Part shown: in pieces, positions 1-64,000 of the stretch | Layout of the letters: the number at the start of each line of letters is the position of its first letter | Numbering within the stretch: the stretch's first letter is position 1 | DNA from: Rhizobium binae | Lineage (GTDB): Bacteria; Pseudomonadota; Alphaproteobacteria; Rhizobiales; Rhizobiaceae | NCBI RefSeq assembly: GCF_017357225.1 | Contig: NZ_CP071604.1 | Location: forward strand, 2,793,001 to 2,857,000 | Direction: 5' to 3' | Length of the DNA stretch: 64,000 nucleotides | The notes under the pieces: generated by a model | What the model saw: the letters and a program-made list of their open reading frames with translations, nothing else | Databases searched by the model: none | What the model was told of the DNA's origin: nothing | Made by a program: the position numbers and the translations under genes

Positions 1-1019
1 TCCCTGATCGTGCCGATCGCCTGGAAGATCTGCTGGCCCATCTGCAGGAAGACGAAGATCTGCGACGACAGCCGGTTGAGGATGTAGATCGCGCCGACGA
101 ACTCGCCGACGGTAAGGAAGCCTTTGACGAGACCGGAAAATCCGATCGACAGCATGGCTAGCCACAGCAGCGTGTTGAGAACGACGACGGTCACTTCCGA
201 CGAACGATAGATACGCTGTTCGCTGTGCTGCGTTTGCACGGCCTTCTGAATGATGCGGCGGATGGCGCCTGCCTCACTGTCTTCGGCCGCAAACTGTTTG
301 ATCATCTGCATGTTGGTATAAAGATCGGTGATGGCGCCGGCCACCATGCTGCGCTGCTTGGCGGTGCGGCGCGAGCGTTCGACGAAAACAGGCACGATCC
401 TGACGGTGAATGCGACGTTGAGGGCGATCCAGACGACGACCGGCAGGGCAAGCTGCCAGGCCAGGGCGCTGAGCAGGATAACGGAGCCGACCAGCTGCAT
501 CAGGAAACGCGGGATGGACTGGAAGCCGGCAAGGATCTGCTGCTGGACGGCCGAAGAGACCTGCTGCAGCCGCGAGGAAACCTGGCCGGCATAAAGATCG
601 TGGAAGAAGGCAAGGTCCTGCCGCTCCACCGCCTTGTGGCCCTGCCACTGAATGGCAGCCGGCATGGCAATGCCCAATGTGTGCGAGCTCAGCGTGTTGA
701 GCGTGAACGAAACGATCGGCATCACGGGAAAGATCAGGAAGCCGAAGACAGCAAGCAGCAGCCATTCCGCCTCCAGGAAGGCGGCGGCGCCCTGCTGCGT
801 CACGCCATCGACGATGACCGACAGCCCCCAGACGATCGTCAGGTTGATCATCTCGAACACCATGGAGCAAAGCGCCAGCGCGATCAGCACGGCGCGAAAC
901 ATCGAAATGAAGTGCAGAAGCACGGCTACCGGACCCTTGGACGGCAGCGGCCGATAGGCAATATCCAGCGGCCGGATCCAGGTTTCGAAAGGACGATAGA
1001 TCGCATCTGAGATCGACAT
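1..1019 (-). CDS. ABC transporter transmembrane domain (5' part, gene runs off the left edge)
   Basis: The minus strand is open from an ATG at 1019 to the window edge, giving about 339 residues with no stop, so the C-terminus is missing. The visible part is an ABC exporter type-1 transmembrane domain with a long N-terminal lead, hydrophobic stretches near residues 38-70, 88-110, 165-200 and 275-300, and charged cytoplasmic loops between them. In family members of this kind the ATPase domain follows on the same chain; here it would lie outside the window. The substrate cannot be told. No other start is possible upstream because a stop lies about 35 nt before the ATG. The ribosome site is weak. 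Confidence 0.8.
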   Translation of the reverse strand, partial: MSISDAIYRPFETWIRPLDIAYRPLPSKGPVAVLLHFISMFRAVLIALALCSMVFEMINLTIVWGLSVIVDGVTQQGAAAFLEAEWLLLAVFGFLIFPVMPIVSFTLNTLSSHTLGIAMPAAIQWQGHKAVERQDLAFFHDLYAGQVSSRLQQVSSAVQQQILAGFQSIPRFLMQLVGSVILLSALAWQLALPVVVWIALNVAFTVRIVPVFVERSRRTAKQRSMVAGAITDLYTNMQMIKQFAAEDSEAGAIRRIIQKAVQTQHSEQRIYRSSEVTVVVLNTLLWLAMLSIGFSGLVKGFLTVGEFVGAIYILNRLSSQIFVFLQMGQQIFQAIGTIR

Positions 1020-1235
1020 TGGCCACCCGATGAATGGGGAAGAGACGTGGACTCAACTACGCCAGGTCGCATGGGATCATCTTCCAGCCTCAACCTCAAC
1101 TAGAATTTCAAAATGACCGAATGGCGTCATCGCGACGGCTCGAGCCCGGAAGCAACGTCGCATTGTCCAATTGCGGTCGCTATCCGATTGAGGCAGGATG
1201 CGGCGCGTGAAGAGGCGCAGGGATTGAACGCGCGC

Positions 1236-1637
1236 ATGCTGACGGGCTCATGTCATTGCGGCAAGACGAGTTGGACGCTCGAGGGCGATCCCGGCTCGAT
1301 TACCGCGTGCAACTGCACCCTCTGCCGACGCTACGGCGTTCTGTGGGCCTATGACTATGAGGGGGAGCGTATCACTCTGACCGGGGAGACAGCTTCCTAT
1401 ACCCGCGCCGGCAGGGAGAACTCATCTCTCGAAATCCTGTTCTGCCCCTCCTGCGCCTGCGTCTTGAGCTGGCGCGGCCTGCGGCTTCAAAAGGATGGCC
1501 GTCGCCGCATGGCCGTCAATATTCGGCTTGCGCCTCCGGATCGCGTCGCCGACTTGCCCATCGATCATTTCGATGGGCTTGAGACGTTCGAAGACCTTCC
1601 GTCCCAAGGGCGCTGCGTGCGCGATATCTGGTTTTAA
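1236..1637 (+). CDS. GFA/CENP-V family zinc protein
   Basis: This is a 133-residue protein of the GFA (glutathione-dependent formaldehyde-activating) fold. It shows the expected zinc ligands: a CxC pair at the N-terminus (GSCHCGK), a CNCTLC cluster near residue 30 and a CPSC pair near residue 73. Family members bind structural zinc; enzymatic activity is unproven for most. The frame stays open upstream to 1113, but the family begins at the MLTGSCHCG sequence, so I chose the ATG at 1236. A second GFA protein lies at 51682. The substrate is unknown. Confidence 0.75.
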   Translation: MLTGSCHCGKTSWTLEGDPGSITACNCTLCRRYGVLWAYDYEGERITLTGETASYTRAGRENSSLEILFCPSCACVLSWRGLRLQKDGRRRMAVNIRLAPPDRVADLPIDHFDGLETFEDLPSQGRCVRDIWF

Positions 1638-1693
1638 AACCCGCCGTGCACCTGCCGCAGCAGGCGGGCCACAGATCGTCCGCGCAGGCCGGT

Positions 1694-2167
1694 TCAGCCG
1701 CGCCGGGCGGCCTCGATCGCGGCAACGTCGATCTTGCGCATGGTCATCATTGCATCAAAGGCCCGCTTTGCCTGATCACCACCAGCTGAGAGCGCCTCGG
1801 TCAACACCCGCGGCGTAATCTGCCATGATACGCCCCATTTATCTTTACACCAGCCGCACTCGCTTTCCTGGCCGCCATTGCCGACTATGGCATTCCAATA
1901 GCGGTCGGTCTCTTGCTGATCCTCGGTTGCGATCTGAAATGAAAAAGCTTCGCTGTGTTTGAACGTAGGACCGCCGTTCAGGCCAATGCAAGGAATACCC
2001 GCGACGGTGAATTCAACAACCAACACGTCTCCCTGCTTACCCTCGGGATAATCTCCCGGCGCACGAATAACCGCACCCACGGCGCTGTCCGGAAAAGTCG
2101 CGGCATAAAAGCGGGCGGCAGCCTCAGCCTCCTTGTCGTACCATACGCAAATCGTATTCTTTGCCAT
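1694..2167 (-). CDS. VOC-superfamily protein (PhnB/3-demethylubiquinone methyltransferase-like)
   Basis: This is a 157-residue single-domain protein. The N-terminus (NTICVWYDKEAEAAARFYA) and the central segment with IGLNGGP and FSFQI match the PhnB-like VOC glyoxalase/dioxygenase fold, which forms dimers with a metal site between paired beta-alpha-beta-beta-beta units. The later part contains CGWCKDKWGVSWQITP, the usual last repeat. A GTG directly before the ATG could also start the protein; the AAAGG sequence upstream is better spaced for the ATG. It ends tail-to-tail with the GFA gene. The substrate is not predictable. Confidence 0.8.
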   Translation of the reverse strand: MAKNTICVWYDKEAEAAARFYAATFPDSAVGAVIRAPGDYPEGKQGDVLVVEFTVAGIPCIGLNGGPTFKHSEAFSFQIATEDQQETDRYWNAIVGNGGQESECGWCKDKWGVSWQITPRVLTEALSAGGDQAKRAFDAMMTMRKIDVAAIEAARRG

Positions 2168-2332
2168 CACGGGGCCTTTCGCTTTTCGTTTCCTGCTCCT
2201 CTCTCAAGTAAGAGCCGGACAGTCTTTCTCCAGCCCATGCGAAGTATTTCTTGCAACCGATGATGATCGATTTGCCACATGGTTGCAGGGTTCCGGCGAG
2301 AGAAGGTCGACCTCGCCGGCTGCCGCCGATAG

Positions 2333-2653
2333 GCAGGCGTCAAGAATCGCTTATTGAACCAGGCTCGTGTCCATCTTTGGTATGGCGCAAAGTTCGGCAA
2401 GGACTTCCCGGCCTTCAAACGCATTGAAGACGGCATCGATCATTATCTCATTTCCTGTACCCGGCTAGGAGTGGAAGTTTCGGGCGGCGGTCTTTACGCG
2501 CCCGACAACCTCGACGACATGTGGCATGGCAGGCTCAGGATGAACCCGCTGAACGTGCAACCGATATTGTTCGATCGGAAGTGCGAACAATATCGGCAGC
2601 GCTGGCCATCGCTGCGCGTTGAGCCGGAGGCTTCAATCGACGCGCCTGGTTGA
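2333..2653 (+). pseudogene. C-terminal remnant of a DUF925-type nucleotidyltransferase
   Basis: In this frame a stop at 2330 is followed by an open stretch containing LNQARVHLWYGAKFG, EDGID, YAPD and MNPLNVQP, then a WPSLRVE ending. From memory this is the C-terminal half of the DUF925 (NTP_transf_6) family, whose members are about 180-190 residues long. The N-terminal nucleotidyltransferase half cannot be found in any frame upstream, where the promoter region of the VOC gene lies instead. The only possible start is a TTG at 2354 without a ribosome site. I read it as a decayed gene, though a short expressed peptide is not excluded. Confidence 0.6.
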
Positions 2654-2871
2654 ATTTTTGGGATGACCTGCGCGGCGGCGATGTCACTCGGGCGACGACG
2701 ACGGGCTTCACGACAGGCCCGAGACCGAAAAGCCGCAGAAGTTCGAGCGGCATCGAAATAGGGCCCGAAGCCATCACATGAATCCAAATCCATGCGGCGC
2801 AGTTTTTGTGTCCTCAACACGAAACTCGTGTCAGACTGCCATGCCTGCGCCACCATCGAGAGGCCGAAGCC

Positions 2872-3087
2872 ATGCAGAAGTACACCGTATCGATTACCCG
2901 CCAGATCGAGGCCGATACCGCCGAAGAGGCCGCTCTGCTCCTGTATCAGGAACTATCAAGAGGGCCGGTTCCTGACGGCTACTCGGTCACCGACGAGGCG
3001 AAGGTGACGACCGAGGTCAAGCTGGACCGGGATAAAGCTGACGAGTTTGCCAGCATCGATCACACCGCCGATCCCGGCAACTGGTAG
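2872..3087 (+). CDS. small conserved hypothetical protein
   Basis: This is a 71-residue acidic protein starting at an ATG preceded by GAGAGGCCGAAGCC. It opens with a beta strand (MQKYTVSITR) followed by an alpha-helical TAEEAALLLYQEL segment and ends in DHTADPGNW. That pattern is common in small rhizobial proteins with a two-strand, one-helix fold. The frame extends upstream to 2806, but the added residues look non-coding. I do not recognise a function. It stands alone between the nucleotidyltransferase fragment and dapB. Confidence 0.6.
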   Translation: MQKYTVSITRQIEADTAEEAALLLYQELSRGPVPDGYSVTDEAKVTTEVKLDRDKADEFASIDHTADPGNW

Positions 3088-3476
3088 ATGCCAGCCCGCG
3101 CCGGCGCTGGCGCGCATGCGATAAATAGCAACCTCTGAGAAACCTGATGGAGGACAATCCACACTACCCGACAATCCTGCCGGAATTCCTGCGCTTTCAT
3201 TTGTCTTGGTTTCGAACGTCCTAATCCCGGTTTCGGCTATTTTCATCGCCCGAATGCTCACGACATAGATTAGGCCGCAGGCATCGGCATTTCCATGGGT
3301 GGCTTTCCGACGATGGCGCCCGGAGACAGGGCCGGGCCCGGCGACGGCATCATACTCATTCCCGTCTTTGCGGAAATACCGATCGTGTTCGTTGTCTACA
3401 CCATCGCTCTGCTTTATTTGCGTCCCTCGACAAAACCCCTCCGCCTCGCGCTCACCGTCCTGAGTTAGGAAATAAC
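3088..3476. other. intergenic stretch with short hydrophobic frames
   Basis: No convincing gene is present. Two short plus-strand frames encode hydrophobic peptides: one ends at a TAG near 3268 ([20 protein letters not shown]) and has no start codon; the other runs from an ATG at 3295 to 3468 (57 residues, with [19 protein letters not shown] as a possible membrane segment). They could be pieces of a decayed membrane protein gene or chance. The last bases carry the AGGAA ribosome site of the next gene. Confidence 0.3.
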
Positions 3477-4247
3477 GTGACCACACCAATCAAAGTAGCC
3501 GTCGCCGGCGCGAACGGCCGAATGGGTCGAGCCATCTTGTCGCGGCTGGCAGCCGATCCGGATTTTGCCTTCGTCGGTGGCATCGGCCGTGACGGCACCG
3601 CGGGCGCCGGGTCGATCGATCGTTCGGCCGCGATGGCGGCCGCCGACGTGATCCTGGATTTCACGACGGGAGCTGCTGCCGCCGAACTTGCCGGCTTATG
3701 CGCCGCTGCGGGCAGACCGGCTCTGGTGATCGGCGCCACAGGGTTCGAGCCGGACGAGCTCGAGCGGATCGCCGAGGCGGCTCGCACCATTCCGATCCTG
3801 CGCTCCGGTAATTTCTCGATCGGCGTCAACATGCTGCTCAGCCTCGTCACCCAGGCCGCGCGCGCCCTTCCCGCCCATGGTTGGGATATCGAAATCCTGG
3901 AAGCGCATCACAATAAAAAGATCGATGCGCCATCCGGCACGGCGCTGATGCTCGGCGAAGCGGCCGCCGAGGGACGCGGCGTTTCCCTCGCATCCGTCGA
4001 GCGGCGCGGGCGCGACGGCATCACCGGCGAGCGGCCGCCCGGCGAGATCGGCTTCGCCGTGCTGCGGGCCGGCGGGCTGGTCGGAGAACACAAGGTGCTG
4101 TTTGCCGCCGCCGAGGAAGTTGTCACGCTTTCGCATTCGGCTCTCGATCGCGGCATGTTCGCCCGCGGCGCGCTTGCCGCTTCCCGCTGGATCGCAGGGC
4201 GCGCGCCCGGCGAATACAATATGCGGGACGTCCTGGGCCTGACGTGA
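3477..4247 (+). CDS. dapB: 4-hydroxy-tetrahydrodipicolinate reductase (DapB family)
   Basis: This is a 256-residue DapB-type reductase, which makes tetrahydrodipicolinate from 4-hydroxy-tetrahydrodipicolinate with NAD(P)H in lysine and diaminopimelate synthesis. The Rossmann motif GANGRMG is at residues 11-17, the GATGF turn at 86-90, SGNFSIGVN at 110-118, and the catalytic [15 protein letters not shown] at 142-156 with the HH pair and Lys. It is slightly shorter than the usual 265-275 residues. The start is a GTG 8 nt after TAGGAA. No other lysine gene is nearby, so this may be a second copy rather than the housekeeping dapB. Confidence 0.85.
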
Positions 4248-4278
4248 GACAGGCGAGCAGACCCTGCGCGGTGCACGA

Positions 4279-5277
4279 TCAGACTTCATCCTGCGGTGCG
4301 CGAAGGGGCCTCGAAGGATCATCCTGAGGTGCCCCGAAGGAGCCTCGACGGACGAGGGCGGGTGATCGGAGTATCGCCGAGGCGACGACGACTTCCGTTC
4401 CGGCGAGGCCCACCGAGCAGAACAGCGTCATCTCCTCGGACGATCGTCGGCCGGCCGCTTTCCCGGCAATGATGTCGGCAAGATCGACCATGCGATCATC
4501 GGCGCCGGAGCCGGCGAGGAAAAACTGCGAAGCATAGGCACGTGCCTGTTCGGGAGAATCCGTTGCGATCACGGCCGCGGCATCGGCGACATCCAACCCG
4601 AGTTCATATCCTTGAAGCGTCTTCGGGCCGACAGTGGTGACATGCACGCCGAGCTTCAAATCCGGGGAATGGATGACAGGTGTTTGGCTCGTGGTCGCAC
4701 AGATGACGATGTCGGCGTCATCAACGGCTTTCGAGACGCTGTCGACCGGCTCCACATCAAGCCCCAGGGCGTGCTGCATCTCGCTTGCGAAGGCTGCGCG
4801 ATTTATCTCGTCGCGGCTATAGACGCGAACACGGCCGAGGTTGCGAACGGCCGCCGCCGCGGCAAGCTGGGTTCGCGCCTGCGCCCCACTGCCGATGATC
4901 CCGACATTCCTGGCATCAGGCCCGCTGAGATGGCGGACGGCGAGCCCTCCGATCGCACCGGTCCTGAGGCTGCCGAGGCGCTCGCCGAGAATGACGCCCT
5001 CAAGCCTGGCGTCGTCGGCCGACCACACGGCGACGATCTGCGTATGCTCCGCCCCTTTGAATGTGTCGTAGACGCGAAAACCCGCGATCGGCGTCTCACC
5101 CATGAGGCCACCAACAGTGAAAACGAGATCGCCTCGATCGGGAAACGAAACATGATGCCGAGGCGGCGAGATCAGGCGATTGCCGGCTCTCGCGAGAAAG
5201 GCGGCCTCGAGCGCGTCGATAGCGATGGACATCAACACGCCGCCGGCCAGATCCTCGTCTCTCAGAATCTTTGTCAT
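4279..5277 (-). CDS. ornithine cyclodeaminase / mu-crystallin family protein
   Basis: This is a 332-residue member of the ornithine cyclodeaminase family, which includes NAD-dependent lyases, ketimine reductases and amino-acid dehydrogenases. Visible features are the LRTGAIGGLAVRHLS segment around residue 105-120 and a nucleotide-binding GIIGSGAQARTQL near 125-137. The ATG at 5277 follows GGGAGGTGCGCG, a good ribosome site, so the upstream ATG at 5301 was not used. The family normally ends soon after GLAGTEVVVASAI; the last 25 or so residues here are read from an intergenic repeat (4285-4363). The reaction cannot be fixed from sequence alone. Confidence 0.8.
   Translation of the reverse strand: MTKILRDEDLAGGVLMSIAIDALEAAFLARAGNRLISPPRHHVSFPDRGDLVFTVGGLMGETPIAGFRVYDTFKGAEHTQIVAVWSADDARLEGVILGERLGSLRTGAIGGLAVRHLSGPDARNVGIIGSGAQARTQLAAAAAVRNLGRVRVYSRDEINRAAFASEMQHALGLDVEPVDSVSKAVDDADIVICATTSQTPVIHSPDLKLGVHVTTVGPKTLQGYELGLDVADAAAVIATDSPEQARAYASQFFLAGSGADDRMVDLADIIAGKAAGRRSSEEMTLFCSVGLAGTEVVVASAILRSPALVRRGSFGAPQDDPSRPLRAPQDEV
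4285..4363. repeat. rhizobial intergenic palindromic repeat, copy A
   Basis: Two tandem units share the pattern CATCCTG-GGTGC-CGAAGG-GCCTCGA-GGA. The same pattern recurs at 31479-31613, 32830-33030 and 41908-41980. The repeat overlaps the 3' end of the ornithine cyclodeaminase family gene and is translated as its C-terminal tail. Confidence 0.7.
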
Positions 5278-5375
5278 CGCGCACCTCCCGCTCGTTGCCA
5301 CATCCTGCGACCCAAACCGCGGTTGAGGTCAAGAGTTGAAATAAACCACTACGCGAAGAAAAATCCGAGCAATGG

Positions 5376-5882
5376 CTATTCGACGATGCGGCGCGCCATC
5401 ATCACGTCGTCGATCTCCCTGCCCTCCTCCAGCACCCCGCCGGGAATTCTGCCGATCTCCGAGAAACCCTGACGTTGGTAGAACCGAATTGCCGCTGGGT
5501 TCTCCGCGCTGACGAACAGTTCCAGCTGCCGGACACCGATATCAAGCGCGTGCTCCGAGATTGCCTCCAGCAGCTTTCCGGCAAGGCCCGTTCCACGCAG
5601 CTCCGCGCGAACATAGACCATGACGATGGTGGCGCGATGGATCATCTTGCTCGACCGCTGCCGAAGCAGGCCCATAATACCGACCGGTTCGCCATTCTGA
5701 AACGCGACAAAAACCGGGTCACTCAACCGATCGCGCCACTCCTCGATGGAAAGAGCCTCCCAGTCTTCGTAGCGGCTTGCAAAAAGGGACGGTTCGGCGT
5801 GTAGCGCTTCCAGACGGACGCGCCTGAAAGACTCCACCTCGTCTGCCGTGATCTTCCTGATCGTTATGCCGTCCGCGTCCAT
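5376..5882 (-). CDS. GNAT family N-acetyltransferase
   Basis: This is a 168-residue GNAT-fold acetyltransferase, which transfers an acetyl group from acetyl-CoA to an amine. The N-terminal ITIRKITADEVESFRRVRLEAL and the acetyl-CoA loop region (VYVRAELRGTGLAGKLLEA, residues 88-107) are typical, as is the late AIRFYQRQGF motif. The ATG at 5882 is preceded by GCAGGAGATCTCG, a strong ribosome site, so the extra 19 residues up to 5939 were left out. The substrate is unknown. The gene follows the ornithine cyclodeaminase family gene in the opposite reading order on the same strand and is probably transcribed alone. Confidence 0.8.
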   Translation of the reverse strand: MDADGITIRKITADEVESFRRVRLEALHAEPSLFASRYEDWEALSIEEWRDRLSDPVFVAFQNGEPVGIMGLLRQRSSKMIHRATIVMVYVRAELRGTGLAGKLLEAISEHALDIGVRQLELFVSAENPAAIRFYQRQGFSEIGRIPGGVLEEGREIDDVMMARRIVE

Positions 5883-6013
5883 CGAGATCTCCTGCGATAT
5901 GGAGGAGACCGTCATTGCAGAGGGACAGGGACGATGCAAGCGGTGGCGATGACTGAGGCTCGCGCTTCCGATACCCTGTCACGCGCGCGAAGAGCGGCGC
6001 TCCGCTGGCGACA

Positions 6014-6409
6014 CTACGGTGGCGTTCCCACCCGGCCGCCCTTCCGGACGCCCGATTGATCAGGCTGCCCTACCTCAGGTGCGTTCGTTGGCCGGAGGTC
6101 CCATTGATCGGGCGGTCGGACGGCGGGATGGTCCGGTGCCGGTTCGGGTGTCGACCGGACGACCAGATCATCTGGCTGGCCGGCTGGCGCGGTCGCCGCC
6201 TCGTCGGCGGACCAACCGGTCGTTTGATTGCTTGGCTGGCCGATCTTGGACGGCGCGATCTCATGGATGACGACGAGAAGGATTACCCCGACCGCGGAGC
6301 ACACGAGTGCATAGAGAACGAAATATTTCAGTGCATATCCCTCGCCATTGACGGAACGACATCGACATGACCGCGAATGATATTTCGCGTATATTTGATG
6401 GATACTCAC
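6014..6409 (-). CDS. hypothetical single-pass membrane protein with proline-rich tail
   Basis: Up to 131 residues, with one strong membrane segment (FVLYALVCSAVGVILLVVIHE) followed by a low-complexity hydrophilic tail rich in Pro, Gln and Asp with repeated GQP and PDQ pieces. The ATG at 6409 has no clear ribosome site. A GAGGGA sequence sits 6 nt before a CTG just ahead of the membrane segment, so a shorter protein starting with a rare codon is possible. The tail DNA is internally repetitive (many GGCCGG/GATCGG steps), which suggests repeat expansion. I do not recognise it. Confidence 0.45.
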   Translation of the reverse strand: MSIHQIYAKYHSRSCRCRSVNGEGYALKYFVLYALVCSAVGVILLVVIHEIAPSKIGQPSNQTTGWSADEAATAPAGQPDDLVVRSTPEPAPDHPAVRPPDQWDLRPTNAPEVGQPDQSGVRKGGRVGTPP

Positions 6410-6572
6410 AAAAAGGCAATAGATTTTAAGATTTCTCGAAATCTAAGCAGCGAGTAGCGCGAAACTATTCACCATACAAAGAAAACATCTCGCGCGAAGC
6501 TCGATTTTATCTTGGAGATCGCGGTAAAGGCGAAATGCCCACCCAAGGCTGAATATTGCCGGTGGCGCCCGC

Positions 6573-7393
6573 TCAGCTCCTCCGATATCGCGCCCTGAAC
6601 TGGCTGGGACTGCAGCTCTCGCGCTCATGAAACAGACGCGAGAAATAGAAAGCGTCGTCGATGCCGACCTTGGCGGCGATGGTTTCGATCTTTTCGTCCG
6701 TGGTGACAAGCAACTGCTTGGCATGGTCCATGCGCGACCGAAGCTGGAAAGCCTTGGGTGGCAGGCCGGTTTCGGCCAGGAATCTGCGCCGGAGCGTGGC
6801 GGCAGACATGCCGTGTTCGGCGGCGAAGTCCGCAAGGTCGAGCGGCTGCAGCGCCCTGCCCCGCAGCGTCTCGACGATATCGCCAGTCATCGCCTCGCCT
6901 TCGCGGCGCGGAGCAGCCCTGGTCTGCCGCGCGGCAGCAATCACGATGCGATGCAGCGTCAATGCCGCCAGGCCCGCCCGAGATGGCTATCGTCCATGAG
7001 ATCGGCATGCAACTGCCCGAAGAGCCGCGCCACCTCTTCGGGATGGCGCAGCGCCACGAGCGGATGGCGTTCGGCAATCAGCCGCATCCGCACGAGATCG
7101 CGGATGAACGAGCCCTCAAACAGCGCCCAGCGCTCCTCCCAACCGTTTTCATCAGGCCCATAGGAGTGGAAGCGGTTTGGAAACAACCAAAAGAGCGCCG
7201 GCCCGCCCACGCTCTGGCGCCCACCGGCGGCGGTATCGAGAAAACCCCACCCGCGCTCCACCAGCACGACGGCGAAACTCGGCAGTTTTCTGTGCGCTAC
7301 CGCATGGCGCGCATGCTGCCTGCCGCTGCCGGTGACGGCAAGCCCGCCTGCCGCGGCGAGCGGAGATCGATAGACCGCTTGAGTTTCTCTCAT
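6573..7393 (-). pseudogene. AraC family regulator split by a frameshift
   Basis: Two minus-strand frames together make one AraC-type regulator of about 270 residues. The 5' part (7393-6959, 144 residues) is the cupin-like effector domain with LFWLFPNRFHSYGPD and ends in RAWRH-stop. The 3' part (6962-6573) continues with LTLHRIVIAAARQ and carries both helix-turn-helix units, including MSAATLRRRFLAETG and GIDDAFYFSRLFHE. The stop of one frame overlaps the TTG of the other, and a single-base shift near 6960 would restore a continuous protein. It lies divergent to the dioxygenase gene at 7488, its likely former target. A sequencing error would look the same. Confidence 0.75.
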
Positions 7394-7487
7394 GAGCGAA
7401 AAGTCCAGTTGCAGTTTTCATCCATGGCGATTGGCCGCGCGCCAGCAACAAATTGAACGCATATGAAGTCAGGCCAGGATAAATGAA

Positions 7488-8411
7488 ATGTCAATTGCCG
7501 CGAACGCCGCCGGGATGAGAACGATGCGAGCGCCCCTCACGGCGCAAGACAGGACGATCCCGGCGGAAAGGCTTGGTCTGCTTCAGCCGACCGACCCGGC
7601 CATCGGTATCGAGGCCATCCGCCGCCGCTATGAGGAGGACGGTTATGTCTGGCTGAAAGGCCTTTTGCCGCGCGCCGAAGTGATCGATTTTCGACGCTGG
7701 GTCTTCTCCCATCTTGCCGAAACCGGCCTGCTGGCAACAGGCCATGATTTTGCTCTCGGCATTGCCGCTGCCGAAGGCGTCGACTGGAGTCTGGCCGACC
7801 GGCGCCTGATGTCGATCGTCCGCGCGGCGGCTTATGAAGGCTTCTGCGCCCAGCCGCCGCTCGTGCGCTTCATGGACGCCTTTCTGCAAGGCATTTCCTA
7901 TCTCCATAAGCGCAAGCTGATGCGCTATACCAGGCCCGGCACGGCAACGGCCACCCCAGCCCATTACGATCTCGTCTATCTCCGCGGCGGCACCAGCCGG
8001 CTGGTGACTGCCTGGATTCCGATCGGCGACGTCCCCGTCGAAATGGGCGGCCTCGTCTATCTCGAAGGCTCGCACGCCATCGGGCGGGGGATGGAGGCCG
8101 AATTCCGGCGCCGCAGCGGCGATCTACCGCCGGAGGATCAGATCAGCGCCTATAACAGCCATATGGCCGAAGGCGGCTGGATCTCGAAAGATCTGCCCGA
8201 TATGGCCGAACGCTTCGATACCCGCTGGCTCGCCACCGATTACGAAGCAGGTGACGTGGTTCTGCATTCGCCCTACATGATCCACGCCGCCACCACCAAT
8301 CGGGATCCCGCCGGATGTCTTCGCCTCTCCACCGACATCCGCTTCCAGAATGTCGATGACGAAATCGACGCCCGCTGGAACAATCACTGGAGCCTCGGAG
8401 ACATGCTGTAG
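7488..8411 (+). CDS. phytanoyl-CoA dioxygenase (PhyH) family protein
   Basis: This is a 307-residue Fe(II)/2-oxoglutarate-dependent dioxygenase of the PhyH family. The iron ligands are visible as His159 and Asp161 (AHYD) and His266 (SPYMIHAATTN), and an Arg in the following LRLSTDIRFQ would bind 2-oxoglutarate. Members hydroxylate diverse small molecules, including secondary-metabolite and sugar substrates, so the substrate here is open. It stands divergent to the broken AraC gene with a 94-bp shared promoter region. The ATG at 7488 is weakly supported by a GATAAATGAA context. Confidence 0.8.
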   Translation: MSIAANAAGMRTMRAPLTAQDRTIPAERLGLLQPTDPAIGIEAIRRRYEEDGYVWLKGLLPRAEVIDFRRWVFSHLAETGLLATGHDFALGIAAAEGVDWSLADRRLMSIVRAAAYEGFCAQPPLVRFMDAFLQGISYLHKRKLMRYTRPGTATATPAHYDLVYLRGGTSRLVTAWIPIGDVPVEMGGLVYLEGSHAIGRGMEAEFRRRSGDLPPEDQISAYNSHMAEGGWISKDLPDMAERFDTRWLATDYEAGDVVLHSPYMIHAATTNRDPAGCLRLSTDIRFQNVDDEIDARWNNHWSLGDML

Positions 8412-8649
8412 CGCCATGCGGGCAACGAAAAGACCCTGCGCCTATCCGATCGCCCCGAAGACCTCAGCCGCCACGCGTTTTTTGATTTCCGGCTGAATGC
8501 ATCACGAAGCCATGCCCGCGTGTCGTCGTGGCCGCCTGTTCATAGGAGCGGCAAGACAGCATCGGCAATATCGGCTAGACTGCCTGCGTCAACGGCTTGC
8601 ATTGTGGAGGTCCTGTCGGGGGCCGGCGGCCGTTGGCGCGGGGGATCCA

Positions 8650-10065
8650 ATGTCGGCAATCGCAATTCTGTTTCAGGAGGCCGCCCGGCTTGCTGCCGGG
8701 TTTCGGGAAACGGCCTTTGCCCGCCATGTCCCAAGCAGCGATTACGCCGCCTCCCTTGCCGTCTTCGACGAGCCGCTTTCGGCGGCCGGCTCCGATATGC
8801 TCGATGTCATCCGGCAGCTCTCCGACGGTGCCGAACCCGGGCTACATGCAACCACTGGCCCACGCTTTTTCGGCTGGGTCATCGGCGGCTCCCATCCGGT
8901 CGGCGTCGCAGCCGATTTCCTCACCGGCGCCTGGGGCCAGAATGCCGGAAACCATGTCGCCGCTCCGGCCGCGGCTGCGGTGGAAACCATAGCGACGCGA
9001 TGGCTTCTCGATCTCCTAAAACTGCCGGCCGAAAGCTCTGTCGGCTTCGTGACCGGCGCCACAGTGGCAAATTTCACCTGCCTCGCCGCTGCCCGCGGCG
9101 AGGTACTGCGCAAGGTCGGCTGGAATGCCGATGCCGACGGCCTGTTCGACGCGCCGGCAATCACCGTGCTGATCGGCGACGACGCCCATACGACCGTCTT
9201 CTCCGCGCTTCAGTTCCTCGGTCTTGGGCATGACCGTGTGCTGCGCCTGCCCACCGACGCCATGGGCCGGATCGACCCGGCCGCACTTCCCGGTGCCCTT
9301 GACGAGGCCACCGGTCCTTTGATCGCCATTCTCCAGGCCGGTCAGATCAATACCGGCGCTTTCGACGATTTTGACAGGCTCATCCCGCCGCTGAAGGCGA
9401 AGGGCGCCTGGGTGCATGTCGACGGCGCATTTGGACTGTGGGCGCAGGCATCTGCGAAGGTGAGCCATCTCAGCCGCGGCATCGAAGGGGCCGACAGCTG
9501 GGCGACCGACGGCCATAAATGGCTGCAGACGCCCTATGATTGCGGCTATACGATCGTCCGCGACGAACTCGCCCATCGCCGCGCCATGACGATCGCCGCA
9601 AGCTACCTGCCGCTCGCCGACGAAGGTGAACGTGACCCCTCCCATTACGTGCCGGAGCTTTCGCGACGGGCACGCGGTTTTGCCACCTGGGCGATGCTGA
9701 AACATTTCGGCCGCAACGGCGTTGAAGCCCTCATCGACCAATGTTGCGCCTCGGCCCGCCTGATGGCAGACCGGCTCGCAAGCGAACCCGGCATCACCAT
9801 TCTGAACGAGGTCACGCTGAATCAGCTCATCGTCCGTTTCGGAGCCGATCGCCCGGACGACGAAAGCAACGCGCTGACGCGAAAGGCGATCGAAAAGATC
9901 CAGGCGGACGGCATCCTCTTCGCCGGCGGCGCCAAATGGCGCGGCCGCGACGTCCTGCGCCTCTCCGTCAGCAATTACCAGACGACATCGGATCAGGCGG
10001 AACTGGCGGCGGAGAGCATCATCGCTGCCTTCAGGAACGTCAGCAGTGATGCTTTCCGGCGCTAA
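8650..10065 (+). CDS. pyridoxal-phosphate-dependent decarboxylase (group II type)
   Basis: This is a 471-residue fold-type I PLP enzyme related to glutamate and aromatic-amino-acid decarboxylases. The stacking His is in GDDAHTTV (residue 180), the PLP-nitrogen Asp in HVDGAFG (residue 258), and the Schiff-base lysine in TDGHKWLQ (Lys290). The ATG at 8650 follows GGGGGATCCA; the frame runs upstream to 8497 but the added sequence is Arg-rich and unlike the family. It is 238 bp downstream of the dioxygenase on the same strand, so the two may act together on an amino-acid-derived compound; that is inference. The substrate cannot be assigned. Confidence 0.8.
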   Translation: MSAIAILFQEAARLAAGFRETAFARHVPSSDYAASLAVFDEPLSAAGSDMLDVIRQLSDGAEPGLHATTGPRFFGWVIGGSHPVGVAADFLTGAWGQNAGNHVAAPAAAAVETIATRWLLDLLKLPAESSVGFVTGATVANFTCLAAARGEVLRKVGWNADADGLFDAPAITVLIGDDAHTTVFSALQFLGLGHDRVLRLPTDAMGRIDPAALPGALDEATGPLIAILQAGQINTGAFDDFDRLIPPLKAKGAWVHVDGAFGLWAQASAKVSHLSRGIEGADSWATDGHKWLQTPYDCGYTIVRDELAHRRAMTIAASYLPLADEGERDPSHYVPELSRRARGFATWAMLKHFGRNGVEALIDQCCASARLMADRLASEPGITILNEVTLNQLIVRFGADRPDDESNALTRKAIEKIQADGILFAGGAKWRGRDVLRLSVSNYQTTSDQAELAAESIIAAFRNVSSDAFRR

Positions 10066-10101
10066 ACTGGCGGTGCGTCTGGAGGGCGGCCACCCTCGCC
10101 A

Positions 10102-10524
10102 TCATCGTCGAACGGCGACGACAGAGCTTGCGCGGTAACGCGACAGCTGAACCCGGTTGGATTGGTTGCCGCCGAACAGATAGACGTACTGTCGCCGCTG
10201 ATCGAAATGATCGAACAGGCTGACATGGAACCGCCTGCCGCTTCGGATCACCACCACATCTCCCCGTCTGGCGAAGTAGAAGAAGACCGGCTGGCCGAAG
10301 TTTTTCCAGGACACTGCCATATTTGGATTTGCCGGCGGCTGTCGCGAGGATCGTTTAGCGATGAAGGCGAGGAAGGCGCCGCACCACGACGTTCTGCGGG
10401 GATTGATGTCGAGGAAAGAGATGGAGCGTTCGTGCATGCGGTTGTATTTGGAAGCCGTACCCAACATATCGGCCTCACAGGGGATGGCAAAAAGCGTGAG
10501 GGCCATGACGAGAATAACTTTCAT
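10102..10524 (-). CDS. secreted TIGR02594/CHAP-like cysteine hydrolase
   Basis: This is a 140-residue protein with an N-terminal signal peptide (MKVILVMALTLFAIPCEA). The mature part has TSWCGAFLAF (candidate nucleophile Cys48), GDVVVI, RFHVSLFDH (candidate His100) and FGGNQSNRVQLSRY near the end. That order matches the NlpC/P60- or CHAP-related TIGR02594 family, whose members are thought to cut peptidoglycan. The mature protein should act in the periplasm. GAGAAACA precedes the ATG at 10524. It converges with the PLP decarboxylase gene. Confidence 0.65.
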   Translation of the reverse strand: MKVILVMALTLFAIPCEADMLGTASKYNRMHERSISFLDINPRRTSWCGAFLAFIAKRSSRQPPANPNMAVSWKNFGQPVFFYFARRGDVVVIRSGRRFHVSLFDHFDQRRQYVYLFGGNQSNRVQLSRYRASSVVAVRR

Positions 10525-10886
10525 TGTTTCTCACCATTGTTTGGACAATTTGGAATATCAGAAATGTGGCGAAGAAAAAATCGCGGCCGGGAACGTATAT
10601 TTGAATCGTGGCAGAATTAGAAACAATCTGTCGGGGAAATTTTCTAAATTGCGCAGACAATTCCCGAGGGATTCAAGAGCAATACTATCGCGAAGAAGTC
10701 ATCTCAAAATGTTCGGCTCACCGCAGAAGAAACCTGAATTCCGCGGCAGAATGGGCCATCGTCGACAAGCCGCGTTGGGTGACCTCGCATAGCGCCGCCA
10801 TCACCCGCGCGACTTATAGTTCCAAGAACACGGATAATACTTTCGGCGCAGACGGCAATACGTCGTCGGTTTTGAGACGTGTGAGA
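10525..10886. other. AT-rich intergenic region
   Basis: No gene is visible in 362 bp. The stretch 10530-10720 is clearly more AT-rich than its surroundings and should hold the promoter of the secreted hydrolase on the minus strand. The right end is the untranslated tail of the antiporter gene. I see no strong inverted repeat. Confidence 0.4.
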
Positions 10887-12470
10887 TCAGGCCTTGGCGG
10901 AGATCGCACTCAGTTCCTCAAGATCGAGATCCCGCTCCAGCTCGTGCAACGTCTCGTCATCAATCTCGCCGGCGCGATGGAGCCGGATGAGTTCCCGGCG
11001 TCCCGTTGCAACCGCCTCGAGGACAACATCGAAATGCGCATGAAGCGCGGGCATGTAATGCTCCGTTCTCGCGGCGTAGTCGACGATCGCTGTCGCCCGG
11101 CGCTGATATCGCTCCAGCAATTGAGGATGGATGAGCTTGCCGTCTGCGTCATAGGCCAGGTTTTGGACGATTCCGAGCTGCGCCTGCGCCAAGGCCGCTT
11201 CGGCCTGGCTCATCGTCAGGCGCGCTCTTTCCGACTGGGGTTCCGCCAGCCGCGCCCAGGCAATCACCCGTCCCAATGTCGTGCCCTGGACGAGCACCGT
11301 TCCTAGAATGACGGCGAACGACGTGACGAGGATGAAGTCGCGGCCCGGGAATGTCTCGGGCAGGCTGAGGGACAGGGCAAGTGTCACCACGCCGCGTACA
11401 CCCGCCCAGCCCAGCACGGCAGAGCCGCCGGCGCCGATTGGATGTGCGTGTTTCAAGCCGAAGGCAGCACAGAGCCTGATGACCAGATCAGAGCCGAAGA
11501 CCCAGGCAAAACGCGCGATCACGAGCGTGACGAGGATCGCCAGCATCGGCAGCCCCATCGTCGCAATCACAGTGGCGAAGCCGCCGCCGCGTTCGACCAC
11601 GTCGCGGAGCGACAGCCCGATCAGTGTGAAGACTGCTGCTTCCATCAGGAAGATCATCACGGTCCAGAACGACGTGCCGCGCATCCTCATGGCCGCTGAA
11701 AAGACGGTATGCTGGTGCCAGGAGGCGATCAGTCCGGTGGTGACGGTGGCGATGACCCCGGAAACATGCAAAAGCTCGCCGAGCAGATAGGATATCCAGG
11801 CAAGCAGCACCGTGGCGGCGATGATGAGATATTCGTCGCCGAGGCGCCGGACAAGCTTGGCCCATGTCGCGCCCACCGCCAAGCCGACAATGGCGCCGCC
11901 CAGCGCCAGCACGAAGAAATCGCCGACCGCCTCCATCGCGCTGAACGTTCCGGTCGCGGCGGCGGCAACGGCGAAACGGAAGAGAACCAGACCGCTTGCA
12001 TCATTGAGCAAGCTCTCGCCCTCGAGCAGGATCTGAAGTCGCCGGGGCAGCCTGACACGCTCCAGCACGGCGCGGGCTGAAACCGCGTCCGGCGGCGAAA
12101 CGATGGCGCCGAGCGCCGCGCAGGCGGCCCAGGGAAGTGATGGAAAGAGGAGATGGGTCGCCACCGCCACGACGGCGCAGGTGAACAACACCGCGCCGAC
12201 GGCGAGCGAGGCTATACCGATCATATGGCGCCGCAAGCGCGCCAGCGCGATGGCCCAGGCGCCATCCATCAATAGCGGCGGCAGGAAGATGACGAGCACC
12301 AGCCCGGGATCGACGGTGATCGCCGGCAGTCCGGGTACGAAGGCGAGCAAAGAGCCGCCGGCCAGCAGCGCGACGGATGGCGGCAGTCCGAGCCTGTGGG
12401 CGGCATAGTGCAGCGCGATGATCGCTAGAAACATCGCGATGACAAGCTCGAACAATTGGGTTGGTTCCAT
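10887..12470 (-). CDS. Na+/H+ (cation/proton) antiporter, CPA1 family
   Basis: This is a 527-residue integral membrane antiporter. It has about 12 hydrophobic segments in the first 400 residues, the [14 protein letters not shown] motif, the ion-binding [14 protein letters not shown] motif, and [13 protein letters not shown], all typical of NhaP/YjcE CPA1 exchangers. The C-terminal 130 residues form a charged, helical cytoplasmic tail. The ATG at 12470 is preceded by GGGCGAGGCAG; the longer frame to 12596 lacks membrane-protein character. It is divergent to kup across 215 bp, which suggests joint control of pH and K+ homeostasis. The ion (Na+, K+ or Li+) cannot be told. Confidence 0.85.
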
Positions 12471-12685
12471 CTGCCTCGCCCCCGGCTCGGAAACTGAATT
12501 CGAATGCCTACAACAAAATTTCCGGGATCGAAATCGATTCATCCTGGCGGTATTCCGGGCCATCATGTGAGCCTGCATCTGGCGCCCAGCCGTCACGAAG
12601 GGGGGTGCATCGGCGCCAATTTACTTGCCGTTCTACAATGCGGCATATGTTTCTGCCTGTAGGCACGCGTCAAGAGCGGGGAACC

Positions 12686-14587
12686 ATGACTTCAACACAT
12701 GCAGGCAAGACCGTTGATGCAGGCAGCCGGAGCGGCTTTGTCGGATTGGTTATCGGCGCTGTCGGCGTCGTCTATGGCGATATAGGCACCAGCCCGCTCT
12801 ATGCCTTTCGCGAGGCATTGAGACCCTTCACGGCCGACGGTGTGCATGAAGCCGAGGTCATCGGCCTCATCTCGCTAATGATCTGGACGCTGACCATCAT
12901 CGTGACCTTCAAATATGTGCTGTTTCTTCTGCGGGCCGACAATGACGGCGAAGGCGGCACACTTTCGCTGCTCGCTCTGTTGATGAAGAAGATGGGACGC
13001 AACGTGCCCGTGCTTCTTTTCGCTGGTCTGATCGGCTCCGCGCTCTTCATTGGCGACGCGATGATCACGCCTGCCTTGTCCGTCATGTCGGCGCTCGAAG
13101 GTCTGAAGCTGGTAACTCCAACCTTTGCCGAATATGTCCCGCCGCTGTCAGCGGCAATCATGATCGTTCTCTTTGCCGCCCAGTCGAGGGGAACCGCCGC
13201 GGTCTCAGCGCTTTTCGGGCCGATAACGGTCTTGTGGTTTTTGGCCATGGCAGCCGGCGGCCTGATCCATATCGGTGACGACTGGAGAATTCTGACCGCG
13301 ATCAATCCGCTCAACGCGTTCCTGTTCCTGAGCCATGCCGGCAGTGTCGGCCTCATCGTCCTTGGCGCCGTCTTTCTGACGGTGACGGGTGCGGAGGCGC
13401 TTTACGCCGATCTCGGACACTTCGGACGCCGGCCGATCCAGATGGCGTGGTTCACGCTCGTCTTTCCTGCATTGCTCCTGAATTACCTCGGACAAGGCGC
13501 TCTCGTTCTCAGGCAACCCCAAGCGGTCACTGATCCCTTCTTCCTGATGTATCCCGATTGGGCCTTGCTGCCGGTGGTTCTCCTGGCGACGATGGCAACG
13601 ATCATTGCCAGTCAGGCGGTCATCACAGGCGCGTTTTCGCTCGCCCGTCAGGCGGTGCACCTGGGCTTTCTGCCGAGGCTGCGGATTAAGTTCACCTCGG
13701 AAACCAACACCGGCCAGATCTATGTGCCGACCGTCAATTTGCTTCTCCTGGTCGGGGTGTTGATACTGATCTTTTCCTTCCGAGATTCGGAGTCTCTTGC
13801 CACTGCCTATGGTATCTCGGTGACCGGAGCGATGGTGATCACGACCATGCTGGTTTTCCAGTTTCTACGGGCGGCCTGGGGATATTCGCTTGCGCTTGCC
13901 GCCGTCGTGCTGCTGCCGCTCTTCCTCATCGAGGTCGTATTTCTGGCAGCTAACTTGTTGAAGATTTATGATGGCGGCTGGGTTCCGGTCGCACTTGCGC
14001 TGGCGATCATGATTTTGATGTGGACCTGGACCCGCGGGCAGGCCTACCTGAAGCGACTGCGCGCCAACAATGAAATCCCACTCGATTCCTTCATCCGGTC
14101 GATCGAACGAAAATCCGACCATGCACCGGTCACCGTTCCGGGAACGGCGGTGTTTCTGACTAGCGTCCCCGATCGGACGCCGAATGTTCTGCTCCACAAC
14201 CTCAAGCACAATCATGTGCTCCACGAACAGAACGTCATCCTGACCGTTTGGACCGAAGACGAACCTTACGTCCCCGATAGCAGACGCATCAAGATCAGCC
14301 AGCTTTCGCCGCGATTTGTCCGTCTGGACCTCACCTTCGGCTTCATGGACGATCCGGATGTCACCAGGGCATTGGCTCTCTGCCGGGAGGGGGGCTTCAA
14401 GTTCGAGATCATGAAGACCTCCTTCTATCTCGGCCGCCGCAACCTCGTCAGGACGCCGAATACCGGGCTGCCCGGCTGGCAGGAACGAATCTTCATGGCG
14501 CTGGAAGGCTTTGCGATCGACCCGTCCGACTATTTCAACCTGCCTTCAAATCGCGTCGTCGAGCTCGGCGAACAGGTCGCCATCTGA
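12686..14587 (+). CDS. kup: Kup potassium uptake protein
   Basis: This is a 633-residue KUP/HAK/KT-family K+:H+ symporter of the inner membrane. The first 50 residues contain the family signature [19 protein letters not shown], followed by 12 predicted membrane segments up to about residue 460 and a cytoplasmic C-terminal domain with [11 protein letters not shown]. Length and order match rhizobial Kup proteins. The ATG at 12686 follows GCGGGGAACC; the open frame further upstream (to 12461) would overlap the divergent antiporter's start and is not used. A small hairpin follows at 14623-14644. Confidence 0.92.
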
Positions 14588-14622
14588 GGCGTGAGGATCG
14601 TCTTGCTGAGGTCGATTATTGC

Positions 14623-14644
14623 CGGGATTTAACTCGAAATCCCG
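14623..14644. terminator. possible terminator hairpin after kup
   Basis: CGGGATTT and AAATCCCG form a perfect 8-bp stem with a 6-nt loop, 36 nt after the kup stop. There is no T-run behind it, so termination is uncertain. Confidence 0.4.
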
Positions 14645-14689
14645 ATCTACTCGCTTTACACGCTCTTCTGCGGCAAAGGAGGACAACAG

Positions 14690-15466
14690 ATGAAGAGGCG
14701 GACCCTTGTGCTTGGCGGTGCGACCATTGTTGCATCATCGGTCGCTGCGGCCGCATTCTGGCCGCGGCGACATATCGTCGTGGCCGCCAGGACATTCGAC
14801 TGGAAGGGCACTGATTTCCTCAGTGGCGGCACACGGTCTGTCGCCCTGGAAAAGCTGCCCGCGCCGCTCTTCCGGACGCGCCCGAATTGCGTCGCGACCG
14901 TCGCCCAGACCCTTGGCCCCTGCCATGTCAACGACATCCCGGCCCGCCAGGACGTCACCGAGGGAAAGCCGGGGCTGCCCTTGCGGCTGGCCGTCCGCAT
15001 TGTCCATGCAGCCGATTGCCGACCGGTCGAAAACGCAGATATCGAAATCTGGCATACCGATCACCGCGGCATCTACTCGGGCCGAGAAGCTGCGAACATG
15101 TGCACGCTCGATGATGCGGAGGCGATAAGCGGGCTTGCCTTTCGCGGCCGCCAGTTGACGGATGCGGTCGGGCAAGCAAGCTTTCTGACGATCTATCCCG
15201 GATGGTACAAGGGCCGCACGCCGCATGTTCACTGCCGCATCCTTGTCGAAGGCAAGGAACTTCTCGTCAGCCAGATCTATTTCGACGATGCGCTGAGCGA
15301 TATCGTCTATGGGGGCCATCCCGATTATCGCCAACGCCCTCCCCGCGATACGCGCAACGACGAGGACGGCCTCATCCCGCAGGACGCCGTCGATCACTTC
15401 TTCGATTTCGAAAAGCTCGACGGCGGCGCGCTTTCCGCCACGATTGCGATCGGTCTCTCCTCCTGA
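14690..15466 (+). CDS. exported intradiol ring-cleavage dioxygenase family protein
   Basis: This is a 258-residue protein related to protocatechuate 3,4-dioxygenase. The N-terminus (KRRTLVLGGATIVASSVAAAA) has twin arginines and a hydrophobic core, so Tat export is likely. The non-haem Fe(III) ligands can be placed as Tyr129 (RGIYSG), Tyr173 (YPGWYKG), His179 and His181 (PHVHCRI), in the spacing of the family. Usual family members are cytoplasmic; exported stand-alone versions of unknown substrate are common in soil bacteria. A strong AAAGGAGGACAACAG precedes the ATG. There is no catabolic cluster around it. Confidence 0.8.
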   Translation: MKRRTLVLGGATIVASSVAAAAFWPRRHIVVAARTFDWKGTDFLSGGTRSVALEKLPAPLFRTRPNCVATVAQTLGPCHVNDIPARQDVTEGKPGLPLRLAVRIVHAADCRPVENADIEIWHTDHRGIYSGREAANMCTLDDAEAISGLAFRGRQLTDAVGQASFLTIYPGWYKGRTPHVHCRILVEGKELLVSQIYFDDALSDIVYGGHPDYRQRPPRDTRNDEDGLIPQDAVDHFFDFEKLDGGALSATIAIGLSS

Positions 15467-15621
15467 GCCGATCGGAGCGACAACCTTTCCTGCATCAGCC
15501 ATGAACCAGCCCCAGGATTTCTGCGTACAAGCTCTCGACTGCAGAACCCCTGAACCGGATGATTGCCCGGTCGGCCTAAAATCCTCCTGCTCTAGCCATG
15601 CGACGATGCCCCCGGCTACCC

Positions 15622-17058
15622 TCAGTACAACAGGTCGTCTTGAAGGATGGAGACGATCGGCCCATCCGCGTGTGAATGATGCAACGGTTGAGGTTCGATC
15701 TCATGATGGGAAAGTCCGCTGCCGTTTTCCGGGCCGGCGAGATCTGCAACTTCGGTCGTATGATCGCCGTTGCCAAGGGGCAGCCCGTGCTTTTCGAAGG
15801 CCGCCTTGGCGAAATGACGCAGCAGCAAGGTTCCATCCGACACGCCGTTTTCCCCGACAGGATCGTCGTGATGGACGGCGCTCTTGTCCGATGCGGTTTT
15901 GTCAAAATTGAGTGTCGAGCCGTCATGGGATGTAAGCCCGGCATCCGCGGCGACCAGACTGTCGGCGCTTGCAAGCGTGGCTCCTTCTTCGACAATCGTA
16001 TTGTCGCTGACCGGAAAGGTGCCTGCGGCGATGATCGAGGGAGAGATGCTGTAAGGCGTGACATCGCTCGCAATGAAATTGTCGTGGAAGGATCCGGATG
16101 CCGGCCGGTCGACCTTCAGCGCCGCCTGCGTCAGGTCGTCGAAAAAGTTGCCGTAAATATCGATGTCCTCACGGATATAGGTCGTCGTGCCGGCTGCACT
16201 GACTGATACGCCCCACGCGCCGTCGTGGATATAATTGCCGGAAATATCGTAGTTGCGCGTATCGCCCTGGTCACCCAGGCCGACGGCGTAAGACCAACTG
16301 TAGCCGCCATAGCCGGAGATATCATTGTCATGGATGGCGACATTGGTGCCGGCCTGCGCGCTGATCCCGAAGCCGCCGCCGATAATCGTATTTCCCTCGA
16401 TCACCGCATCCACGGGCCGTACCAGCGTCAGCACCCCCTTTGGCGTCACCGCCCCCGTCTGATCGAGATGATTGCCGCTGATGACGATGTTGCTGCTGTC
16501 GTTTAGCTGGACAGCATCCGCCGCGGTGCCGTGGGCGTTGGTGACGGTATTGTTGAGCAAAGTGACGCCGGTGATCTTCTCGATCCAAATGCCATCGCCG
16601 TTGACGTCGTTGATCGTGCTGTTTTCGATGGTGATGTTCGAGCCGGTCCGGAAGGTGATCGAACCGGACTTGGACAATCCGGTGTGATCGACCTCGACAT
16701 TGCGCACGGTCCAATTTGAGACATAGCCGGCATAGATCGCCGCGCCTGCTGTGTCGGAAATGGTGATGTCCTCTATGACGATGTTCGACGCATAGAGGCT
16801 GTGAATGCCATCATTGGGGCTATGGATGACGGGGGCATCGCCGACGCCATAACTGCCGATGGTGATCGGGGCATCGACCGTTCCGGAATATTTCAGGTCG
16901 AGCTGGTCGTTGAACACGCTCCCGGCTGCGAGCAGTACACTGTCGCCGGGCTGCAGCTTCAGGCTTTCCACCGCCGAGAACGACGCAAAGGGTGCGTCCT
17001 CAGTCGTTCCAGCGTTCGTGTTCGCGCCCGTCACCGAATTCACATAATAAATTGTCAT
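15622..17058 (-). CDS. right-handed parallel beta-helix protein (tandem copy 1)
   Basis: This 478-residue protein starts MTIYYVNSVTGAN and has repeated short units of the type NIVIEDITISD, NITIENSTIND and VTLLNNTVTN, as in pectate-lyase-like beta-helices that bind or cut polysaccharides. It is closely similar along its length to the gene at 17435-18925, so the two arose by tandem duplication. No signal peptide is seen; in rhizobia such proteins often leave through type I (PrsDE-like) secretion, which is inference. The C-terminal 85 residues correspond to the VCBS-like domain of copy 2 but have large gaps, so that domain is probably non-functional. The ATG at 17058 follows AAGGCGAT. Confidence 0.75.
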   Translation of the reverse strand: MTIYYVNSVTGANTNAGTTEDAPFASFSAVESLKLQPGDSVLLAAGSVFNDQLDLKYSGTVDAPITIGSYGVGDAPVIHSPNDGIHSLYASNIVIEDITISDTAGAAIYAGYVSNWTVRNVEVDHTGLSKSGSITFRTGSNITIENSTINDVNGDGIWIEKITGVTLLNNTVTNAHGTAADAVQLNDSSNIVISGNHLDQTGAVTPKGVLTLVRPVDAVIEGNTIIGGGFGISAQAGTNVAIHDNDISGYGGYSWSYAVGLGDQGDTRNYDISGNYIHDGAWGVSVSAAGTTTYIREDIDIYGNFFDDLTQAALKVDRPASGSFHDNFIASDVTPYSISPSIIAAGTFPVSDNTIVEEGATLASADSLVAADAGLTSHDGSTLNFDKTASDKSAVHHDDPVGENGVSDGTLLLRHFAKAAFEKHGLPLGNGDHTTEVADLAGPENGSGLSHHEIEPQPLHHSHADGPIVSILQDDLLY

Positions 17059-17434
17059 ATCGCCTTGTTCTCGCATTGTCGCTCAGCCGTCTGAGACGGC
17101 TGCAGCGCGTGGATTGGATGCGGTTCGGGGGCTGAGGCCATCCAGAATGGCGTTCGATTGTCGTATACGGCGACTGCAGGCCGAGGGCCTGCCTCGCTCC
17201 CGAGAAGCGCCTGGCGGTGGTTACATCGTCAATAATACAACTTTGAAGAAAATGTTCCAGAAAACAACGACCGGAAGGTGAACGAACGGTAACGTGGCAT
17301 CAGGCAATTCACGTAAGGCGGTGAGCGCGCGGCGGCCGACAGCGGAGACGGCTGGGGACCGCAAAATATATCGAGGCGCCTTCCAGGCGCCTCTGCGTCA
17401 AGTCGGAGAGAAACGGGGCTGCATTGCCCGCCCC
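17059..17434. other. intergenic region between the two beta-helix genes
   Basis: The 376 bp hold the terminator of copy 2 near the right end (17373-17393) and presumably the promoter of copy 1 in the AT-rich part around 17225-17290. No further gene is supported. Confidence 0.5.
17373..17393 (-). terminator. rho-independent terminator of beta-helix copy 2
   Basis: GAGGCGCC and GGCGCCTC make a perfect 8-bp stem with a 5-nt loop. On the minus strand it is followed by GATATATTTT, a T-rich tract. It lies 41 bp beyond the stop of the minus-strand gene at 17435. Confidence 0.7.
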
Positions 17435-18925
17435 TCAGGTCAGCAAGCCATCCATATGGATGAAGACAGTCAGAGTATCCCCGTCGCTGTGCTGCGAGGT
17501 TCCATCGTTGATCCCGTAGTGGAAGGTTTCGCTCACATGTCCGTCATGAGTAGCAGGGAGCTTCGTCTCATCGAGAGTATAGGCATAGCTGCCGTCCCGG
17601 TCGACGTGGATGACGCCATACTCCCCGGTCAGCGTCAGGCCATGCTTCCCGACGCTTTCGTCCCCGAAGCGGCGAAGCGACAGAGTGCCGTTGTCTGAGC
17701 TGTCGTTTTCCAGGAGGTTGCCGCGATGGGCGTCGCCTGTATCCGTGAAGATCTTCAAATTGTCATGAACCGCGACAACCGCCGGATCCGCGACGGCGTC
17801 CGTCGTTGCCGCCTTGGTGGCGGTGGTTGTTAGCGCCGTTTCGACATTGGTGACCGTATGGTTGTTGCTGATGGAAAAGGTATGCGCGTCGACGATGGCG
17901 GGCGATATGCTGGTGGCGTTGACGCCGCTCTCGATGGTATTGTTGTAGAAAGAGCCGGATGCCGGCCGATCGACTTTCAGCGCCGACTGCGTGAGGTCGT
18001 CGAAGACGTTGTCGTGAACCTTGATGTTCGTGCGGTCATAGCTGGTGCCGCCGACGGGAGCGGTGATAACCACGCCCCACGCGCCGTCGTGGATATGGTT
18101 GCCTGAGATATTGTAATCTCGCGTATCGCCCTGATCGCCGAGACCGACGGCGAACGACCAATCGTAACCGTGAAAGCCCGATATATCATTGTCGCGGATG
18201 GCGACATTCTTGCCCGCGGGGGCGCTGATACCGAAGCCGCCGCCGGTCAGCGTATTGTCCTCAATTACGGCATTGGCGGCCCGCACCAGCGCTATCACGC
18301 CTTTCGGACTATCGGCGTGCGTCTGATCGAGATGATTGCCCTGGATCAGAATATTGCTGCTGTCGTTCACCTGGACGGCATCGGCCGTAGCCCCATGGCT
18401 GTTCGTGACCGTGTTGTTGAGAAGTTTGACGCCATCGACCTTTTCGATCCAGATGCCGTCACCTTTGACACCGGCTATCTTGCTGTCTGCGATCGTGATG
18501 TTCTTGCTGTTGCGAAACTTCACCGAACCCGCTTCTGCCGACGATCCCGCCTTGTCGACCTCGACGTGTCGGACCGTCCAGTTCGAGACATTGCCGCCAT
18601 AAATGGCCGCGCCGCCGCTATTGGATATTTTGAGATTCTCGATGACGATGTTCGAGGCGTAAAGGCTGTGAATGCCGTCACCGCCGCTATGGATGACGGG
18701 AGCGGCACCCGTGCCGTAACTGCCGATCTTGATCGGCGCGCTCTCGGTGCCGGAATATTTGATATCGAACTGCTCGTTGAAGACGCTTCCCTTGGCGAGC
18801 AGCACGCTGTCGCCCGGTTTCAGCGTCAAGGATTCCACTTTGGACAAAGTCGCAAAAGCCGAGTTCTGGCCCGTTCCGCTGTTGCGGTCGGAGCCAGTCG
18901 CTGAGTTCACATAGTAGATTGTCAT
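17435..18925 (-). CDS. right-handed parallel beta-helix protein with C-terminal VCBS-like domain (tandem copy 2)
   Basis: This 496-residue protein begins MTIYYVNSATGSD. Residues 60-360 consist of beta-helix rungs (NIVIENLKISN, NITIADSKIAG, VKLLNNTVTN and others). Residues about 400-496 form a VCBS/cadherin-like module: GNLLENDSSDNGTLSL, GEYGVIHVDRDGSYAYTL and FHYGINDGT. The same module type opens the protein at 45410-46939. Such modules occur in adhesins and surface proteins secreted by type I systems. It is probably extracellular and polysaccharide-related; catalysis is unproven. Confidence 0.78.
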   Translation of the reverse strand: MTIYYVNSATGSDRNSGTGQNSAFATLSKVESLTLKPGDSVLLAKGSVFNEQFDIKYSGTESAPIKIGSYGTGAAPVIHSGGDGIHSLYASNIVIENLKISNSGGAAIYGGNVSNWTVRHVEVDKAGSSAEAGSVKFRNSKNITIADSKIAGVKGDGIWIEKVDGVKLLNNTVTNSHGATADAVQVNDSSNILIQGNHLDQTHADSPKGVIALVRAANAVIEDNTLTGGGFGISAPAGKNVAIRDNDISGFHGYDWSFAVGLGDQGDTRDYNISGNHIHDGAWGVVITAPVGGTSYDRTNIKVHDNVFDDLTQSALKVDRPASGSFYNNTIESGVNATSISPAIVDAHTFSISNNHTVTNVETALTTTATKAATTDAVADPAVVAVHDNLKIFTDTGDAHRGNLLENDSSDNGTLSLRRFGDESVGKHGLTLTGEYGVIHVDRDGSYAYTLDETKLPATHDGHVSETFHYGINDGTSQHSDGDTLTVFIHMDGLLT

Positions 18926-19254
18926 ATCGCCAATGTTGCCCTGTTCGTCGGATCGCTACATCGCCACTGGAATCGACCGGGACCGGCCGTCCGAATGCGG
19001 CGGGGGCAAACCTCCATGGCAAAAAGGCGAGAAGATGGTGTCAATGCGGCAGCGGGCCGGTTTGCGGGTTTTCGTCCACAGACGACGGGGAGGCCTCGGC
19101 TCAGCCGCCAGAAAGCTGCAACCCCGCTTCGAAAACCAGCGACTTCACCGCGAATAAATCCAGGTTGTACCTTTCGTACATTCCCTCTTCGGCCTGCGCG
19201 GCAGCTGATTCGCCGCTCGTCGGCCTCGAAAAGTGATTCACACACCTCGTCTCA
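18926..19254. other. intergenic region upstream of beta-helix copy 2
   Basis: There are 329 bp without a supported gene. It should contain the promoter for the minus-strand beta-helix gene. A 26-residue minus-strand frame (MYERYNLDLFAVKSL...) near 19101-19180 has ordinary composition but its GAGGGA sequence touches the ATG, so I did not call it. Confidence 0.35.
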
Positions 19255-19425
19255 TTAATGGAGACCCGGGGGGCCGAGCGCCTGGGCGCGTTTCGCCGCC
19301 GGATCGGGAGCAGGGCGGCGATCCTCCGGTTCGCCATCCTGGACAATGAACCCGGGACAGCCGCGACAGTCGCCGCGGCGCGGACACTCGGCTGGAATGC
19401 CGGCCTCGCCTCTTGGTTTGCACAT
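19255..19425 (-). CDS. small cysteine-rich hypothetical protein
   Basis: This 56-residue protein has cysteines at positions 2, 14, 20 and 23 (MCKPRGE, AECPRRGDCRGCPG). The last two form a CxxC that could bind metal or be redox active. The ATG at 19425 sits 5-6 nt after TCGGAGAAG, a good ribosome site, and third codon positions are GC-rich as in real genes here. It lies 55 bp behind the hemerythrin-like gene on the same strand and may share its transcript. I do not recognise the family. Its small size keeps confidence moderate. Confidence 0.5.
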   Translation of the reverse strand: MCKPRGEAGIPAECPRRGDCRGCPGFIVQDGEPEDRRPAPDPAAKRAQALGPPGLH

Positions 19426-19480
19426 GGTTCTTCTCCGAAAATTCAAGGAGGCGTTCGCTCCTCCGCCCGCACCCGTCTTC

Positions 19481-20188
19481 TCAGGCCGCCAGCTTCAGTG
19501 CGTCGGCAAGCTTGGCGAAATCGCTGGCCGAAAGCCCTGGGCGGACGGCGAAATCGATGACGGCCTGGAAGATTTCCGGCGGCGCATTCCTCTTCATGGC
19601 GCCGAGCATCGCCGCGCGCTCCGCCGGATTGATCGCCGGGATCATGATGCGCATGAAGGCCATGCTTTTCTCCGGCGGCAGGGAGCCGATGATGCGCATC
19701 TCGATGCCGAGCATTTCATCGTCGGTGAAGTTGCGCCACAGGACAGGGCCGGTCACCGCCTCTTCCTCATGCATATGCGCGAAGTCGTCGGCGATATAGG
19801 CGGCAAAGGCGAGATAAAGCTTACGGCCGCAGACTGCCTTGTGCAGCGGCCAGGCGTTTTCCCAGGCGACAATCAATTCCTCCAGCTCGCGGAAGGCGCT
19901 GCGGTGGTCGTCGTGCTGCTCGTCCAGCGTGACGGTCGACACGCCCTTTTCGGCAAGCGCCACATGGATGTTGTCGTCCTCGTGCATCACGTGAGAGGCC
20001 GCAAGCATCAGGTAGTGGCGCAGGTCGCCGATCAGGAAGATCGTCTCCTCGACATTTTGGAAATCGGCAGTGCCGAGGCGTCCGAGCAGGTCGCAGCCGG
20101 CCTTACGCAGGCCCTTGTGTATGGCGCCGTAAATGTCGTAACGGCCGTTGAGATCGGGGATGCTGGTAAGTGAGAATTCATGGCTCAT
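19481..20188 (-). CDS. hemerythrin-like (HHE domain) protein
   Basis: This is a 235-residue all-helical protein with ligands in hemerythrin spacing: HVMHEDDNIH, TLDEQHDDHRSAF and DDFAHMHEEEAVTG. HHE-domain proteins bind a di-iron centre and sense or handle oxygen, NO or iron. The C-terminal third (PEKSMAFMRIMIPAINPAERAAML) matches the helical extension seen in many proteobacterial versions. The ATG at 20188 follows GAGGAAAACCATC. It is divergent from two flavin-reductase-fold genes across 166 bp with dyad symmetry, so co-regulation is likely. Confidence 0.72.
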   Translation of the reverse strand: MSHEFSLTSIPDLNGRYDIYGAIHKGLRKAGCDLLGRLGTADFQNVEETIFLIGDLRHYLMLAASHVMHEDDNIHVALAEKGVSTVTLDEQHDDHRSAFRELEELIVAWENAWPLHKAVCGRKLYLAFAAYIADDFAHMHEEEAVTGPVLWRNFTDDEMLGIEMRIIGSLPPEKSMAFMRIMIPAINPAERAAMLGAMKRNAPPEIFQAVIDFAVRPGLSASDFAKLADALKLAA

Positions 20189-20272
20189 GATGGTTTTCCT
20201 CTCGTCGGCCGGCGCCTCCTTGTGTGCGCCGGGCTGATGAGCGGGAGATAGCCGAGGCCTTTGCGAGGCGCT

Positions 20273-20320
20273 TCCTAAAACCATCCTAAGCAATTGAGAC
20301 GATTGCTAAGAATATCCTAA
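20273..20320. promoter_or_regulatory. candidate operator in the hemerythrin/PNPOx divergent promoter
   Basis: AGCAAT (20289-20294) and ATTGCT (20302-20307) form an inverted repeat with a 7-nt spacer, flanked by three TCCTAA copies at 20273, 20284 and 20315, the first two 11 bp apart. The site sits between two divergent start codons. The cognate regulator is unknown; the GAF/winged-helix-like protein at 20828 is a candidate. Confidence 0.45.
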
Positions 20321-20354
20321 ATAAATATCGTTGTCTGCCATTGGGGGAAAAGCA

Positions 20355-20831
20355 TTGCTCGGGTCGGAACTCACAGCCTTCATAGAAAGTCCCGTCATGA
20401 TATTGTTTGCGGCGCGCGACGAGGCCGGCCGGCCGATGATCGGGCGCGGTTCGGGCGTGCGCGTCGACCGGCAGAGCGGGCATCTGCATTTTCTCGCCTC
20501 CCGCAGCCAGTGGCCGAGAGCCGTTGGCGAGGCGCTGGCCGGCCGGCCGATTGCCACGACTTATGTGCGGGCGACCGACTACAAGGCCTGCCAGATCAAA
20601 GGCCGGATCTTGGAAGCGGGACCGGCGGATGAGGCCCAGCGTGCACGGGGGGAGGCCTATGTCGCAGAGCAGCTGGCGCGGATGATGGCGCTCGGGGTCA
20701 CCCGTATGCAGCTCTCCAGCACGTTGTCGGACCAGGAGCTCGTCTGCCTGACGATCGAGCCGCAGGCTATCTTCGAGCAGACACCGGGGCCGGGCGCGGG
20801 GCGCAGGCTGACGCCGGAAGCCGCCAAATGA
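20355..20831 (+). CDS. pyridoxamine 5'-phosphate oxidase-like flavin-binding protein
   Basis: This 158-residue protein has the split-barrel flavin fold of the PNPOx family: LTAFIESPVMILFAARDEAGRPMIGRG at the N-terminus, then SRSQWPRAVGEALAGRPIATTYVRATDYKACQIKG. The chosen TTG at 20355 follows TTGGGGGAAAAGCA, a much better ribosome site than the TTG at 20331. It overlaps the next gene by 4 nt (ATGA), so the two are translationally coupled. Family members bind FMN, F420 or haem; which one here is open. Confidence 0.65.
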   Translation: MLGSELTAFIESPVMILFAARDEAGRPMIGRGSGVRVDRQSGHLHFLASRSQWPRAVGEALAGRPIATTYVRATDYKACQIKGRILEAGPADEAQRARGEAYVAEQLARMMALGVTRMQLSSTLSDQELVCLTIEPQAIFEQTPGPGAGRRLTPEAAK

Positions 20832-22174
20832 TTCCGCTCGAAAGGCTGCGGGACAGTTTCGAAGGCGTCATTCCCTCCGTCATCGCCACCACCGATGCCG
20901 AGGGAATGCCCAATATTTCCTATCTCTCGCACGTGCATTACGTCGACGAGACGCATGTGGCGCTGTCTAATCAGTTCTTTTCCAAGACGGCCACCAATGT
21001 GGCGCGCAACGGGCTTGCGACTGTGATGGTGGTCGATGGCTATAGCGGCCAGCAACACGTGCTCGATCTGGTGTTCGAGCGCTCCGAGACGGAAGGTAAG
21101 ACATTTGAGCGGGTGGCGATCCATCTGGCGATCCTGGAAAGCCGGATGAGCGGGATCATGAAGCTGCGTGCCGTCGATATCTACCGGGTGGAGGACTGCC
21201 GGGCCGTGCCGGCGGCCCATCACCTGGTCGAGCCTGAGCCGCTCTTTCTGCCCGACCTGATGGGCAAGGTGGCGCGGCTGACGGCACGCATGTCGGATTG
21301 CGGCGATGCGGAAACGCTGCTCGATGCCACGCTCGAAGGCCTGGGCGAGCTCTTCGGCTTCCGCCATTCGATGGTGCTGGTGCCGGACGGCGAACGCGGC
21401 GGGCTGACGACCATTGCCAGCCGAGGCTACGACCAGTTCGGTTTCGGCGCCGAGGTTCCGGCCGGGCTCGGCATTATCGGGCTTGCGGCCGAACGACGCG
21501 GAAACGTGCGGATCACCGACCTCAGCCGCGGCCAACGCTACATCGAGGCGGTGCGGGCCATGGCGGGCGTCGAGGATGCGGCGCCGATCCCGCTTCCGGC
21601 GCTAGACAGGCCGCTCAGCCAGATCGCTCTGCCGCTTGTCGCGCGAGGAAGGCTCGTCGGCGTGCTGTTTTCGGAATCGACCGAGCGCTTCACCTTCCGC
21701 CATCGCGACGAGGAGGCGCTGATCGTGATCGCAGCCCATCTCGCTACCGCGCTCTCCTTCCTGTCCGAGGAACGCGAGCGGCCGGAGACAAATGGGCGGG
21801 AAAAGGCCGACGCCCCGGCCGGCCGGGCCGGCAGCCTACCCGCTGGCGGGCGCATCGCCGTTCGCTTCTATCCGCGCGACGGCTCCCTGTTCGTCGACGA
21901 CGACTATCTGATCCGCGGCGTGCCCGGGCGGCTGCTCCTGCATTTCCTCGAAGACTATGTCCGCACTGGCAAGCAGGACTTCCTGAACCGCGAGATCCGC
22001 CGCGACCGCCGCCTGCAGTTGCCCGACTTCAAGGACAACCTGGAAACCAGGCTGATCCTCCTGCGCCGGCGGCTGGAGGAAAAAGCCGGTCCGATCACCC
22101 TCGAACGCGCCGACCGCGGCCGCCTGCGGCTGACGCTCGCCGGGTGGCCGGAGATCGAGGTGGTGGAGGAGTGA
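20828..22174 (+). CDS. PNPOx-like / GAF / winged-helix-like multidomain protein
   Basis: This 448-residue protein has three parts. Residues 1-130 are a second pyridoxamine-oxidase-like flavin-binding barrel (IPSVIATTDAEGMPNISYLSHVHYVDE). Residues about 145-320 form a GAF sensor domain (LLDATLEGLGELFGFRHSM to RDEEALIVIAAHLATALSF). Residues 345-448 look like a winged helix: RGVPGRLLLHFLEDYV, LNREIRRDRRLQLPDFKDN and RLILLRRRLEEK. The last part is my inference from pattern. The chain would couple redox or ligand sensing to a DNA- or protein-binding output. It overlaps the preceding gene by ATGA. Confidence 0.65.
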   Translation: MIPLERLRDSFEGVIPSVIATTDAEGMPNISYLSHVHYVDETHVALSNQFFSKTATNVARNGLATVMVVDGYSGQQHVLDLVFERSETEGKTFERVAIHLAILESRMSGIMKLRAVDIYRVEDCRAVPAAHHLVEPEPLFLPDLMGKVARLTARMSDCGDAETLLDATLEGLGELFGFRHSMVLVPDGERGGLTTIASRGYDQFGFGAEVPAGLGIIGLAAERRGNVRITDLSRGQRYIEAVRAMAGVEDAAPIPLPALDRPLSQIALPLVARGRLVGVLFSESTERFTFRHRDEEALIVIAAHLATALSFLSEERERPETNGREKADAPAGRAGSLPAGGRIAVRFYPRDGSLFVDDDYLIRGVPGRLLLHFLEDYVRTGKQDFLNREIRRDRRLQLPDFKDNLETRLILLRRRLEEKAGPITLERADRGRLRLTLAGWPEIEVVEE

Positions 22175-22238
22175 TGGGAGGGTGAGTTTCGGCGGTTCGC
22201 GGGCCCGACGCGAGCGCGCTCTTGGAGTTTCTGGCCCG

Positions 22239-22580
22239 TTATTTCGAAGGGTTGGAGAAGCCGCGGTAGAAGCGTGTCGGTTGCAGCAGCGAACTGGTGA
22301 TGTTGGCGACGATCTGCCCATCCGCCTCGCTCTTCGCCTTCGCTTCCTGCCATTCGCGATCGGCCAAGAACTCGGCCCATTTCTGCTCGCGCTCCGCCAG
22401 CGACCGCCATTCGAGCAGATAGGTCAGATCGTTGCCGGAAGAACCGATCATCGTCGTCCAGAAGCCGAGCGGGCGGATGCCGAGGCGTTCCCAGATCACC
22501 AGCGTGGCGGTCTCGAAACGCTGATGCAGTGCCGGCAGCCTCCCCGGCAGACATGTATAGATGCGCAATTCGTGGATCAT
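22239..22580 (-). CDS. NIPSNAP family protein
   Basis: This 113-residue protein begins MIHELRIYTCLPGRLPALHQRFE and contains LTYLLEWRSLAEREQKWAEFLADREW, the standard NIPSNAP ferredoxin-like fold pattern. The ATG at 22580 is preceded by GAGGAGCATCCG, so the longer frame to 22652 was not used. NIPSNAP proteins are small alpha/beta barrels of uncertain function. It lies 83 bp behind fabI on the same strand and could be read with it. Confidence 0.75.
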   Translation of the reverse strand: MIHELRIYTCLPGRLPALHQRFETATLVIWERLGIRPLGFWTTMIGSSGNDLTYLLEWRSLAEREQKWAEFLADREWQEAKAKSEADGQIVANITSSLLQPTRFYRGFSNPSK

Positions 22581-22663
22581 CGGATGCTCCTCGTGTTGGA
22601 TCAGGCGAGATTGTGCATATCGTTCTGCGCCGGTAAAAGCGAGGGGCACCACCCATCAGGGAC

Positions 22664-23446
22664 CTAATCGATAATGTGATATCCGCCATCGATATAGATG
22701 GTATCGCCGGTAATCAGCCGAGCGGCATCATGCGCAAGGAAGGCCGTTGCCATGCCGACATCGTCGATCGAGACGAGGCTGCGCGTCGGCGCCGTTTCCT
22801 GGGCCTTGTTCAACAGCTCGTCGAATTCGGGAATGCCGGAAGCCGCGCGTGTTGCGAGCGGGCCGGGAGAGATGGCGTGGACGCGGATGCCCTTGGGGCC
22901 GAGTTCGGCGGCAATGTAGCGCACTGCGCTTTCCAGCGCCGCCTTGGCCACCCCCATGACGTTATAGTTCTTCACCACCATCTGGCTGCCGTAATAGGTC
23001 ATGGTGAAGAGCGTGCCGCCGCGTTTCATCAGCGGTTCGGCAAGATGGGCCATGCGGATGAACGACCAGCAGGAAATGTCCATCGTCTTCAGGAATCCGT
23101 CCTGCGGCACGTCGACGACGCGGCCCTGCAGCGTATCCTTCGGCGAGAAGGCGATCGAATGGACGAGGAAATCCAGTTCGCCCCAAAAGTCCGAGATGCT
23201 GTCGAACACGGCCTCCAGCTGACCCGGCACGGACACGTCGAGCGGCAGGAAGATCGGTGCTTCCAGCTCATCGGCGAGCGGCTCGACATAGGGTTTTGCC
23301 TTGTCGTTGAGATAGGTGACGGCGAGATCGGCGCCGAGCGCTCGGAAGGCCCTGGCGCAGCCCCAGGCGATCGACTGATCATTGGCGATGCCGACCACCA
23401 GCCCGCGCTTGCCTTCAAGAAGTTTGGCCTTCACTTCAGGAATCAT
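22664..23446 (-). CDS. fabI: enoyl-[acyl-carrier-protein] reductase, FabI type
   Basis: This 260-residue SDR reduces enoyl-ACP with NADH in fatty-acid elongation. The N-terminal GLVVGIANDQSIAWG (residues 15-29) is the FabI cofactor loop, and Tyr161 and Lys168 form the FabI-specific Y-x6-K pair (YNVMGVAK). The ATG at 23446 follows GAGGGGCTGAGG; a longer frame to 23491 would touch the ackA stop. It is the last gene of the DUF3141-pta-ackA-fabI operon. In Sinorhizobium meliloti an orfA-pta-ackA-fabI operon is known to be phosphate-stress induced, so this is likely a second FabI rather than the housekeeping one. Confidence 0.88.
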   Translation of the reverse strand: MIPEVKAKLLEGKRGLVVGIANDQSIAWGCARAFRALGADLAVTYLNDKAKPYVEPLADELEAPIFLPLDVSVPGQLEAVFDSISDFWGELDFLVHSIAFSPKDTLQGRVVDVPQDGFLKTMDISCWSFIRMAHLAEPLMKRGGTLFTMTYYGSQMVVKNYNVMGVAKAALESAVRYIAAELGPKGIRVHAISPGPLATRAASGIPEFDELLNKAQETAPTRSLVSIDDVGMATAFLAHDAARLITGDTIYIDGGYHIID

Positions 23447-23491
23447 CCTCAGCCCCTCTGTTCGGTCAAATGATTTCGACTGCGCAATCAC

Positions 23492-24664
23492 TCACGCGGT
23501 AACCAGTGCGAATGTGTGCCGCGCAATCATCAGTTCCTCGTCGGTCGGCACGCAATAGACGGCGATCCTGCTGTCCTCGCTCGAGATCAGCAGCTCGCCG
23601 GCGGCGTTTCGCCCGGCATCGAGCTTCGCGCCCAGCCAGACGAGTTTCTTGGCGATGCGCTCGCGCATGACCGGCGAGTTTTCCCCGACGCCGGCGGTGA
23701 AGACGAAAGCGTCCAGACCGCCGAGCACCGCGGCGAGTGCACCGGTATTGAAGCCGATCCGATGGATGAAATGATCGAGCGCCAGGACGGCTCCCGGGGC
23801 GTCGCTGGCGAGCAGGTCGCGCACGTCGTTGCTTATACCCGACAGCCCCTTGAGACCGGACTCCTTGTAGAGCAGATCCTGCAGTTCGCCTGGCGTCATG
23901 CCGCGCTGCTGCAGGAGGTAGAGAAGGACGCCGGGATCGATCTGCCCGCAGCGCGTGCCCATCGGCAGGCCATCGAGCGCCGTGAAGCCCAATGTGCTCT
24001 CGATGCTCTTGCCTTGGTGGAGCGCGCAGAGGGAAGCGCCGCTGCCGAGATGGGCGACGATCACCCGGCCCATGCCGACCTCGGGCGCGATCGCGGCGAG
24101 CCGGCCGGCCACATATTCGTAGGAAAGGCCGTGGAAACCGTAGCGCCGCACGCCCTCGGCAAAATAATGGGCGGGGATGGCGTAATGATCCGCCATCGGA
24201 TCATGGCCGCGATGGAAGGCGGTGTCGAAACAGGCGACCTGGGCAAGCTGCGGCTGGTGCTCCAAGATGGCGCGGATGGGCGCGAGATTGTTCGGCTGAT
24301 GCAGCGGCGCAAGCGGCGTGTAACGCTCCAGCTCCCGCACCAGCGCCTCGTCGATCCGCACCGGGTGCATATGATCGGGTCCGCCATGGACCACGCGGTG
24401 GCCGATGGCGATCAGCCGTCCGTCATGCCGCTCCCGCAGCCATTGTCCCACCAGCCGCATCGCCGCCGGCAGATCGGGCACGGTCTCGCAAGGGTAGGAT
24501 TCGTCTGCCAGCCGGTCGCCGCCGGCGCCCTTGATGGTCAGGTGCGGGGCGGTGCCGATGCCTTCCATCTTTCCCTTGACGAGCCGCGTCAGCTGCTTTG
24601 CTGCGGCGAAGACTTCGAATTTCAGGCTGGAAGAACCGGCATTGACGACGAGGATCGTATCCAT
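23492..24664 (-). CDS. ackA: acetate kinase
   Basis: This 390-residue enzyme interconverts acetyl phosphate plus ADP with acetate plus ATP. The N-terminal MDTILVVNAGSSSLKFEVF is the acetate/butyrate kinase signature, RVVHGGPD and VACFDTAFH are further conserved blocks, and AHLGSGASLCA binds nucleotide. The ATG at 24664 lies 4 nt after the pta stop, so the genes are coupled; the upstream ATG at 24712 would lie inside pta. With pta it would shuttle acetyl-CoA, acetyl phosphate and acetate, releasing CoA and phosphate. Confidence 0.9.
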   Translation of the reverse strand: MDTILVVNAGSSSLKFEVFAAAKQLTRLVKGKMEGIGTAPHLTIKGAGGDRLADESYPCETVPDLPAAMRLVGQWLRERHDGRLIAIGHRVVHGGPDHMHPVRIDEALVRELERYTPLAPLHQPNNLAPIRAILEHQPQLAQVACFDTAFHRGHDPMADHYAIPAHYFAEGVRRYGFHGLSYEYVAGRLAAIAPEVGMGRVIVAHLGSGASLCALHQGKSIESTLGFTALDGLPMGTRCGQIDPGVLLYLLQQRGMTPGELQDLLYKESGLKGLSGISNDVRDLLASDAPGAVLALDHFIHRIGFNTGALAAVLGGLDAFVFTAGVGENSPVMRERIAKKLVWLGAKLDAGRNAAGELLISSEDSRIAVYCVPTDEELMIARHTFALVTA

Positions 24665-24668
24665 GGCA

Positions 24669-25634
24669 TCAACCACCCTGTATCGGCGCGTTGTTGCGGC
24701 GCGCTTCGGCAAAGAGCACGGCGACGGCGCAGGAGGCGAGCCGCGCCCGCACGCTGTCGGCCCGCGACGTCAGGATGATCGGCACGCGCGCGCCGAGCAC
24801 GAGGCCGGCGGCATCTGCCCGCGCCAGGAAGGTCAGGTTCTTCGCCAGCATGTTGCCGGATTCGAGATTGGGGACGACGAGGATCTGGGCCCGGCCGGCG
24901 ACCTCGGACTTGATGCCCTTGATGCGCGCGGCTTCCGGATCGATCGCATTGTCGAAGGCGAGCGGCCCGTCGAGAATGCCACCGGTTATCTGGCCACGTT
25001 CGGCCATCTTGCAGAGCGCAGCCGCCTCGATGGTCGAGGGGATCTTCGACGTCACCGTCTCGACCGCCGAAAGGATCGCCACGCGTGGCGTGCCGAGACC
25101 GATGGCCGTGAAGAGGTCGATGGCGTTCTGGATAATGTCGCGCTTGGCGTCGAGATCGGGGGCGATGTTTATGGCGGCGTCGGTGATGAACAGCGTTTCG
25201 GCATGGTGCGGCACGTCCATGACGAAGACGTGGCTGATCCGCCGCGCCGTCCGCAGCCCCGTCGCCGAGGAGGTCACGGCCCGCATAAGCTCGTCCGTGT
25301 GCAGGCTGCCCTTCATCAGGAGTTCGGCGCCGCCCGCGCGGATGATTTCGACGGCTTTGGCCGCCGAGGCATCGCTGTGGGAGGCATCTATGAGCTCGAA
25401 TGGCGAGATGTCGATGCTGTGCGCCGTCGCGACCGCGCGTATCTTCTGCACCGGGCCGACGAGGACCGGGCGCATTAGCCCCGTCTCTGCCGCCTCGACG
25501 GCGCCGCGCAACGACGACTCGTCGCAGGGATGGGCGACGGCGGTCGTCATCTCGGGCGCAAGCTTGGCCCTGGCGATCAGCCGTTCATATTTCTCGTGGC
25601 GCCTGGTTTCGTCGGGGTTTTCCCAATCCGGCAT
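24669..25634 (-). CDS. pta: phosphate acetyl/butyryltransferase
   Basis: This 321-residue enzyme is of the short PTA/PTB type (no N-terminal P-loop domain) and makes acetyl phosphate from acetyl-CoA and phosphate. Characteristic blocks are GGAELLMKGSLHTDELMRAV, HVFVMDVP, LFITDAAINIAPDLDAKRDI and GGILDGPLAFDNAID. The ATG at 25634 follows GGGGGGACAGCAG. The gene sits 47 bp behind the DUF3141 gene and 4 nt ahead of ackA. Because the family is broad, a longer acyl-CoA substrate is possible, but the adjacent acetate kinase favours acetyl. Confidence 0.85.
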   Translation of the reverse strand: MPDWENPDETRRHEKYERLIARAKLAPEMTTAVAHPCDESSLRGAVEAAETGLMRPVLVGPVQKIRAVATAHSIDISPFELIDASHSDASAAKAVEIIRAGGAELLMKGSLHTDELMRAVTSSATGLRTARRISHVFVMDVPHHAETLFITDAAINIAPDLDAKRDIIQNAIDLFTAIGLGTPRVAILSAVETVTSKIPSTIEAAALCKMAERGQITGGILDGPLAFDNAIDPEAARIKGIKSEVAGRAQILVVPNLESGNMLAKNLTFLARADAAGLVLGARVPIILTSRADSVRARLASCAVAVLFAEARRNNAPIQGG

Positions 25635-25681
25635 CTGCTGTCCCCCCTGTTCCAAAGAAGCATCCAGCCGTTATCATCCGG

Positions 25682-27961
25682 CTATTTCGTGCGCCTGACA
25701 ATCTTGAGCGGCGTGGCGCTCGGGTTGGGGCCGGCGCTTGGCCTTTCCGGTGCTGCCGGCTCTGCGACCGGCGCCTCGGGCACATCGAAGAGGTTGACGA
25801 TCCTCCGCCAGCGTTCCTCCGCCTGACCGGCAAGTGCGCCGCGCACGCTCACGACAGAATGAAGCATTGACAGCGCGCGGCGGCGGGCATCCTCATCGGC
25901 CGGCAGGAGACGCGGGATCGCAGCCACAGCCGCCTGTTCATCGATGACGAGCATGAGGAACTGATCGCGGATCAGCGCCTTGAAGTCGGCAAGCGTCATC
26001 GCCGGCATAGCATCCTCGGCGCGGCGCATCCGGCGGATGGCGGCAAAGCCGCGTTCGTCGGCTGCGCCATTGGCCATAGCGACATAGAGCAGGCTGCGCG
26101 CCATGCCCTCCCGCAATCCGCCCTTGTCGATCCGGGCTCTCAGTTCTTCGATCCTGGTTTTCAGCACCTGCGCATGCAATGCCGTCTTGCTTGCGCGCCG
26201 ATGCAGCTTCTCGCTCGCAGGATCGATGCCGACGGCTGCCTGCAGGAAGGGAGATCCGTAGACGGCGAGGAAAGTCGCCTCGCTCATCGCCTCGATCCCC
26301 TCGCGCCATGCGTCGAGCCCGGCGACGATCTGGCGCGAAACGATCTGCTCCAGAGCCAGGAAGGGATTGTCCTTAGCCGCGGGGCGGCGCTCTTCCTCGA
26401 CATGGACAGCAAGATCGGCGATCGTCGCCGTCACAGGATTGAGGTCGGAGAGCAGCTCATATTGCAGCCTGAGCGGATGCATCTCGCGCAGCCGTTCGGC
26501 CGTCTGCTCCGTCACCATCGCGCGAACCCAGGGCTGAACGAAAGTACGGTAGAGCGACAGGTTGATTTCAGACACCTTTGCCGCTGTCGCGAAACGCCTG
26601 TCGTCGGCGGCATTGTTGCAGCCGAGTGCGCGGATATCGTCGAGCGTTCTCTGCTCGCAGCGCATGATCCAGTCGCCCTCGACGAGATCGCCACCCACGG
26701 TCGCATCGGTCTTGGCTTCGAAGATCGCCTCGTAGAGGCCGGGCGGCAGCGCATCGATCAGGTCGATATTGCTCGAAAATTCCCCATGTTCCTTGCGGGC
26801 GACGCCGGCCGACACGAAGATGCCGAGATGGCCGACAGTCTCATGCACTGTGTAGACGATCGTCTGTCCGTGCGAGCGGATTTCGTTGACGCTGTCATAG
26901 AGATCGGTAATCCAGCCGAGCGCCTGGGCCGGCGGCGTGATATTGTCGCCCTTCGAGCAGAAGACGACGATCGGCGCGCGAATGTTCCTCAGATCGACCG
27001 CCTCGCCTTTCGAGGTTTCGATGCGGCCGGCGGCGAGATTGTTGCCGACGAAGAGCTCATCGACGATGAACTGGATTTCCTCTGCATTGAGGTTGACGTG
27101 GTTGCCCCACCATTGCTCGAAGCCGAGATAGCGCGGCGCCTCGGTGTCGATCTTCGAATAGAGATTATATTGCTTGGTCCAGAGCGTATTGGCGGGGTTC
27201 TGGTTCTCGAAATTCTGCACCAGCCAGGCGCCATCGAACTTGCCTTGGCCGAGATCGCCGGCAAGCGCCGTCAGCCAGGAGCCGCCGAGCAGGCCGCCGG
27301 TATAACGCATCGGATATTTGCCGCGTTCGCCCGCCCAGTAGGAAAGCGGCGCGCCGGCAATGATGATCGAGCCAAAAAGCTCGGGGCGCATGGCAGCCAG
27401 CATCATGACGGCCCAGCCCGCCTGGCAGTTGCCGATGACGCAGGGTTTGGCATCGGCATCTGGATGCAGCGAAATGACCTTTTCCAGGAAGATCGCTTCC
27501 GACCGCGCAATGTCCTCGATCGTCTGGCCCGGAACCGGCTCCGGAAGGAACCCGATGAAATAGCAGGGGTGGCCGGCCGCGAGGGCCACGCCGATTTCGC
27601 TATCGGCCTTGAAGCCGCCGATCCCCGGCCCGTGACCGGCGCGCGGATCGACCACGACGAAGGGCCGGCGCGTCTCGTCGATCTGGATGCCTGCGGGCGG
27701 GACGATGCGCACCAGGGCATAGTTGACCGGCCGCTCCAGCGTGCGCCCGTCGAGCAGCACCTCCGGCGTGAAGCTCAGCACATGGGGTGCCGCCGCTTTG
27801 GCATGAAGCCGGTATTGATTGCCGCGTTTTCGCATCACGTCCCAGAAGAGGACACTGCGCTGGGTGGCGTCCCGGACATAATCCAGGGCCATGCCAGCCG
27901 GACCGAACTGCGTCGCAAGGTCGAACTTTGCGAGATTGGAAGGATACCACATGCCAAACAT
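25682..27961 (-). CDS. DUF3141 alpha/beta-hydrolase (PHA-synthase-like) protein
   Basis: This 759-residue protein has an alpha/beta-hydrolase region at residues 90-400 similar to class I PHA synthases, with a lipase-box-like GNCQAGWAV whose Cys is in the nucleophile position, then FCSKGDNITPP (candidate Asp) and HETVGHLGIFVS (candidate His). The C-terminal 300 residues are helical and specific to DUF3141. A strong AGGAGGTTTGAC precedes the ATG. It heads the operon with pta, ackA and fabI, in the place of orfA in the S. meliloti phosphate-stress operon. The reaction is unknown; polyester synthesis or acyl transfer is a guess. Confidence 0.78.
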   Translation of the reverse strand: MFGMWYPSNLAKFDLATQFGPAGMALDYVRDATQRSVLFWDVMRKRGNQYRLHAKAAAPHVLSFTPEVLLDGRTLERPVNYALVRIVPPAGIQIDETRRPFVVVDPRAGHGPGIGGFKADSEIGVALAAGHPCYFIGFLPEPVPGQTIEDIARSEAIFLEKVISLHPDADAKPCVIGNCQAGWAVMMLAAMRPELFGSIIIAGAPLSYWAGERGKYPMRYTGGLLGGSWLTALAGDLGQGKFDGAWLVQNFENQNPANTLWTKQYNLYSKIDTEAPRYLGFEQWWGNHVNLNAEEIQFIVDELFVGNNLAAGRIETSKGEAVDLRNIRAPIVVFCSKGDNITPPAQALGWITDLYDSVNEIRSHGQTIVYTVHETVGHLGIFVSAGVARKEHGEFSSNIDLIDALPPGLYEAIFEAKTDATVGGDLVEGDWIMRCEQRTLDDIRALGCNNAADDRRFATAAKVSEINLSLYRTFVQPWVRAMVTEQTAERLREMHPLRLQYELLSDLNPVTATIADLAVHVEEERRPAAKDNPFLALEQIVSRQIVAGLDAWREGIEAMSEATFLAVYGSPFLQAAVGIDPASEKLHRRASKTALHAQVLKTRIEELRARIDKGGLREGMARSLLYVAMANGAADERGFAAIRRMRRAEDAMPAMTLADFKALIRDQFLMLVIDEQAAVAAIPRLLPADEDARRRALSMLHSVVSVRGALAGQAEERWRRIVNLFDVPEAPVAEPAAPERPSAGPNPSATPLKIVRRTK

Positions 27962-28370
27962 GTCAAACCTCCTGACTCACCGATCTCGACCGGGAGCTCA
28001 AAGACCTCATTGCTGAAAGCCGGTATTTTCGTTTTCGTCCGCATGAAATGCGTGGCAGCATTGCCGGCCATATGCGCTCTTAGCAGGTGCAGCATAAGCG
28101 GGGCGCGCCGCAGCGCCAACGTATTTTACGGTAGGTTACGCGCCGTTTTTAGCCCGCTTTCAAGCAGTTGCGTTCAAGGAATTGTCACAGAGGAAATGTG
28201 GTTTCCCGGGCAGCCCGACCTTTCGGAAACACAGGTCGTCCATTCTTGACGTAAGACAATTCCGATGGGACCGCAATCCTGCGCTCAGAGCCGGGTGACG
28301 CCGCGTTCGGCGCCGCCCGGGCCATCGCCGGCCGCGCTGCTTCCATGAGGCGGAGCCGATCCGGAGCGTG
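27962..28370. other. intergenic region between the ABC operon end and the DUF3141 operon
   Basis: These 409 bp carry no supported gene. It should hold the promoter of the DUF3141-pta-ackA-fabI operon on the minus strand and the 3' end of the ABC efflux operon on the right. I looked for a Pho box (two CTGTCAT-like repeats 11 bp apart) and found only weak partial matches, for example around 28181-28200. Confidence 0.4.
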
Positions 28371-29591
28371 TCAGGCATTGGCCCGCAACGCGGCGCCGAG
28401 CGGCAGCCGCGCGGCCGCCAGCGCCGGCAGCGCGCCGCCGATCACCCCGACTGCCAGCCCGAGCAAACCCGCCACCAAGAGCACATCCGGCGTCACGACC
28501 AGCTGAAACGCCATCTTGGTGTTGTTGGCGCCCATCGTGCTCGCCTGCCAGCCGTCAAAGGCGAGCCGGGAGGCGATGGCACCGATTGCCGCTCCGACAG
28601 CCGAGAGCAGCACCGCCTCCGCCCAGGTGGCGGCAAAGGCCGGAAGGCGGGCAAAACCGAGGAGGCGCAACGTCGCGGTCTCGATGGCGCGGTCGGAAAC
28701 CGAGCTCATCATCGTGTTCAGGGCGCCGGCGGTCGCGCCCACCGCCATCAGAAGCGCGATCGGCCAGCCGAAGAGGCGGATCAGGCTTTCCGTGCGTTCG
28801 GCCTGGCCCGCATAGAGATCGGCCTCGGAGACGGCAGCGAGCGGCGGACCCGGCAAGGTGGACAGCCGTTTCCGCAGCGCCGCCAGCGCCCTTTCCGGAT
28901 CGCCGCCGGCAAGCCGCACCCGCAGACTCTGCACCTGCCCCTGCCGGTCGAAGGCCGATTGCACCGCCTCCATATCCGCCCAGATCTCGGATTCGAATGC
29001 GCTGCCGCCAGATGTGAAATGGCCAGCGACCCGCCAGTCGACCGCGCCGAGCCGCACCGTGTCGCCGACGGCAAGGCCCGGAAAGGCATCCGCGAGGGCC
29101 GCGCCGACGACGATCTCACGCCCGCCCGGCGCAAACAGCCGCCCCTCTGAAAGCCGGGCGCGTTCGCGCATGGCAGGTCCGCCCGGATCCATACCCCTCA
29201 GTGACAGCGTCTGCTCGACGCCGTCGGCGCCCTTAATATCGACGGCCACGACCACCTCGCGCGACATCGCCGATCCGCTCGCCCAATCGCCGGGATCGGC
29301 ACGGGTAATCCCGGTGTCGCCACTCGCCGCCGCGAGGCTGCGGATCGCCTCGGCGGGCACGTCCGAGCCAGCCTCCTGGTTGGTGCCGCCGGCTAGGATG
29401 ACGGCGATGTCAGGGGAGCCCGCCCCGGCAAGCGCTGCCTCGAAGCCGCGCGCCATCGCCAGAAATCCGGCGAGCACCGCCACGACGAGCACTACCGACA
29501 GCACCATCGACAGCGATATCGCGCGCCGCCTCGGCAGGCTGCCGAGATTGACTCTGATCATGAGAAAGATCTGCTTGAGCGTTGATGACAT
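28371..29591 (-). CDS. MacB/FtsX-type ABC transporter permease (second permease)
   Basis: This 406-residue permease has one membrane segment near residues 26-48, a large periplasmic domain (about 50-260) and three more segments near 275-300, 320-345 and 370-395. That is the FtsX/MacB topology, used for mechanotransmission rather than classical transport. The conserved PLGAALRANA type ending is present. It begins 4 nt after the preceding permease stop and is the last gene of the four-gene set. It probably pairs with the product of 29596 as a heterodimer. Confidence 0.83.
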   Translation of the reverse strand: MSSTLKQIFLMIRVNLGSLPRRRAISLSMVLSVVLVVAVLAGFLAMARGFEAALAGAGSPDIAVILAGGTNQEAGSDVPAEAIRSLAAASGDTGITRADPGDWASGSAMSREVVVAVDIKGADGVEQTLSLRGMDPGGPAMRERARLSEGRLFAPGGREIVVGAALADAFPGLAVGDTVRLGAVDWRVAGHFTSGGSAFESEIWADMEAVQSAFDRQGQVQSLRVRLAGGDPERALAALRKRLSTLPGPPLAAVSEADLYAGQAERTESLIRLFGWPIALLMAVGATAGALNTMMSSVSDRAIETATLRLLGFARLPAFAATWAEAVLLSAVGAAIGAIASRLAFDGWQASTMGANNTKMAFQLVVTPDVLLVAGLLGLAVGVIGGALPALAAARLPLGAALRANA

Positions 29592-29595
29592 TGGA

Positions 29596-30735
29596 TTATC
29601 TCGTTCTGAAGGCGTTGATGATGGGCAGCCGCATGGCGCTGAAAGCGGGCAACAGTCCGGTCAGCAGGCCGAGCCCAGCGATGATGGCGGCGGAGTTCAG
29701 CAGCACCGCCGCACTGAAGACGAGGCCGAATTCCGGCCCGATCAGAAATGTCGCGAGCTTGGCGAGGATGAGCCCGCCTGCGCCGCCGACAACGAAGATG
29801 AACAGCGTCTCGCCAGCGACAAGCGCCATGATCCGCTCGCGGGAAAAGCCGAGCACCTTCATGACGCCGATTTCGAAGCGACGTTCTCTCACCGCAAACA
29901 TCATGGTGTTCACCGCAATCATCAGGATCGTCACAAAAGCGGCGCCGACGACGAGGCCAACGATCCGGCCGATATCGGCGAATTGCCGGAGGAACGCTTC
30001 GAGGAACTGCTTTTCCGATTGTGTCCTGGTCTCAGCAGTCGAATTGGCGAAGAGCGCATCGATGCGCGCCGCGAGCACGGCCGGCGAAACGCCCTGGCGC
30101 GGACGCACCACGAAGGCATCGACCGTGTCCCGGTCGCGGGCGCGGGCCTCATTGAGCGCATCATTGCGGGCGATGATGAAATAGGTATCGGTGGTGGCAT
30201 CGGCGCCCTCGAAGATGCCCGTGATCGTAAAGCTCCAGTTGCGGCTGCCGTCGGCCCTGATCAGCTGGCTGGTGATGCCGATGCGCTGGCCGACAGACCA
30301 GCCCTGCGCCTCTGCGAGAGCCCGGCCGACCAGCACCCTGTCGCCGCCTTCTGCGAGCGCCGCGATCAAATCAGGCGTAAGTCCAAGTTCCCTCCCATTG
30401 GCCGCGGCGATCGCTTGCGGATCGACGGCGCTGACGGCAACCACGTTCTTTTCGACCTCGACGAAACCCCGCATCCGCGCCGTGTAGGCGACGGCGGCGA
30501 CATCGCCCTCCGCGGCGATCCGGCTGAGATAGGCAAGCGGCAGCGGCAGCCCGCGGCCGGATTTGTTGAAGACGCCGAGCAGATTGTCGCTGGCGGCGGC
30601 CGCCCCCTGGCTGCCGGCAACGAAGCTCGCCGTCAGCCCATAGATCAGGAAGGCCGTGCCGACCGAAAACATCAGCAAGATGGCGCGCAGCCGCTTGCGC
30701 CAGGCATTACGCCGCATGAGCTGGAAGAAGGTCAT
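29596..30735 (-). CDS. MacB/FtsX-type ABC transporter permease (first permease)
   Basis: This 379-residue FtsX-fold permease has a short cytoplasmic N-terminus (MTFFQLMRRNAWRKRLRAIL), a membrane segment near 20-40, a periplasmic core-like domain to about residue 255, and three C-terminal segments including VRERRFEIGVMKVLGFSRERI, the family's coupling motif. The ATG overlaps the stop of the ATPase gene by 4 nt. The substrate is unknown; sets of this layout usually export lipids, peptides or small toxic molecules. Confidence 0.84.
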   Translation of the reverse strand: MTFFQLMRRNAWRKRLRAILLMFSVGTAFLIYGLTASFVAGSQGAAAASDNLLGVFNKSGRGLPLPLAYLSRIAAEGDVAAVAYTARMRGFVEVEKNVVAVSAVDPQAIAAANGRELGLTPDLIAALAEGGDRVLVGRALAEAQGWSVGQRIGITSQLIRADGSRNWSFTITGIFEGADATTDTYFIIARNDALNEARARDRDTVDAFVVRPRQGVSPAVLAARIDALFANSTAETRTQSEKQFLEAFLRQFADIGRIVGLVVGAAFVTILMIAVNTMMFAVRERRFEIGVMKVLGFSRERIMALVAGETLFIFVVGGAGGLILAKLATFLIGPEFGLVFSAAVLLNSAAIIAGLGLLTGLLPAFSAMRLPIINAFRTR

Positions 30736-31541
30736 CGGCCCGCCCTTTCGTCGCTGACGAATTCACCCTTGTTGAGATGCAGCGTGCGCCGGGCGAAGGC
30801 GGCGGCCTCGGGATCATGCGTGACCATGATGATGGTCTTCTGGAGGTCGCGATTGAGAAAGCGCAGCATCTCCAAGATATCATTGGCCGATTTTCGATCG
30901 AGATCGCCGGTCGGTTCGTCGCACAGAAGAAGTTCTGGATCGCCGACGATGGCGCGCGCGATGCCGACACGCTGCTGCTGCCCGCCGGACATGCTCGTGG
31001 GAAACTGCCGTTGTCGCCCGGCAAGCCCGACGAGCTCCATGACCGTATCGACGCGGGCCCGCCGCTCCCGTCGCCCCATCGGCTTCAGAAGCAGGGGCAG
31101 CTCGATATTCTCCGCCGCATTCAGCATCGGCAGCAGATTGTAGAACTGGAAGACGATGCCCATGCTGTGCGCCCGCCAGGCCGCCCTGGCGCCCTCGCCC
31201 ATCTGCTCGAGATGGCTGCGTCCGATCCGGATCTCTCCGGCATCGGGGATGTCGATGCCGCCGAGCATGTTGAGCAGCGTCGATTTCCCCGAGCCGGACG
31301 GCCCCATCACCGCGACGAAGTCGCCGCGCGGAATGGAAAGGTCGAGGCCGGAAAAGATCGGGATGGTCTCCGTCCCGATCCTGAACGCCTTTCTGACGCC
31401 GGCAAGGGCGATAAAGTGGTCTTTCGTGTCGGTAATCGCATTGCTCCTTGGTGATGGAATATCGCTATCGTAGAGGGCGTCCTCGACCTTCGAGGCCCCT
31501 GCGGGGCACCTCAGGATGCGGCCGGAGAGAGGGCCAGCCAT
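30732..31541 (-). CDS. ABC transporter ATP-binding protein (MacB/LolD type)
   Basis: The Walker A motif GPSGSGKST, Q-loop VFQFYNLLPMLNA, signature MSGGQQQRVGIARA, Walker B LLLCDEPTGDLD and H-loop VTHD are all present, giving a complete LolD/MacB-type ATPase. The true start is doubtful. The ATG at 31541 lies inside an intergenic repeat and adds about 35 repeat-coded residues. AAGGAG is placed 7 nt before an in-frame ATT at 31436, just ahead of the family's natural start, so a rare ATT start may be used. The gene overlaps the next permease by ATGA. Confidence 0.85.
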   Translation of the reverse strand: MAGPLSGRILRCPAGASKVEDALYDSDIPSPRSNAITDTKDHFIALAGVRKAFRIGTETIPIFSGLDLSIPRGDFVAVMGPSGSGKSTLLNMLGGIDIPDAGEIRIGRSHLEQMGEGARAAWRAHSMGIVFQFYNLLPMLNAAENIELPLLLKPMGRRERRARVDTVMELVGLAGRQRQFPTSMSGGQQQRVGIARAIVGDPELLLCDEPTGDLDRKSANDILEMLRFLNRDLQKTIIMVTHDPEAAAFARRTLHLNKGEFVSDERAGR

Positions 31542-31613
31542 ACGGCACTCCGGTCAGCCCTCATCCTGAGACGCCGAGCCCAACGGCCGGAGCCTCGAAA
31601 GACGGCGGCGGGT
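31479..31613. repeat. intergenic palindromic repeat, copy B (inverted pair)
   Basis: The left arm (31479-31519, CGTCCTCGACCTTCGAGGCC then GGGGCACCTCAGGATG) is an imperfect reverse complement of the right arm (31560-31613, CTCATCCTGAG then GGAGCCTCGAAAGACGG). The pair could fold into a long hairpin. It supplies the last codons of the membrane fusion protein gene and the apparent first codons of the ATPase gene. Confidence 0.7.
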
Positions 31614-32739
31614 GATGATCGCCCGCGCTGCCCTCACCAACCACAAGCCGGATGCGCGCCGCCATCGCGGGCCGTATGCCGGAAGGCGGCGCCGTAAGCG
31701 ACAGCCGCAGCGTCACCGTCCCCTTCTCCCGGGAAATGACGGGCGCGATCTTCGCCACTTCAACCGCGAATGGCCGATCGGGAAAACCGTCGAGCACCGC
31801 CTCACCTGCGAGCCCCGGCCGCATCAGCGCTATATTGGCCTCGGCCACATCCGCATCGATGACCAGGCTTGCCGTATCGGTAATCGCGAGTAGGCTTTCA
31901 TTCTCCCGCACGCTGTCCTCGCGCGACAGCACGGTATCGCCGACATGGGCACCGAGCCGCGTCACGGTGCCTGAAATCGGCGCGGTCACGACAAGCGCCT
32001 CGACCTGCTCGCGCGCCCTGTCGATAGCCAGCATGGCCTTAACGAGATCCTGCCGGGCCTGCTCCGCGCCATTCTCGGCGGTGTCGAAAGCCGTTTTCGC
32101 CTCCTCCAGCGCCTGCGCCGACATCGCATCGCGCCCGGCAAGCCGCTCGATGCGCGTGAGAGAAGACCCCGCCTGCGCAAGCGTGATCTTCCTCGCCTCA
32201 AGCGCCAGCTCCGCCGCCCGCTCCGATATCTCCGCGCCCCGAAGCGCAAACCGAGCGCCCACATCGTCCAGCCGCACCAGCACCTGCCCCACCGCGACCT
32301 TGTCGCCCGTCTCGACCTCGACGGCGACGATCCGGCCCTCATATTTGGAAAAGACGATGGCGGTGTCGGGGGCCACGACGGTGCCGGAGCCGGTAACTTC
32401 ACGGGTCGGCAACGTCATGCGGTTCGCCCCATCATTAACTGGAGCCGGCCTGCCCTCGACAGCGGCACCGCCTCCGGCCGGCGCCTCGCCTTCATGAGCG
32501 GATGTCGCAAGCTGGCCGCCCGAAAATGCCGCAATCGCGGCTTCGACACATTCCAGCGTCTGAGGTCCAGAGAGAGGAACCAGGGCCAGCGATGCCGCAG
32601 CAAGGAGGAGCATTGTCCAAGGGATGATGCGCCGCCGGGCAAGAGGCTCCGGCGGCTCGGTCTTGAAGGCCGCCGGCTCGGTCGAAAGCGATCTCAGCTT
32701 GGCGGCAAGGTCTCGGTCATGTTCTGATGTCGTGTTCAT
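31561..32739 (-). CDS. HlyD/MacA-type membrane fusion protein
   Basis: This 392-residue periplasmic adaptor has a membrane segment near residues 40-58 (IIPWTMLLLAAASLALVPLSG). It then has a biotinyl-lipoyl half (VEVETGDKVAVGQVLVRLDD), a coiled-coil hairpin around 170-230, the second lipoyl half (APISGTVTRLGAHVGDTV) and a beta-barrel region. It would link the ABC permeases to the outer membrane. I start at the ATG at 32739 (MNTTSEHDRD); the ATG at 32751 is an alternative, and the open frame to 32967 reads through repeat C. The last 15 or so residues are repeat-coded. Confidence 0.8.
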   Translation of the reverse strand: MNTTSEHDRDLAAKLRSLSTEPAAFKTEPPEPLARRRIIPWTMLLLAAASLALVPLSGPQTLECVEAAIAAFSGGQLATSAHEGEAPAGGGAAVEGRPAPVNDGANRMTLPTREVTGSGTVVAPDTAIVFSKYEGRIVAVEVETGDKVAVGQVLVRLDDVGARFALRGAEISERAAELALEARKITLAQAGSSLTRIERLAGRDAMSAQALEEAKTAFDTAENGAEQARQDLVKAMLAIDRAREQVEALVVTAPISGTVTRLGAHVGDTVLSREDSVRENESLLAITDTASLVIDADVAEANIALMRPGLAGEAVLDGFPDRPFAVEVAKIAPVISREKGTVTLRLSLTAPPSGIRPAMAARIRLVVGEGSAGDHHPPPSFEAPAVGLGVSG

Positions 32740-32829
32740 GCCGACAAACATCGCCGACGCGGCCGAAATCGCGACCTCGAACACGATCCGGGACGTCCTT
32801 GATCGCGATTGAGTACCCGGCAGTGCCCC

Positions 32830-33030
32830 CGTCCTTCGAGGCCCTGCGGGGCAGCTCAGGATGAGGGCGGAGAGAGGGCGGCTTGCCTCGTCGGAGGGAA
32901 GAACAGCATGCCAGCGGCCCAGACTGTGAAACACGGCACACCGATCACACCAGCGACGCGGCACCACGATCAGCCCTCATCCTGATGTGCGGGGGTCAGA
33001 GGCCGAAGCCTCGAAGGACGGCGGCGGGTG
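32830..33030. repeat. intergenic palindromic repeat, copy C (inverted pair)
   Basis: The left arm 32830-32867 (CGTCCTTCGAGGCC, CAGCTCAGGATGAGGG) and the right arm 32974-33030 (CCCTCATCCTGA, AGCCTCGAAGGACGG) are reverse complements over most of their length, separated by about 105 bp. It lies between the membrane fusion protein start and the AraC gene end and matches copies A, B and D. Confidence 0.75.
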
Positions 33031-33076
33031 GCTGCGCACCACAGCCCGGCCATTCTCGATGAAACAGCGGTGGCCC

Positions 33077-34090
33077 CTACCCCTCCGCCTTCCTCTGCCG
33101 CCAGGCCACTGGCGTCATATCCGTCACCCGGCGGAATTCACGGTTGAAATTGGACTTGGTCTGGAAGCCGACCTCGAACATCACCTCGGTCACCGGTTTT
33201 TCGGTTCCGGCAAGCAGGCGGCAGGCCTCGCCGACCCTGTAATCATTGACATATTGCGAGACGTTCTTGTCCATCGCCCGATTGATCGCCGCCGAGATCT
33301 GGCGCGCGGGTATGCCGGCCTTGCGGGCCAGCCGGTCGAGATTGAGATTGGCGTCGCGATAGAGCTTCTTTGCCTCCATCAGCGCATCGACAGTTGCGAT
33401 CGTCTCCCTGTCCTCGGTCGTTTCGGGCCTCGGCGCCGTATCCACCGTTTCAGCCGGCGCCCGGCTGCGGCTGGCCGCAGCCGCGGCAATACCGAGAATG
33501 ACGAGGGCGACAAGATTGCCGATGCTGATTAGCGTCAGCGCGTGCTCGCCATACGCCCAGGTGAAGTCGAAGAAGACGAAAGCATCGACGGCGGCCGACA
33601 GGCACAGCGCCGCCGCCGCGAAAATGATCGCTCGATAGGCCGGCACCGCTCCCTCGAAAGGCGCAAGCCGGAGCGCATCCGCACCCGACCGCATCAGCAG
33701 CAGGATCGCCAGGGCGTAACCGACGAAGATGAGCACCAGCGTGATGTCGATCGCTTCCCGCCAGAATACCATCAGCAGCAGGATGACGGCGGCGGACACG
33801 GCATGCAGCACAATGCGCGCCGGCAATGACCGCCGGCTCGTCCTTACCAGCCTGGAAACGCCGGCATAGGCAAGCGGCGGCACCATCGCCGCAATGACCG
33901 GTGCGATCACGCCGACCGCCTGCACCCCATAGCCCCAGCGCAGACCGGAAAGGACGGATTGCAGCACGGAGAGCAGGATGAGCGCCAGAAACGGTCGGTT
34001 GGGCTCCCCCTCCTCGTCTCGTTTGAAGACGATGACGAAAAGGATAAGCAGCAGAACGGCAACGACGAAGGGGAGCGGAATGAACAGCAT
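33077..34090 (-). CDS. membrane-anchored AraC family transcriptional regulator
   Basis: This 337-residue protein has an N-terminal half with about seven hydrophobic segments (from MLFIPLPFVVAVLLLILFVIVF to LISIGNLVALVILGIAA, near residue 210). A linker follows, then an AraC helix-turn-helix domain (LNLDRLARKAGIPARQISAAINR and VTEVMFEVGFQTKSNFNREFRR). Membrane-bound AraC regulators of this layout sense signals in or at the membrane. The ATG at 34090 (after GCAGGTCC) gives a natural membrane start; the ATG at 34138 is also possible. It lies upstream of the ABC efflux genes in the same orientation and may control them. Confidence 0.75.
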   Translation of the reverse strand: MLFIPLPFVVAVLLLILFVIVFKRDEEGEPNRPFLALILLSVLQSVLSGLRWGYGVQAVGVIAPVIAAMVPPLAYAGVSRLVRTSRRSLPARIVLHAVSAAVILLLMVFWREAIDITLVLIFVGYALAILLLMRSGADALRLAPFEGAVPAYRAIIFAAAALCLSAAVDAFVFFDFTWAYGEHALTLISIGNLVALVILGIAAAAASRSRAPAETVDTAPRPETTEDRETIATVDALMEAKKLYRDANLNLDRLARKAGIPARQISAAINRAMDKNVSQYVNDYRVGEACRLLAGTEKPVTEVMFEVGFQTKSNFNREFRRVTDMTPVAWRQRKAEG

Positions 34091-34235
34091 GGACCTGCGG
34101 GATCGGAAGGGCGAATGGATGGCCATCATCGCCGACATCGTCGTCCGGCGCGACCTCCATCATGTTTTAGGACCCGATTTTTTGCGCGCATTTTTGGATC
34201 GGAGTCCACCGAGTGAGCAAGCCGGGAACGCCGGA

Positions 34236-34817
34236 TCAACGGCGATCCAGGAATTCAATGACGCGCGCGGTGAGGAGCGCGGTCGCATCCGCGTCATAGG
34301 ACGGCAGCGAGCTGTCGGCGAAATAATGCTGGTCGCCAGGGTAAAGGAAAAGCTCGGCGTCCTCGACCGTCGCGACGATCTCGCGGGCGGCATCGATATC
34401 ACCCTCCCCGACGAAGATCGGATCGTTGTCCATGCCGTGGATCTGGACCGCGACTCCGTCCGGCCAGGGTCCGAAGGCCCATTCGCCGCTGATCGGCAAG
34501 CAGGAATAGAAAAGCAGAGCTCCACAGGCCCCGGGCCGCGTTTGTGCCAGCTTCTGCGCCGGCAGCACGCCGAATGAGAAACCGGCATAGACAAGTTCGG
34601 CAGGCAATTCGTCAGCGACCCGGACGCCGCGCTCCCGGATGGCGTCGAATCCGATCTCGCCAATATAGGTAAGCCCCTCTTCGATACTCCTGAACGTGCG
34701 TCCGCCGAACAGGTCAGGCGTGTGCACGACATGGCCGGCCGCTCTGATATCGTTGGCGAAGGCGTGCACTCCAGGCGTCAGTCCCTGCGCGTGATGGAAC
34801 AACAAGATTTCAGCCAT
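34236..34817 (-). CDS. dienelactone hydrolase family protein
   Basis: This 193-residue alpha/beta-hydrolase matches the dienelactone-hydrolase family (MAEILLFHHAQGLTPGV, PDLFGGRTF). The nucleophile is Ser81 in GFSFG where classical dienelactone hydrolases have Cys; the Asp is in HGMDNDPIF (about residue 130-132) and the His is His164 (GDQHYF). GGAGGCGCCT before the ATG at 34817 sets the start. Such proteins hydrolyse small esters or lactones; the substrate is unknown. Confidence 0.75.
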   Translation of the reverse strand: MAEILLFHHAQGLTPGVHAFANDIRAAGHVVHTPDLFGGRTFRSIEEGLTYIGEIGFDAIRERGVRVADELPAELVYAGFSFGVLPAQKLAQTRPGACGALLFYSCLPISGEWAFGPWPDGVAVQIHGMDNDPIFVGEGDIDAAREIVATVEDAELFLYPGDQHYFADSSLPSYDADATALLTARVIEFLDRR

Positions 34818-34922
34818 AGGCGCCTCCGGCCGAGATCGGCACATCTGATAGGTTCTGAGCAGTCCGGATTTTGGCTCGCGGCGGTCGTCTCCGATGTCGT
34901 ACCTCTGCCGCGATGACCGGTT

Positions 34923-35294
34923 CTATGGCGTCGCGCCGAAGAAGGCGAGCCGGGTGAAGATGGTATAGTTCGATTCCGATACCATCAGCGCGACGAAGAC
35001 CAGCACCAGCACCGGCGGCAGCAGGATGGCGTAGACGAGCGCCAGCCGTTCCCATGCCATGTGCATGAACACGGCGACGATCAGTCCGGCCTTCAGCATC
35101 ATGAACAGAAGAATCAGAAACCACCGGAGATAGCCCTGGATACCGAGATAATCGACCATGTAGGAAAAGGCGCTGAGGACGAAGAGCAGGCCCCAGACAA
35201 CGAGATAGAGCCGGATCGGGTGCTGCTGTCCCTGGACTTGTGTATGCAGGGCTTCGGCCTGCGGGCTTTGCCCATGCGCCGTTGTCTCGCTCAT
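34923..35294 (-). CDS. cytochrome oxidase subunit IV (prokaryotic type)
   Basis: This 123-residue membrane protein has three hydrophobic segments (LYLVVWGLLFVLSAFSYMVDY, WFLILLFMMLKAGLIVAVFMHM, LVYAILLPPVLVLVFVALMV). The layout and the FMHM sequence match the CyoD/CoxD-type small subunit of haem-copper oxidases. The ATG at 35294 follows TGAGGTCGTC and lies 7 bp behind the subunit III stop. It is the last gene of the oxidase operon. It probably aids assembly or stability. Confidence 0.8.
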   Translation of the reverse strand: MSETTAHGQSPQAEALHTQVQGQQHPIRLYLVVWGLLFVLSAFSYMVDYLGIQGYLRWFLILLFMMLKAGLIVAVFMHMAWERLALVYAILLPPVLVLVFVALMVSESNYTIFTRLAFFGATP

Positions 35295-35301
35295 GACGAC
35301 C

Positions 35302-36021
35302 TCACCACAGATAGAAGAATGCGAAGATGAAGACCCAGACCAGATCGACGAAGTGCCAGTAGAGCCCCATGATCTCGACCGCCTCGTAGCGGCCTTTCCG
35401 GCTGGTGAAAAAACCGCGCCGCTCGACGTCGAAATCGCCTCGCCAGACCTTGCGGGCAATGATCAGCAGGAAGATGACGCCGATCGTGACGTGGGTGCCA
35501 TGAAAGCCGGTGATCATGAAGAAGGTCGATCCGAATTGTGCTGCCCCCCATGGGTTCTCCCAGGGCCGTACGCCTTCGGTGATCAGCTTGGTCCATTCGA
35601 AGGCCTGCATGCTGACGAAGGTTGCGCCGAGAGCGGCCGTCAGAAGCATCAGTATCGCGGTCACGCGGCGATCGCGACGATAGCCGAAATTGACCGCCAT
35701 CGCCATGGTGCCGCTGCTCGAGATCAGCACGAAGGTCATGATCGCGATCAGGATCAGCGGCACGTCCTCACCGCCGATATGCAGCGCGAAAACTTCGCTC
35801 GGATTGGGCCATGGAACGGGCGTCGACATCCGGGCGGTCATATAGGCGATAAGGAAACAGCCGAAGACGAAAGTGTCGCTCAGGAGAAAGATCCACATCA
35901 TCGCCTTGCCCCAGGAGGCGGTCTTGAAGGCGCGCTGATCCGAGCTGAAATCGGCGGCGACGCCGCGAAGGCCCGCCGGCCTGACGTCTGCCCCGCCATG
36001 TGTCTCGATAGTCTGTGCCAT
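35302..36021 (-). CDS. coxP: cytochrome c oxidase subunit III (CoxP-like)
   Basis: This 239-residue subunit III has about five to six membrane segments, with WIFLLSDTFVFGCFLIAYM near residue 45, AFEWTKLI, and the family block FFMITGFHGTHVTIGVIFL followed by GLYWHFVDLVWVFIF near the C-terminus. The ATG at 36021 follows AAGGGGTTTGCAG. A second, more divergent subunit III precedes it. In Bradyrhizobium japonicum coxMNOP, as I recall, coxO and coxP both encode subunit III homologues, which this cluster mirrors. Confidence 0.8.
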   Translation of the reverse strand: MAQTIETHGGADVRPAGLRGVAADFSSDQRAFKTASWGKAMMWIFLLSDTFVFGCFLIAYMTARMSTPVPWPNPSEVFALHIGGEDVPLILIAIMTFVLISSSGTMAMAVNFGYRRDRRVTAILMLLTAALGATFVSMQAFEWTKLITEGVRPWENPWGAAQFGSTFFMITGFHGTHVTIGVIFLLIIARKVWRGDFDVERRGFFTSRKGRYEAVEIMGLYWHFVDLVWVFIFAFFYLW

Positions 36022-36032
36022 CTGCAAACCCC

Positions 36033-36746
36033 TTAGTTCAGTAGTGTGCGGCAGAGATCGACGAAGTCGTTCGCCCAGCCGGCGAAGAGCGCGAAGAGCA
36101 GGAGCCAGACGGCGAGCATGAAATGCGAATAGATGGCGGAAAGATCGACGCTGAGGCGCAGCCTGTCCGATGCGACCTCCGTTGAGAATGCCCTGACCGT
36201 CGTGTGCGCGAGGACGGCAAGGCCGCCGAGAATATGCAGGCCATGCAGGCCGGTGAGCATATAGAAGAAGCTGTTGGCGGGATTGTCGGCCAGCACGTAG
36301 CCGGCCGCCGTCAGCTCCCGCCAGGCCTGGATCTGCCCCGCGAGAAAGAAGACTGCAAGAGCAAGCGCGGCGACAAGCGCCGGCCGCAGGGCCTCCATGC
36401 GGCCATGCCCCGCCTCACGTTTCGCCCATTGCAGCGAAGCACTGCTGAGCGCAAGCGCCGCGGTATTCACCCAGAGGAGGCGCGGAACCGGCATCCCCCA
36501 CCAGTCCGTCGACGCTGCACGCATGAAGTAGGCGCTGACGGCAAGGCTGAAGAGCGCGCCGACAACGCCGAGAAACACGAAGAGGCCGATCTTCACTGCC
36601 GGTACCGGCGGCCGGTCGGCCCCGTCATGGGCCGGCAGCTGAACCGATCCCGTTTCGAGCCACGGCTTGGAGGCCAGCCGCTGCCCGGCCAGCCACCAGA
36701 CGATGATGGCGGCGATGGCTGCCAGGAAAATCAGCGTGATGCTCAT
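36033..36746 (-). CDS. coxO: cytochrome c oxidase subunit III-like protein (CoxO-like)
   Basis: This 237-residue protein has about seven membrane segments. It shares the subunit III block FFYMLTGLHGLHILGGLAVL and SAIYSHFMLAVWLLLFALFAGWAND but diverges elsewhere, with an N-terminal segment SITLIFLAAIAAIIVWWLAG that normal subunit III lacks. Its ATG overlaps the stop of the subunit I gene by 4 nt. It may assemble as an alternative or accessory subunit III. The assignment to CoxO rests on gene order. Confidence 0.75.
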   Translation of the reverse strand: MSITLIFLAAIAAIIVWWLAGQRLASKPWLETGSVQLPAHDGADRPPVPAVKIGLFVFLGVVGALFSLAVSAYFMRAASTDWWGMPVPRLLWVNTAALALSSASLQWAKREAGHGRMEALRPALVAALALAVFFLAGQIQAWRELTAAGYVLADNPANSFFYMLTGLHGLHILGGLAVLAHTTVRAFSTEVASDRLRLSVDLSAIYSHFMLAVWLLLFALFAGWANDFVDLCRTLLN

Positions 36747-38512
36747 GCCGGAACCTCCCGGGTGGCGCCATCGCTTGCCGGAACATTCTGCGGAATGAAA
36801 TCCTCGGCCGCCCCCGGCACGCTGTAATCATAGGCCCAGCGGTAGACAACCGGCAGATCCCTGCCCCAGTTGCCATGCGCGGGCGGCGTCTGCGGCGTCT
36901 GCCATTCGAGCGTGGTCGCCCGCCATGGATTGCCGCCCGCCTCCCTGCCCCGGAAAAGGCTCCAGACCAGATTGAACAGAAAAACCATCTGGCCGGCGCC
37001 GACGACGAGCGCCATGAGAGTGATGAAGACGTTCAGCGTATGGGCCGAAGGCGGAACGAAGGCGGTCTCTCCCATCTCGAAGTAACGGCGCGGCACGCCG
37101 AGCAGACCGAGATAATGCATTGGAAAGAAGATCGCATAGGTGCCGAGGAAGGTGATCCAGAAGTGGATCTGGCCCAGCGTCTCGTCCAGCATGCGCCCGG
37201 TCACCTTCGGATACCAGTGATAGATCGCCCCGAAGATGACGAGGATCGGCGCAACCCCCATGACCATGTGAAAATGCGCGACGACGAACATCGTATCCGA
37301 CAGCGGCACGTCGACGACGACATTGCCGAGGAAGAGGCCCGTCAGCCCGCCGTTGACGAAGGTGACGATGAAGGCGAGCGCAAACAGCATCGGCAGCGTC
37401 AGGTGGATGTCGCCGCGCCAGAGCGTCAGCACCCAGTTGTAGACCTTGATCGCCGTCGGAATGGCAATGATCAGCGTCGTGGTGGCAAAGAAGAAGCCGA
37501 AGGCCGGGTGCATGCCGCTGACATACATGTGGTGCGCCCAGACGACGAAGCTCAAGCCCCCGATGATGACGATCGCCCAGACCATCATCCGGTAGCCGAA
37601 GATGTTCTTGCGCGCATGCGTGCTGATCAGATCCGAGACTATGCCGAAAGCCGGCAGCGCGACAATATAGACTTCCGGATGCCCGAAGAACCAGAACAGG
37701 TGCTGGAACAGGATCGGACTGCCGCCGCCGTGCTGCAGTTGCGTACCCATCTCGACGATGGCGGGCATGAAGAAGCTGGTGCCGAGCACGCGGTCGAAGA
37801 GCATCATGACGCAGGCGACGAAGAGTGCCGGAAAGGCAAGCAGCGCCATCACCGTCGCGGTGAAGATGCCCCAGACGGTGAGCGGCATCCGCATCAGCGT
37901 CATGCCGCGTGCTCGCCCCTGCAGCACCGTCACCACATAATTCAGCCCGCCCATGGTAAAGCCGATGATGAAGACGATCAGCGAGATAAGCATCAGCAGG
38001 ATGCCCCAATCCTTGCCGCCCGGCGTGCCCGAAAGAACGGATTGCGGCGGATAAAGCGTCCAGCCGGCTCCCGTCGGTCCGCCCGGGGCGAAAAAGCCTG
38101 CGGCGAGGATCAGCACCGCGAGCAGATAGATCCAGTAGCTCAGCATGTTGGCGTAGGGAAATACCATGTCGCGCGCGCCGACCATCAGCGGAATGAGGTA
38201 ATTGCCGAAGCCGCCGAGGAAGAGCGCCGTCAGGAGATAGATCACCATGATCATGCCGTGCATGGTGATGAACTGGTAATAGTGATCGGCATCGATGAAG
38301 GCGAAATAACCTGGAAACGCCAGTTGGATCCGCATCAGCCAGGAAAGCACCAGCGCCACCAGGCCGATCGAGATCGCGGTGATCGAATATTGCACGGCGA
38401 TGATCTTGGCGTCCTGGCTGAATACATATTTTGTCCACCAGCTGTGGGGATGATAAAGCTCGACATCCTCGACTTCGGCGGAGGGGATGCTGCCGGATGG
38501 AATCTCGACCAT
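36743..38512 (-). CDS. coxN: cytochrome c oxidase subunit I (CoxN-like, aa3 type)
   Basis: This 589-residue catalytic subunit carries 12 core membrane segments. Visible motifs are ITMHGMIMV (low-spin haem His), LFQHLFWFFGHPEVYI (CuB His and the type-A1 Glu), VVWAHHMYVSGM (CuB His pair) and VVAHFHMVMG (haem ligands). The D-channel Asp is in ARDMVFPYANMLSYW, where the usual PRMN-type sequence is changed to PYAN. The ATG at 38512 follows GGAAGAGAGATC. It reduces oxygen to water in the inner membrane as part of an alternative oxidase. Confidence 0.9.
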   Translation of the reverse strand: MVEIPSGSIPSAEVEDVELYHPHSWWTKYVFSQDAKIIAVQYSITAISIGLVALVLSWLMRIQLAFPGYFAFIDADHYYQFITMHGMIMVIYLLTALFLGGFGNYLIPLMVGARDMVFPYANMLSYWIYLLAVLILAAGFFAPGGPTGAGWTLYPPQSVLSGTPGGKDWGILLMLISLIVFIIGFTMGGLNYVVTVLQGRARGMTLMRMPLTVWGIFTATVMALLAFPALFVACVMMLFDRVLGTSFFMPAIVEMGTQLQHGGGSPILFQHLFWFFGHPEVYIVALPAFGIVSDLISTHARKNIFGYRMMVWAIVIIGGLSFVVWAHHMYVSGMHPAFGFFFATTTLIIAIPTAIKVYNWVLTLWRGDIHLTLPMLFALAFIVTFVNGGLTGLFLGNVVVDVPLSDTMFVVAHFHMVMGVAPILVIFGAIYHWYPKVTGRMLDETLGQIHFWITFLGTYAIFFPMHYLGLLGVPRRYFEMGETAFVPPSAHTLNVFITLMALVVGAGQMVFLFNLVWSLFRGREAGGNPWRATTLEWQTPQTPPAHGNWGRDLPVVYRWAYDYSVPGAAEDFIPQNVPASDGATREVPA

Positions 38513-38593
38513 GATCTCTCTTCCCTTTCCCGATGCGGCCTCCGGCCGTCTTCCCCCGGTTCCCTGAACCGGCCCTGCAACCACGTCGCCGCG

Positions 38594-39412
38594 TCAGTTT
38601 GCCGGCGGCGGCGCTCCCGATGACGCCGTCAGCTGGGTGAATGTCTGCTGCTGCCCGAGCCAGGTCTGGTAGTCCGCGTCGTTGTCGACCACGACGGTGC
38701 CGCGCATTTGCGGATGCCCGACGCCGCAGAGTTCGGCGCAGAGGATCTCGAAGGTGCCAGTCCGCGTCGGTGTCAACCAGAAATAGGTGACCATGCCAGG
38801 GATCATGTCCATCTTGGCGCGGAATTCCGGCACGTAGAAATCGTGAAGAACATCGATCGAACGCAGGAGGATATGCACCGGCTTCCCGATTGGGAGATGC
38901 AGCTCGCCGCCCTCGACGATCACGTCGTCGAGGCCGCTTGCGTCGTTCTTGTCGAGGCCGAGCGGGTTCTCGGGCGTGACGTCGCGCGTCTCGGCGCGGC
39001 CGAGTTTTCCGTCCGCCCCCGGCAGGCGGAAGCTCCACAGCCATTGCTGGCTGACGACCTCGACCGATGCAGCATCGGCCGGCACCGATATGAACTGGTT
39101 CCAGACGATAAGGCCGGGCGCCAGCATGGCGGCGACGCCGACCGCCGTTCCCGAGGCGAGCAGCACCTCCAACCTGCGGTTTTCAGGCTCGTAATGCGCG
39201 GTGTTGCCGGGCTTGTGGCGGAAGCGGTAGACGCAATAGGCCATGAACAAAATCACCGCCACGAAGACGATGCCGGTGATCCAGAATGTGATGACGAGGG
39301 TGCTGTCGATATAGGTCCAGTTGGACGCGATCGGCGTCCACCACCACGGGCTCAGCACATGAAACAACACGGAGCCGACGACAATCAGGACGAGGATCAG
39401 CACGACAGCCAT
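38594..39412 (-). CDS. coxM: cytochrome c oxidase subunit II (CoxM-like)
   Basis: This 272-residue protein has two N-terminal membrane segments (residues 2-24 and about 40-62), a third hydrophobic stretch near 88-105, and a periplasmic cupredoxin domain. The CuA ligands are in CAELCGVGHPQM near residue 235-246, with the upstream His in VLHDFYVP. No haem c motif follows, so it takes electrons from a separate cytochrome c, possibly the one at 39558. GGGGAGGAGCGGAA before the ATG at 39412 is a strong ribosome site. It is the first gene of the oxidase operon; AT-rich DNA at 39450-39510 is the probable promoter. Confidence 0.88.
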   Translation of the reverse strand: MAVVLILVLIVVGSVLFHVLSPWWWTPIASNWTYIDSTLVITFWITGIVFVAVILFMAYCVYRFRHKPGNTAHYEPENRRLEVLLASGTAVGVAAMLAPGLIVWNQFISVPADAASVEVVSQQWLWSFRLPGADGKLGRAETRDVTPENPLGLDKNDASGLDDVIVEGGELHLPIGKPVHILLRSIDVLHDFYVPEFRAKMDMIPGMVTYFWLTPTRTGTFEILCAELCGVGHPQMRGTVVVDNDADYQTWLGQQQTFTQLTASSGAPPPAN

Positions 39413-39557
39413 TTCCGCTCCTCCCCGAGCAGGTTGACCGTGAAACCGCATTCCATAAAAAGTCCGCGTTTATTATCGCACAGATAGAAAATATCTGCAA
39501 TTACGGCAATTTAGCCATCCGCCACCGGCCGCGACCCGTCATTTGGGGTATTGCCCG

Positions 39558-39953
39558 TCACTGCGAATATTGCTTGAGATAGGCAATGAGATCGGTGATC
39601 TCCTGATCGTCCTTCACCCCGACGAAGGCCATCTTCGTGCCCTTCACCTTGGCTTTCGGATTGTGCAGATAGTCCCGCAACGTTGCCTCGTCCCACACGA
39701 GACCGCCCTCGCCGGCTTCCTTCATCGCGCTGGAATAGGCAAAGTTGGGATGCGTTCCGGCTTTACGGCCGAACAGCTTGTTCAACGACGGACCGACTTT
39801 GTTCGTATCGGAATCGGCGACGTGACAGGTCGCGCATTTCTTGAAAACGGTGGCGCCAGCCGTCGCGTCCCCCTCCTGCGCCCCGGCGGGACCAGGGGAA
39901 AGGGCAGTGACGGATGTGGCGATCAGCAGAACAACACGATAAGTCCACGGCAA
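39558..39953 (-). CDS. class I cytochrome c (periplasmic)
   Basis: This 131-residue protein has a signal peptide (VVLLIATSVTALSPGPAGA) and a mature c-type cytochrome of about 105 residues. The haem-binding motif is CATCH near residue 40, and the axial Met is in KGTKMAFVG near residue 108. The length and NKVGPSLNKLFGRKAGT block match cytochrome c2/c550. It starts with TTG at 39953, 7 nt behind GAGGAGG. It lies 145 bp upstream of coxM in the same orientation and is a likely electron donor to that oxidase. Confidence 0.85.
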   Translation of the reverse strand: MPWTYRVVLLIATSVTALSPGPAGAQEGDATAGATVFKKCATCHVADSDTNKVGPSLNKLFGRKAGTHPNFAYSSAMKEAGEGGLVWDEATLRDYLHNPKAKVKGTKMAFVGVKDDQEITDLIAYLKQYSQ

Positions 39954-40123
39954 ACCTTATCCTCCTCAAGGTCGCCAGCCACTCGCACCCTCCGCATCAT
40001 TCGCGTTTGAGTGGTGGTTGTCATGCCTTAAAGATTAGTCCTTCGCCGGAGCAAGTCAATCGGTCTCACAATTCGAAGCATCTGAGCGCAGTCTGATATC
40101 GCGTCGATCCCAAGCCTATTGGC

Positions 40124-41047
40124 CTATACGCCGATCGAAACCGCCTCCTGCACCGCCAATTCGGCCATGGCAAGGGCCGCTTCCCGGGTCGCGGCGGCGG
40201 CGATGAAGCGGCCGTTGTGGCAGAAGCTCGCGCCCTCTACGCCGCAAACCTCCTCCAGCTCTCCATTGGCAAGACCGGCCCAGGCCTTAGGCAGGTCGGC
40301 CCTCAGCGCGAATCCCTCGTCGGCGCGGCGGATGCCGGTTACGCACCAATCCTTTTCGCGCGGATGGACGACGAACAGCAGGTGATCGGCACCGGCCTTG
40401 ATGATGGCCGGACGGAAGGGCATCCCCCTCGGCAGTTCCAGAACACGCCCTTGCCCGGCAGTGTCGATTGCCTGACGCACGATCGCCTCGGCCCGCAATT
40501 TTGCACCACTCTGGGCGATCCTCGCCTCGACGAAACTGCGGGCGATGGCAAGAGCCGCGCCGAAAGCGCGATCGTCAGCCTCGGGCTCCGCTTCGTCGAA
40601 AACCGGTTTCAGGGTCTCGAGCAGCGCCGGCAGCGTCAAGTTCGCCAACGGCCCGGAGGGGCTGAGCGCACCATTGTCGGTCAGATCGATCGGCAGCACG
40701 AAGCTCGCATCGAAAGAGCTATGCATGGCTTCGAGATGGTCTGCGGGAAGGCCGCAAGCGGCGAGATACTCGCGGCCGTAATGTTTCCAGATCAGGCCGA
40801 AGGAGCTGTAGGGTTGGCCATCGTCGCGCAGCGGCGCGCCGCGCTGGTGATGATCGAATATGCCGGCATCAGCGTCATAAACGCCGCCGACATCATAGAT
40901 GATCCGGTCCTGCCCTGGCGTGATCCACTCGGGCGCCCGGCTGCGGATCAGGCGCGCCTGCGGGAAAAGCCGCGTCAGGATAACGCTCGACAGCAGTTCG
41001 TCGGCATGGAAGCCACCGGAATGGGTGACGAGGAAATCGGGGATCAT
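40124..41047 (-). CDS. MYG1 family protein (DHH-type phosphohydrolase)
   Basis: This 307-residue protein matches the MYG1/UPF0160 family. The N-terminal THSGGFHADELLSSVIL and the IYDVGGVYDADAGIFDHHQRG block give the metal-binding His and Asp residues of the DHH superfamily. Eukaryotic MYG1 is a 3'-5' RNA exonuclease; the bacterial role is not settled. ATG start at 41047, with no strong ribosome site. It is alone between the cytochrome c gene and an unrelated membrane protein. Confidence 0.82.
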   Translation of the reverse strand: MIPDFLVTHSGGFHADELLSSVILTRLFPQARLIRSRAPEWITPGQDRIIYDVGGVYDADAGIFDHHQRGAPLRDDGQPYSSFGLIWKHYGREYLAACGLPADHLEAMHSSFDASFVLPIDLTDNGALSPSGPLANLTLPALLETLKPVFDEAEPEADDRAFGAALAIARSFVEARIAQSGAKLRAEAIVRQAIDTAGQGRVLELPRGMPFRPAIIKAGADHLLFVVHPREKDWCVTGIRRADEGFALRADLPKAWAGLANGELEEVCGVEGASFCHNGRFIAAAATREAALAMAELAVQEAVSIGV

Positions 41048-41214
41048 GGAAATTGTGCGCCTTGTCGTTCGCGGCAGGTCCGCTTGCGGGTCCGAACCAG
41101 ATAGCCGTTGCCGGCCACGATCTCAACCCGTCTTTGCGCATTCCGAAGGACGCCGGCCCGTTGCCGGAAGGCGCGTGGTAGTCTTGGATCGACGACAAGT
41201 GTGGAGAGGAAAAC

Positions 41215-41778
41215 CTAACGCAGCACCGGTGCCGGCTGTGCCGCGACAAACGCGCGGCTGGCCGCCGCGCCGGCATGAAGGCAGATGAGTCCGATCGCGG
41301 CCAGAGTATTGATCAACAGAACCTCGGCGACAACGGCTGCCGAAAACGCCGCGTCGCCTGACGGAAGCACCGCCGTCGCGGCAAAAAGCATGCCCTCATA
41401 GGCAACGAAGCCTGCGAGGAAGGCGCCGGTCATGGTGACGGCAAGGCCCGCCGCAAGGCGAAGCACCCCGAGCGCTGCCGCAAGCGATGCAAATGCAGCA
41501 ACACCGATCGCCAGTCCCCAGGCAAAACTGCCGAAGGTCTCGGGATAGCCGAGGACGAGATATCCCACCGTCTGGTTGGCAAGCCAGGCCAGCAGCACCG
41601 CCATCAGCGCCATTCGCCGGGGAAGAACGACTGCCGAGACCGCCGTCAGCGCCACGAACGGCGTGACGCAGGCAAAAACGAGGCTAAGAGCGACGCTGGC
41701 TCCGGCAATGACAGCGACCCAGGCGGCGGCAAAACCCGGTGCGGCAGGGCGCAGGGGAAGCTGATTTCGTTCGAGCAT
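41215..41778 (-). CDS. hypothetical integral membrane protein
   Basis: This 187-residue alanine-rich protein has five or six predicted membrane segments from residue 17 on (AAWVAVIAGASVALSLVFA, VALTAVSAVVLP, LAWLANQTVGYLVLGYP, and others). The QTVGYLVLGYP sequence before a FAWGLAIGVAAF helix resembles a class of small alphaproteobacterial membrane proteins, but I cannot name it. The ATG at 41778 follows GAAGGGAGTTCTGCG; the frame further upstream reads through repeat D and is not coding. No neighbour gives a clue. Confidence 0.65.
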   Translation of the reverse strand: MLERNQLPLRPAAPGFAAAWVAVIAGASVALSLVFACVTPFVALTAVSAVVLPRRMALMAVLLAWLANQTVGYLVLGYPETFGSFAWGLAIGVAAFASLAAALGVLRLAAGLAVTMTGAFLAGFVAYEGMLFAATAVLPSGDAAFSAAVVAEVLLINTLAAIGLICLHAGAAASRAFVAAQPAPVLR

Positions 41779-41907
41779 CGCAGAACTCCCTTCGGATGCG
41801 CGCAAGCGCCTGATAAAAATGATAGCGAAATTGCTGAAAAAAACCAGCGAAGCCGTCGTGTCCACCAAGATCATCTTGGGCGCGGGATCCACCAACGTCC
41901 CTGATGC

Positions 41908-41980
41908 TGATGAGATGACCCGCAGGGGTCTCGAAGGGTCATGCTGAAGTGCGCAGTCCGGAGGCGGAGCCTCGAAGGAC
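41908..41980. repeat. intergenic palindromic repeat, copy D
   Basis: It contains CTGATGAGATGACCC, GGTCTCGAAGGGTCATGCTGAAGTGCGC and GGAGCCTCGAAGGACAC, a more degenerate version of copies A to C. It lies just beyond the 3' end of the blh-like gene. Confidence 0.6.
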
Positions 41981-42004
41981 ACGCACAACGCGCTCCTTGC
42001 GTTC

Positions 42005-43285
42005 CTACAACGCATCCAACGGGATCTTCAAATACCGTCTGCCGTTCTCCTCCGGCTCCGGCAACCTGCCCGCCCGAATATTCACCTGCAGCGCATGCAG
42101 CATCAGCTTCGGCTTCGGCAGTGTGCGGTCGCGCGCCTGCCTGAGTGCGACGTAGCCCGCCTCGTCCTTGCCTGATATGTGGGGATTGTCGCGTTTCTGG
42201 GCAGCGACCGTGCTCTCCCAGCGCGGGTGGCGGCCGTTCGGCTGGTAGTCGTGGCCGGAAAAGAGGCGGGTATCGCCGGGCAGCGACAGGATCGCCTGGA
42301 TCGAACGCCACAGAGCAGCCGCGCTGCCGCCCGGAAAATCCGTGCGCGCCGTGCCGGAATCAGGCGTGAACACCGTGTCGTGCACGAAGGCGGCGTCGCC
42401 GATCAGATAGGTCACGGAAGCAAGCGTATGGCCGGGCGAAAACATCACCCGGGCCTCCAGCGCGCCGATCGCAAACGTGTCACCGTCGGCAAACAGCCGG
42501 TCCCATTGCGAGCCATCGGCGGCAAGGGCTTGCCAGTTGTAGATCTCCTTCCAGAGAGCCTGCACCTCGGTGACATGGGCGCCGATCGCCGTCGGCGCGC
42601 CGGTCCTGCCCTTCAGGTAATGGGCGGCGGAAAAATGATCGGCATGCGGATGGGTGTCGAGGATCCATTCGAGCGCCAGGTGCTCGGCCGCGATATAAGC
42701 GAGAATGGCATCGGCGCTTGCCGTACCCGTTGCCCCCGAAGTCTCGTCGAAATCGAGCACCGGGTCGATGATAACGCAGCGCTTCGTCGCCGGATCGGTC
42801 ACGACATATTGCACGCTTGATGTGCCAGCATGGAAGAAGGCCTTCACCTGAGGCGCCTGCCCTGCCCACATCTTCAGAAAGCGGAGCGCATTGGAAAGAT
42901 CGAAGCCGTACTCCTTGCCCAACGCTTCAATTTCCCCCGCACTCATCCGCCCGTCGAGCGCCTCGGCGAGCGCATAAAGGGTCAGCGCCCGCGCACCGCT
43001 CTTGCAATGCGCAAGCACAGGCCCCTTGGCATCCGCCATCGCCGCCCGGAAGGCGATAATATCGGCCTCGGTGATCTCGGCGCCCTTCACCGGCACGAAG
43101 CTGTAGGAAAGGCCGGCGGCCGCCGCGGCCGCCTTTTCCGCCGCATTGCCCGGCTGGCCGGGATCTTCGCCATCCGGCCGGGCATTGATGACGCCGGCAA
43201 AGCCACGCGCCGCGAAATCGGCAAAATCCGCGGGCTCCGGCTGACCTGCCACCGATATGAGCTCATTGACCTTCACGGCTGTCAT
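42005..43285 (-). CDS. blh: bifunctional sulfur transferase / persulfide dioxygenase (Blh type)
   Basis: This 426-residue protein fuses two domains. Residues 1-110 are a DUF442 (tyrosine-phosphatase-fold) sulfurtransferase domain with HCKSGARA, catalytic Cys94. Residues 140-350 are an ETHE1-like metallo-beta-lactamase domain with THPHADH (211-217), SPGHTLASV and FSGHDY as iron ligands, expected to oxidise glutathione persulfide to sulfite. Blh proteins of Agrobacterium and Xylella detoxify hydrogen sulfide and are controlled by the persulfide-sensing repressor BigR; no bigR gene is seen here. The ATG at 43285 follows GCGGGGCTTCG. Confidence 0.85.
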   Translation of the reverse strand: MTAVKVNELISVAGQPEPADFADFAARGFAGVINARPDGEDPGQPGNAAEKAAAAAAGLSYSFVPVKGAEITEADIIAFRAAMADAKGPVLAHCKSGARALTLYALAEALDGRMSAGEIEALGKEYGFDLSNALRFLKMWAGQAPQVKAFFHAGTSSVQYVVTDPATKRCVIIDPVLDFDETSGATGTASADAILAYIAAEHLALEWILDTHPHADHFSAAHYLKGRTGAPTAIGAHVTEVQALWKEIYNWQALAADGSQWDRLFADGDTFAIGALEARVMFSPGHTLASVTYLIGDAAFVHDTVFTPDSGTARTDFPGGSAAALWRSIQAILSLPGDTRLFSGHDYQPNGRHPRWESTVAAQKRDNPHISGKDEAGYVALRQARDRTLPKPKLMLHALQVNIRAGRLPEPEENGRRYLKIPLDAL

Positions 43286-43632
43286 CGAAGCCCCGCCCCG
43301 TCCGCATCAATCAGATCACATGTATATTAGCACGATCTCACGAGTGTATTGCCGAGCGCAAGAAGAGTTATCCGTCGCATGGCGCCGGCTAGGCCCGGGC
43401 TCGGCTCCCGCCTCAAAACGACAGTGCCGCAGGACCCGCTTGATGTCGGCTAGCACGTCGCCGAATGACGGCACGGCGGCTGCCCACCCGACAGCAAAAA
43501 AGCACCGCCAATCAAAACTGACGTGAACCGTGCGCGGTCAATCTATTTGAACCGCGGCTCAAAGTTCGCTGCCTCCGGTTCGAGCGTCGCCGATCGGCGG
43601 CCCTCGCCGGTCGCAACCGCGTCATAAAAAGA
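43286..43632. other. intergenic region upstream of blh
   Basis: These 347 bp have no supported gene. The part 43310-43350 (GTATATTAGCACGATCTCACGAGTGTATTG) is AT-richer and probably carries the blh promoter; it has repeated CACGA/CGAG steps that could be an operator, but not a clear palindrome. The rest shows nothing. Confidence 0.35.
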
Positions 43633-44037
43633 CTAGTTCTGGCCCTGCAAGCGGTCCATGACCTCCAGCAGCAGGTCGGCACAAGCTTTCATCGGCTCGT
43701 CCTCTGCGCATCTCAGATCAATCCGGGTGTTTCCGTCCTCGATCTGGAAATGCGCAGCCTTGGACGGTGGCGGCATTCGATGCCCCCGGAAACCACGGAA
43801 ACCCATGTCGCCCCTCGAACCATGCCATCGGTAATCGGGGCGATCTCTCGACCGTCCATCCGGTTCGCCCATCATCCGCTCGTCGTCGCCGGGAGCAGCC
43901 GGAGGCGGTGGCGGCGGCGCGCTGGGCTCAGCCGCTGCCGGCGGAGTTCCAGCAGATGACGGGGCTGGCGGTTGTTGTGCGAAGGCGGTGCCGGCGAGTG
44001 CGGCAAGAGCAAGGCTTGATAGCAAAAGTCTTTGCAT
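43633..44037 (-). CDS. exported proline-rich hypothetical protein
   Basis: This 134-residue protein has a signal peptide (MQRLLLSSLALAALAGTAFAQ), a Pro/Ala-rich spacer at 22-50, an Arg/Asp-rich middle, and a conserved-looking end (AAHFQIEDGNTRIDLRCAEDEP and ADLLLEVMDRLQGQ). The ATG at 44037 follows GAAAGGATCGATCCC. The end segment suggests a small periplasmic domain with two cysteines (one CA pair each side). I do not recognise the family. It is divergent from ftsZ2. Confidence 0.7.
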   Translation of the reverse strand: MQRLLLSSLALAALAGTAFAQQPPAPSSAGTPPAAAEPSAPPPPPPAAPGDDERMMGEPDGRSRDRPDYRWHGSRGDMGFRGFRGHRMPPPSKAAHFQIEDGNTRIDLRCAEDEPMKACADLLLEVMDRLQGQN

Positions 44038-44284
44038 GGGATCGATCCTTTCGGAGCCGTGGGCATGCCTATAAACACCGCGGCTGGCCTTTGGTTCACA
44101 CACTCTTCCGCTGTGAGCGAAATCCGCAGAGGATGTGGCAGCGATCCCGACGGCAACAATCACAGGTGTGTCGCCGCCCCGGACTTCTTTCGCCTCGCCT
44201 CCGCCTTGTTGCGCGTTTATCCTCATCGTCGATTCGCTGTCCGCGACGAGGCGCGGGCGCAAGATTGCATCAAAGGAGAGTGCG

Positions 44285-45307
44285 ATGACGGACGCCAAGA
44301 GCGGCATTTCGGGATTACGGCCGCATATTACGGTTATCGGCGTCGGCGGGGGCGGCGGCAACGCCATCAATAACATGATTGCGGAAAAGCTGGCGGGTGT
44401 CGAATTCGTCGCCGCAAACACGGACGCCCAGGTTCTCGCCACCTCAAAGGCGTCGCGCCGGATTCAGCTCGGGGCGAATGTGACGGAAGGCTTGGGTGCC
44501 GGTTCGCTGCCTGAGGTCGGTCACGCAGCCGCCGAGGAGTCGATCGACGAGATCATGGATCACCTGGCTGGCTCGCATATGTGTTTCGTCACCGCCGGCA
44601 TGGGCGGCGGTACGGGCACCGGCGCGGCCCCGGTCATCGCGCGCGCCGCACGCGCGGCTGGCATCCTGACGGTTGGCGTCGTCACCAAGCCCTTCACGTT
44701 CGAGGGCAATCGCCGCATGCGGACGGCCGAAGTCGGCATCGAGGCGCTTCGTCAGGCCGCCGATACTGTCATCGTCATTCCCAATCAGAACCTCTTCCGC
44801 ATCGCGGACGCGAAAACCACCTTCGCCGATGCCTTCATGACAGCCGACCGCGTGCTCTTTGCCGGCGTCGGCTGCATCACCGATCTCATCGTCAAGGAAG
44901 GCCTGATCAACCTCGATTTCGCCGATGTGAAGTCGGTCATGCAAGGCATGGGCCGCGCTATGATGGGCACCGGCGAAGCCGCCGGCGAAAGCCGGGCGAT
45001 GAAGGCGGCGGAAGCGGCAATCGCCAACCCGCTGCTCGACGATATTTCCATGAAGGGAGCCAGGGGCGTGCTGATCTCGATCTCCGGCGGTTCGGATATG
45101 ACGCTGTTCGAAGTCGACGAGGCGGCAAGCCGTATTCGCGACGAAGTGCAGGACGACGCCGATATCGTCGTCGGCGCGATCTTCGACCGCAGCCTGGACG
45201 GCAGGTTCCGCGTTTCCGTCGTGGCGACCGGCCTGGAAGCTAGCGCTCCCCCGCTATCGGCGCCCAATCACACGGCCGAACAAGTCCAGACGCGCACGTT
45301 GCAATAA
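44285..45307 (+). CDS. ftsZ2: truncated second FtsZ (FtsZ2)
   Basis: This 340-residue tubulin-fold GTPase contains the complete FtsZ core: [13 protein letters not shown] at 19-31, the GTP signature GGGTGTG at 107-113, and the T7 synergy loop NLDFAD at 209-214 for activating the neighbouring subunit. It ends shortly after the core, so the variable linker and the conserved C-terminal peptide that binds FtsA are missing. A second FtsZ of about 36 kDa with the same truncation is known from Sinorhizobium meliloti (ftsZ2) and is not essential there. AAAGGAGAGTGCG precedes the ATG. Confidence 0.88.
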
Positions 45308-45409
45308 CACGCCCGCAGTATCCTGGCTTGCTCGCGGCTCCGGCCGGACAAACGTCGCTCCATCGCATAAAGTACGCGATAGGGCGACGTCACCGTTCGG
45401 GGGCCAAGG

Positions 45410-46939
45410 CTATCGGGCGAACAATATCTCCGAGATGTTGTGCACCACGGAGATTTCGTCGGTCATGGAGTTGGTGATGTAGATGGCATCCGCCGCCGCG
45501 TCATAGGACACGTTGGTGGTGGAGTCGTCTCCTGGTATGGCGATGTTGACATCGATTGCCGTCTTGATGCCGGTCTTGAAATCGAATGCCGTGCTCATGT
45601 GCTCGCTGCCGGACGAATCGCCGAAGAAGAACGTGCCGTCGACGGCAAAGCCGTAGCCGAGTGCGCCCGCCGCGAAGGTCTTGGATTCGATCGGGTTCAG
45701 CGTGTCGGGGTCGATCTTGGAGACCTGCCAGGTGGAATCATCGATCCGGCCGACGACGTAAATGCCGGTCGAATCCTGCATCGTGTTGACCGCAGTGAAG
45801 CCGTCCCAGTCGAACGTACCCGCTCCATTCTTGCCGATAAGGCCAGGGATCGGGTCGCCCTTCTGATCGAGCGATCCGTCTGCGGCATCCCACTTTGCGA
45901 GATAGGTCTGATCCGGGAAAGGATCCTCTTCCCCCCTCGCCTCGTTGGTTCTTCCGATGATTGCGCCGCCGCGGACCGTAAAATAGGTTCCGCCGATATC
46001 ATATTGGCCAAGGTCATAGTCGCCAAGAGAGATGGCGCCGCTGGCGTTGTCGGCCTCGAATGCGGAGGCGTTGTCGTAGATGTAAACCATGGAATCGTCG
46101 GGGAAACCATGGCCGGAGCTGACGTAATACCTGCCCGTCAGCGGATCGATCGCAACCCCTTGGAGTTCGTAATGGTCGAGGAAAGGCCGCACCGCCTCCG
46201 CCTGCGCCTCGACATGATCCGTCTTGACCGACTTGCCATCCGTGACGCCGTTCACCGTCAGTGAGATCACGCCGGCATCCGTGTGTCCGGTGCCGTCGGA
46301 GACCTTGTAATATTCAAGCGTCTCCGTGACATGCGCGCCGTCGTTGAGCCCTGCTTTCACGGCCGGGTCGAGATCATAGGTGAAGCTTCCGTCGGCTGCG
46401 AAGTGGAAGGTACCGAACTCGCCGGAGACCTCGGTGCTGCGATCGGTGCTGACGCTGGCGCCGTCGACCGAGCGCAGAAAGAGATGGCCCGCCTCCCCGT
46501 CGAGGTCGTTGGCAAGCACGTTGCCTTCCATCGCGCTGCCTTCGCGGAAGGTGAAGCCATCGTCGACCGCGACCGGCGGGCTGGTCACGCCATGAATGTC
46601 GAGCGTGAAATGGCCGACATCGGTATTGCCGGCGCCATCGGACATCTTGTAGCCGATCGTCTCGCGCAGCGTCATCCCGTCCCGGAAATCCAGCTTGGCC
46701 GCCTCGTTCAGCGTATAGGTATAGGAACCGTCGGCCTTGACGTGAAACATGCCGTACTCGCCGGCGATATCGGTGACCTGCCCGCTCTGCTTGGCGACAA
46801 TCCGCTCGCCGTCGAAGAAGCTGAGCGCCATGTGGCCGCTGGCGCCGGCCACGTCATTAGCCAGCAGATTGCCTGAGATTGCGTCGCTTTCGGAGACGCT
46901 GAGGTAATCGTCGATCGCTGTGGGTGCAGACACTGTCAT
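45410..46939 (-). CDS. VCBS/cadherin-like domain surface protein
   Basis: This 509-residue protein starts with two tandem VCBS modules of about 110 residues, each with a GNLLANDV or GNVLANDLD turn, a GEYGMFHVKADGSYTYTL or GEFGTFHFAADGSFTYDL strand pair and an SDG ending. Residues 240-509 have repeated DPLTGRYYV, IYVVGRIDDSTWQVSKIDP and YDAAADAIYITNS units that look like beta-propeller blades. The strong AAGGAGATATCC sets the ATG at 46939. There is no signal peptide; type I secretion is likely but not shown. The VCBS module also ends the beta-helix protein at 17435. Confidence 0.72.
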   Translation of the reverse strand: MTVSAPTAIDDYLSVSESDAISGNLLANDVAGASGHMALSFFDGERIVAKQSGQVTDIAGEYGMFHVKADGSYTYTLNEAAKLDFRDGMTLRETIGYKMSDGAGNTDVGHFTLDIHGVTSPPVAVDDGFTFREGSAMEGNVLANDLDGEAGHLFLRSVDGASVSTDRSTEVSGEFGTFHFAADGSFTYDLDPAVKAGLNDGAHVTETLEYYKVSDGTGHTDAGVISLTVNGVTDGKSVKTDHVEAQAEAVRPFLDHYELQGVAIDPLTGRYYVSSGHGFPDDSMVYIYDNASAFEADNASGAISLGDYDLGQYDIGGTYFTVRGGAIIGRTNEARGEEDPFPDQTYLAKWDAADGSLDQKGDPIPGLIGKNGAGTFDWDGFTAVNTMQDSTGIYVVGRIDDSTWQVSKIDPDTLNPIESKTFAAGALGYGFAVDGTFFFGDSSGSEHMSTAFDFKTGIKTAIDVNIAIPGDDSTTNVSYDAAADAIYITNSMTDEISVVHNISEILFAR

Positions 46940-47018
46940 GGATATCTCCTTCAAGATCCATTTCGCCGGTCAGCCGGAAGGAAAGCAGCCTACGCGGCGT
47001 GGGTCAAATGATTTTCTA

Positions 47019-47044
47019 GTGAAAGTAGTATTTTAGGCTTTCAC
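47019..47044. promoter_or_regulatory. inverted repeat upstream of the VCBS gene
   Basis: GTGAAAG (47019-47025) and CTTTCAC (47038-47044) form a perfect 7-bp dyad with a 12-nt AT-rich spacer, 80 bp upstream of the ATG at 46939. The position fits an operator or promoter element. Confidence 0.4.
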
Positions 47045-47206
47045 AGCTTTATTGTGTTATGCATCTCGGCATGGGAAGCGGAGGGCCAGGAGGCGAGTTT
47101 GGCGACGAAGCGATAAGGCAGGCGGGGATTCTTTCACGCGTCCCCTCGCCTCACTTCCTCCACCAGACCCCTGATCTTCACCATATCCGTCGTCGCGAAC
47201 CAAGCG

Positions 47207-47314
47207 GAGATCGGTCAACTTCAGGGTTTTCGCCGCCAGCAGCAGCTTGGCATTGGCTGATGCGGCAATCCGCAGGCTCATGCGCTCATCGTCTTCAACG
47301 GGCGCTCTCGGCAT
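47207..47314 (-). pseudogene. N-terminal remnant of a DUF1778 (TacA-like) antitoxin
   Basis: The minus strand encodes MPRAPVEDDERMSLRIAASA followed by a short helix, the standard opening of DUF1778 antitoxins, whose full length is about 90-100 residues. After about 36 residues the similarity ends and the frame continues with unrelated Gly/Arg-rich sequence to 47057. No GNAT toxin gene follows. I read it as what is left of a toxin-antitoxin pair. The rest of the 46940-47361 gap shows no gene. Confidence 0.5.
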
Positions 47315-47361
47315 GGCACGCTCTGTGCTTATTCGAAGCGTAGGTATGATCCTGACGCATG

Positions 47362-48198
47362 TCACCCCAGCACCTGCCTGATCTTCTCTGCATCCTCCGC
47401 CGTCGCGGGATTATACACCACCATGCTGAGGTCGGGCCGGCCGTCGACTTGAAACGCCGAATATTCGAAGGAAAGCAGCCCCAGCACCGGGTGTTTGATG
47501 TGCTTGGCGCCCTCGCCGTGGGTGCGCACGTCGTTGTCGCGCCACATGGCCAAGAATTCCGGGCTCTTGCGGCAGAGTTCGTCGACCAGCGGCTCGACTT
47601 GCTCCGCAGCCCCCGCACGCGCCGCATCCACCCGGAAGGCGGCGACGACGAGGCGGGCCACACTTTCCCAATCATATTGGGCGGCGCGCACGCGCGGGTC
47701 GAGGAAGATAAAGCGCAGCACGTTGCGCTCTTCCGGCGGCAGCGCGCCGTAATCGGTGAGCAGCACGGTCGCCGCGCGGTTCCAGGCGACAACGTCCCAG
47801 ATGGCGTTGCGGATCAGCGCCGGGCTCGGGTCCAGCGCATCGAGCACGCCCTGCAGGCGCGGCGTCACGCCTTCCTGCCTGCGATAGCGTACCTCCGGCG
47901 GCCGACCAAGGCCGATGAGGAAGAGATGCTCACGCTCGACATCGGTCAGCATCAAGGCGCGCGAAATCCGGTCGAGCACGTCGGCGGAGGGCGCGCCGCC
48001 GCGGCCCTGCTCCAGCCAGGTATACCAGGTGGGGCTGATATTGGCGCGGCTCGCCACCTCTTCACGGCGCAGGCCCGGCGTGCGCCGTCTCTCCCCCGCG
48101 AAACCGAAGGCGGCCGGATCGAGCTTGGCGCGAAGGCCCCTGAGATAGGAACCCAGCCGGTTTTCGGAGGTAACGAATTCGCTCATCCTGTTAGCCAT
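47362..48198 (-). CDS. XRE family regulator with MmyB-like ligand domain
   Basis: This 278-residue regulator has an N-terminal helix-turn-helix (residues 14-85, with RRTPGLRREEVASRANISPTWYTWLEQGR) and an MmyB-like PAS-fold domain (about 105-275, with NAIWDVVAWNRAA and LLSFEYSAFQVDGRPDLSMVVY). Such proteins bind fatty-acid-like or other small ligands and usually repress a neighbouring oxidoreductase gene. The first ATG at 48198 overlaps a TATAAT sequence, so the second ATG at 48186 may be the real start. It is divergent to the SDR gene at 48278. Confidence 0.85.
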   Translation of the reverse strand: MANRMSEFVTSENRLGSYLRGLRAKLDPAAFGFAGERRRTPGLRREEVASRANISPTWYTWLEQGRGGAPSADVLDRISRALMLTDVEREHLFLIGLGRPPEVRYRRQEGVTPRLQGVLDALDPSPALIRNAIWDVVAWNRAATVLLTDYGALPPEERNVLRFIFLDPRVRAAQYDWESVARLVVAAFRVDAARAGAAEQVEPLVDELCRKSPEFLAMWRDNDVRTHGEGAKHIKHPVLGLLSFEYSAFQVDGRPDLSMVVYNPATAEDAEKIRQVLG

Positions 48199-48200
48199 TA

Positions 48201-48232
48201 TACCATGATAAGGTCACTACTTTACCATGATA
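48201..48232. promoter_or_regulatory. direct-repeat operator between the MmyB regulator and SDR gene
   Basis: TACCATGATA occurs at 48201-48210 and again at 48223-48232, exactly 22 bp (two helical turns) apart. One copy overlaps the TATAAT-like minus-strand promoter element. This is a good candidate binding site for the adjacent regulator. Confidence 0.6.
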
Positions 48233-48277
48233 GCGCTCTCGCCGATACCTGTCTCCAGCCTACCAGGAGATATCGAC

Positions 48278-49168
48278 ATGCGCATATTCGTCACCGGAGC
48301 CACAGGCTGGGTCGGCTCGGCCGTCGTCAACGAACTGATCGCCGCCGGCCATCAGGTACTCGGCCTCACCCGCTCGGAAAAAGGCGCCAAAGAACTGGCG
48401 GCCGCCGGCGCTGCGATCCATCGTGGCACGCTGGAAGATCTGGAAAGCCTGAAGTGCGGCGCGGCCGAAACCGACGGCGTGATCCACACCGGCTTCAACC
48501 ACGATTTCTCGAACTTTGCCGAAAACTGCGCGCTCGACCGGCACGCCATCGAGGCGATCGGCGAAGCCCTCCAGGGCTCCGACCGGCCGCTGCTGGTGAC
48601 CGCAGGCCTCGGCCATGCATCCGGCCGTATCGCCACCGAGAACGACCCGCCGATGCCGACCACCGAGACCTATCCCCGCGCCTCGGAAATCACCGCCGTA
48701 TCGCTTGCGGCGCGTGGGCTGCGCGCCTCCACCGTCCGGCTGCCGCCCTCCGTGCACGGCCATGGCGACCATGGCTTCGTGCCGATCCTGATCGAGACCG
48801 CCCGGCGCACGGGCATGTCCGCCTATATCGGTGAAGGCCAGAACCGCTGGCCGGCGGTGCACAGGCGCGATGCCGCCCGGGTCTATCGCCTGGCAATCGA
48901 GCGCGGAGCTGCTGGCGGGCCGTTCCTCGCCGTCGCCGAACAGGGCGTCGTCTTCAAGGAGATCGCCGAGCTGATCGGCCGTCGATTGAACGTGCCGGCC
49001 ATCTCGCTCTCGCCGGACGAAGCAGCGCAGCACTTCGGCTGGTTCGGAATGTTCGCCGGCCTCGACGTGCCGACGTCGAGCGCGAACACCCGCGCATTGT
49101 TGGGCTGGGAGCCGGAACAGCCCGGGCTGCTCGCAGACATCGATCATCCGGCGTATTTCGGCGGATAG
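48278..49168 (+). CDS. NAD(P)-dependent extended SDR / NAD-dependent epimerase-like protein
   Basis: This 296-residue protein has the Rossmann motif [13 protein letters not shown] at residues 5-17. It resembles extended SDRs such as nucleoside-sugar epimerases and NmrA-like reductases. The expected Tyr-x3-Lys pair is not clear: the candidate region reads TYPRASEI, with Ser where Lys should be, so it may be catalytically atypical. The ATG at 48278 follows CAGGAGATATCGAC. It is the probable target of the divergent MmyB-type regulator. Confidence 0.78.
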
Positions 49169-49217
49169 GCTACCGGTGATGGAACGCGGAAGCAGGCGAG
49201 ACGTTGCCACGATTCCG

Positions 49218-49260
49218 CTTCTCCCTCGGGGGAGAAGATGCCGGCAGGCGATGAAGGGGC
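49218..49260. repeat. hairpin-type intergenic element after the SDR gene
   Basis: CTTCTCCC (49218-49225) and GGGAGAAG (49230-49237) form a perfect 8-bp stem with a 4-nt loop, followed by ATGCCGGCAGGCGATGAAGGGGC. As I recall, this combination is frequent between rhizobial genes. A GGAAC-N16-CGTT sequence at 49183-49207 precedes it, but no plus-strand gene follows. Confidence 0.5.
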
Positions 49261-49320
49261 CACGCGGCACACCTTCCAATATGACAGCCGCGAAGCACGA
49301 GCCGGCGCGCCGCAAGCCTG

Positions 49321-49530
49321 CTACCGCATCCGCCCTTCATTCATGTCGGCCGGATCGTAATTGACATCCCAATCCTTCTTCGGCTTCTTCGTCCCCGGCG
49401 GATCCCTGTTCACCGTAGCGTCCTCCGAGCCGGTGATGACGGTCGGCTTGGCGCTGGCGACGCCGCTGGCTTTGCGGTCGGCGCGGGATTTGGCGAACTG
49501 GCCGGCGGCGTCTTTTTCGGGGTGGGTCAT
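49321..49530 (-). CDS. small hydrophilic hypothetical protein
   Basis: This 69-residue, highly charged protein is rich in Lys, Asp and Pro (MTHPEKDAAGQFAKSRADRK, then DPPGTKKPKKDWDVNYDP). It begins one base after the stop of the gene at 49532, so the two form an operon. Its composition is typical of disordered stress-related proteins. I do not know a function. It would be expressed from the EcfG-type promoter at 49761-49785. Confidence 0.6.
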   Translation of the reverse strand: MTHPEKDAAGQFAKSRADRKASGVASAKPTVITGSEDATVNRDPPGTKKPKKDWDVNYDPADMNEGRMR

Positions 49531-49531
49531 C

Positions 49532-49732
49532 TCATTCGCCTTTCTGCTTCATCGCGTCGCCCAGATCCTTCATCTCGGGGTCGCGGTTGTTTTCGCCTTT
49601 CGCGTCGCGGTTCTTATCGGGATCGTCTTTGGGTTTCAGGTAGCCGCGCGGGGTATTGCCCTTCGGGCCTTCCCAGCGTGGGGATTGATCGGTGGTGCCG
49701 GGCGCACCGTCTCTGGGGGTCGTCATGCCCAT
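49532..49732 (-). CDS. small hydrophilic hypothetical protein, likely stress-induced
   Basis: This 66-residue protein is rich in Gly, Asp, Lys and Pro (GMTTPRDGAPGTTDQSPRWE, DPDKNRDAKGENNRDPEMKD) and should be intrinsically disordered. The ATG at 49732 follows CAAGGAGAAACGACA. A GGAAC-N16-GGTT promoter lies 29-53 bp upstream, of the type read by the alphaproteobacterial general-stress sigma factor EcfG. It leads a two-gene operon. Confidence 0.65.
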   Translation of the reverse strand: MGMTTPRDGAPGTTDQSPRWEGPKGNTPRGYLKPKDDPDKNRDAKGENNRDPEMKDLGDAMKQKGE

Positions 49733-49760
49733 TGTCGTTTCTCCTTGGTTGAACAGGGAA

Positions 49761-49785
49761 AACCGCAAAGTGCGGCAACTGTTCC
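49761..49785 (-). promoter_or_regulatory. EcfG-type general-stress promoter
   Basis: On the minus strand GGAAC (49785-49781) is followed by 16 nt and GGTT (49764-49761), which fits the EcfG consensus GGAAC-N16/17-cGTT except for one base. The ATG of the small hydrophilic gene is 29 nt further on. Confidence 0.55.
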
Positions 49786-49789
49786 CGGC

Positions 49790-50133
49790 TTATCGAAGCG
49801 AGGCGAGCCTCGTGCAGCCAAAGGCAAGCAGCGCGACGGCGGCATTGACCGCATGCGAATATTCCCACTGGCGACGCAGCGTCTCCCAATCATCCGGCTG
49901 CAAGGTCGCTGCGTTCGCCGGCTGGGTGAAAAGCATGAAGATGACGAGGTTGAGCACGATCGGCACAGCGGCAGCGTCCGAGAGCGTCTAGGCCGGCGCA
50001 TCGGCCTTGAGCACGATGGCATTGCCGATATTGGCGAGGAAGGCGAGCGCCAGCAGCAGGCCGACGATCCGCCAGTCGGCGCCGGCGCGATGAGCGCCAG
50101 GCAGGTAATGATGACGGCAAGGAATCTGATGAG
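49790..50133 (-). pseudogene. decayed DUF1772-like membrane protein gene
   Basis: The 3' part reads IVLNLVIFMLFTQPANAATL, then PDDWETLRRQWEYSHAVNAAVALLAF, which matches the C-terminus of DUF1772-type inner-membrane proteins. It is interrupted by an in-frame TAG near 49988. Further upstream, a first membrane helix (LIRFLAVIITCLALIAPA) is in another frame, and the segment that normally links it to the second helix is missing. So a deletion, a frameshift and a stop have accumulated. The family is an inference from pattern memory. Confidence 0.6.
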
Positions 50134-50174
50134 GGCGGAACCGGCGCCGGCAGGCGAGCTTCCCCGAAAATATG

Positions 50175-50199
50175 GAACTCACTCCTGCCCGAACGGTTC
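50175..50199 (+). promoter_or_regulatory. EcfG-type general-stress promoter
   Basis: GGAAC (50175-50179), 16 nt, then GGTT (50196-50199), the same arrangement as at 49785-49761 on the other strand. The ATG of the small gene at 50235 is 35 nt downstream. Confidence 0.55.
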
Positions 50200-50234
50200 C
50201 CCTGAAGTCCCCAACCCGAGACATGGAGCCCGAC

Positions 50235-50408
50235 ATGAGCAAGACGAACGTCCGCGAACTTCAGAAACGCGCCGAACAGCAGGTCAGAAATACCAGCGCC
50301 GGCGGCCACCTCGGTGGCACCTATTTCGGCCAGCAACCCGACGGAAAAACCGCCTCGGATACGACCAACGACAGCGCCAAGGCCCGGCCGAACGACGGCA
50401 GCAATTGA
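50235..50408 (+). CDS. small hydrophilic hypothetical protein, likely stress-induced
   Basis: This 57-residue protein starts MSKTNVRELQKRAEQQVRNT with a short amphipathic helix and ends in a disordered Gly/Asn/Asp-rich tail. The ATG at 50235 has a partial ribosome site (TGGAGCCCGAC). It has its own EcfG-type promoter and a perfect terminator hairpin behind it, so it is a well delimited single-gene unit. The function is unknown. Confidence 0.65.
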   Translation: MSKTNVRELQKRAEQQVRNTSAGGHLGGTYFGQQPDGKTASDTTNDSAKARPNDGSN

Positions 50409-50451
50409 GCAGGCACGGCCTCAAGGACAAGATATCCGACCAGCTCATCGA

Positions 50452-50481
50452 TCACTCACCGCGGGGCTGCGCGGTGAGTGA
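50452..50481 (+). terminator. rho-independent-type terminator
   Basis: TCACTCACCGCG and CGCGGTGAGTGA form a perfect 12-bp stem with a 6-nt loop, followed by TTCTTGG. It lies 43 bp behind the small stress gene. The T-run is short, so strength is uncertain. Confidence 0.65.
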
Positions 50482-50634
50482 TTCTTGGAACAGACGTGAG
50501 CGCGGCCGGCTTTCCTCCAACGTCTACCATCTTCAGCGCCTGTCATTGAACGGCGTCGACCATTTCGTCGAGATGTCGTGAAACTTCTTGTCCCCGATCG
50601 ACTTTCTACAACGAGGCGAAACAAGGAGCTCCAA

Positions 50635-50964
50635 ATGTCCGGCGAAGCCGAAAACAACGCTAAAACCGCCATCGTTCCGGTTCAGAGCGCGTCATTAGCC
50701 GAGCAAGCCGCCACCGCGGCGGCGCTTGAAGACATGCAAAAGGCAAGCCTCGAACCCCTTCAGGCCGCGCCGGCGCCGGCGCCGGCAGCGGCGCGATTTT
50801 CCTGGCACCTCGATCCGCAGGAAATGGCCAAGCTGATCTCTGATCTATGGACACTGCCAATGGTCTTCTGGTCGACGGGCCAATTCTTAGCCTATTCCCT
50901 CTGGCTGTCCTCGCTGCCTCCTGCGGCCGAAACGATGGATCCGATCGGTCAACGCATGGTTTAG
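50635..50964 (+). CDS. hypothetical protein with alanine/proline-rich spacer
   Basis: This 109-residue protein starts at an ATG after AAGGAGCTCCAA. An Ala-rich helical region (residues 15-40) is followed by a repeated Ala-Pro stretch (LQAAPAPAPAAARF). It ends in a conserved-looking block (DPQEMAKLISDLWTLPMVF, then WSTGQFLAYSLWLSSLPP). The layout is somewhat like a short phasin-type or membrane-surface protein, but I cannot name a family. It sits between the small stress proteins and the SRPBCC gene. Confidence 0.6.
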   Translation: MSGEAENNAKTAIVPVQSASLAEQAATAAALEDMQKASLEPLQAAPAPAPAAARFSWHLDPQEMAKLISDLWTLPMVFWSTGQFLAYSLWLSSLPPAAETMDPIGQRMV

Positions 50965-51124
50965 CAAAGCGATCGATCGCCGGCCATCACTCCAGAGCTC
51001 TATGGAACGTCGCCTTTCCGCCCTCATTCCAGGCATATTTCCGGATGAGGGCCGGAGAGGCAAAGCGCCGGCGCCAGGAGCAGGCGCAGCCGGGTGGCCG
51101 CTTTTCAAGCCCAGCGCAGGCGGT

Positions 51125-51568
51125 TTATCCCTTGATATCCGGCTCGACGACCTTGGCGAGGTTGCGCAGCGATTCCTGCCAGCCGAGGTAGCAGGCCTCG
51201 GGCGGGATGACGTCGGGCACGCCGGCCTGGGTGATGTTCACTTCTGTGCCGACCGAGACTTTTTTCAGCGTCACGGTCACGTCCATTTCGCCCGGCAGGT
51301 TGGGGTCTTCGAACTTGTCGGTATAGCGAACCTTTTCGCCCGGGACGAGCTCGAGGAATTCGCCGCCGAAGGCGTGGCTGTTGCCGGTGGTGAAATTGCG
51401 GAAGGACATTCTGAAGGTGCCGCCGACTGCCGGTTCCAGATGATGCACGGTGCAGAGAAAACCGTTCGGCGGAAGCCATTTGGCGAGTGCGTCTGCCTCG
51501 ATGAAGGCGCGATAGACCTTTTCCGGGCTGGTCGCGAGAACGCGGTGCAGGCGTATGGTGTTCGGCAT
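51125..51568 (-). CDS. SRPBCC (AHSA1-like) domain protein
   Basis: This 147-residue protein has the START-like helix-grip fold of AHSA1: an N-terminal strand with VLATSPEKVYRAFIEADALAKWL, the GGTFRMSFRN region, and the C-terminal long helix ACYLGWQESLRNLAKVVEP. These proteins bind small hydrophobic ligands or act as co-chaperone-like modules; the ligand is unknown. The gene is in a group of small stress or detoxification genes on the minus strand. The ATG at 51568 has a weak ribosome site. Confidence 0.8.
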   Translation of the reverse strand: MPNTIRLHRVLATSPEKVYRAFIEADALAKWLPPNGFLCTVHHLEPAVGGTFRMSFRNFTTGNSHAFGGEFLELVPGEKVRYTDKFEDPNLPGEMDVTVTLKKVSVGTEVNITQAGVPDVIPPEACYLGWQESLRNLAKVVEPDIKG

Positions 51569-51681
51569 GGTCGTGATCCTCTGATGGACGGAATGAACGA
51601 GCTAAGGACGGACAAGCCTCTGCCGATCCGACATGGGATCGATCTTTTCTTCGAGGAAAATCGCTCGGAGCCGTGCGGGTA

Positions 51682-52095
51682 TCAGCTCGGCATGCCCTCG
51701 AACTGCGGAAGGTGCAGCGGCGTTGCCCAGGCCAACCGCCGTTTGGTGAACATCTCGACTCCCGGCTGTATCAGTTCTGGCCGGTCCAGACTGCCGAGGG
51801 TGATAAAGACCAGGCCGGGGAAACTTTCGAGGTTGCTGCTGAACAGCCTCGCCCCGCAATCGGGGCAAAAGTTGCGATCCAGCCCTTTGCCGGAATCGGC
51901 GATGTAGTGAAATGCTTTCGGGTTGCCGGCCACCAGGGTGAAATCATCCTGCGGCACGGCAAAGAAGGTGGCGGCCTCGCCGCCCGAGGCCTTCTTGCAA
52001 TCCAGACAATGGCAGTCGGCGACAAAGGTCGGATCGGTATCGAAGGTAAACTGCACCGCGCCGCAGGCGCATTTCCCAGTATACTTCTTGCTCAT
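51682..52095 (-). CDS. GFA/CENP-V family zinc protein
   Basis: This 137-residue protein has the GFA zinc ligands: KCACGAV near the N-terminus, DCHCLDCKK at about residue 30 and CPDCGARLF near residue 80. It is a second member besides the gene at 1236, with the more usual arrangement. The ATG at 52095 follows GAAAGGCGCTTGGC; the frame to 52134 is not needed. Glutathione-adduct handling is suggested for some members but not shown here. It lies 44 bp behind the DJ-1 family gene and may be cotranscribed with it. Confidence 0.78.
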   Translation of the reverse strand: MSKKYTGKCACGAVQFTFDTDPTFVADCHCLDCKKASGGEAATFFAVPQDDFTLVAGNPKAFHYIADSGKGLDRNFCPDCGARLFSSNLESFPGLVFITLGSLDRPELIQPGVEMFTKRRLAWATPLHLPQFEGMPS

Positions 52096-52139
52096 GCCAA
52101 GCGCCTTTCCTCTGGTGTTGGAATGCCGACCCATTGGCC

Positions 52140-52832
52140 TCAGGCCGCAGCCTGCTCGCCCAGCGCATTGAGCAGCAGGCGAGCGGCCTGCTTCGAAGAA
52201 GCCGGGTTCTGTCCGGTGATCAACCGATCATCCTGGACGACATGCACGGCCCAGTCTTCCGTCGCCGAAAACTTCGCCCCCTGCGCTCTCAGCACGTCTT
52301 CGAGCAGATAGGGCACGACCTCGACGAGATGCACGGCGGCCTCCTCGGAATTGGTGAATCCGGTGACCGTCCGCCCCTTGGCGATCGGCCCGCCATCGGG
52401 CGCCTTCACCTTCGTCAGTATCCCCGGTGCGTGACAGACGAGCGCCAGCGGTTTTCCGGCCGCAAGCGTCTCCTCGATGAGGGCGTGGGCGTTGCCGTCG
52501 TTGGTCAGATCCCAGAGCGGGCCATGGCCGCCGGGAAAGAACACCGTGTCATAATCGGCCTGGTCGACGTCAGACAGCTTCAACGTGTTCGCGAGGGCGG
52601 CTGTGGCTTCCGGGTCGCGTTCAAACCGTCGCGTGTCTTCCGTCTGAAAGGCCGGCTCGTTGCTCTTCGGATCGAGCGGAGGCTGGCCTCCCGCCGGCGA
52701 AGCGAGCGCCACCTCGGCCCCGGCGTCACGGAAGACGAAATAAGGAGCGGCGAGTTCCTCGAGCCAGAAGCCTGTTTTCAGGCCGGTATTTCCCAGCCGA
52801 TCATGCGATGTGAGAACCATGAGAACTTTCAT
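52140..52832 (-). CDS. DJ-1/PfpI family (Hsp31-like) protein
   Basis: This 230-residue class I glutamine-amidotransferase-like protein has the nucleophile elbow ALVCHAPGIL with Cys133, the PGGHGPLWDL loop (100-109) and an insertion typical of Hsp31/YhbO-type glyoxalase or deglycase proteins. Members protect against aldehyde and redox stress; glyoxalase III activity is the best supported. The ATG at 52832 follows GGAGCTGGGCA. It is divergent from the GGDEF-EAL gene at 53112. Confidence 0.82.
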   Translation of the reverse strand: MKVLMVLTSHDRLGNTGLKTGFWLEELAAPYFVFRDAGAEVALASPAGGQPPLDPKSNEPAFQTEDTRRFERDPEATAALANTLKLSDVDQADYDTVFFPGGHGPLWDLTNDGNAHALIEETLAAGKPLALVCHAPGILTKVKAPDGGPIAKGRTVTGFTNSEEAAVHLVEVVPYLLEDVLRAQGAKFSATEDWAVHVVQDDRLITGQNPASSKQAARLLLNALGEQAAA

Positions 52833-53111
52833 TGCCCAGCTCCTTCGGCCCGACCCGCGGACAAAGCCGTCCGCGTCCGTTCAACGGTGACATACTGCCT
52901 GCAATCTCATGCTGAATGCCGAAATCATAGATCGGCCGCCCGCGCGACACAAGCCTCAGCCCTCGACTGGAACCCACCGCGATCAAAACCGCGCGGAGGT
53001 TAAGGATTGTTAATCGGAAATGCCTAATGTAAATCTTACCGAGCATAAGTTGTGTGGGAACGGAGTTGCTATATTATCTGGTAGGATATTCGATTAGGGA
53101 GAACCTCCTGC

Positions 53112-54758
53112 ATGCGGAAAGTTCCTGCTGCCCGTTTAGCCCTCGGAAAGCCGGAGGCAGAGAGCTTGATCGACCGGCTGTTGTTCTTTGACCGCGATTT
53201 CAATCCCATCGAGGATCTGCACGGCAATGTGCTGCCCTCATCCGTCAAGCCAGCCGCGTCCTTCTGGGAGCATTTTCCGGAGCTGGACAAATCAGCAATT
53301 ACGCTCGCTCTCCGTTCGCTGGATGATAATTCCCAGCCTTTGCGCATATCGGGCGATCTCGGCGCCCCCGGCGCAAACGGCTTGACGATATACCGGATCG
53401 GCGACCTGTTTGCCGTCGTCCGATCCGAGGAACGAATTGACGACGAACGCGCAACGCTTTTGCATCTGGCGACCCATGATCCGCTGACCGGACTGCCGAA
53501 CCGGCGCCAGTTCAGCGAAGATCTGACCGCCCTGTTGCAGGAAACCCAAGGCGCGAGCGAGACTCTGTCGCTGATGCAGCTCGACCTTGACGATTTCAAA
53601 CCCGTCAACGACACGCTCGGGCATGCCGTCGGCGATAAGCTTCTTCAATCGGCGGCAAGGCGTATTCTTGCCTGCCTTTCCAGCGATGACAGAGCCTATC
53701 GGCTGGCCGGTGATGAATTCACGGTGATATCGGTGGGCTCGGGACATCCCGCCAAAGCGCACCGTTTGGCGGACGATCTGGTTGCCGCGTTCAAAAAGCC
53801 CTTCATGCTCGATGGCATCGCCGTCTTTGTCGGCACCAGCATCGGCATATCCACGGCTCCACCGGACGGGACAACTCCGGAGGAGCTCATGAAGGCGTCC
53901 GACCTTGCGCTCTATACTGCCAAGAAAGAGGGGCGCGGTCGGGCAAAAGCCTTCGACCCGGCAATGCTTGAACTGCTGGAGCAGCGGGAACTGCTGCGCC
54001 GCAGCCTGCGCATGGCCCTGGTGCAACAGCAATTCTATGTCGAATACCAGCCCATCGCAGAGGGCGGGTGCATCGTCGGCTTCGAAGCATTGCTGAGATG
54101 GCACCATCCCCTGCTCGGAAAGATCCCGCCGGCGTCGTTCATTCCGATGGCCGAGGCGGATGGAATGATGCCCGAGATCGGCGCGTGGGTTTTGGAGCAG
54201 GCATGCCATGAGGCGATGAAGTGGCCCGAGAGCTGCATCGTCGCCGTCAATCTGTCAGCGGCGGAGTTCCTGACAAGCGGCCTCACCGACCGAATTTCCC
54301 AGACGCTGGACCTTGTCGGACTTCCGCCCGAACGCCTCGAGCTCGAAATAACCGAAAGCGTGCTGCTCGAGCGGACCGTCAACAACATCGACACCCTGAA
54401 CACTCTCAATGTGCTGGGCATCCGGATTTCTCTTGATGATTTCGGGACGGAATATTCGTCCCTGAGCTATCTGAAAACATTCCCTTTCGATACGATCAAA
54501 ATCGACAAATATTTTATCACCGATCTCGAAACCGACCTCAAAAGCCAGGCTATCGTCCGCTGCATCGTCAACCTTGCGCATGACCTCGGCATGCAGGTGA
54601 CGGCCGAGGGGGTCGAGACGCCGGGTCAGGCGGAATGGTTGCACAGCGTCGGCTGCGACAGGCTGCAGGGCTATTTGTTGAGCAGGCCGCTTGCCGTGGA
54701 GGCAATTGACGAATTCATTACCCGCGCGGACGCATCCAAGATCCACGCTCGACGATAG
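53112..54758 (+). CDS. GGDEF-EAL c-di-GMP signalling protein
   Basis: This 548-residue protein has a PAS-like N-terminus (about 1-110, SLIDRLLFFDRDFNPIEDLHG), a GGDEF domain (115-280) with AGDEF at 199-203, and an EAL domain (295-545). The AGDEF form often keeps diguanylate cyclase activity. The EAL domain has EALLRW (325-330), AVNLSA, LEITES, SLDDFG, IKIDK, TAEGVET and QGYLLSRP, so all phosphodiesterase metal ligands appear present. No membrane segment is seen. It lies 75 bp upstream of a partner-switching operon in the same direction, the strongest hint of its role. Confidence 0.88.
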   Translation: MRKVPAARLALGKPEAESLIDRLLFFDRDFNPIEDLHGNVLPSSVKPAASFWEHFPELDKSAITLALRSLDDNSQPLRISGDLGAPGANGLTIYRIGDLFAVVRSEERIDDERATLLHLATHDPLTGLPNRRQFSEDLTALLQETQGASETLSLMQLDLDDFKPVNDTLGHAVGDKLLQSAARRILACLSSDDRAYRLAGDEFTVISVGSGHPAKAHRLADDLVAAFKKPFMLDGIAVFVGTSIGISTAPPDGTTPEELMKASDLALYTAKKEGRGRAKAFDPAMLELLEQRELLRRSLRMALVQQQFYVEYQPIAEGGCIVGFEALLRWHHPLLGKIPPASFIPMAEADGMMPEIGAWVLEQACHEAMKWPESCIVAVNLSAAEFLTSGLTDRISQTLDLVGLPPERLELEITESVLLERTVNNIDTLNTLNVLGIRISLDDFGTEYSSLSYLKTFPFDTIKIDKYFITDLETDLKSQAIVRCIVNLAHDLGMQVTAEGVETPGQAEWLHSVGCDRLQGYLLSRPLAVEAIDEFITRADASKIHARR

Positions 54759-54833
54759 TGCTTTACCGGCTTTTCGCCATGCTTATAGATCGCATGCAAA
54801 TCTGACGCTCCAGACAGACGAAAGGAGGGTGTA

Positions 54834-55340
54834 TTGGAAGAGGAAGCATCCCGCTTCGACGACCACGCATTTGTGCCGATGGTATCGCTGGAAATGAACG
54901 TTGCGATGTTCAAATCTCAATGGCAGTTTTGCGACGAGATCACCGAATATCTCTCCGACATTCTCGGCCAAGGTCACAGCGATCCCGCGCGCTACGGCAA
55001 CTTTCTTTCAGTCGCGGCAAATGAACTCATCGAACTCGCTTTCCGTGCGACAAACGGACGCGGCAAGATAAGTTTCAACCTCGCTCGCAGCGCCACCTAC
55101 AATCGGCTGCGAATTGCGTTCCCTTGCGATGAGGAGTTTCGCCGCAAGCACGTGGAGGCAGGATCCGGCGAAATCCAGCCTCGCCTCGACGACGGGTCCG
55201 GTCACCTGGTCACGACATCCGATGGTGCTTTGCTCAGCAATTTGGCGACTATATTCGGCGCCGCCATCCATATCGAGAAGGACGGCGCGGACAGGATCGG
55301 TATCATCGCCGATTTCCCCTCGGCCGAGGATTTTCAATGA
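54834..55340 (+). CDS. HATPase-like (SiaB/DUF6272-type) protein, degenerate
   Basis: This 168-residue protein resembles the small serine-kinase-like ATPase proteins of partner-switching modules (SiaB, slr1658-type). The N-box region reads AANELIELAFRATNGRGKI, without the second Asn seen in active copies. The G-box region (TSDGALLSNLATIFGAA) lacks GxGLG. ATP binding is therefore doubtful. It starts with TTG at 54834 after a strong AAAGGAGGGTGTA. It overlaps the next gene by ATGA. It could be a kinase-dead antagonist for one of the two STAS domains. Confidence 0.6.
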   Translation: MEEEASRFDDHAFVPMVSLEMNVAMFKSQWQFCDEITEYLSDILGQGHSDPARYGNFLSVAANELIELAFRATNGRGKISFNLARSATYNRLRIAFPCDEEFRRKHVEAGSGEIQPRLDDGSGHLVTTSDGALLSNLATIFGAAIHIEKDGADRIGIIADFPSAEDFQ

Positions 55341-56503
55341 CCCTGCTGCCCTTCACCGTGCGGTTTGATCCGACAAATCAGGAGGTCGTTCTGTCCGGCA
55401 AGATGCGGCCCGAAAGTGCTGCCGAGATTGCCGATGCGCTCGAACTGGTCCGGCAGAGTTTGGAAAAATACAGCGGCATCGTCTACCTCAACGTCAAACG
55501 TCTGACGCATATCAACATGACGGCCTTCACCGCTCTGTGCGACATCCTCGCGGCCGGCTGCCGAACGAGGCCGGAACGGAACATCAAGATCGTTACCTCG
55601 AGCGTGATGGCATGGTCTGCCTCGCTGTTCGAAATGCTGGCGACATCGCTGCCGAACCTGTCGGTCGAGGTTTACGATTCGGCGTTTTATCCCGGCCAGA
55701 GTTTTGTCGAGGACGAGTCCTTCATTCCCATCCTGCGCACGCAGACGAAAATGACCTGGAGGCATGAGCGCGAACTCTTGCCGCGCCACGGTCTGCGCAG
55801 CGGACTTGCTATGGCGGATATCTGCTGCGGCATCGGTGATTTCGCGGCCCTGGTTCAGCGGGAATTCAAACCGGCGCGCCTTGTCGCACTGGATCATTCC
55901 GTGCGCAGTCTCGACTATGCCCGCAGGGTCGCAGCCGACTTCGATCTGCAAGGCATCGAATATACCTATGGCGACGCCTCCCAGATGCTTCTCAAAGACG
56001 ATCAGTTCGACTTTGTCACCTGCCGGCACTCGCTGCAGATTTTCGACCGCCCCGAGATGCTGCTGCGGGAGCTTTATCGCATCTGCAAGCCCGGCGGCCG
56101 TGTTTACATCACGAACGAAAAGAATTCGCACTGCCTGGGCGAGCCGCACGCCGAATCGATAAAATGGACTTACGAGGAAGTCGCCAAGCTGTTCAGCCAC
56201 TTCGCCATGGATGTCGAGATGGGACCGAAAAGCCGCCATCTTCTCCTCAACGCCGGCTTCGATGACATCAAGGTCGACTGCTTCATGGTGACGAATCTCG
56301 ACGGCGATCCCCAGGACTTCGCAGACATCATCGAAGCCTGGGAAAATGTCTATGCAGGCGAGATGGCGGTGCGCCGCGGCGACTCGGCGGATTTCATTCG
56401 CCGTTTCCGGCAGGGATTCAAGGATCACGTCTTTGCCGCCCTTCACCCCAAGGGTTATGCCGGCTGGCCGATCTGGGCAGCCTCTGGTCGAAAGCCGCTA
56501 TGA
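55337..56503 (+). CDS. STAS domain fused to a SAM-dependent methyltransferase
   Basis: This 388-residue fusion has a STAS-like domain at residues 1-135. Its phospho-acceptor loop reads LTHINMTAFTAL, with Thr62 where anti-anti-sigma factors have Ser. Residues 145-388 form a class I methyltransferase with motif I DICCGIGDFA (161-170), a motif-II-like acidic turn (VALDHSV), and the FDFVTCRHSLQIFDRPE and CKPGGRVYIT blocks of Rossmann methyltransferases. The substrate is unknown. Overlaps with both neighbours (ATGA) make it the coupled centre of the operon. I know no described system with this fusion. Confidence 0.75.
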   Translation: MTLLPFTVRFDPTNQEVVLSGKMRPESAAEIADALELVRQSLEKYSGIVYLNVKRLTHINMTAFTALCDILAAGCRTRPERNIKIVTSSVMAWSASLFEMLATSLPNLSVEVYDSAFYPGQSFVEDESFIPILRTQTKMTWRHERELLPRHGLRSGLAMADICCGIGDFAALVQREFKPARLVALDHSVRSLDYARRVAADFDLQGIEYTYGDASQMLLKDDQFDFVTCRHSLQIFDRPEMLLRELYRICKPGGRVYITNEKNSHCLGEPHAESIKWTYEEVAKLFSHFAMDVEMGPKSRHLLLNAGFDDIKVDCFMVTNLDGDPQDFADIIEAWENVYAGEMAVRRGDSADFIRRFRQGFKDHVFAALHPKGYAGWPIWAASGRKPL

Positions 56504-58860
56504 TGGACGAGCACGTATCGAAGAGACCGGTGGGACTTGGCTCGTTTCGAGCAAAGTTCATCCTGGTCGTCGGCGGCGCCGTCCTCTTTGACCTGCTGGT
56601 CAGCGGTGGCCTGGCACTCTGGAACGTTCAGAGGCTGTCGCGCGATGCAACGCTCGAGGTTGGCCAGGGCCTTGAAGCCGCAAGTCAGGAATATATCCGC
56701 ACCTATGCCGACTCCACTGCGGCCCAGGTGAATTTGCTGCTGCGGCAGGTTCACAATGACGTCGACACTCTTGCAGGCGTGCTGCAGTCGCAGATCGACA
56801 ATCCCGCTCGCAATTCCGATGTCGGCACGGCGATCGCCCGCACATCTCCCGGCAGCGTCAGCCTGATTTACGACGAAAGGGGAAAATGGTCTCAGAACGC
56901 GCCCGGCTCCGCTTCGGTCGTCAGCGTCTGGGGTTACCTGCTCGGCGAGGACCACCAGCCGAGGCCCGACATTGCGCGCGATATAGAGACAAGCGCGGTG
57001 CTCGACCTCGTTGCGCCCAGCCTGCTGCAGCATGGCGCCTCAAAACTGCAGATGTATTACATCGGATCGAAAGAACGGCCGATCTTCAGGACCGCGCCCT
57101 ACACCGACCAGGCCCAGACCTTCGACCGGCTCTATCCCGGCCACAACGACGCGAATTTCTGGGACTTCTTTTTCCCCGGGCTTTATGAGTCCTGGCAGAG
57201 CTGGGCCAAGAATGGGGAAAGCCGGCCGGTCGCCGAAGACATCACCCAGACGGCGCCTTATACGGATGCCATTACCGGCAAGCTGATCGTCAGTTTCTTT
57301 CATCCGCTCTGGACAGCCGACAGGAAGGATGTCGCCGGGACGGCCGGCGCCGATATTACGCTCGATCAACTCGCCCAGACCGTGGAAAACGTCAAAGTGG
57401 CACAGTCCGGCTTCGGATTCCTGGCAATGTCCGACGGAAACGTTGTGGCAATCAACGCCACGGGCGAAAAGACGCTCGGCCTGGTTTCTGCGAGCGATGC
57501 CAGCGGAACCGGCGTGACCGGGCTGGAGCGCTCCCTGAAAGGAAGCTCACAGCCGGCCATCGCGAAACTGGCGCTCGACCGCGAACAGGGCATTCAGCAC
57601 CTGCTGTTGCAGCGAGACGGCAAAGAAGTTCCCTATATCGTCATCGTCAAGAAACTCCCTGCGACCAATCTCTGGTCTAGCGGCCCGGTTCGGCAAGAGG
57701 CGATGCTGCTTGGAGTGGTTGTGCCGGAACGGGAAATCGACGCCTCCCTCTATGCCGCCCAGGCCAAGATTTCCGAGGCCACCAACCGGATCGTGATCTA
57801 CCAAATCCTGGCAATCCTGATGTCGCTGCTGATCGTGACGATCGCTGTGTTTGCGGCTTCGAAGCGCATCACGAGCGGGATCAGCGCCCTTGCCGGCGCC
57901 GCCAAGCGGATCCAGGCGCAGGACTATTCCGTCAGAGTGGCGATAACGAGCAAGGATGAGGTCGGTGCCGCCGGTGAAGCCTTCAATAGGATGGCCGAAC
58001 AGATCAGCTATCACACCGAAAATCTCGAACAGCTGGTCGAGGAACGAACGGCCCAGATCGAAGATGCCAAGGAAGAGATCTCGGCGCTGAACGCACAGCT
58101 TCAGCGGGAAAACCGCCGGCTTGGAACGGAACTCGCCGTTGCTGAGCGAATCCAGCTCATGGTTCTGCCGCTGCAACAGGAACTGGAAGACTTTCAGGAC
58201 ATCGAGATCGCAGCCTATATGCGACCCGCGGAAGAAGTCGGCGGTGATTATTACGACGTCCTGAAGAACGGCAGGCGGTTGAAGATCGGCATCGGCGACG
58301 TCACCGGCCATGGGCTCGAAAGCGGCGTGCTGATGCTGATGGTCCAATCCGTCGCCCGCGCCCTGCAGGAAGCAGGAAACACCGACGCTGTCGAATTTCT
58401 GGCCAATCTGAACAGCGCCCTGTTCAAAAACATCGAGCGGACCAGGATCGACAAGCATCTGACCCTCGCCTTTCTCGACTATGACGGCAAAGACATGATC
58501 CTGTCAGGACAGCACGAGGAAGTCGTGATCGTGCGGGCGAACGGCGAGATTCAACGCATCGACACCATGGATCTCGGCATCCCGATCGGGTTGGAAGCCG
58601 ATATTTCCGCTTTCATCAAAACCCGCGAAATCGCGTTCGAGAAAGGCGACCTGATACTCCTGCACACCGACGGCGTGACAGAAGCCGAAAACGATGCGGG
58701 AGAATTGTTCGGCATCGAACGCCTGTGCCGAGAAGCGCTCCGCTTGAAGGATCAGAGCGCTGAGAAAGTCGTTTCGGAAATTGTCGCGACTTTAATGCTC
58801 TTTATCGGATCACAGAAGATCTACGACGACATCACGCTTCTCGCAGTGCGGCATAGGTGA
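56500..58860 (+). CDS. membrane sensor SpoIIE-type (PP2C) phosphatase with Cache and HAMP domains
   Basis: This 786-residue protein has a membrane segment near residues 20-42, a periplasmic double-Cache-like sensor domain (about 55-425), a second membrane segment (429-451), HAMP (453-505), a coiled coil (505-550, QIEDAKEEISALNAQLQRE) and a PP2C/SpoIIE phosphatase (555-785). Metal ligands are visible in EVGGDYYDV, GIGDVTGHG, LHTDGVTEA and YDDITLL. It resembles SiaA of Pseudomonas, which dephosphorylates a STAS-like partner. The ATG overlaps the methyltransferase stop by 4 nt. Its targets should be the STAS domains at 55337 and 59432. Confidence 0.85.
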   Translation: MMDEHVSKRPVGLGSFRAKFILVVGGAVLFDLLVSGGLALWNVQRLSRDATLEVGQGLEAASQEYIRTYADSTAAQVNLLLRQVHNDVDTLAGVLQSQIDNPARNSDVGTAIARTSPGSVSLIYDERGKWSQNAPGSASVVSVWGYLLGEDHQPRPDIARDIETSAVLDLVAPSLLQHGASKLQMYYIGSKERPIFRTAPYTDQAQTFDRLYPGHNDANFWDFFFPGLYESWQSWAKNGESRPVAEDITQTAPYTDAITGKLIVSFFHPLWTADRKDVAGTAGADITLDQLAQTVENVKVAQSGFGFLAMSDGNVVAINATGEKTLGLVSASDASGTGVTGLERSLKGSSQPAIAKLALDREQGIQHLLLQRDGKEVPYIVIVKKLPATNLWSSGPVRQEAMLLGVVVPEREIDASLYAAQAKISEATNRIVIYQILAILMSLLIVTIAVFAASKRITSGISALAGAAKRIQAQDYSVRVAITSKDEVGAAGEAFNRMAEQISYHTENLEQLVEERTAQIEDAKEEISALNAQLQRENRRLGTELAVAERIQLMVLPLQQELEDFQDIEIAAYMRPAEEVGGDYYDVLKNGRRLKIGIGDVTGHGLESGVLMLMVQSVARALQEAGNTDAVEFLANLNSALFKNIERTRIDKHLTLAFLDYDGKDMILSGQHEEVVIVRANGEIQRIDTMDLGIPIGLEADISAFIKTREIAFEKGDLILLHTDGVTEAENDAGELFGIERLCREALRLKDQSAEKVVSEIVATLMLFIGSQKIYDDITLLAVRHR

Positions 58861-58863
58861 GAC

Positions 58864-59424
58864 ATGACGGCCAAAACATACGGTCTCGAATCTCTAGTGG
58901 ACATCAGCTTGGATTCAGGCGCTCGCCTCACGCTGAGCGATGGGCCGCTTCAGCTTGGATGGCGGCATTCGGGAATGACGTCGGACTTCATCGCCGAGAT
59001 CATGGCTATGCCCTATTCCCGTTCGCGGAAGGATTACCTGCAGGCGCATCATGACATCGGATATCTCAGTAACGAGCTGATCGAAAACGCAGTCAAATTT
59101 CGACAGCCCGGCGAGATCTTGATCGAAGCCGGCATGGTCGAGGGAAGCTTTTTGATCAGGGTGCGGAACGCCATCGACAGTGAGACATCGTCTCGCTTTC
59201 AACAGCTCCTGCAACGCCTGCAATCCAAGGAACCGAGCGTTCTGCTTCTTGAGCAAATCGAAACCAACGCCATATCGTCAGCAGGCGGTTCCGGCCTGGG
59301 TTTGCTGACCCTTCTGAGCGATTACGATGCAAGAATGGCATGGACATTCGAAGAAAATAACGACCAGCACATCATACTGACGACGACGGCAGCCGTGGCG
59401 ATGCCACCCTCCTCCAATTTGTGA
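58864..59424 (+). CDS. SiaB/slr1658-type HATPase-like kinase
   Basis: This 186-residue protein has a complete-looking GHKL ATPase signature: N-box LSNELIENAVKF (two Asn in the right spacing) and G-box AGGSGLGLLTLL. This order and size match SiaB (DUF6272) and slr1658-type regulators, which phosphorylate a partner STAS protein on Ser or Thr. It starts 3 nt after the phosphatase stop and 7 nt precede the STAS gene, so the kinase and its likely substrate are neighbours. It is the active counterpart of the degenerate protein at 54834. Confidence 0.72.
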   Translation: MTAKTYGLESLVDISLDSGARLTLSDGPLQLGWRHSGMTSDFIAEIMAMPYSRSRKDYLQAHHDIGYLSNELIENAVKFRQPGEILIEAGMVEGSFLIRVRNAIDSETSSRFQQLLQRLQSKEPSVLLLEQIETNAISSAGGSGLGLLTLLSDYDARMAWTFEENNDQHIILTTTAAVAMPPSSNL

Positions 59425-59431
59425 GCCAAGA

Positions 59432-59770
59432 ATGGAAATCAGCGACGAAAACTTCCGCGTATGGGCGGAGAAGAATGAAGTCTTTTTCGACGGCGTGTTC
59501 CGCCTGGCGGGGCCTGATGCCTATGCGCCGATTTATTCATTGATAACAACCCTCCTTCACGATGGGCACAAGCAGGTGACCTTCGACCTGACCGGTCTCG
59601 AATTCCTCAATTCCTCGGGCATCAATCTCCTGGCGAAACTGACGATCGAAGCAAGGAAAATGGGCGACCTTCTGCTTATTGTGAAAGGCACCAACCAACA
59701 TCCCTGGCAGGCGAAATCACTGCCGAATCTGAAGAAGTTGCACCCGCTTCTCGATTTGCGCCTGGCCTGA
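59432..59770 (+). CDS. stand-alone STAS (anti-anti-sigma-like, slr1659-type) protein
   Basis: This 112-residue STAS protein has the phosphorylation loop TFDLTGLEFLNSSGINLLAKL, where Ser61 or Ser62 would be phosphorylated by the kinase before it and dephosphorylated by the SpoIIE phosphatase. It is the last gene of the operon. In SiaABCD the phospho-state of the equivalent SiaC controls a diguanylate cyclase; here the GGDEF-EAL protein at 53112 is a plausible output. The ATG at 59432 lies close behind the preceding stop. Confidence 0.78.
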   Translation: MEISDENFRVWAEKNEVFFDGVFRLAGPDAYAPIYSLITTLLHDGHKQVTFDLTGLEFLNSSGINLLAKLTIEARKMGDLLLIVKGTNQHPWQAKSLPNLKKLHPLLDLRLA

Positions 59771-60281
59771 GTTGGAGCGAACCCGTTTCGGCCGGAGTTT
59801 GAGGGGTGATGACCACCCCGATCTCCGCCATGCTCGGCCTTGAGCTGCCTCGAGCCGAGCATCCATACGGTTCACTAGGCCAGCGGCATGGGTCCTCGGG
59901 TCAAGCCCTGGTCAAACTTGGCCGCCTCAAAAAGCATGCCGCATCTCTGATGGTAACCGGTGCTCCGCTCCCAGTCGTCCCGCCGCCCTGATCTGCGGCC
60001 GCAACTCCATGAACGAGCAACTACCTCCGTGAAAGTGTATGCTGTAGCCGGCACAATCTCTCACCCAATCGGATGATTGGAATTACTGGTCCGGACTATA
60101 GCCTAAAACCTTCCGACGACTCGACGCGAGATGTCGGTGATCGGGCTCGATCTTCGCGACGCACTTTTTATTTAAGGAGCATGCCCGAGCAAGCAGATGT
60201 GGCTGGTGTAAAGGAGCCTTCATGGATGGAGCAGCCATGAACGGTCCGTAGGCCCATCGGACGATGCCCAAAGGCAACAAC
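59771..60281. other. intergenic region with an inverted repeat and a mini-ORF
   Basis: These 511 bp have no regular gene. ATGCTCGGC (59830-59838) and GCCGAGCAT (59854-59862) form a 9-bp stem that could terminate the signalling operon. A nine-codon frame, 60222-60251, starts after AAAGGAGCCTTC just upstream of the esterase gene and may act as a leader. The region 60085-60180 contains AT-rich tracts that probably hold the esterase promoter. Confidence 0.4.
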
Positions 60282-61220
60282 ATGCGCAAAACAAAAGCAA
60301 TCGGCCTAACGGCCTTGATCGCCCTGTATCTTGTCGGCGGCTTCAGCGCGAGACATGGAATCTTTCCTTGGCCGCAGCTTTCCGCGTTGAGGAAAATGGT
60401 TGGCGCAGAGAAGGCGGCGGCGTCAAGCCGTTATACTTTCGACGACAAGGAACGACTCATCGGGGATGAATCAAAAGCGTCCGTGACCTGCCCGACGCAA
60501 ACTGATCGAACTGCTGTCTTGCTGCTTCTTGGTCAATCGAACGCCGCCAACGAGGGCGGACAACGGTACCGGTCACATTATGGGGCTCGCGTGGTAAACG
60601 CCTTTGACAAACGGTGCTTCATCGCGGCATCGCCGCTTCTCGGATCGACCGATGCCAAGGGAGAGTACTGGACGCTTCTCGCCAACGAATTAATCGAATC
60701 GGGACAAAATGACAGCGTCATCCTCGCACCTCTCGCCTATTCCGGATCTGAGGTCGCCCGATGGGCGGCAGGCGGTGACCTCAATGCTGTGCTGATCGAA
60801 ACAACGAAACAGCTTCAGGCTTCCGGCTACCGGGTAACGAGCGTTCTCTGGGTGCAAGGAGAAAAAGACCTCGTTATGGGAACCACTGCGGAGGCCTATC
60901 GGGAATATTTCCTGTCGATGGTCGACACATTGCGTCAGCACGGCGTCGAGGCACCGGTTTACATTTCGATCGCATCGAAATGCCTCGAACCGAGCAACGG
61001 CGGCTTCAAGGAGCATTTTGCAGACAATCCGATCGTACGGGCGCAACTGTCCCTGCCAAAAAGCGGGCACGGTATCCGAGAGGGCGTAAATTCTGACGCG
61101 CTACTCGACGGAGACGACCGCTACGACGATTGCCATATCGGGGGCACCGGCGCGGAGAAGGTCTCGCTGGCCTGGCTGAACCTGCTGCGCGGCGATCGCC
61201 GACCAGAAACCTCGCGATAG
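60282..61220 (+). CDS. exported SGNH/sialate-O-acetylesterase-like protein
   Basis: This 312-residue protein begins with a membrane or signal segment (AIGLTALIALYLVGGFSA) and carries the esterase motif LLLLGQSNAANEGGQRY (nucleophile Ser in GQSN) and a C-terminal DDRYDDCHIGGTGAEK (Asp and His of the triad), with VLWVQGEKD in between. This is the SASA/DUF303 type carbohydrate acetyl-esterase fold. It could deacetylate an exopolysaccharide or other glycans outside the cytoplasmic membrane. The ATG at 60282 follows AAAGGCAACAAC; the ATG at 60264 is an alternative. Confidence 0.7.
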   Translation: MRKTKAIGLTALIALYLVGGFSARHGIFPWPQLSALRKMVGAEKAAASSRYTFDDKERLIGDESKASVTCPTQTDRTAVLLLLGQSNAANEGGQRYRSHYGARVVNAFDKRCFIAASPLLGSTDAKGEYWTLLANELIESGQNDSVILAPLAYSGSEVARWAAGGDLNAVLIETTKQLQASGYRVTSVLWVQGEKDLVMGTTAEAYREYFLSMVDTLRQHGVEAPVYISIASKCLEPSNGGFKEHFADNPIVRAQLSLPKSGHGIREGVNSDALLDGDDRYDDCHIGGTGAEKVSLAWLNLLRGDRRPETSR

Positions 61221-62013
61221 TCTTCGCGCCCTATACAAATCAGACAGGATTCTACTCCACGTAAGCGTTCCGGCCCACTTGCTAGGGGCTGTCCCGTTCC
61301 GCGAGCGCGGTGAGCGCCGGACTCAAAAAATGCCCCGCCGAGACGGGGCAAGTCTGGCAACGAACCACACGGAGGAACACCGTGCGATCCTACTGTATTA
61401 ACGAAAGGGCGCCTGCGAAGTTCCCTTAGGGTTCCGGACTGAGGGTCGCTACTCGCACCACTGATTCCTTTGGTAAGGTCGCGCGAATCTTCCTGCAGGA
61501 CCGGAGTTCTACAAGCGAAATGCCCCGCCAGGACGGAGCATTTCGTATTACATGATGCCGCCTTAGCGATACCGCACGGAGGGGCGCGGCAATTTAAGAA
61601 TGACATAGTCCGAAAAATCTTCAATTTACCTGAATTTACTAATCCGTCCGCGGAACTAGTCTTGCATTGAGATCAACTTGACTTAGGGTCTGACCCAACA
61701 TTTCTGACATTACCTACGCGGCTCGGAATTGGCCAAATCGTCATCCGGTCACGTGAGTCCGGATCCGCAGACAGCCAACGCTCATCGCAGAGGCGGCGCC
61801 TCTGCAGGTCCTATCCTTTTGAGCCGCAGAGATCGGCCGAGACGATCGGCGCAACCACTCCGGCGATCAGGAGCGGCTGCGTCGCCTAGGACCATAGACG
61901 GTACCCTGAACCGGACCTCAGTCCGATGTGCAAGGCGCGATAGCAATCTATCCTTCAAATTAGTTCACGTCGTGCGGCGCACGGCATCTGATGGTTCCAT
62001 TCGGAGGAGAGCG
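61221..62013. other. long non-coding stretch with repeated hairpins
   Basis: No gene is supported in 793 bp. Perfect or near-perfect stems are TGCCCCG/CGGGGCA (61331-61350), CGAAATGCCCCG/CGGAGCATTTCG (61516-61545) and GCAGAGGC/GCCTCTGC (61787-61805). The first two share the ATGCCCCGCC core, and each is followed by CACGGAGG. After the first, a GTG at 61382 behind ACGGAGGAACACC opens a 15-codon frame to 61429. Bases 61676-62013 lead to the glycine-rich protein gene and should include its promoter. Confidence 0.45.
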
Positions 62014-62664
62014 ATGCGGATAGCAACCTTAGCGTCCCTGGCTGTGCTTTCGCTGGCAGTTGCAGCAAGCCCGGCAACAATTGTCGGGCTCGACATGGCT
62101 GCACTTGCAAAGGACGGCGGCAATGGTGGCGGGGGCGGCAGCGGCGGCGGACATGGCGGCGGCAACGGCGGCGGTCATGGCGGCGGCAACGGAAACGGTG
62201 GCGGGCGGAGCAGCGGTTCCGATCATGGCAACTCCAAATCGCAATCCGTGAGAGGCAAATCATCAGAGGCGCCGGGTAAATCCCAATCCGGCAAGACGGA
62301 CATCGCAACCACCAGCAAGAAAGAGAAGAATCTTTCGGCGCAGATGGCCGGCCTGAATTCCTTGAAGCGGAATTACCGGGCTCTGATGAACACATCCGAC
62401 CCGCGCATGGCCGCCATCTCGGCCTATGCCGTGGCTTATGCCCAATATGAAATCGATAACGGAATCGAGCCTTCTGCCGACGATCCCCTGCTGGGCGATC
62501 AGGCGCTGGAGGATGCCTTGGCTTCAGCAACCAAGACCGGCGAGGTCAGCCCGGCGGTTCTGGACGAAGCCAAGACCATTCTCGGGGTTGGCGACGCCGA
62601 CGGCAAGATTGATCAGATCCGTACCTCGCTCGAGAACGCCGCGTCGGCGACGTCAGATGAATAG
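62014..62664 (+). CDS. exported glycine-rich hypothetical protein
   Basis: This 216-residue protein has a signal peptide (MRIATLASLAVLSLAVAASP), a Gly/Asn/His-rich low-complexity region at residues 35-70 (GGGHGGGNGGG type), a Ser/Lys-rich linker and a helical C-terminal domain (about 105-216) with LNSLKRNYRALMNTSDPRMA and YAVAYAQYEI. The last part looks folded and conserved, similar to many rhizobial cell-envelope proteins of unknown role. GGAGGAGAGCG sets the ATG at 62014; the frame upstream is not coding. A strong terminator follows. Confidence 0.75.
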   Translation: MRIATLASLAVLSLAVAASPATIVGLDMAALAKDGGNGGGGGSGGGHGGGNGGGHGGGNGNGGGRSSGSDHGNSKSQSVRGKSSEAPGKSQSGKTDIATTSKKEKNLSAQMAGLNSLKRNYRALMNTSDPRMAAISAYAVAYAQYEIDNGIEPSADDPLLGDQALEDALASATKTGEVSPAVLDEAKTILGVGDADGKIDQIRTSLENAASATSDE

Positions 62665-62722
62665 CCACGAGTGAGTTGCGAGCGGTGCGAAGCCACCGGA
62701 ATAGCTTCGCACCGAACTATAG

Positions 62723-62767
62723 GAGCATTTCCGATTTTGTTTGAGTTCGGAAATGCTCTATTTTTTT
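62723..62767 (+). terminator. rho-independent terminator
   Basis: GAGCATTTCCGA (62723-62734) and TCGGAAATGCTC (62747-62758) form a perfect 12-bp stem with a 12-nt loop, followed by TATTTTTTT. This is a textbook intrinsic terminator 58 bp behind the glycine-rich protein gene. Confidence 0.85.
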
Positions 62768-62907
62768 GCCAACTCACCGGCAGGCCCAAAAAGGCCGCGA
62801 TCTCCGCACCGACACTGAAGATATCCGTCCTTAAGGTGCCTCTCATTCGGCTGCCGCAATCAACCGGGTCGAGACCCGTGGCTCGATCCCGGTTGGGCTA
62901 GGGGCAG

Positions 62908-63312
62908 TTATCGGTACGAATGCATGACGGAACTCCGATCCTTCGCTCCATATATCTCCGCAGAGCCGCAAGTTGGCTGGACGATCGCGTAGGTCGCTTC
63001 GGCAGATGCGTTCGATCGTCGCAAGGCCACAATCGCATCCTGGGGTCCTTTCCAGCGATCAGGAAGTTTCGAACGCTCCCAGATAGCGGACAGCTGCCCA
63101 GATCCGGCACTGCCTTTCAAAATCTCGGTCACCTCGAACGTCACCCGCACCTTGGAGCGCATTTCCAAGAGGTCATAGCTGATCAGCGTTCCGCGAATGA
63201 TCAGATCGGCCTCGAACAGACCGGAGAACATTGGACGAGGCACGGCGCACGCATGCGCGCTCACCGGGGCGGTGCTGATGACTAGCAACGTTGACAGCAG
63301 CAATCGCTTCAT
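62908..63312 (-). CDS. small exported hypothetical protein
   Basis: This 134-residue protein has a signal peptide (MKRLLLSTLLVISTAPVSAHA) and cysteines near the N- and C-termini of the mature chain (ACAVPRP and VQPTCGS) that could form a disulfide. The centre (ADLIIRGTLISYDLLEMRSK and VRVTFEVTEILKG) has the look of a TIMP/netrin-like or OB-fold strand pattern seen in secreted proteins of unknown role. I assign no function. It converges with the glycine-rich gene. Confidence 0.65.
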   Translation of the reverse strand: MKRLLLSTLLVISTAPVSAHACAVPRPMFSGLFEADLIIRGTLISYDLLEMRSKVRVTFEVTEILKGSAGSGQLSAIWERSKLPDRWKGPQDAIVALRRSNASAEATYAIVQPTCGSAEIYGAKDRSSVMHSYR

Positions 63313-63417
63313 TCAGCCACCATATTTATGCGAAAGCTTTATCGAACCCCAGTCATGACAATGCGTCAAGCTCGTGAGGCGTTTCGGTGCTGGCCTGCTT
63401 TCCGAACCCTCTCACTC

Positions 63418-64000
63418 TCAAGCCGCCTTCCCAACCACCGCCTCGCCCATCGCCTGCGGCTTGCCGAGCAGATAGCCCTGCGCCTCGTCGCACTGTTCTT
63501 CGAGCAGCGTATCGAGCTGCGCCTGCGTCTCCACGCCTTCGGCCAGCACCGGCACTTCAAGGCTGCGGCCAAGCGCCAGGATGGCGCGGACGATGGCCTT
63601 GGATTGGGGGCTGGTCTCGACCTCGGCCATGAAGCTCTTGTCGAGCTTGATCTTGTCGAAGGGGAAGGAGCGCAGCGTTTCCAGCGAGGAGTAACCGGTG
63701 CCGAAATCGTCGATGGCGATCGAGACGCCGAGCGCCTTGATCTCCCGCATCGTGCGCAGCGCCTTCTCCTTGTCGACGATGATCGAGCTTTCGGTGATCT
63801 CGATTTCAAGACGGTGCGGGTTCAAGCCGGTCTCAGCGAGGATGGCTGAGATGACGGCAGCCATGTCGGCATGGCCGAGCTGGACCGGCGACAGGTTGAC
63901 GGCGATCTTGTAGCCGTTGTTCCAGCTCGCCGCCTCCCGGCAGGCTTCCCTGAGCACCCACTCGCCGATCGGCAGGATCGCGCCGCATTCCTCGGCAAGC
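63418..64000 (-). CDS. EAL-domain protein (3' part, gene runs off the right edge)
   Basis: The minus strand is open from the window edge to a stop at 63418, giving about 193 residues. It holds the second half of an EAL phosphodiesterase domain: IPIG-like ILPIGEWVLREACREAASW, KIAVNLSPVQL, LEIEITESSI, AIDDFGTGYSSL, FDKIKLDKSF, LAEGVETQAQL and QGYLLGKPQ. All visible catalytic positions match active c-di-GMP phosphodiesterases. Whether GGDEF or sensor domains precede it lies outside the window. It is a second c-di-GMP enzyme within 10 kb of the signalling cluster. Confidence 0.88.
   Translation of the reverse strand, partial: LAEECGAILPIGEWVLREACREAASWNNGYKIAVNLSPVQLGHADMAAVISAILAETGLNPHRLEIEITESSIIVDKEKALRTMREIKALGVSIAIDDFGTGYSSLETLRSFPFDKIKLDKSFMAEVETSPQSKAIVRAILALGRSLEVPVLAEGVETQAQLDTLLEEQCDEAQGYLLGKPQAMGEAVVGKAA

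Follow-up and report, generated by a model that had tools for sequence, protein, structure and literature searches.

Sigma factors are the known targets of partner switches, together with a small number of diguanylate cyclases. In Sinorhizobium meliloti, c-di-GMP is an activator of BgsA, which makes a mixed-linkage beta-glucan, and the input of the HptB-HsbR-HsbA/HsbD system of Pseudomonas aeruginosa differs from that of the S. meliloti bgr switch. Two papers (PMC8457831, PMC7647112) cite the bgrRSTUWV genes of S. meliloti as a partner switch whose target is the diguanylate cyclase BgrR; its cyclase activity is reported to be under the control of BgrV phosphorylation. SiaABCD of P. aeruginosa similarly uses a phosphatase/kinase pair on a STAS-like protein to steer a diguanylate cyclase (PMC7647112, PMC8457831), and HptB-HsbR-HsbA/HsbD also has a STAS protein controlling such an enzyme (PMC8457831). 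Slr1658 of Synechocystis is reported to be a regulator with effects on pgr5 expression and on recovery after iron limitation, rather than on c-di-GMP (PMC7555055).

Sequence comparison identifies six genes of Rhizobium binae as the Rhizobium orthologue of S. meliloti bgrRSTUWV, an operon linking an outside signal to c-di-GMP. The first-pass annotation had taken them for an undescribed branch, which the existing description of bgrRSTUWV contradicts. What is already known is the bgr partner switch on the cyclase; the unexplained constant part is the pseudokinase BgrS together with the STAS-methyltransferase BgrT.

Gene layout and orthology

Coordinates refer to the window, the whole 64,000-nt stretch of R. 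binae DNA analysed (GCF_017357225.1, NZ_CP071604.1, 2,793,001-2,857,000). Positions 53112-59770 hold six open reading frames, all intact and on the + strand. Gene 1, the bgrR orthologue (53112..54758), encodes a GGDEF-EAL protein of 548 aa with matches to the GGDEF (149 bits) and EAL (241 bits) profiles, and is separated by 75 nt, from the ORF coordinates, from gene 2 (bgrS, 54834..55340), which has a TTG start and encodes a small HATPase-like pseudokinase of 168 aa. Gene 3 (bgrT, 55337..56503; 388 aa) joins an slr1659-like STAS domain (residues ~1-115) to a class I SAM methyltransferase domain (~155-388), and gene 4 (bgrU, 56500..58860; 786 aa) encodes a membrane dCache-HAMP-SpoIIE (PP2C) phosphatase. 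These are followed by gene 5 (bgrW, 58864..59424; 186 aa), an intact HATPase kinase of the slr1658 superfamily, and gene 6 (bgrV, 59432..59770; 112 aa), a STAS protein of the slr1659 superfamily. By the same coordinates the last five genes are tightly packed, as had been claimed, with ATGA overlaps at 2/3 and 3/4 (-4 nt each) and gaps of +3 nt between genes 4 and 5 and +7 nt between genes 5 and 6. In two other loci bgrR and bgrS overlap by 4 nt, given the start codons chosen by our script. An Rfam scan returned nothing reaching the gathering score.

The same six genes occur in identical order and strand on pSymB of S. meliloti 1021 (NC_003078, 459.0-465.6 kb), with the glucan-synthase genes bgsBA lying ~53 kb away. 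Identities of genes 1-6 to the copies of this other species are 59, 29, 69, 70, 49 and 58%; BgrS is the outlier at 29%, and the gene 2 copy of locus L048 shares 71% identity with its S. meliloti 1021 counterpart. The gene-by-gene names were assigned from the citing papers, gene order and single-copy logic rather than from SMb locus tags, and the name letters match the order: the fourth gene, a phosphatase, is U, the fifth, a kinase, is W, and the sixth, a STAS protein, is V. The only SpoIIE match in the window's genome (E <= 0.001) is the operon phosphatase, and the S. meliloti-like genome G296 likewise has one. With the genome's SpoIIE phosphatase located in the operon, no other SpoIIE gene is left as a candidate for BgrU. 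Among 23 host-family genomes with a bgrR-type operon, 22 have one SpoIIE match above 100 bits and one (G119) has two. We rejected a further copy of the switch in the window's genome, where one SpoIIE match and one slr1658 match were found.

Conservation of the gene order in relatives had been set beforehand as a test, and all 18 same-genus loci that were fetched show the six-gene order, as do 79 of the 80 best genome-contig loci, the 80th ending at a contig edge. This recurrence is far beyond chance. Counting all loci collected, bgrR is in the operon at 120 of 135 (c-di-GMP-type); the other 15 have no bgrR but a divergent soluble SpoIIE phosphatase (PP2C2-type), and both genes together were found at none.

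Conserved residues and a proposed working of the switch

The GGDEF site of BgrR reads AGDEF in all 104 distinct sequences. The EAL motif is kept in 103/104, and the N/E/DD/E/Q residues and the lysine of the KID motif in 104/104; with this set, which we take to be catalytic, the EAL site of BgrR is by sequence intact. BgrU matches the SpoIIE (132 bits) and HAMP (44 bits) profiles and has a weak dCache_1 match (31 bits versus a cut-off of 45), and its catalytic motifs are conserved across the compared sequences. BgrW scores 163.1 bits to slr1658_superfam (NF047703; cut-off 100), a cut-off reached in 0/14 control genomes, and its N-box asparagine is present in 116/116 distinct sequences (103/103 c-di-GMP-type and 13/13 PP2C2-type). 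BgrV scores 122.4 bits to slr1659_superfam (NF047705; cut-off 100) and carries LNSSGIN in 90/90 and 11/11 distinct sequences of the two operon types, with Ser62 in NSSG as the presumed phospho-acceptor. Searches for solved structures gave none by sequence and nothing convincing by profile for BgrW, and weak matches only for BgrV.

Gene content, orthology, co-occurrence and residue conservation are our direct observations, and the following scheme is proposed from them. A periplasmic ligand on the Cache domain of BgrU would set its PP2C activity. BgrV would be phosphorylated by BgrW and dephosphorylated by BgrU, probably at Ser62, and its phosphorylation state would determine its choice of partner between the kinase and BgrR, which it may contact directly. 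This choice would in turn set the level of c-di-GMP made by BgrR, or broken down by it, given the intact EAL site. BgrS and BgrT may form a second, paralogous arm, in which BgrS would most likely be the docking partner of the BgrT STAS domain, and the methyltransferase would be gated by release or by BgrW phosphorylation at Thr62. Taken as a whole, bgrRSTUWV orthology with BgrU, BgrW and BgrV acting on BgrR and a BgrS/BgrT arm beside them is an explanation that we consider very probable.

The BgrS-BgrT arm and the two operon types

In the proposed second arm, BgrS and the N-terminus of BgrT are sub-threshold relatives of the superfamilies to which BgrW and BgrV belong. For gene 2, Pfam gives nothing at E <= 0.1, and the score to NF047703 is 16.6 bits, under the cut-off of 100; its homologues match this model in 26 of 31 host-family genomes, at 24.6-49.3 bits and thus also under the cut-off. 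The alignment of gene 2 to gene 5 by hhalign is only suggestive (probability 43%, E 2.4e-4), the predicted structure has a pLDDT of 74, and gene 2 is called a degenerate HATPase on the strength of alignment and of its relatives. The N-box asparagine is missing from BgrS in 120/120 distinct sequences, being L/M/V/I/F in the 105 c-di-GMP-type and T in the 15 PP2C2-type sequences, and an ordinary ATP-dependent kinase activity is improbable for BgrS. For gene 3, the N-terminus scores 37.2 bits to NF047705, again under the cut-off of 100, and aligns to gene 6 (93.5%, E 2.2e-7) better than gene 2 does to gene 5. The first-pass reading of the content was correct: it recognised a partner switch comprising a membrane phosphatase, one intact and one degenerate HATPase, two STAS domains, an extra methyltransferase and a c-di-GMP enzyme.

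A link of the operon to methylation is suggested solely by the methyltransferase domain of BgrT (66 bits). This protein is the least explained part of the operon, and it is present with the switch even where the operon has no c-di-GMP gene. Its SAM motif, DICCGIGD or a near variant, occurs in 99/99 c-di-GMP-type sequences; of the 14 PP2C2-type sequences 13 are readable there, and all of these keep it (12 exact, one C-to-S). Position 62 of the STAS domain, the presumed phospho-acceptor position, is Thr in 94/99 distinct c-di-GMP-type sequences and Val, Ile or Leu in 14/14 distinct PP2C2-type sequences; because it is Met or Ala in the other 5/99, Thr62 cannot be essential everywhere. Sequence matches to the PDB (27, to assorted methyltransferases) indicated no substrate, and a literature search on STAS-methyltransferase switches, judged by title and abstract start, gave none on topic. 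The BgrT substrate would tell whether partner switches gate methylation too.

One alternative reading, possible though we would not favor it, is that the BgrT methyltransferase is the older, general output and the STUWV core the real unit, the c-di-GMP enzyme having been attached later in one Rhizobiaceae lineage while another lineage has a soluble PP2C in the place of bgrR. All five core genes are present at 13 of the 15 bgrR-less loci, the other two being cut by contig ends, and two alphaproteobacterial families have this form, the bgrR form having been seen in one. The split between types is one change on one tree branch (support 100), on a tree with a very long outgroup branch and a root that is not fixed. 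A soluble second phosphatase (frame of 309-380 aa, >100 bits) was found in 15/15 PP2C2-type and 0/23 c-di-GMP-type genomes; a search for a homologue elsewhere in the window's genome returned only BgrU itself, at 30% identity. As a dephosphorylator of BgrT this second phosphatase is a weakened candidate, given the V/I/L acceptor position in the PP2C2-type. The 135 loci, which are partly redundant, came without exception from one search chain that ran through BgrT or its neighbours, and therefore cannot alone show that BgrT is constant. A kinase-based search of 297 host-family genomes returned the same 31, eight of which have an operon lacking bgrR, and the STAS-methyltransferase fusion is present in all 31 sampled host-family genomes with an slr1658-type kinase over the cut-off. 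In two of the 15 bgrR-less genomes (G145 and G275) an orphan bgrR homologue with 63-65% identity lies outside the operon, with no other bgr genes or bgsBA nearby, so bgrR can stand alone; these orphans fit a gene predating its entry into the operon but are equally explicable as displaced parts of the system. An operon in a genome of another taxonomic class (L237, in G716) also counts against an older BgrT, since it joins GGDEF, slr1658, slr1659 and SpoIIE genes on one strand without a methyltransferase; it differs from the bgr operon further in having a periplasmic-binding-protein-like gene and no pseudokinase or EAL domain. In addition, the enzyme activity of BgrT is itself predicted.

A more specific version, which we regard as tentative and rather doubtful, makes BgrSTUWV a self-contained switch with methylation as its constant output: a PP2C/HATPase/STAS circuit would gate the methyltransferase through the pseudokinase, and BgrR would be a later, exchangeable add-on that arrived together with a phosphorylatable Thr in the BgrT STAS domain. 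If true, this would make a methyltransferase the direct target of a partner switch. The natural occurrence of two operon types, with and without bgrR, offers a ready-made comparison. It is unlikely that BgrS and BgrT instead serve as a scaffold, with BgrS a pseudokinase and BgrT an inert STAS-methyltransferase, and do no more than buffer or localise BgrV and BgrW: the lost N-box asparagine of BgrS and the replaced Thr62 of BgrT would suit such a role, but the SAM motif is kept in both operon types and the invariant columns of BgrT are mostly in its methyltransferase half. That the operon is a genuine SiaABCD system in which two parts are duplicated is highly improbable, since in spite of the shared phosphatase/kinase/STAS/cyclase logic every Sia model stayed under its cut-off (SiaA equivalog NF038263, 113.3 versus 700 bits; SiaB NF038262, 21.4 versus 85 for gene 5; SiaC PF09345, 14.1 versus 24.5 for gene 3 and none listed for gene 6; SiaD NF038266, 103.4 versus 290) and it is the slr1658 and slr1659 cut-offs that genes 5 and 6 exceed. 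The earlier label Sia-like therefore stands as an analogy of parts and fails as membership; SiaABCD also has a single kinase and a single STAS-like protein, without pseudokinase or methyltransferase.

The BgsA link

For bgrRSTUWV orthology, the reading we prefer, the six genes, their order and strand and the single SpoIIE match are joined by a BgsA homologue in the window's genome (G000:C4:332262-334265, 78% identity), which lies on a different contig (C4) from the operon (C1). The S. meliloti 1021 BgsA used for comparison was picked by its place and cellulose-synthase-like domains, and BgsA of G296 is 98% identical to it. BgsA is present in 14 of 31 operon genomes and in one of 266 without the operon, counts that ignore kinship. 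Coexistence is not strict, with BgsA absent at the threshold used from the other 17 of 31, and glucan is therefore not the sole output. At 8 of the 135 loci bgsBA lies inside the fetched operon flank, in several arrangements.

The six-gene operon and its S. meliloti counterpart

Six open genes occupy 53112-59770 on the + strand of the window (ORF reading), with intergenic spacings of 75, -4, -4, +3 and +7 nt from the first to the sixth. Domain searches identify gene 1 as a GGDEF-EAL protein and gene 4 as a Cache-HAMP-SpoIIE protein. Gene 2 (54834-55340) encodes a small protein with no Pfam match, starting at a TTG with AGGAGG ahead of it, while genes 3, 5 and 6 encode a STAS protein fused to a class I methyltransferase, a HATPase and a STAS protein. 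The genes, domains and order read in the first-pass annotation were borne out, but its proposal of an undescribed branch was not, as S. meliloti 1021 has all six, identically ordered, on its pSymB replicon at 459.0-465.6 kb, matching the published bgrRSTUWV partner switch on the diguanylate cyclase BgrR. The letters S-T-U-W-V, with U the phosphatase, W the kinase and V the STAS protein, match window genes 2-6, and the window operon is an orthologue of this already described operon. Only one SpoIIE match was found in the window's genome and one in an S. meliloti-like genome (G296), leaving no alternative SpoIIE candidate for BgrU; the BgsA of G296 is 98% identical to that of strain 1021. The abstract of the original Bgr study reportedly places bgrR (SMb20447) at the head of the six-gene operon. 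The study is also said to propose that unphosphorylated BgrV inhibits BgrR, and to report the operon in some strains that produce no glucan.

Against the NCBI slr1658 and slr1659 superfamily models (cut-off 100 bits), genes 5 and 6 score 163 bits (slr1658) and 122 bits (slr1659), with sub-threshold relatives in the N-terminus of gene 3 (slr1659, 37 bits) and in gene 2 (16.6 bits). On the basis of these scores, the operon contains a kinase/STAS pair accompanied by a diverged copy of that pair, whose STAS domain carries a fused class I methyltransferase. Comparing profiles gave 93.5% (E 2.2e-7) for the two STAS domains and 43% (E 2.4e-4) for the HATPases of genes 2 and 5, and the reading as a diverged pair is better supported for the former than for the latter. 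For gene 2, stronger support comes from its relatives than from the profile comparison: its homologues score 24.6-49.3 bits against the slr1658 model in 26 of 31 family genomes, the window's copy lying outside those 26. BgrS of the window's clade (54834-55340) shares only 25-29% identity with that of other Rhizobium clades, while the adjoining methyltransferase gene shares 68-71%.

Downstream, a SASA-type esterase (60264-61220, 56.5 bits) is placed outside the operon because it is full-length, at 84-88% identity, in only two of 18 same-genus loci. Close to the right edge of the window, visual inspection of the ORF list shows part of another EAL-type protein (63418-63957, - strand).

Spread and two forms of the operon

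Of 24 same-genus genomes, 19 have a full-length STAS-methyltransferase. All 18 fetched same-genus loci have the six genes in order, the contig of the 19th genome being 3 kb, and in two of them the end of bgrR shares 4 nt with the start of its downstream neighbour (with start codons chosen by the script). Outside the family, 16 genomes of the same order gave no STAS-methyltransferase match better than E 5.6e-11, and matches there are centred on the methyltransferase half. From the wider contig collection genome_contigs we kept the best 80 of 193 relatives, mostly Rhizobium plus Agrobacterium, Sinorhizobium and Ensifer; the complete six-gene order is present at 79 of these 80 loci, and the remaining one is broken off at a contig end. 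Across Rhizobiaceae, the operon was found in 31 of 297 sampled genomes (14 of 109 genera), and an slr1658-type kinase over the cut-off in the same 31, compared with 3/337 and 7/349 genomes in the overlapping class and phylum samples. In another class of the phylum, one genome (G716) has an operon of GGDEF, slr1658-type kinase, slr1659-type STAS, PBP-like protein and SpoIIE phosphatase (locus L237, 4485-9140, - strand), which is a separate joining of slr1658/slr1659 with a cyclase.

We compared 135 loci (the window, L031-L128, L161, L235-L236, L243-L270 and L278-L282), in which one genome may recur; all except the window and L161 came from BgrT searches or, for four genomes, kinase searches. 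Among them, 120 have bgrR (first type) and 15 instead have a second SpoIIE phosphatase, divergent and upstream of bgrS (second type), with none having both and none having neither. The second phosphatase was detected by Pfam at eight loci, by ORF list and tblastn at three and by tblastn alone at four; two of the 15 loci (L250 and L270) are broken off at contig ends. It is 297-352 aa long where measured and probably soluble, given its size and a SpoIIE domain occupying the C-terminal part. Genome-wide, frames of 309-380 aa with a SpoIIE match above 100 bits occur in 15/15 second-type genomes and 0/23 bgrR-type family genomes. Both Rhizobiaceae and one genus of a second alphaproteobacterial family (7 of the 28 genomes of that family) have the core without bgrR, with the second phosphatase starting a few hundred bases from bgrS in the former and about 1 kb in the latter. 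The loci of that other genus are L235, L236 and L278-L282, and an acetyl-CoA-synthetase-like gene lies downstream of the core in the first two. A further SpoIIE protein (466-aa frame) follows shortly after the second phosphatase in genome G072 (L243:8146-10900), and an extra SpoIIE gene is likewise present in G103, G170 and G196.

Two of the 15 second-type genomes (G145 and G275) have an orphan bgrR homologue away from the operon, at L286:6250-7875 (+ strand) and L287:5950-7539 (- strand). At 63-65% identity these are as close as true operon copies (55-66%, three controls), and no bgr or bgs genes lie beside them within the fetched 14 kb. The other 13 genomes yielded no homologue above 47% identity at E <= 1e-100; bgrR is therefore missing from the operon in 15/15 and, at this level, from the genome in 13/15. 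In a quick-method tree of 52 ingroup rows hand-picked from the 135 loci, a single branch divides the two types (SH-aLRT 100). The outgroup branch is very long; barring sideways gene movement, the second type may be the older, a reading favoured by its presence in two families and by the orphan bgrR genes.

Conserved residues and proposed working

The N-box Asn is present in all 116 distinct sequences of the kinase BgrW and missing from all 120 of BgrS, which have L/M/V/I/F (105) or T (15). BgrV keeps LNSSGIN in 101/101 distinct sequences; its Ser62 is the presumed phospho-acceptor, by analogy with the second Ser of the SpoIIAA motif. BgrT retains its SAM motif. With the BgrT and BgrV sites equated through the STAS-STAS profile alignment, 94 of 99 distinct first-type BgrT sequences have Thr as the acceptor-equivalent residue (Met in three, Ala in two) and 14/14 of the second type have Val/Ile/Leu, a covariation that is a single change on the tree rather than many independent events. 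Given this difference, the BgrT STAS domain could in principle be phosphorylated at this site in the BgrR lineage and not in the other; the five exceptions indicate that the Thr is dispensable. In BgrR, AGDEF and the catalytic residues of the EAL domain are conserved, so both activities are possible. Our literature search, covering titles and abstract starts and few subscription journals (the Bgr paper not among them), found no printed account of the cyclase-less operon form, the covarying acceptor site or a role for the methyltransferase.

In the proposed working, BgrU probably responds to a ligand in the periplasm and, together with BgrW, would set the phosphorylation state of BgrV; BgrV would set BgrR, and c-di-GMP would turn on glucan synthesis where bgsA is present. 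In outline, this chain has been published for S. meliloti. Based on anatomy and conservation, we infer a second arm in which the pseudokinase BgrS would hold BgrT, with release coupled to BgrW, BgrV or BgrT's own Thr62.

BgsA and glucan output

At a threshold of E <= 1e-150, 15 of 297 family genomes have BgsA. The operon is present in 14 of these 15 and in 17 of the 282 genomes without BgsA (Fisher p 1e-14, kinship ignored). The remaining BgsA-bearing genome (G251, locus L242) has bgsBA without the operon. By type, BgsA is present in 0/8 second-type versus 14/23 first-type family genomes (p 0.003, reflecting a single evolutionary split). The bgsBA genes lie inside the fetched operon flank at 8 of 135 loci, in upstream divergent, upstream codirectional or downstream arrangement; the window's genome has its bgsA on a separate contig (C4). 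In strain 1021 the operon is about 53 kb from the presumed bgsA (L163:8636-10645), picked because it follows an HlyD-type gene and encodes cellulose-synthase-like domains. Excerpts of one study describe R. etli CFN42 making this glucan when c-di-GMP is artificially raised (PMC9495663). The pSymB record of S. meliloti ABS7 has a broken glucan-synthase gene (L162, ~20.6-22.7 kb), while the gene of strain 1021 is intact.
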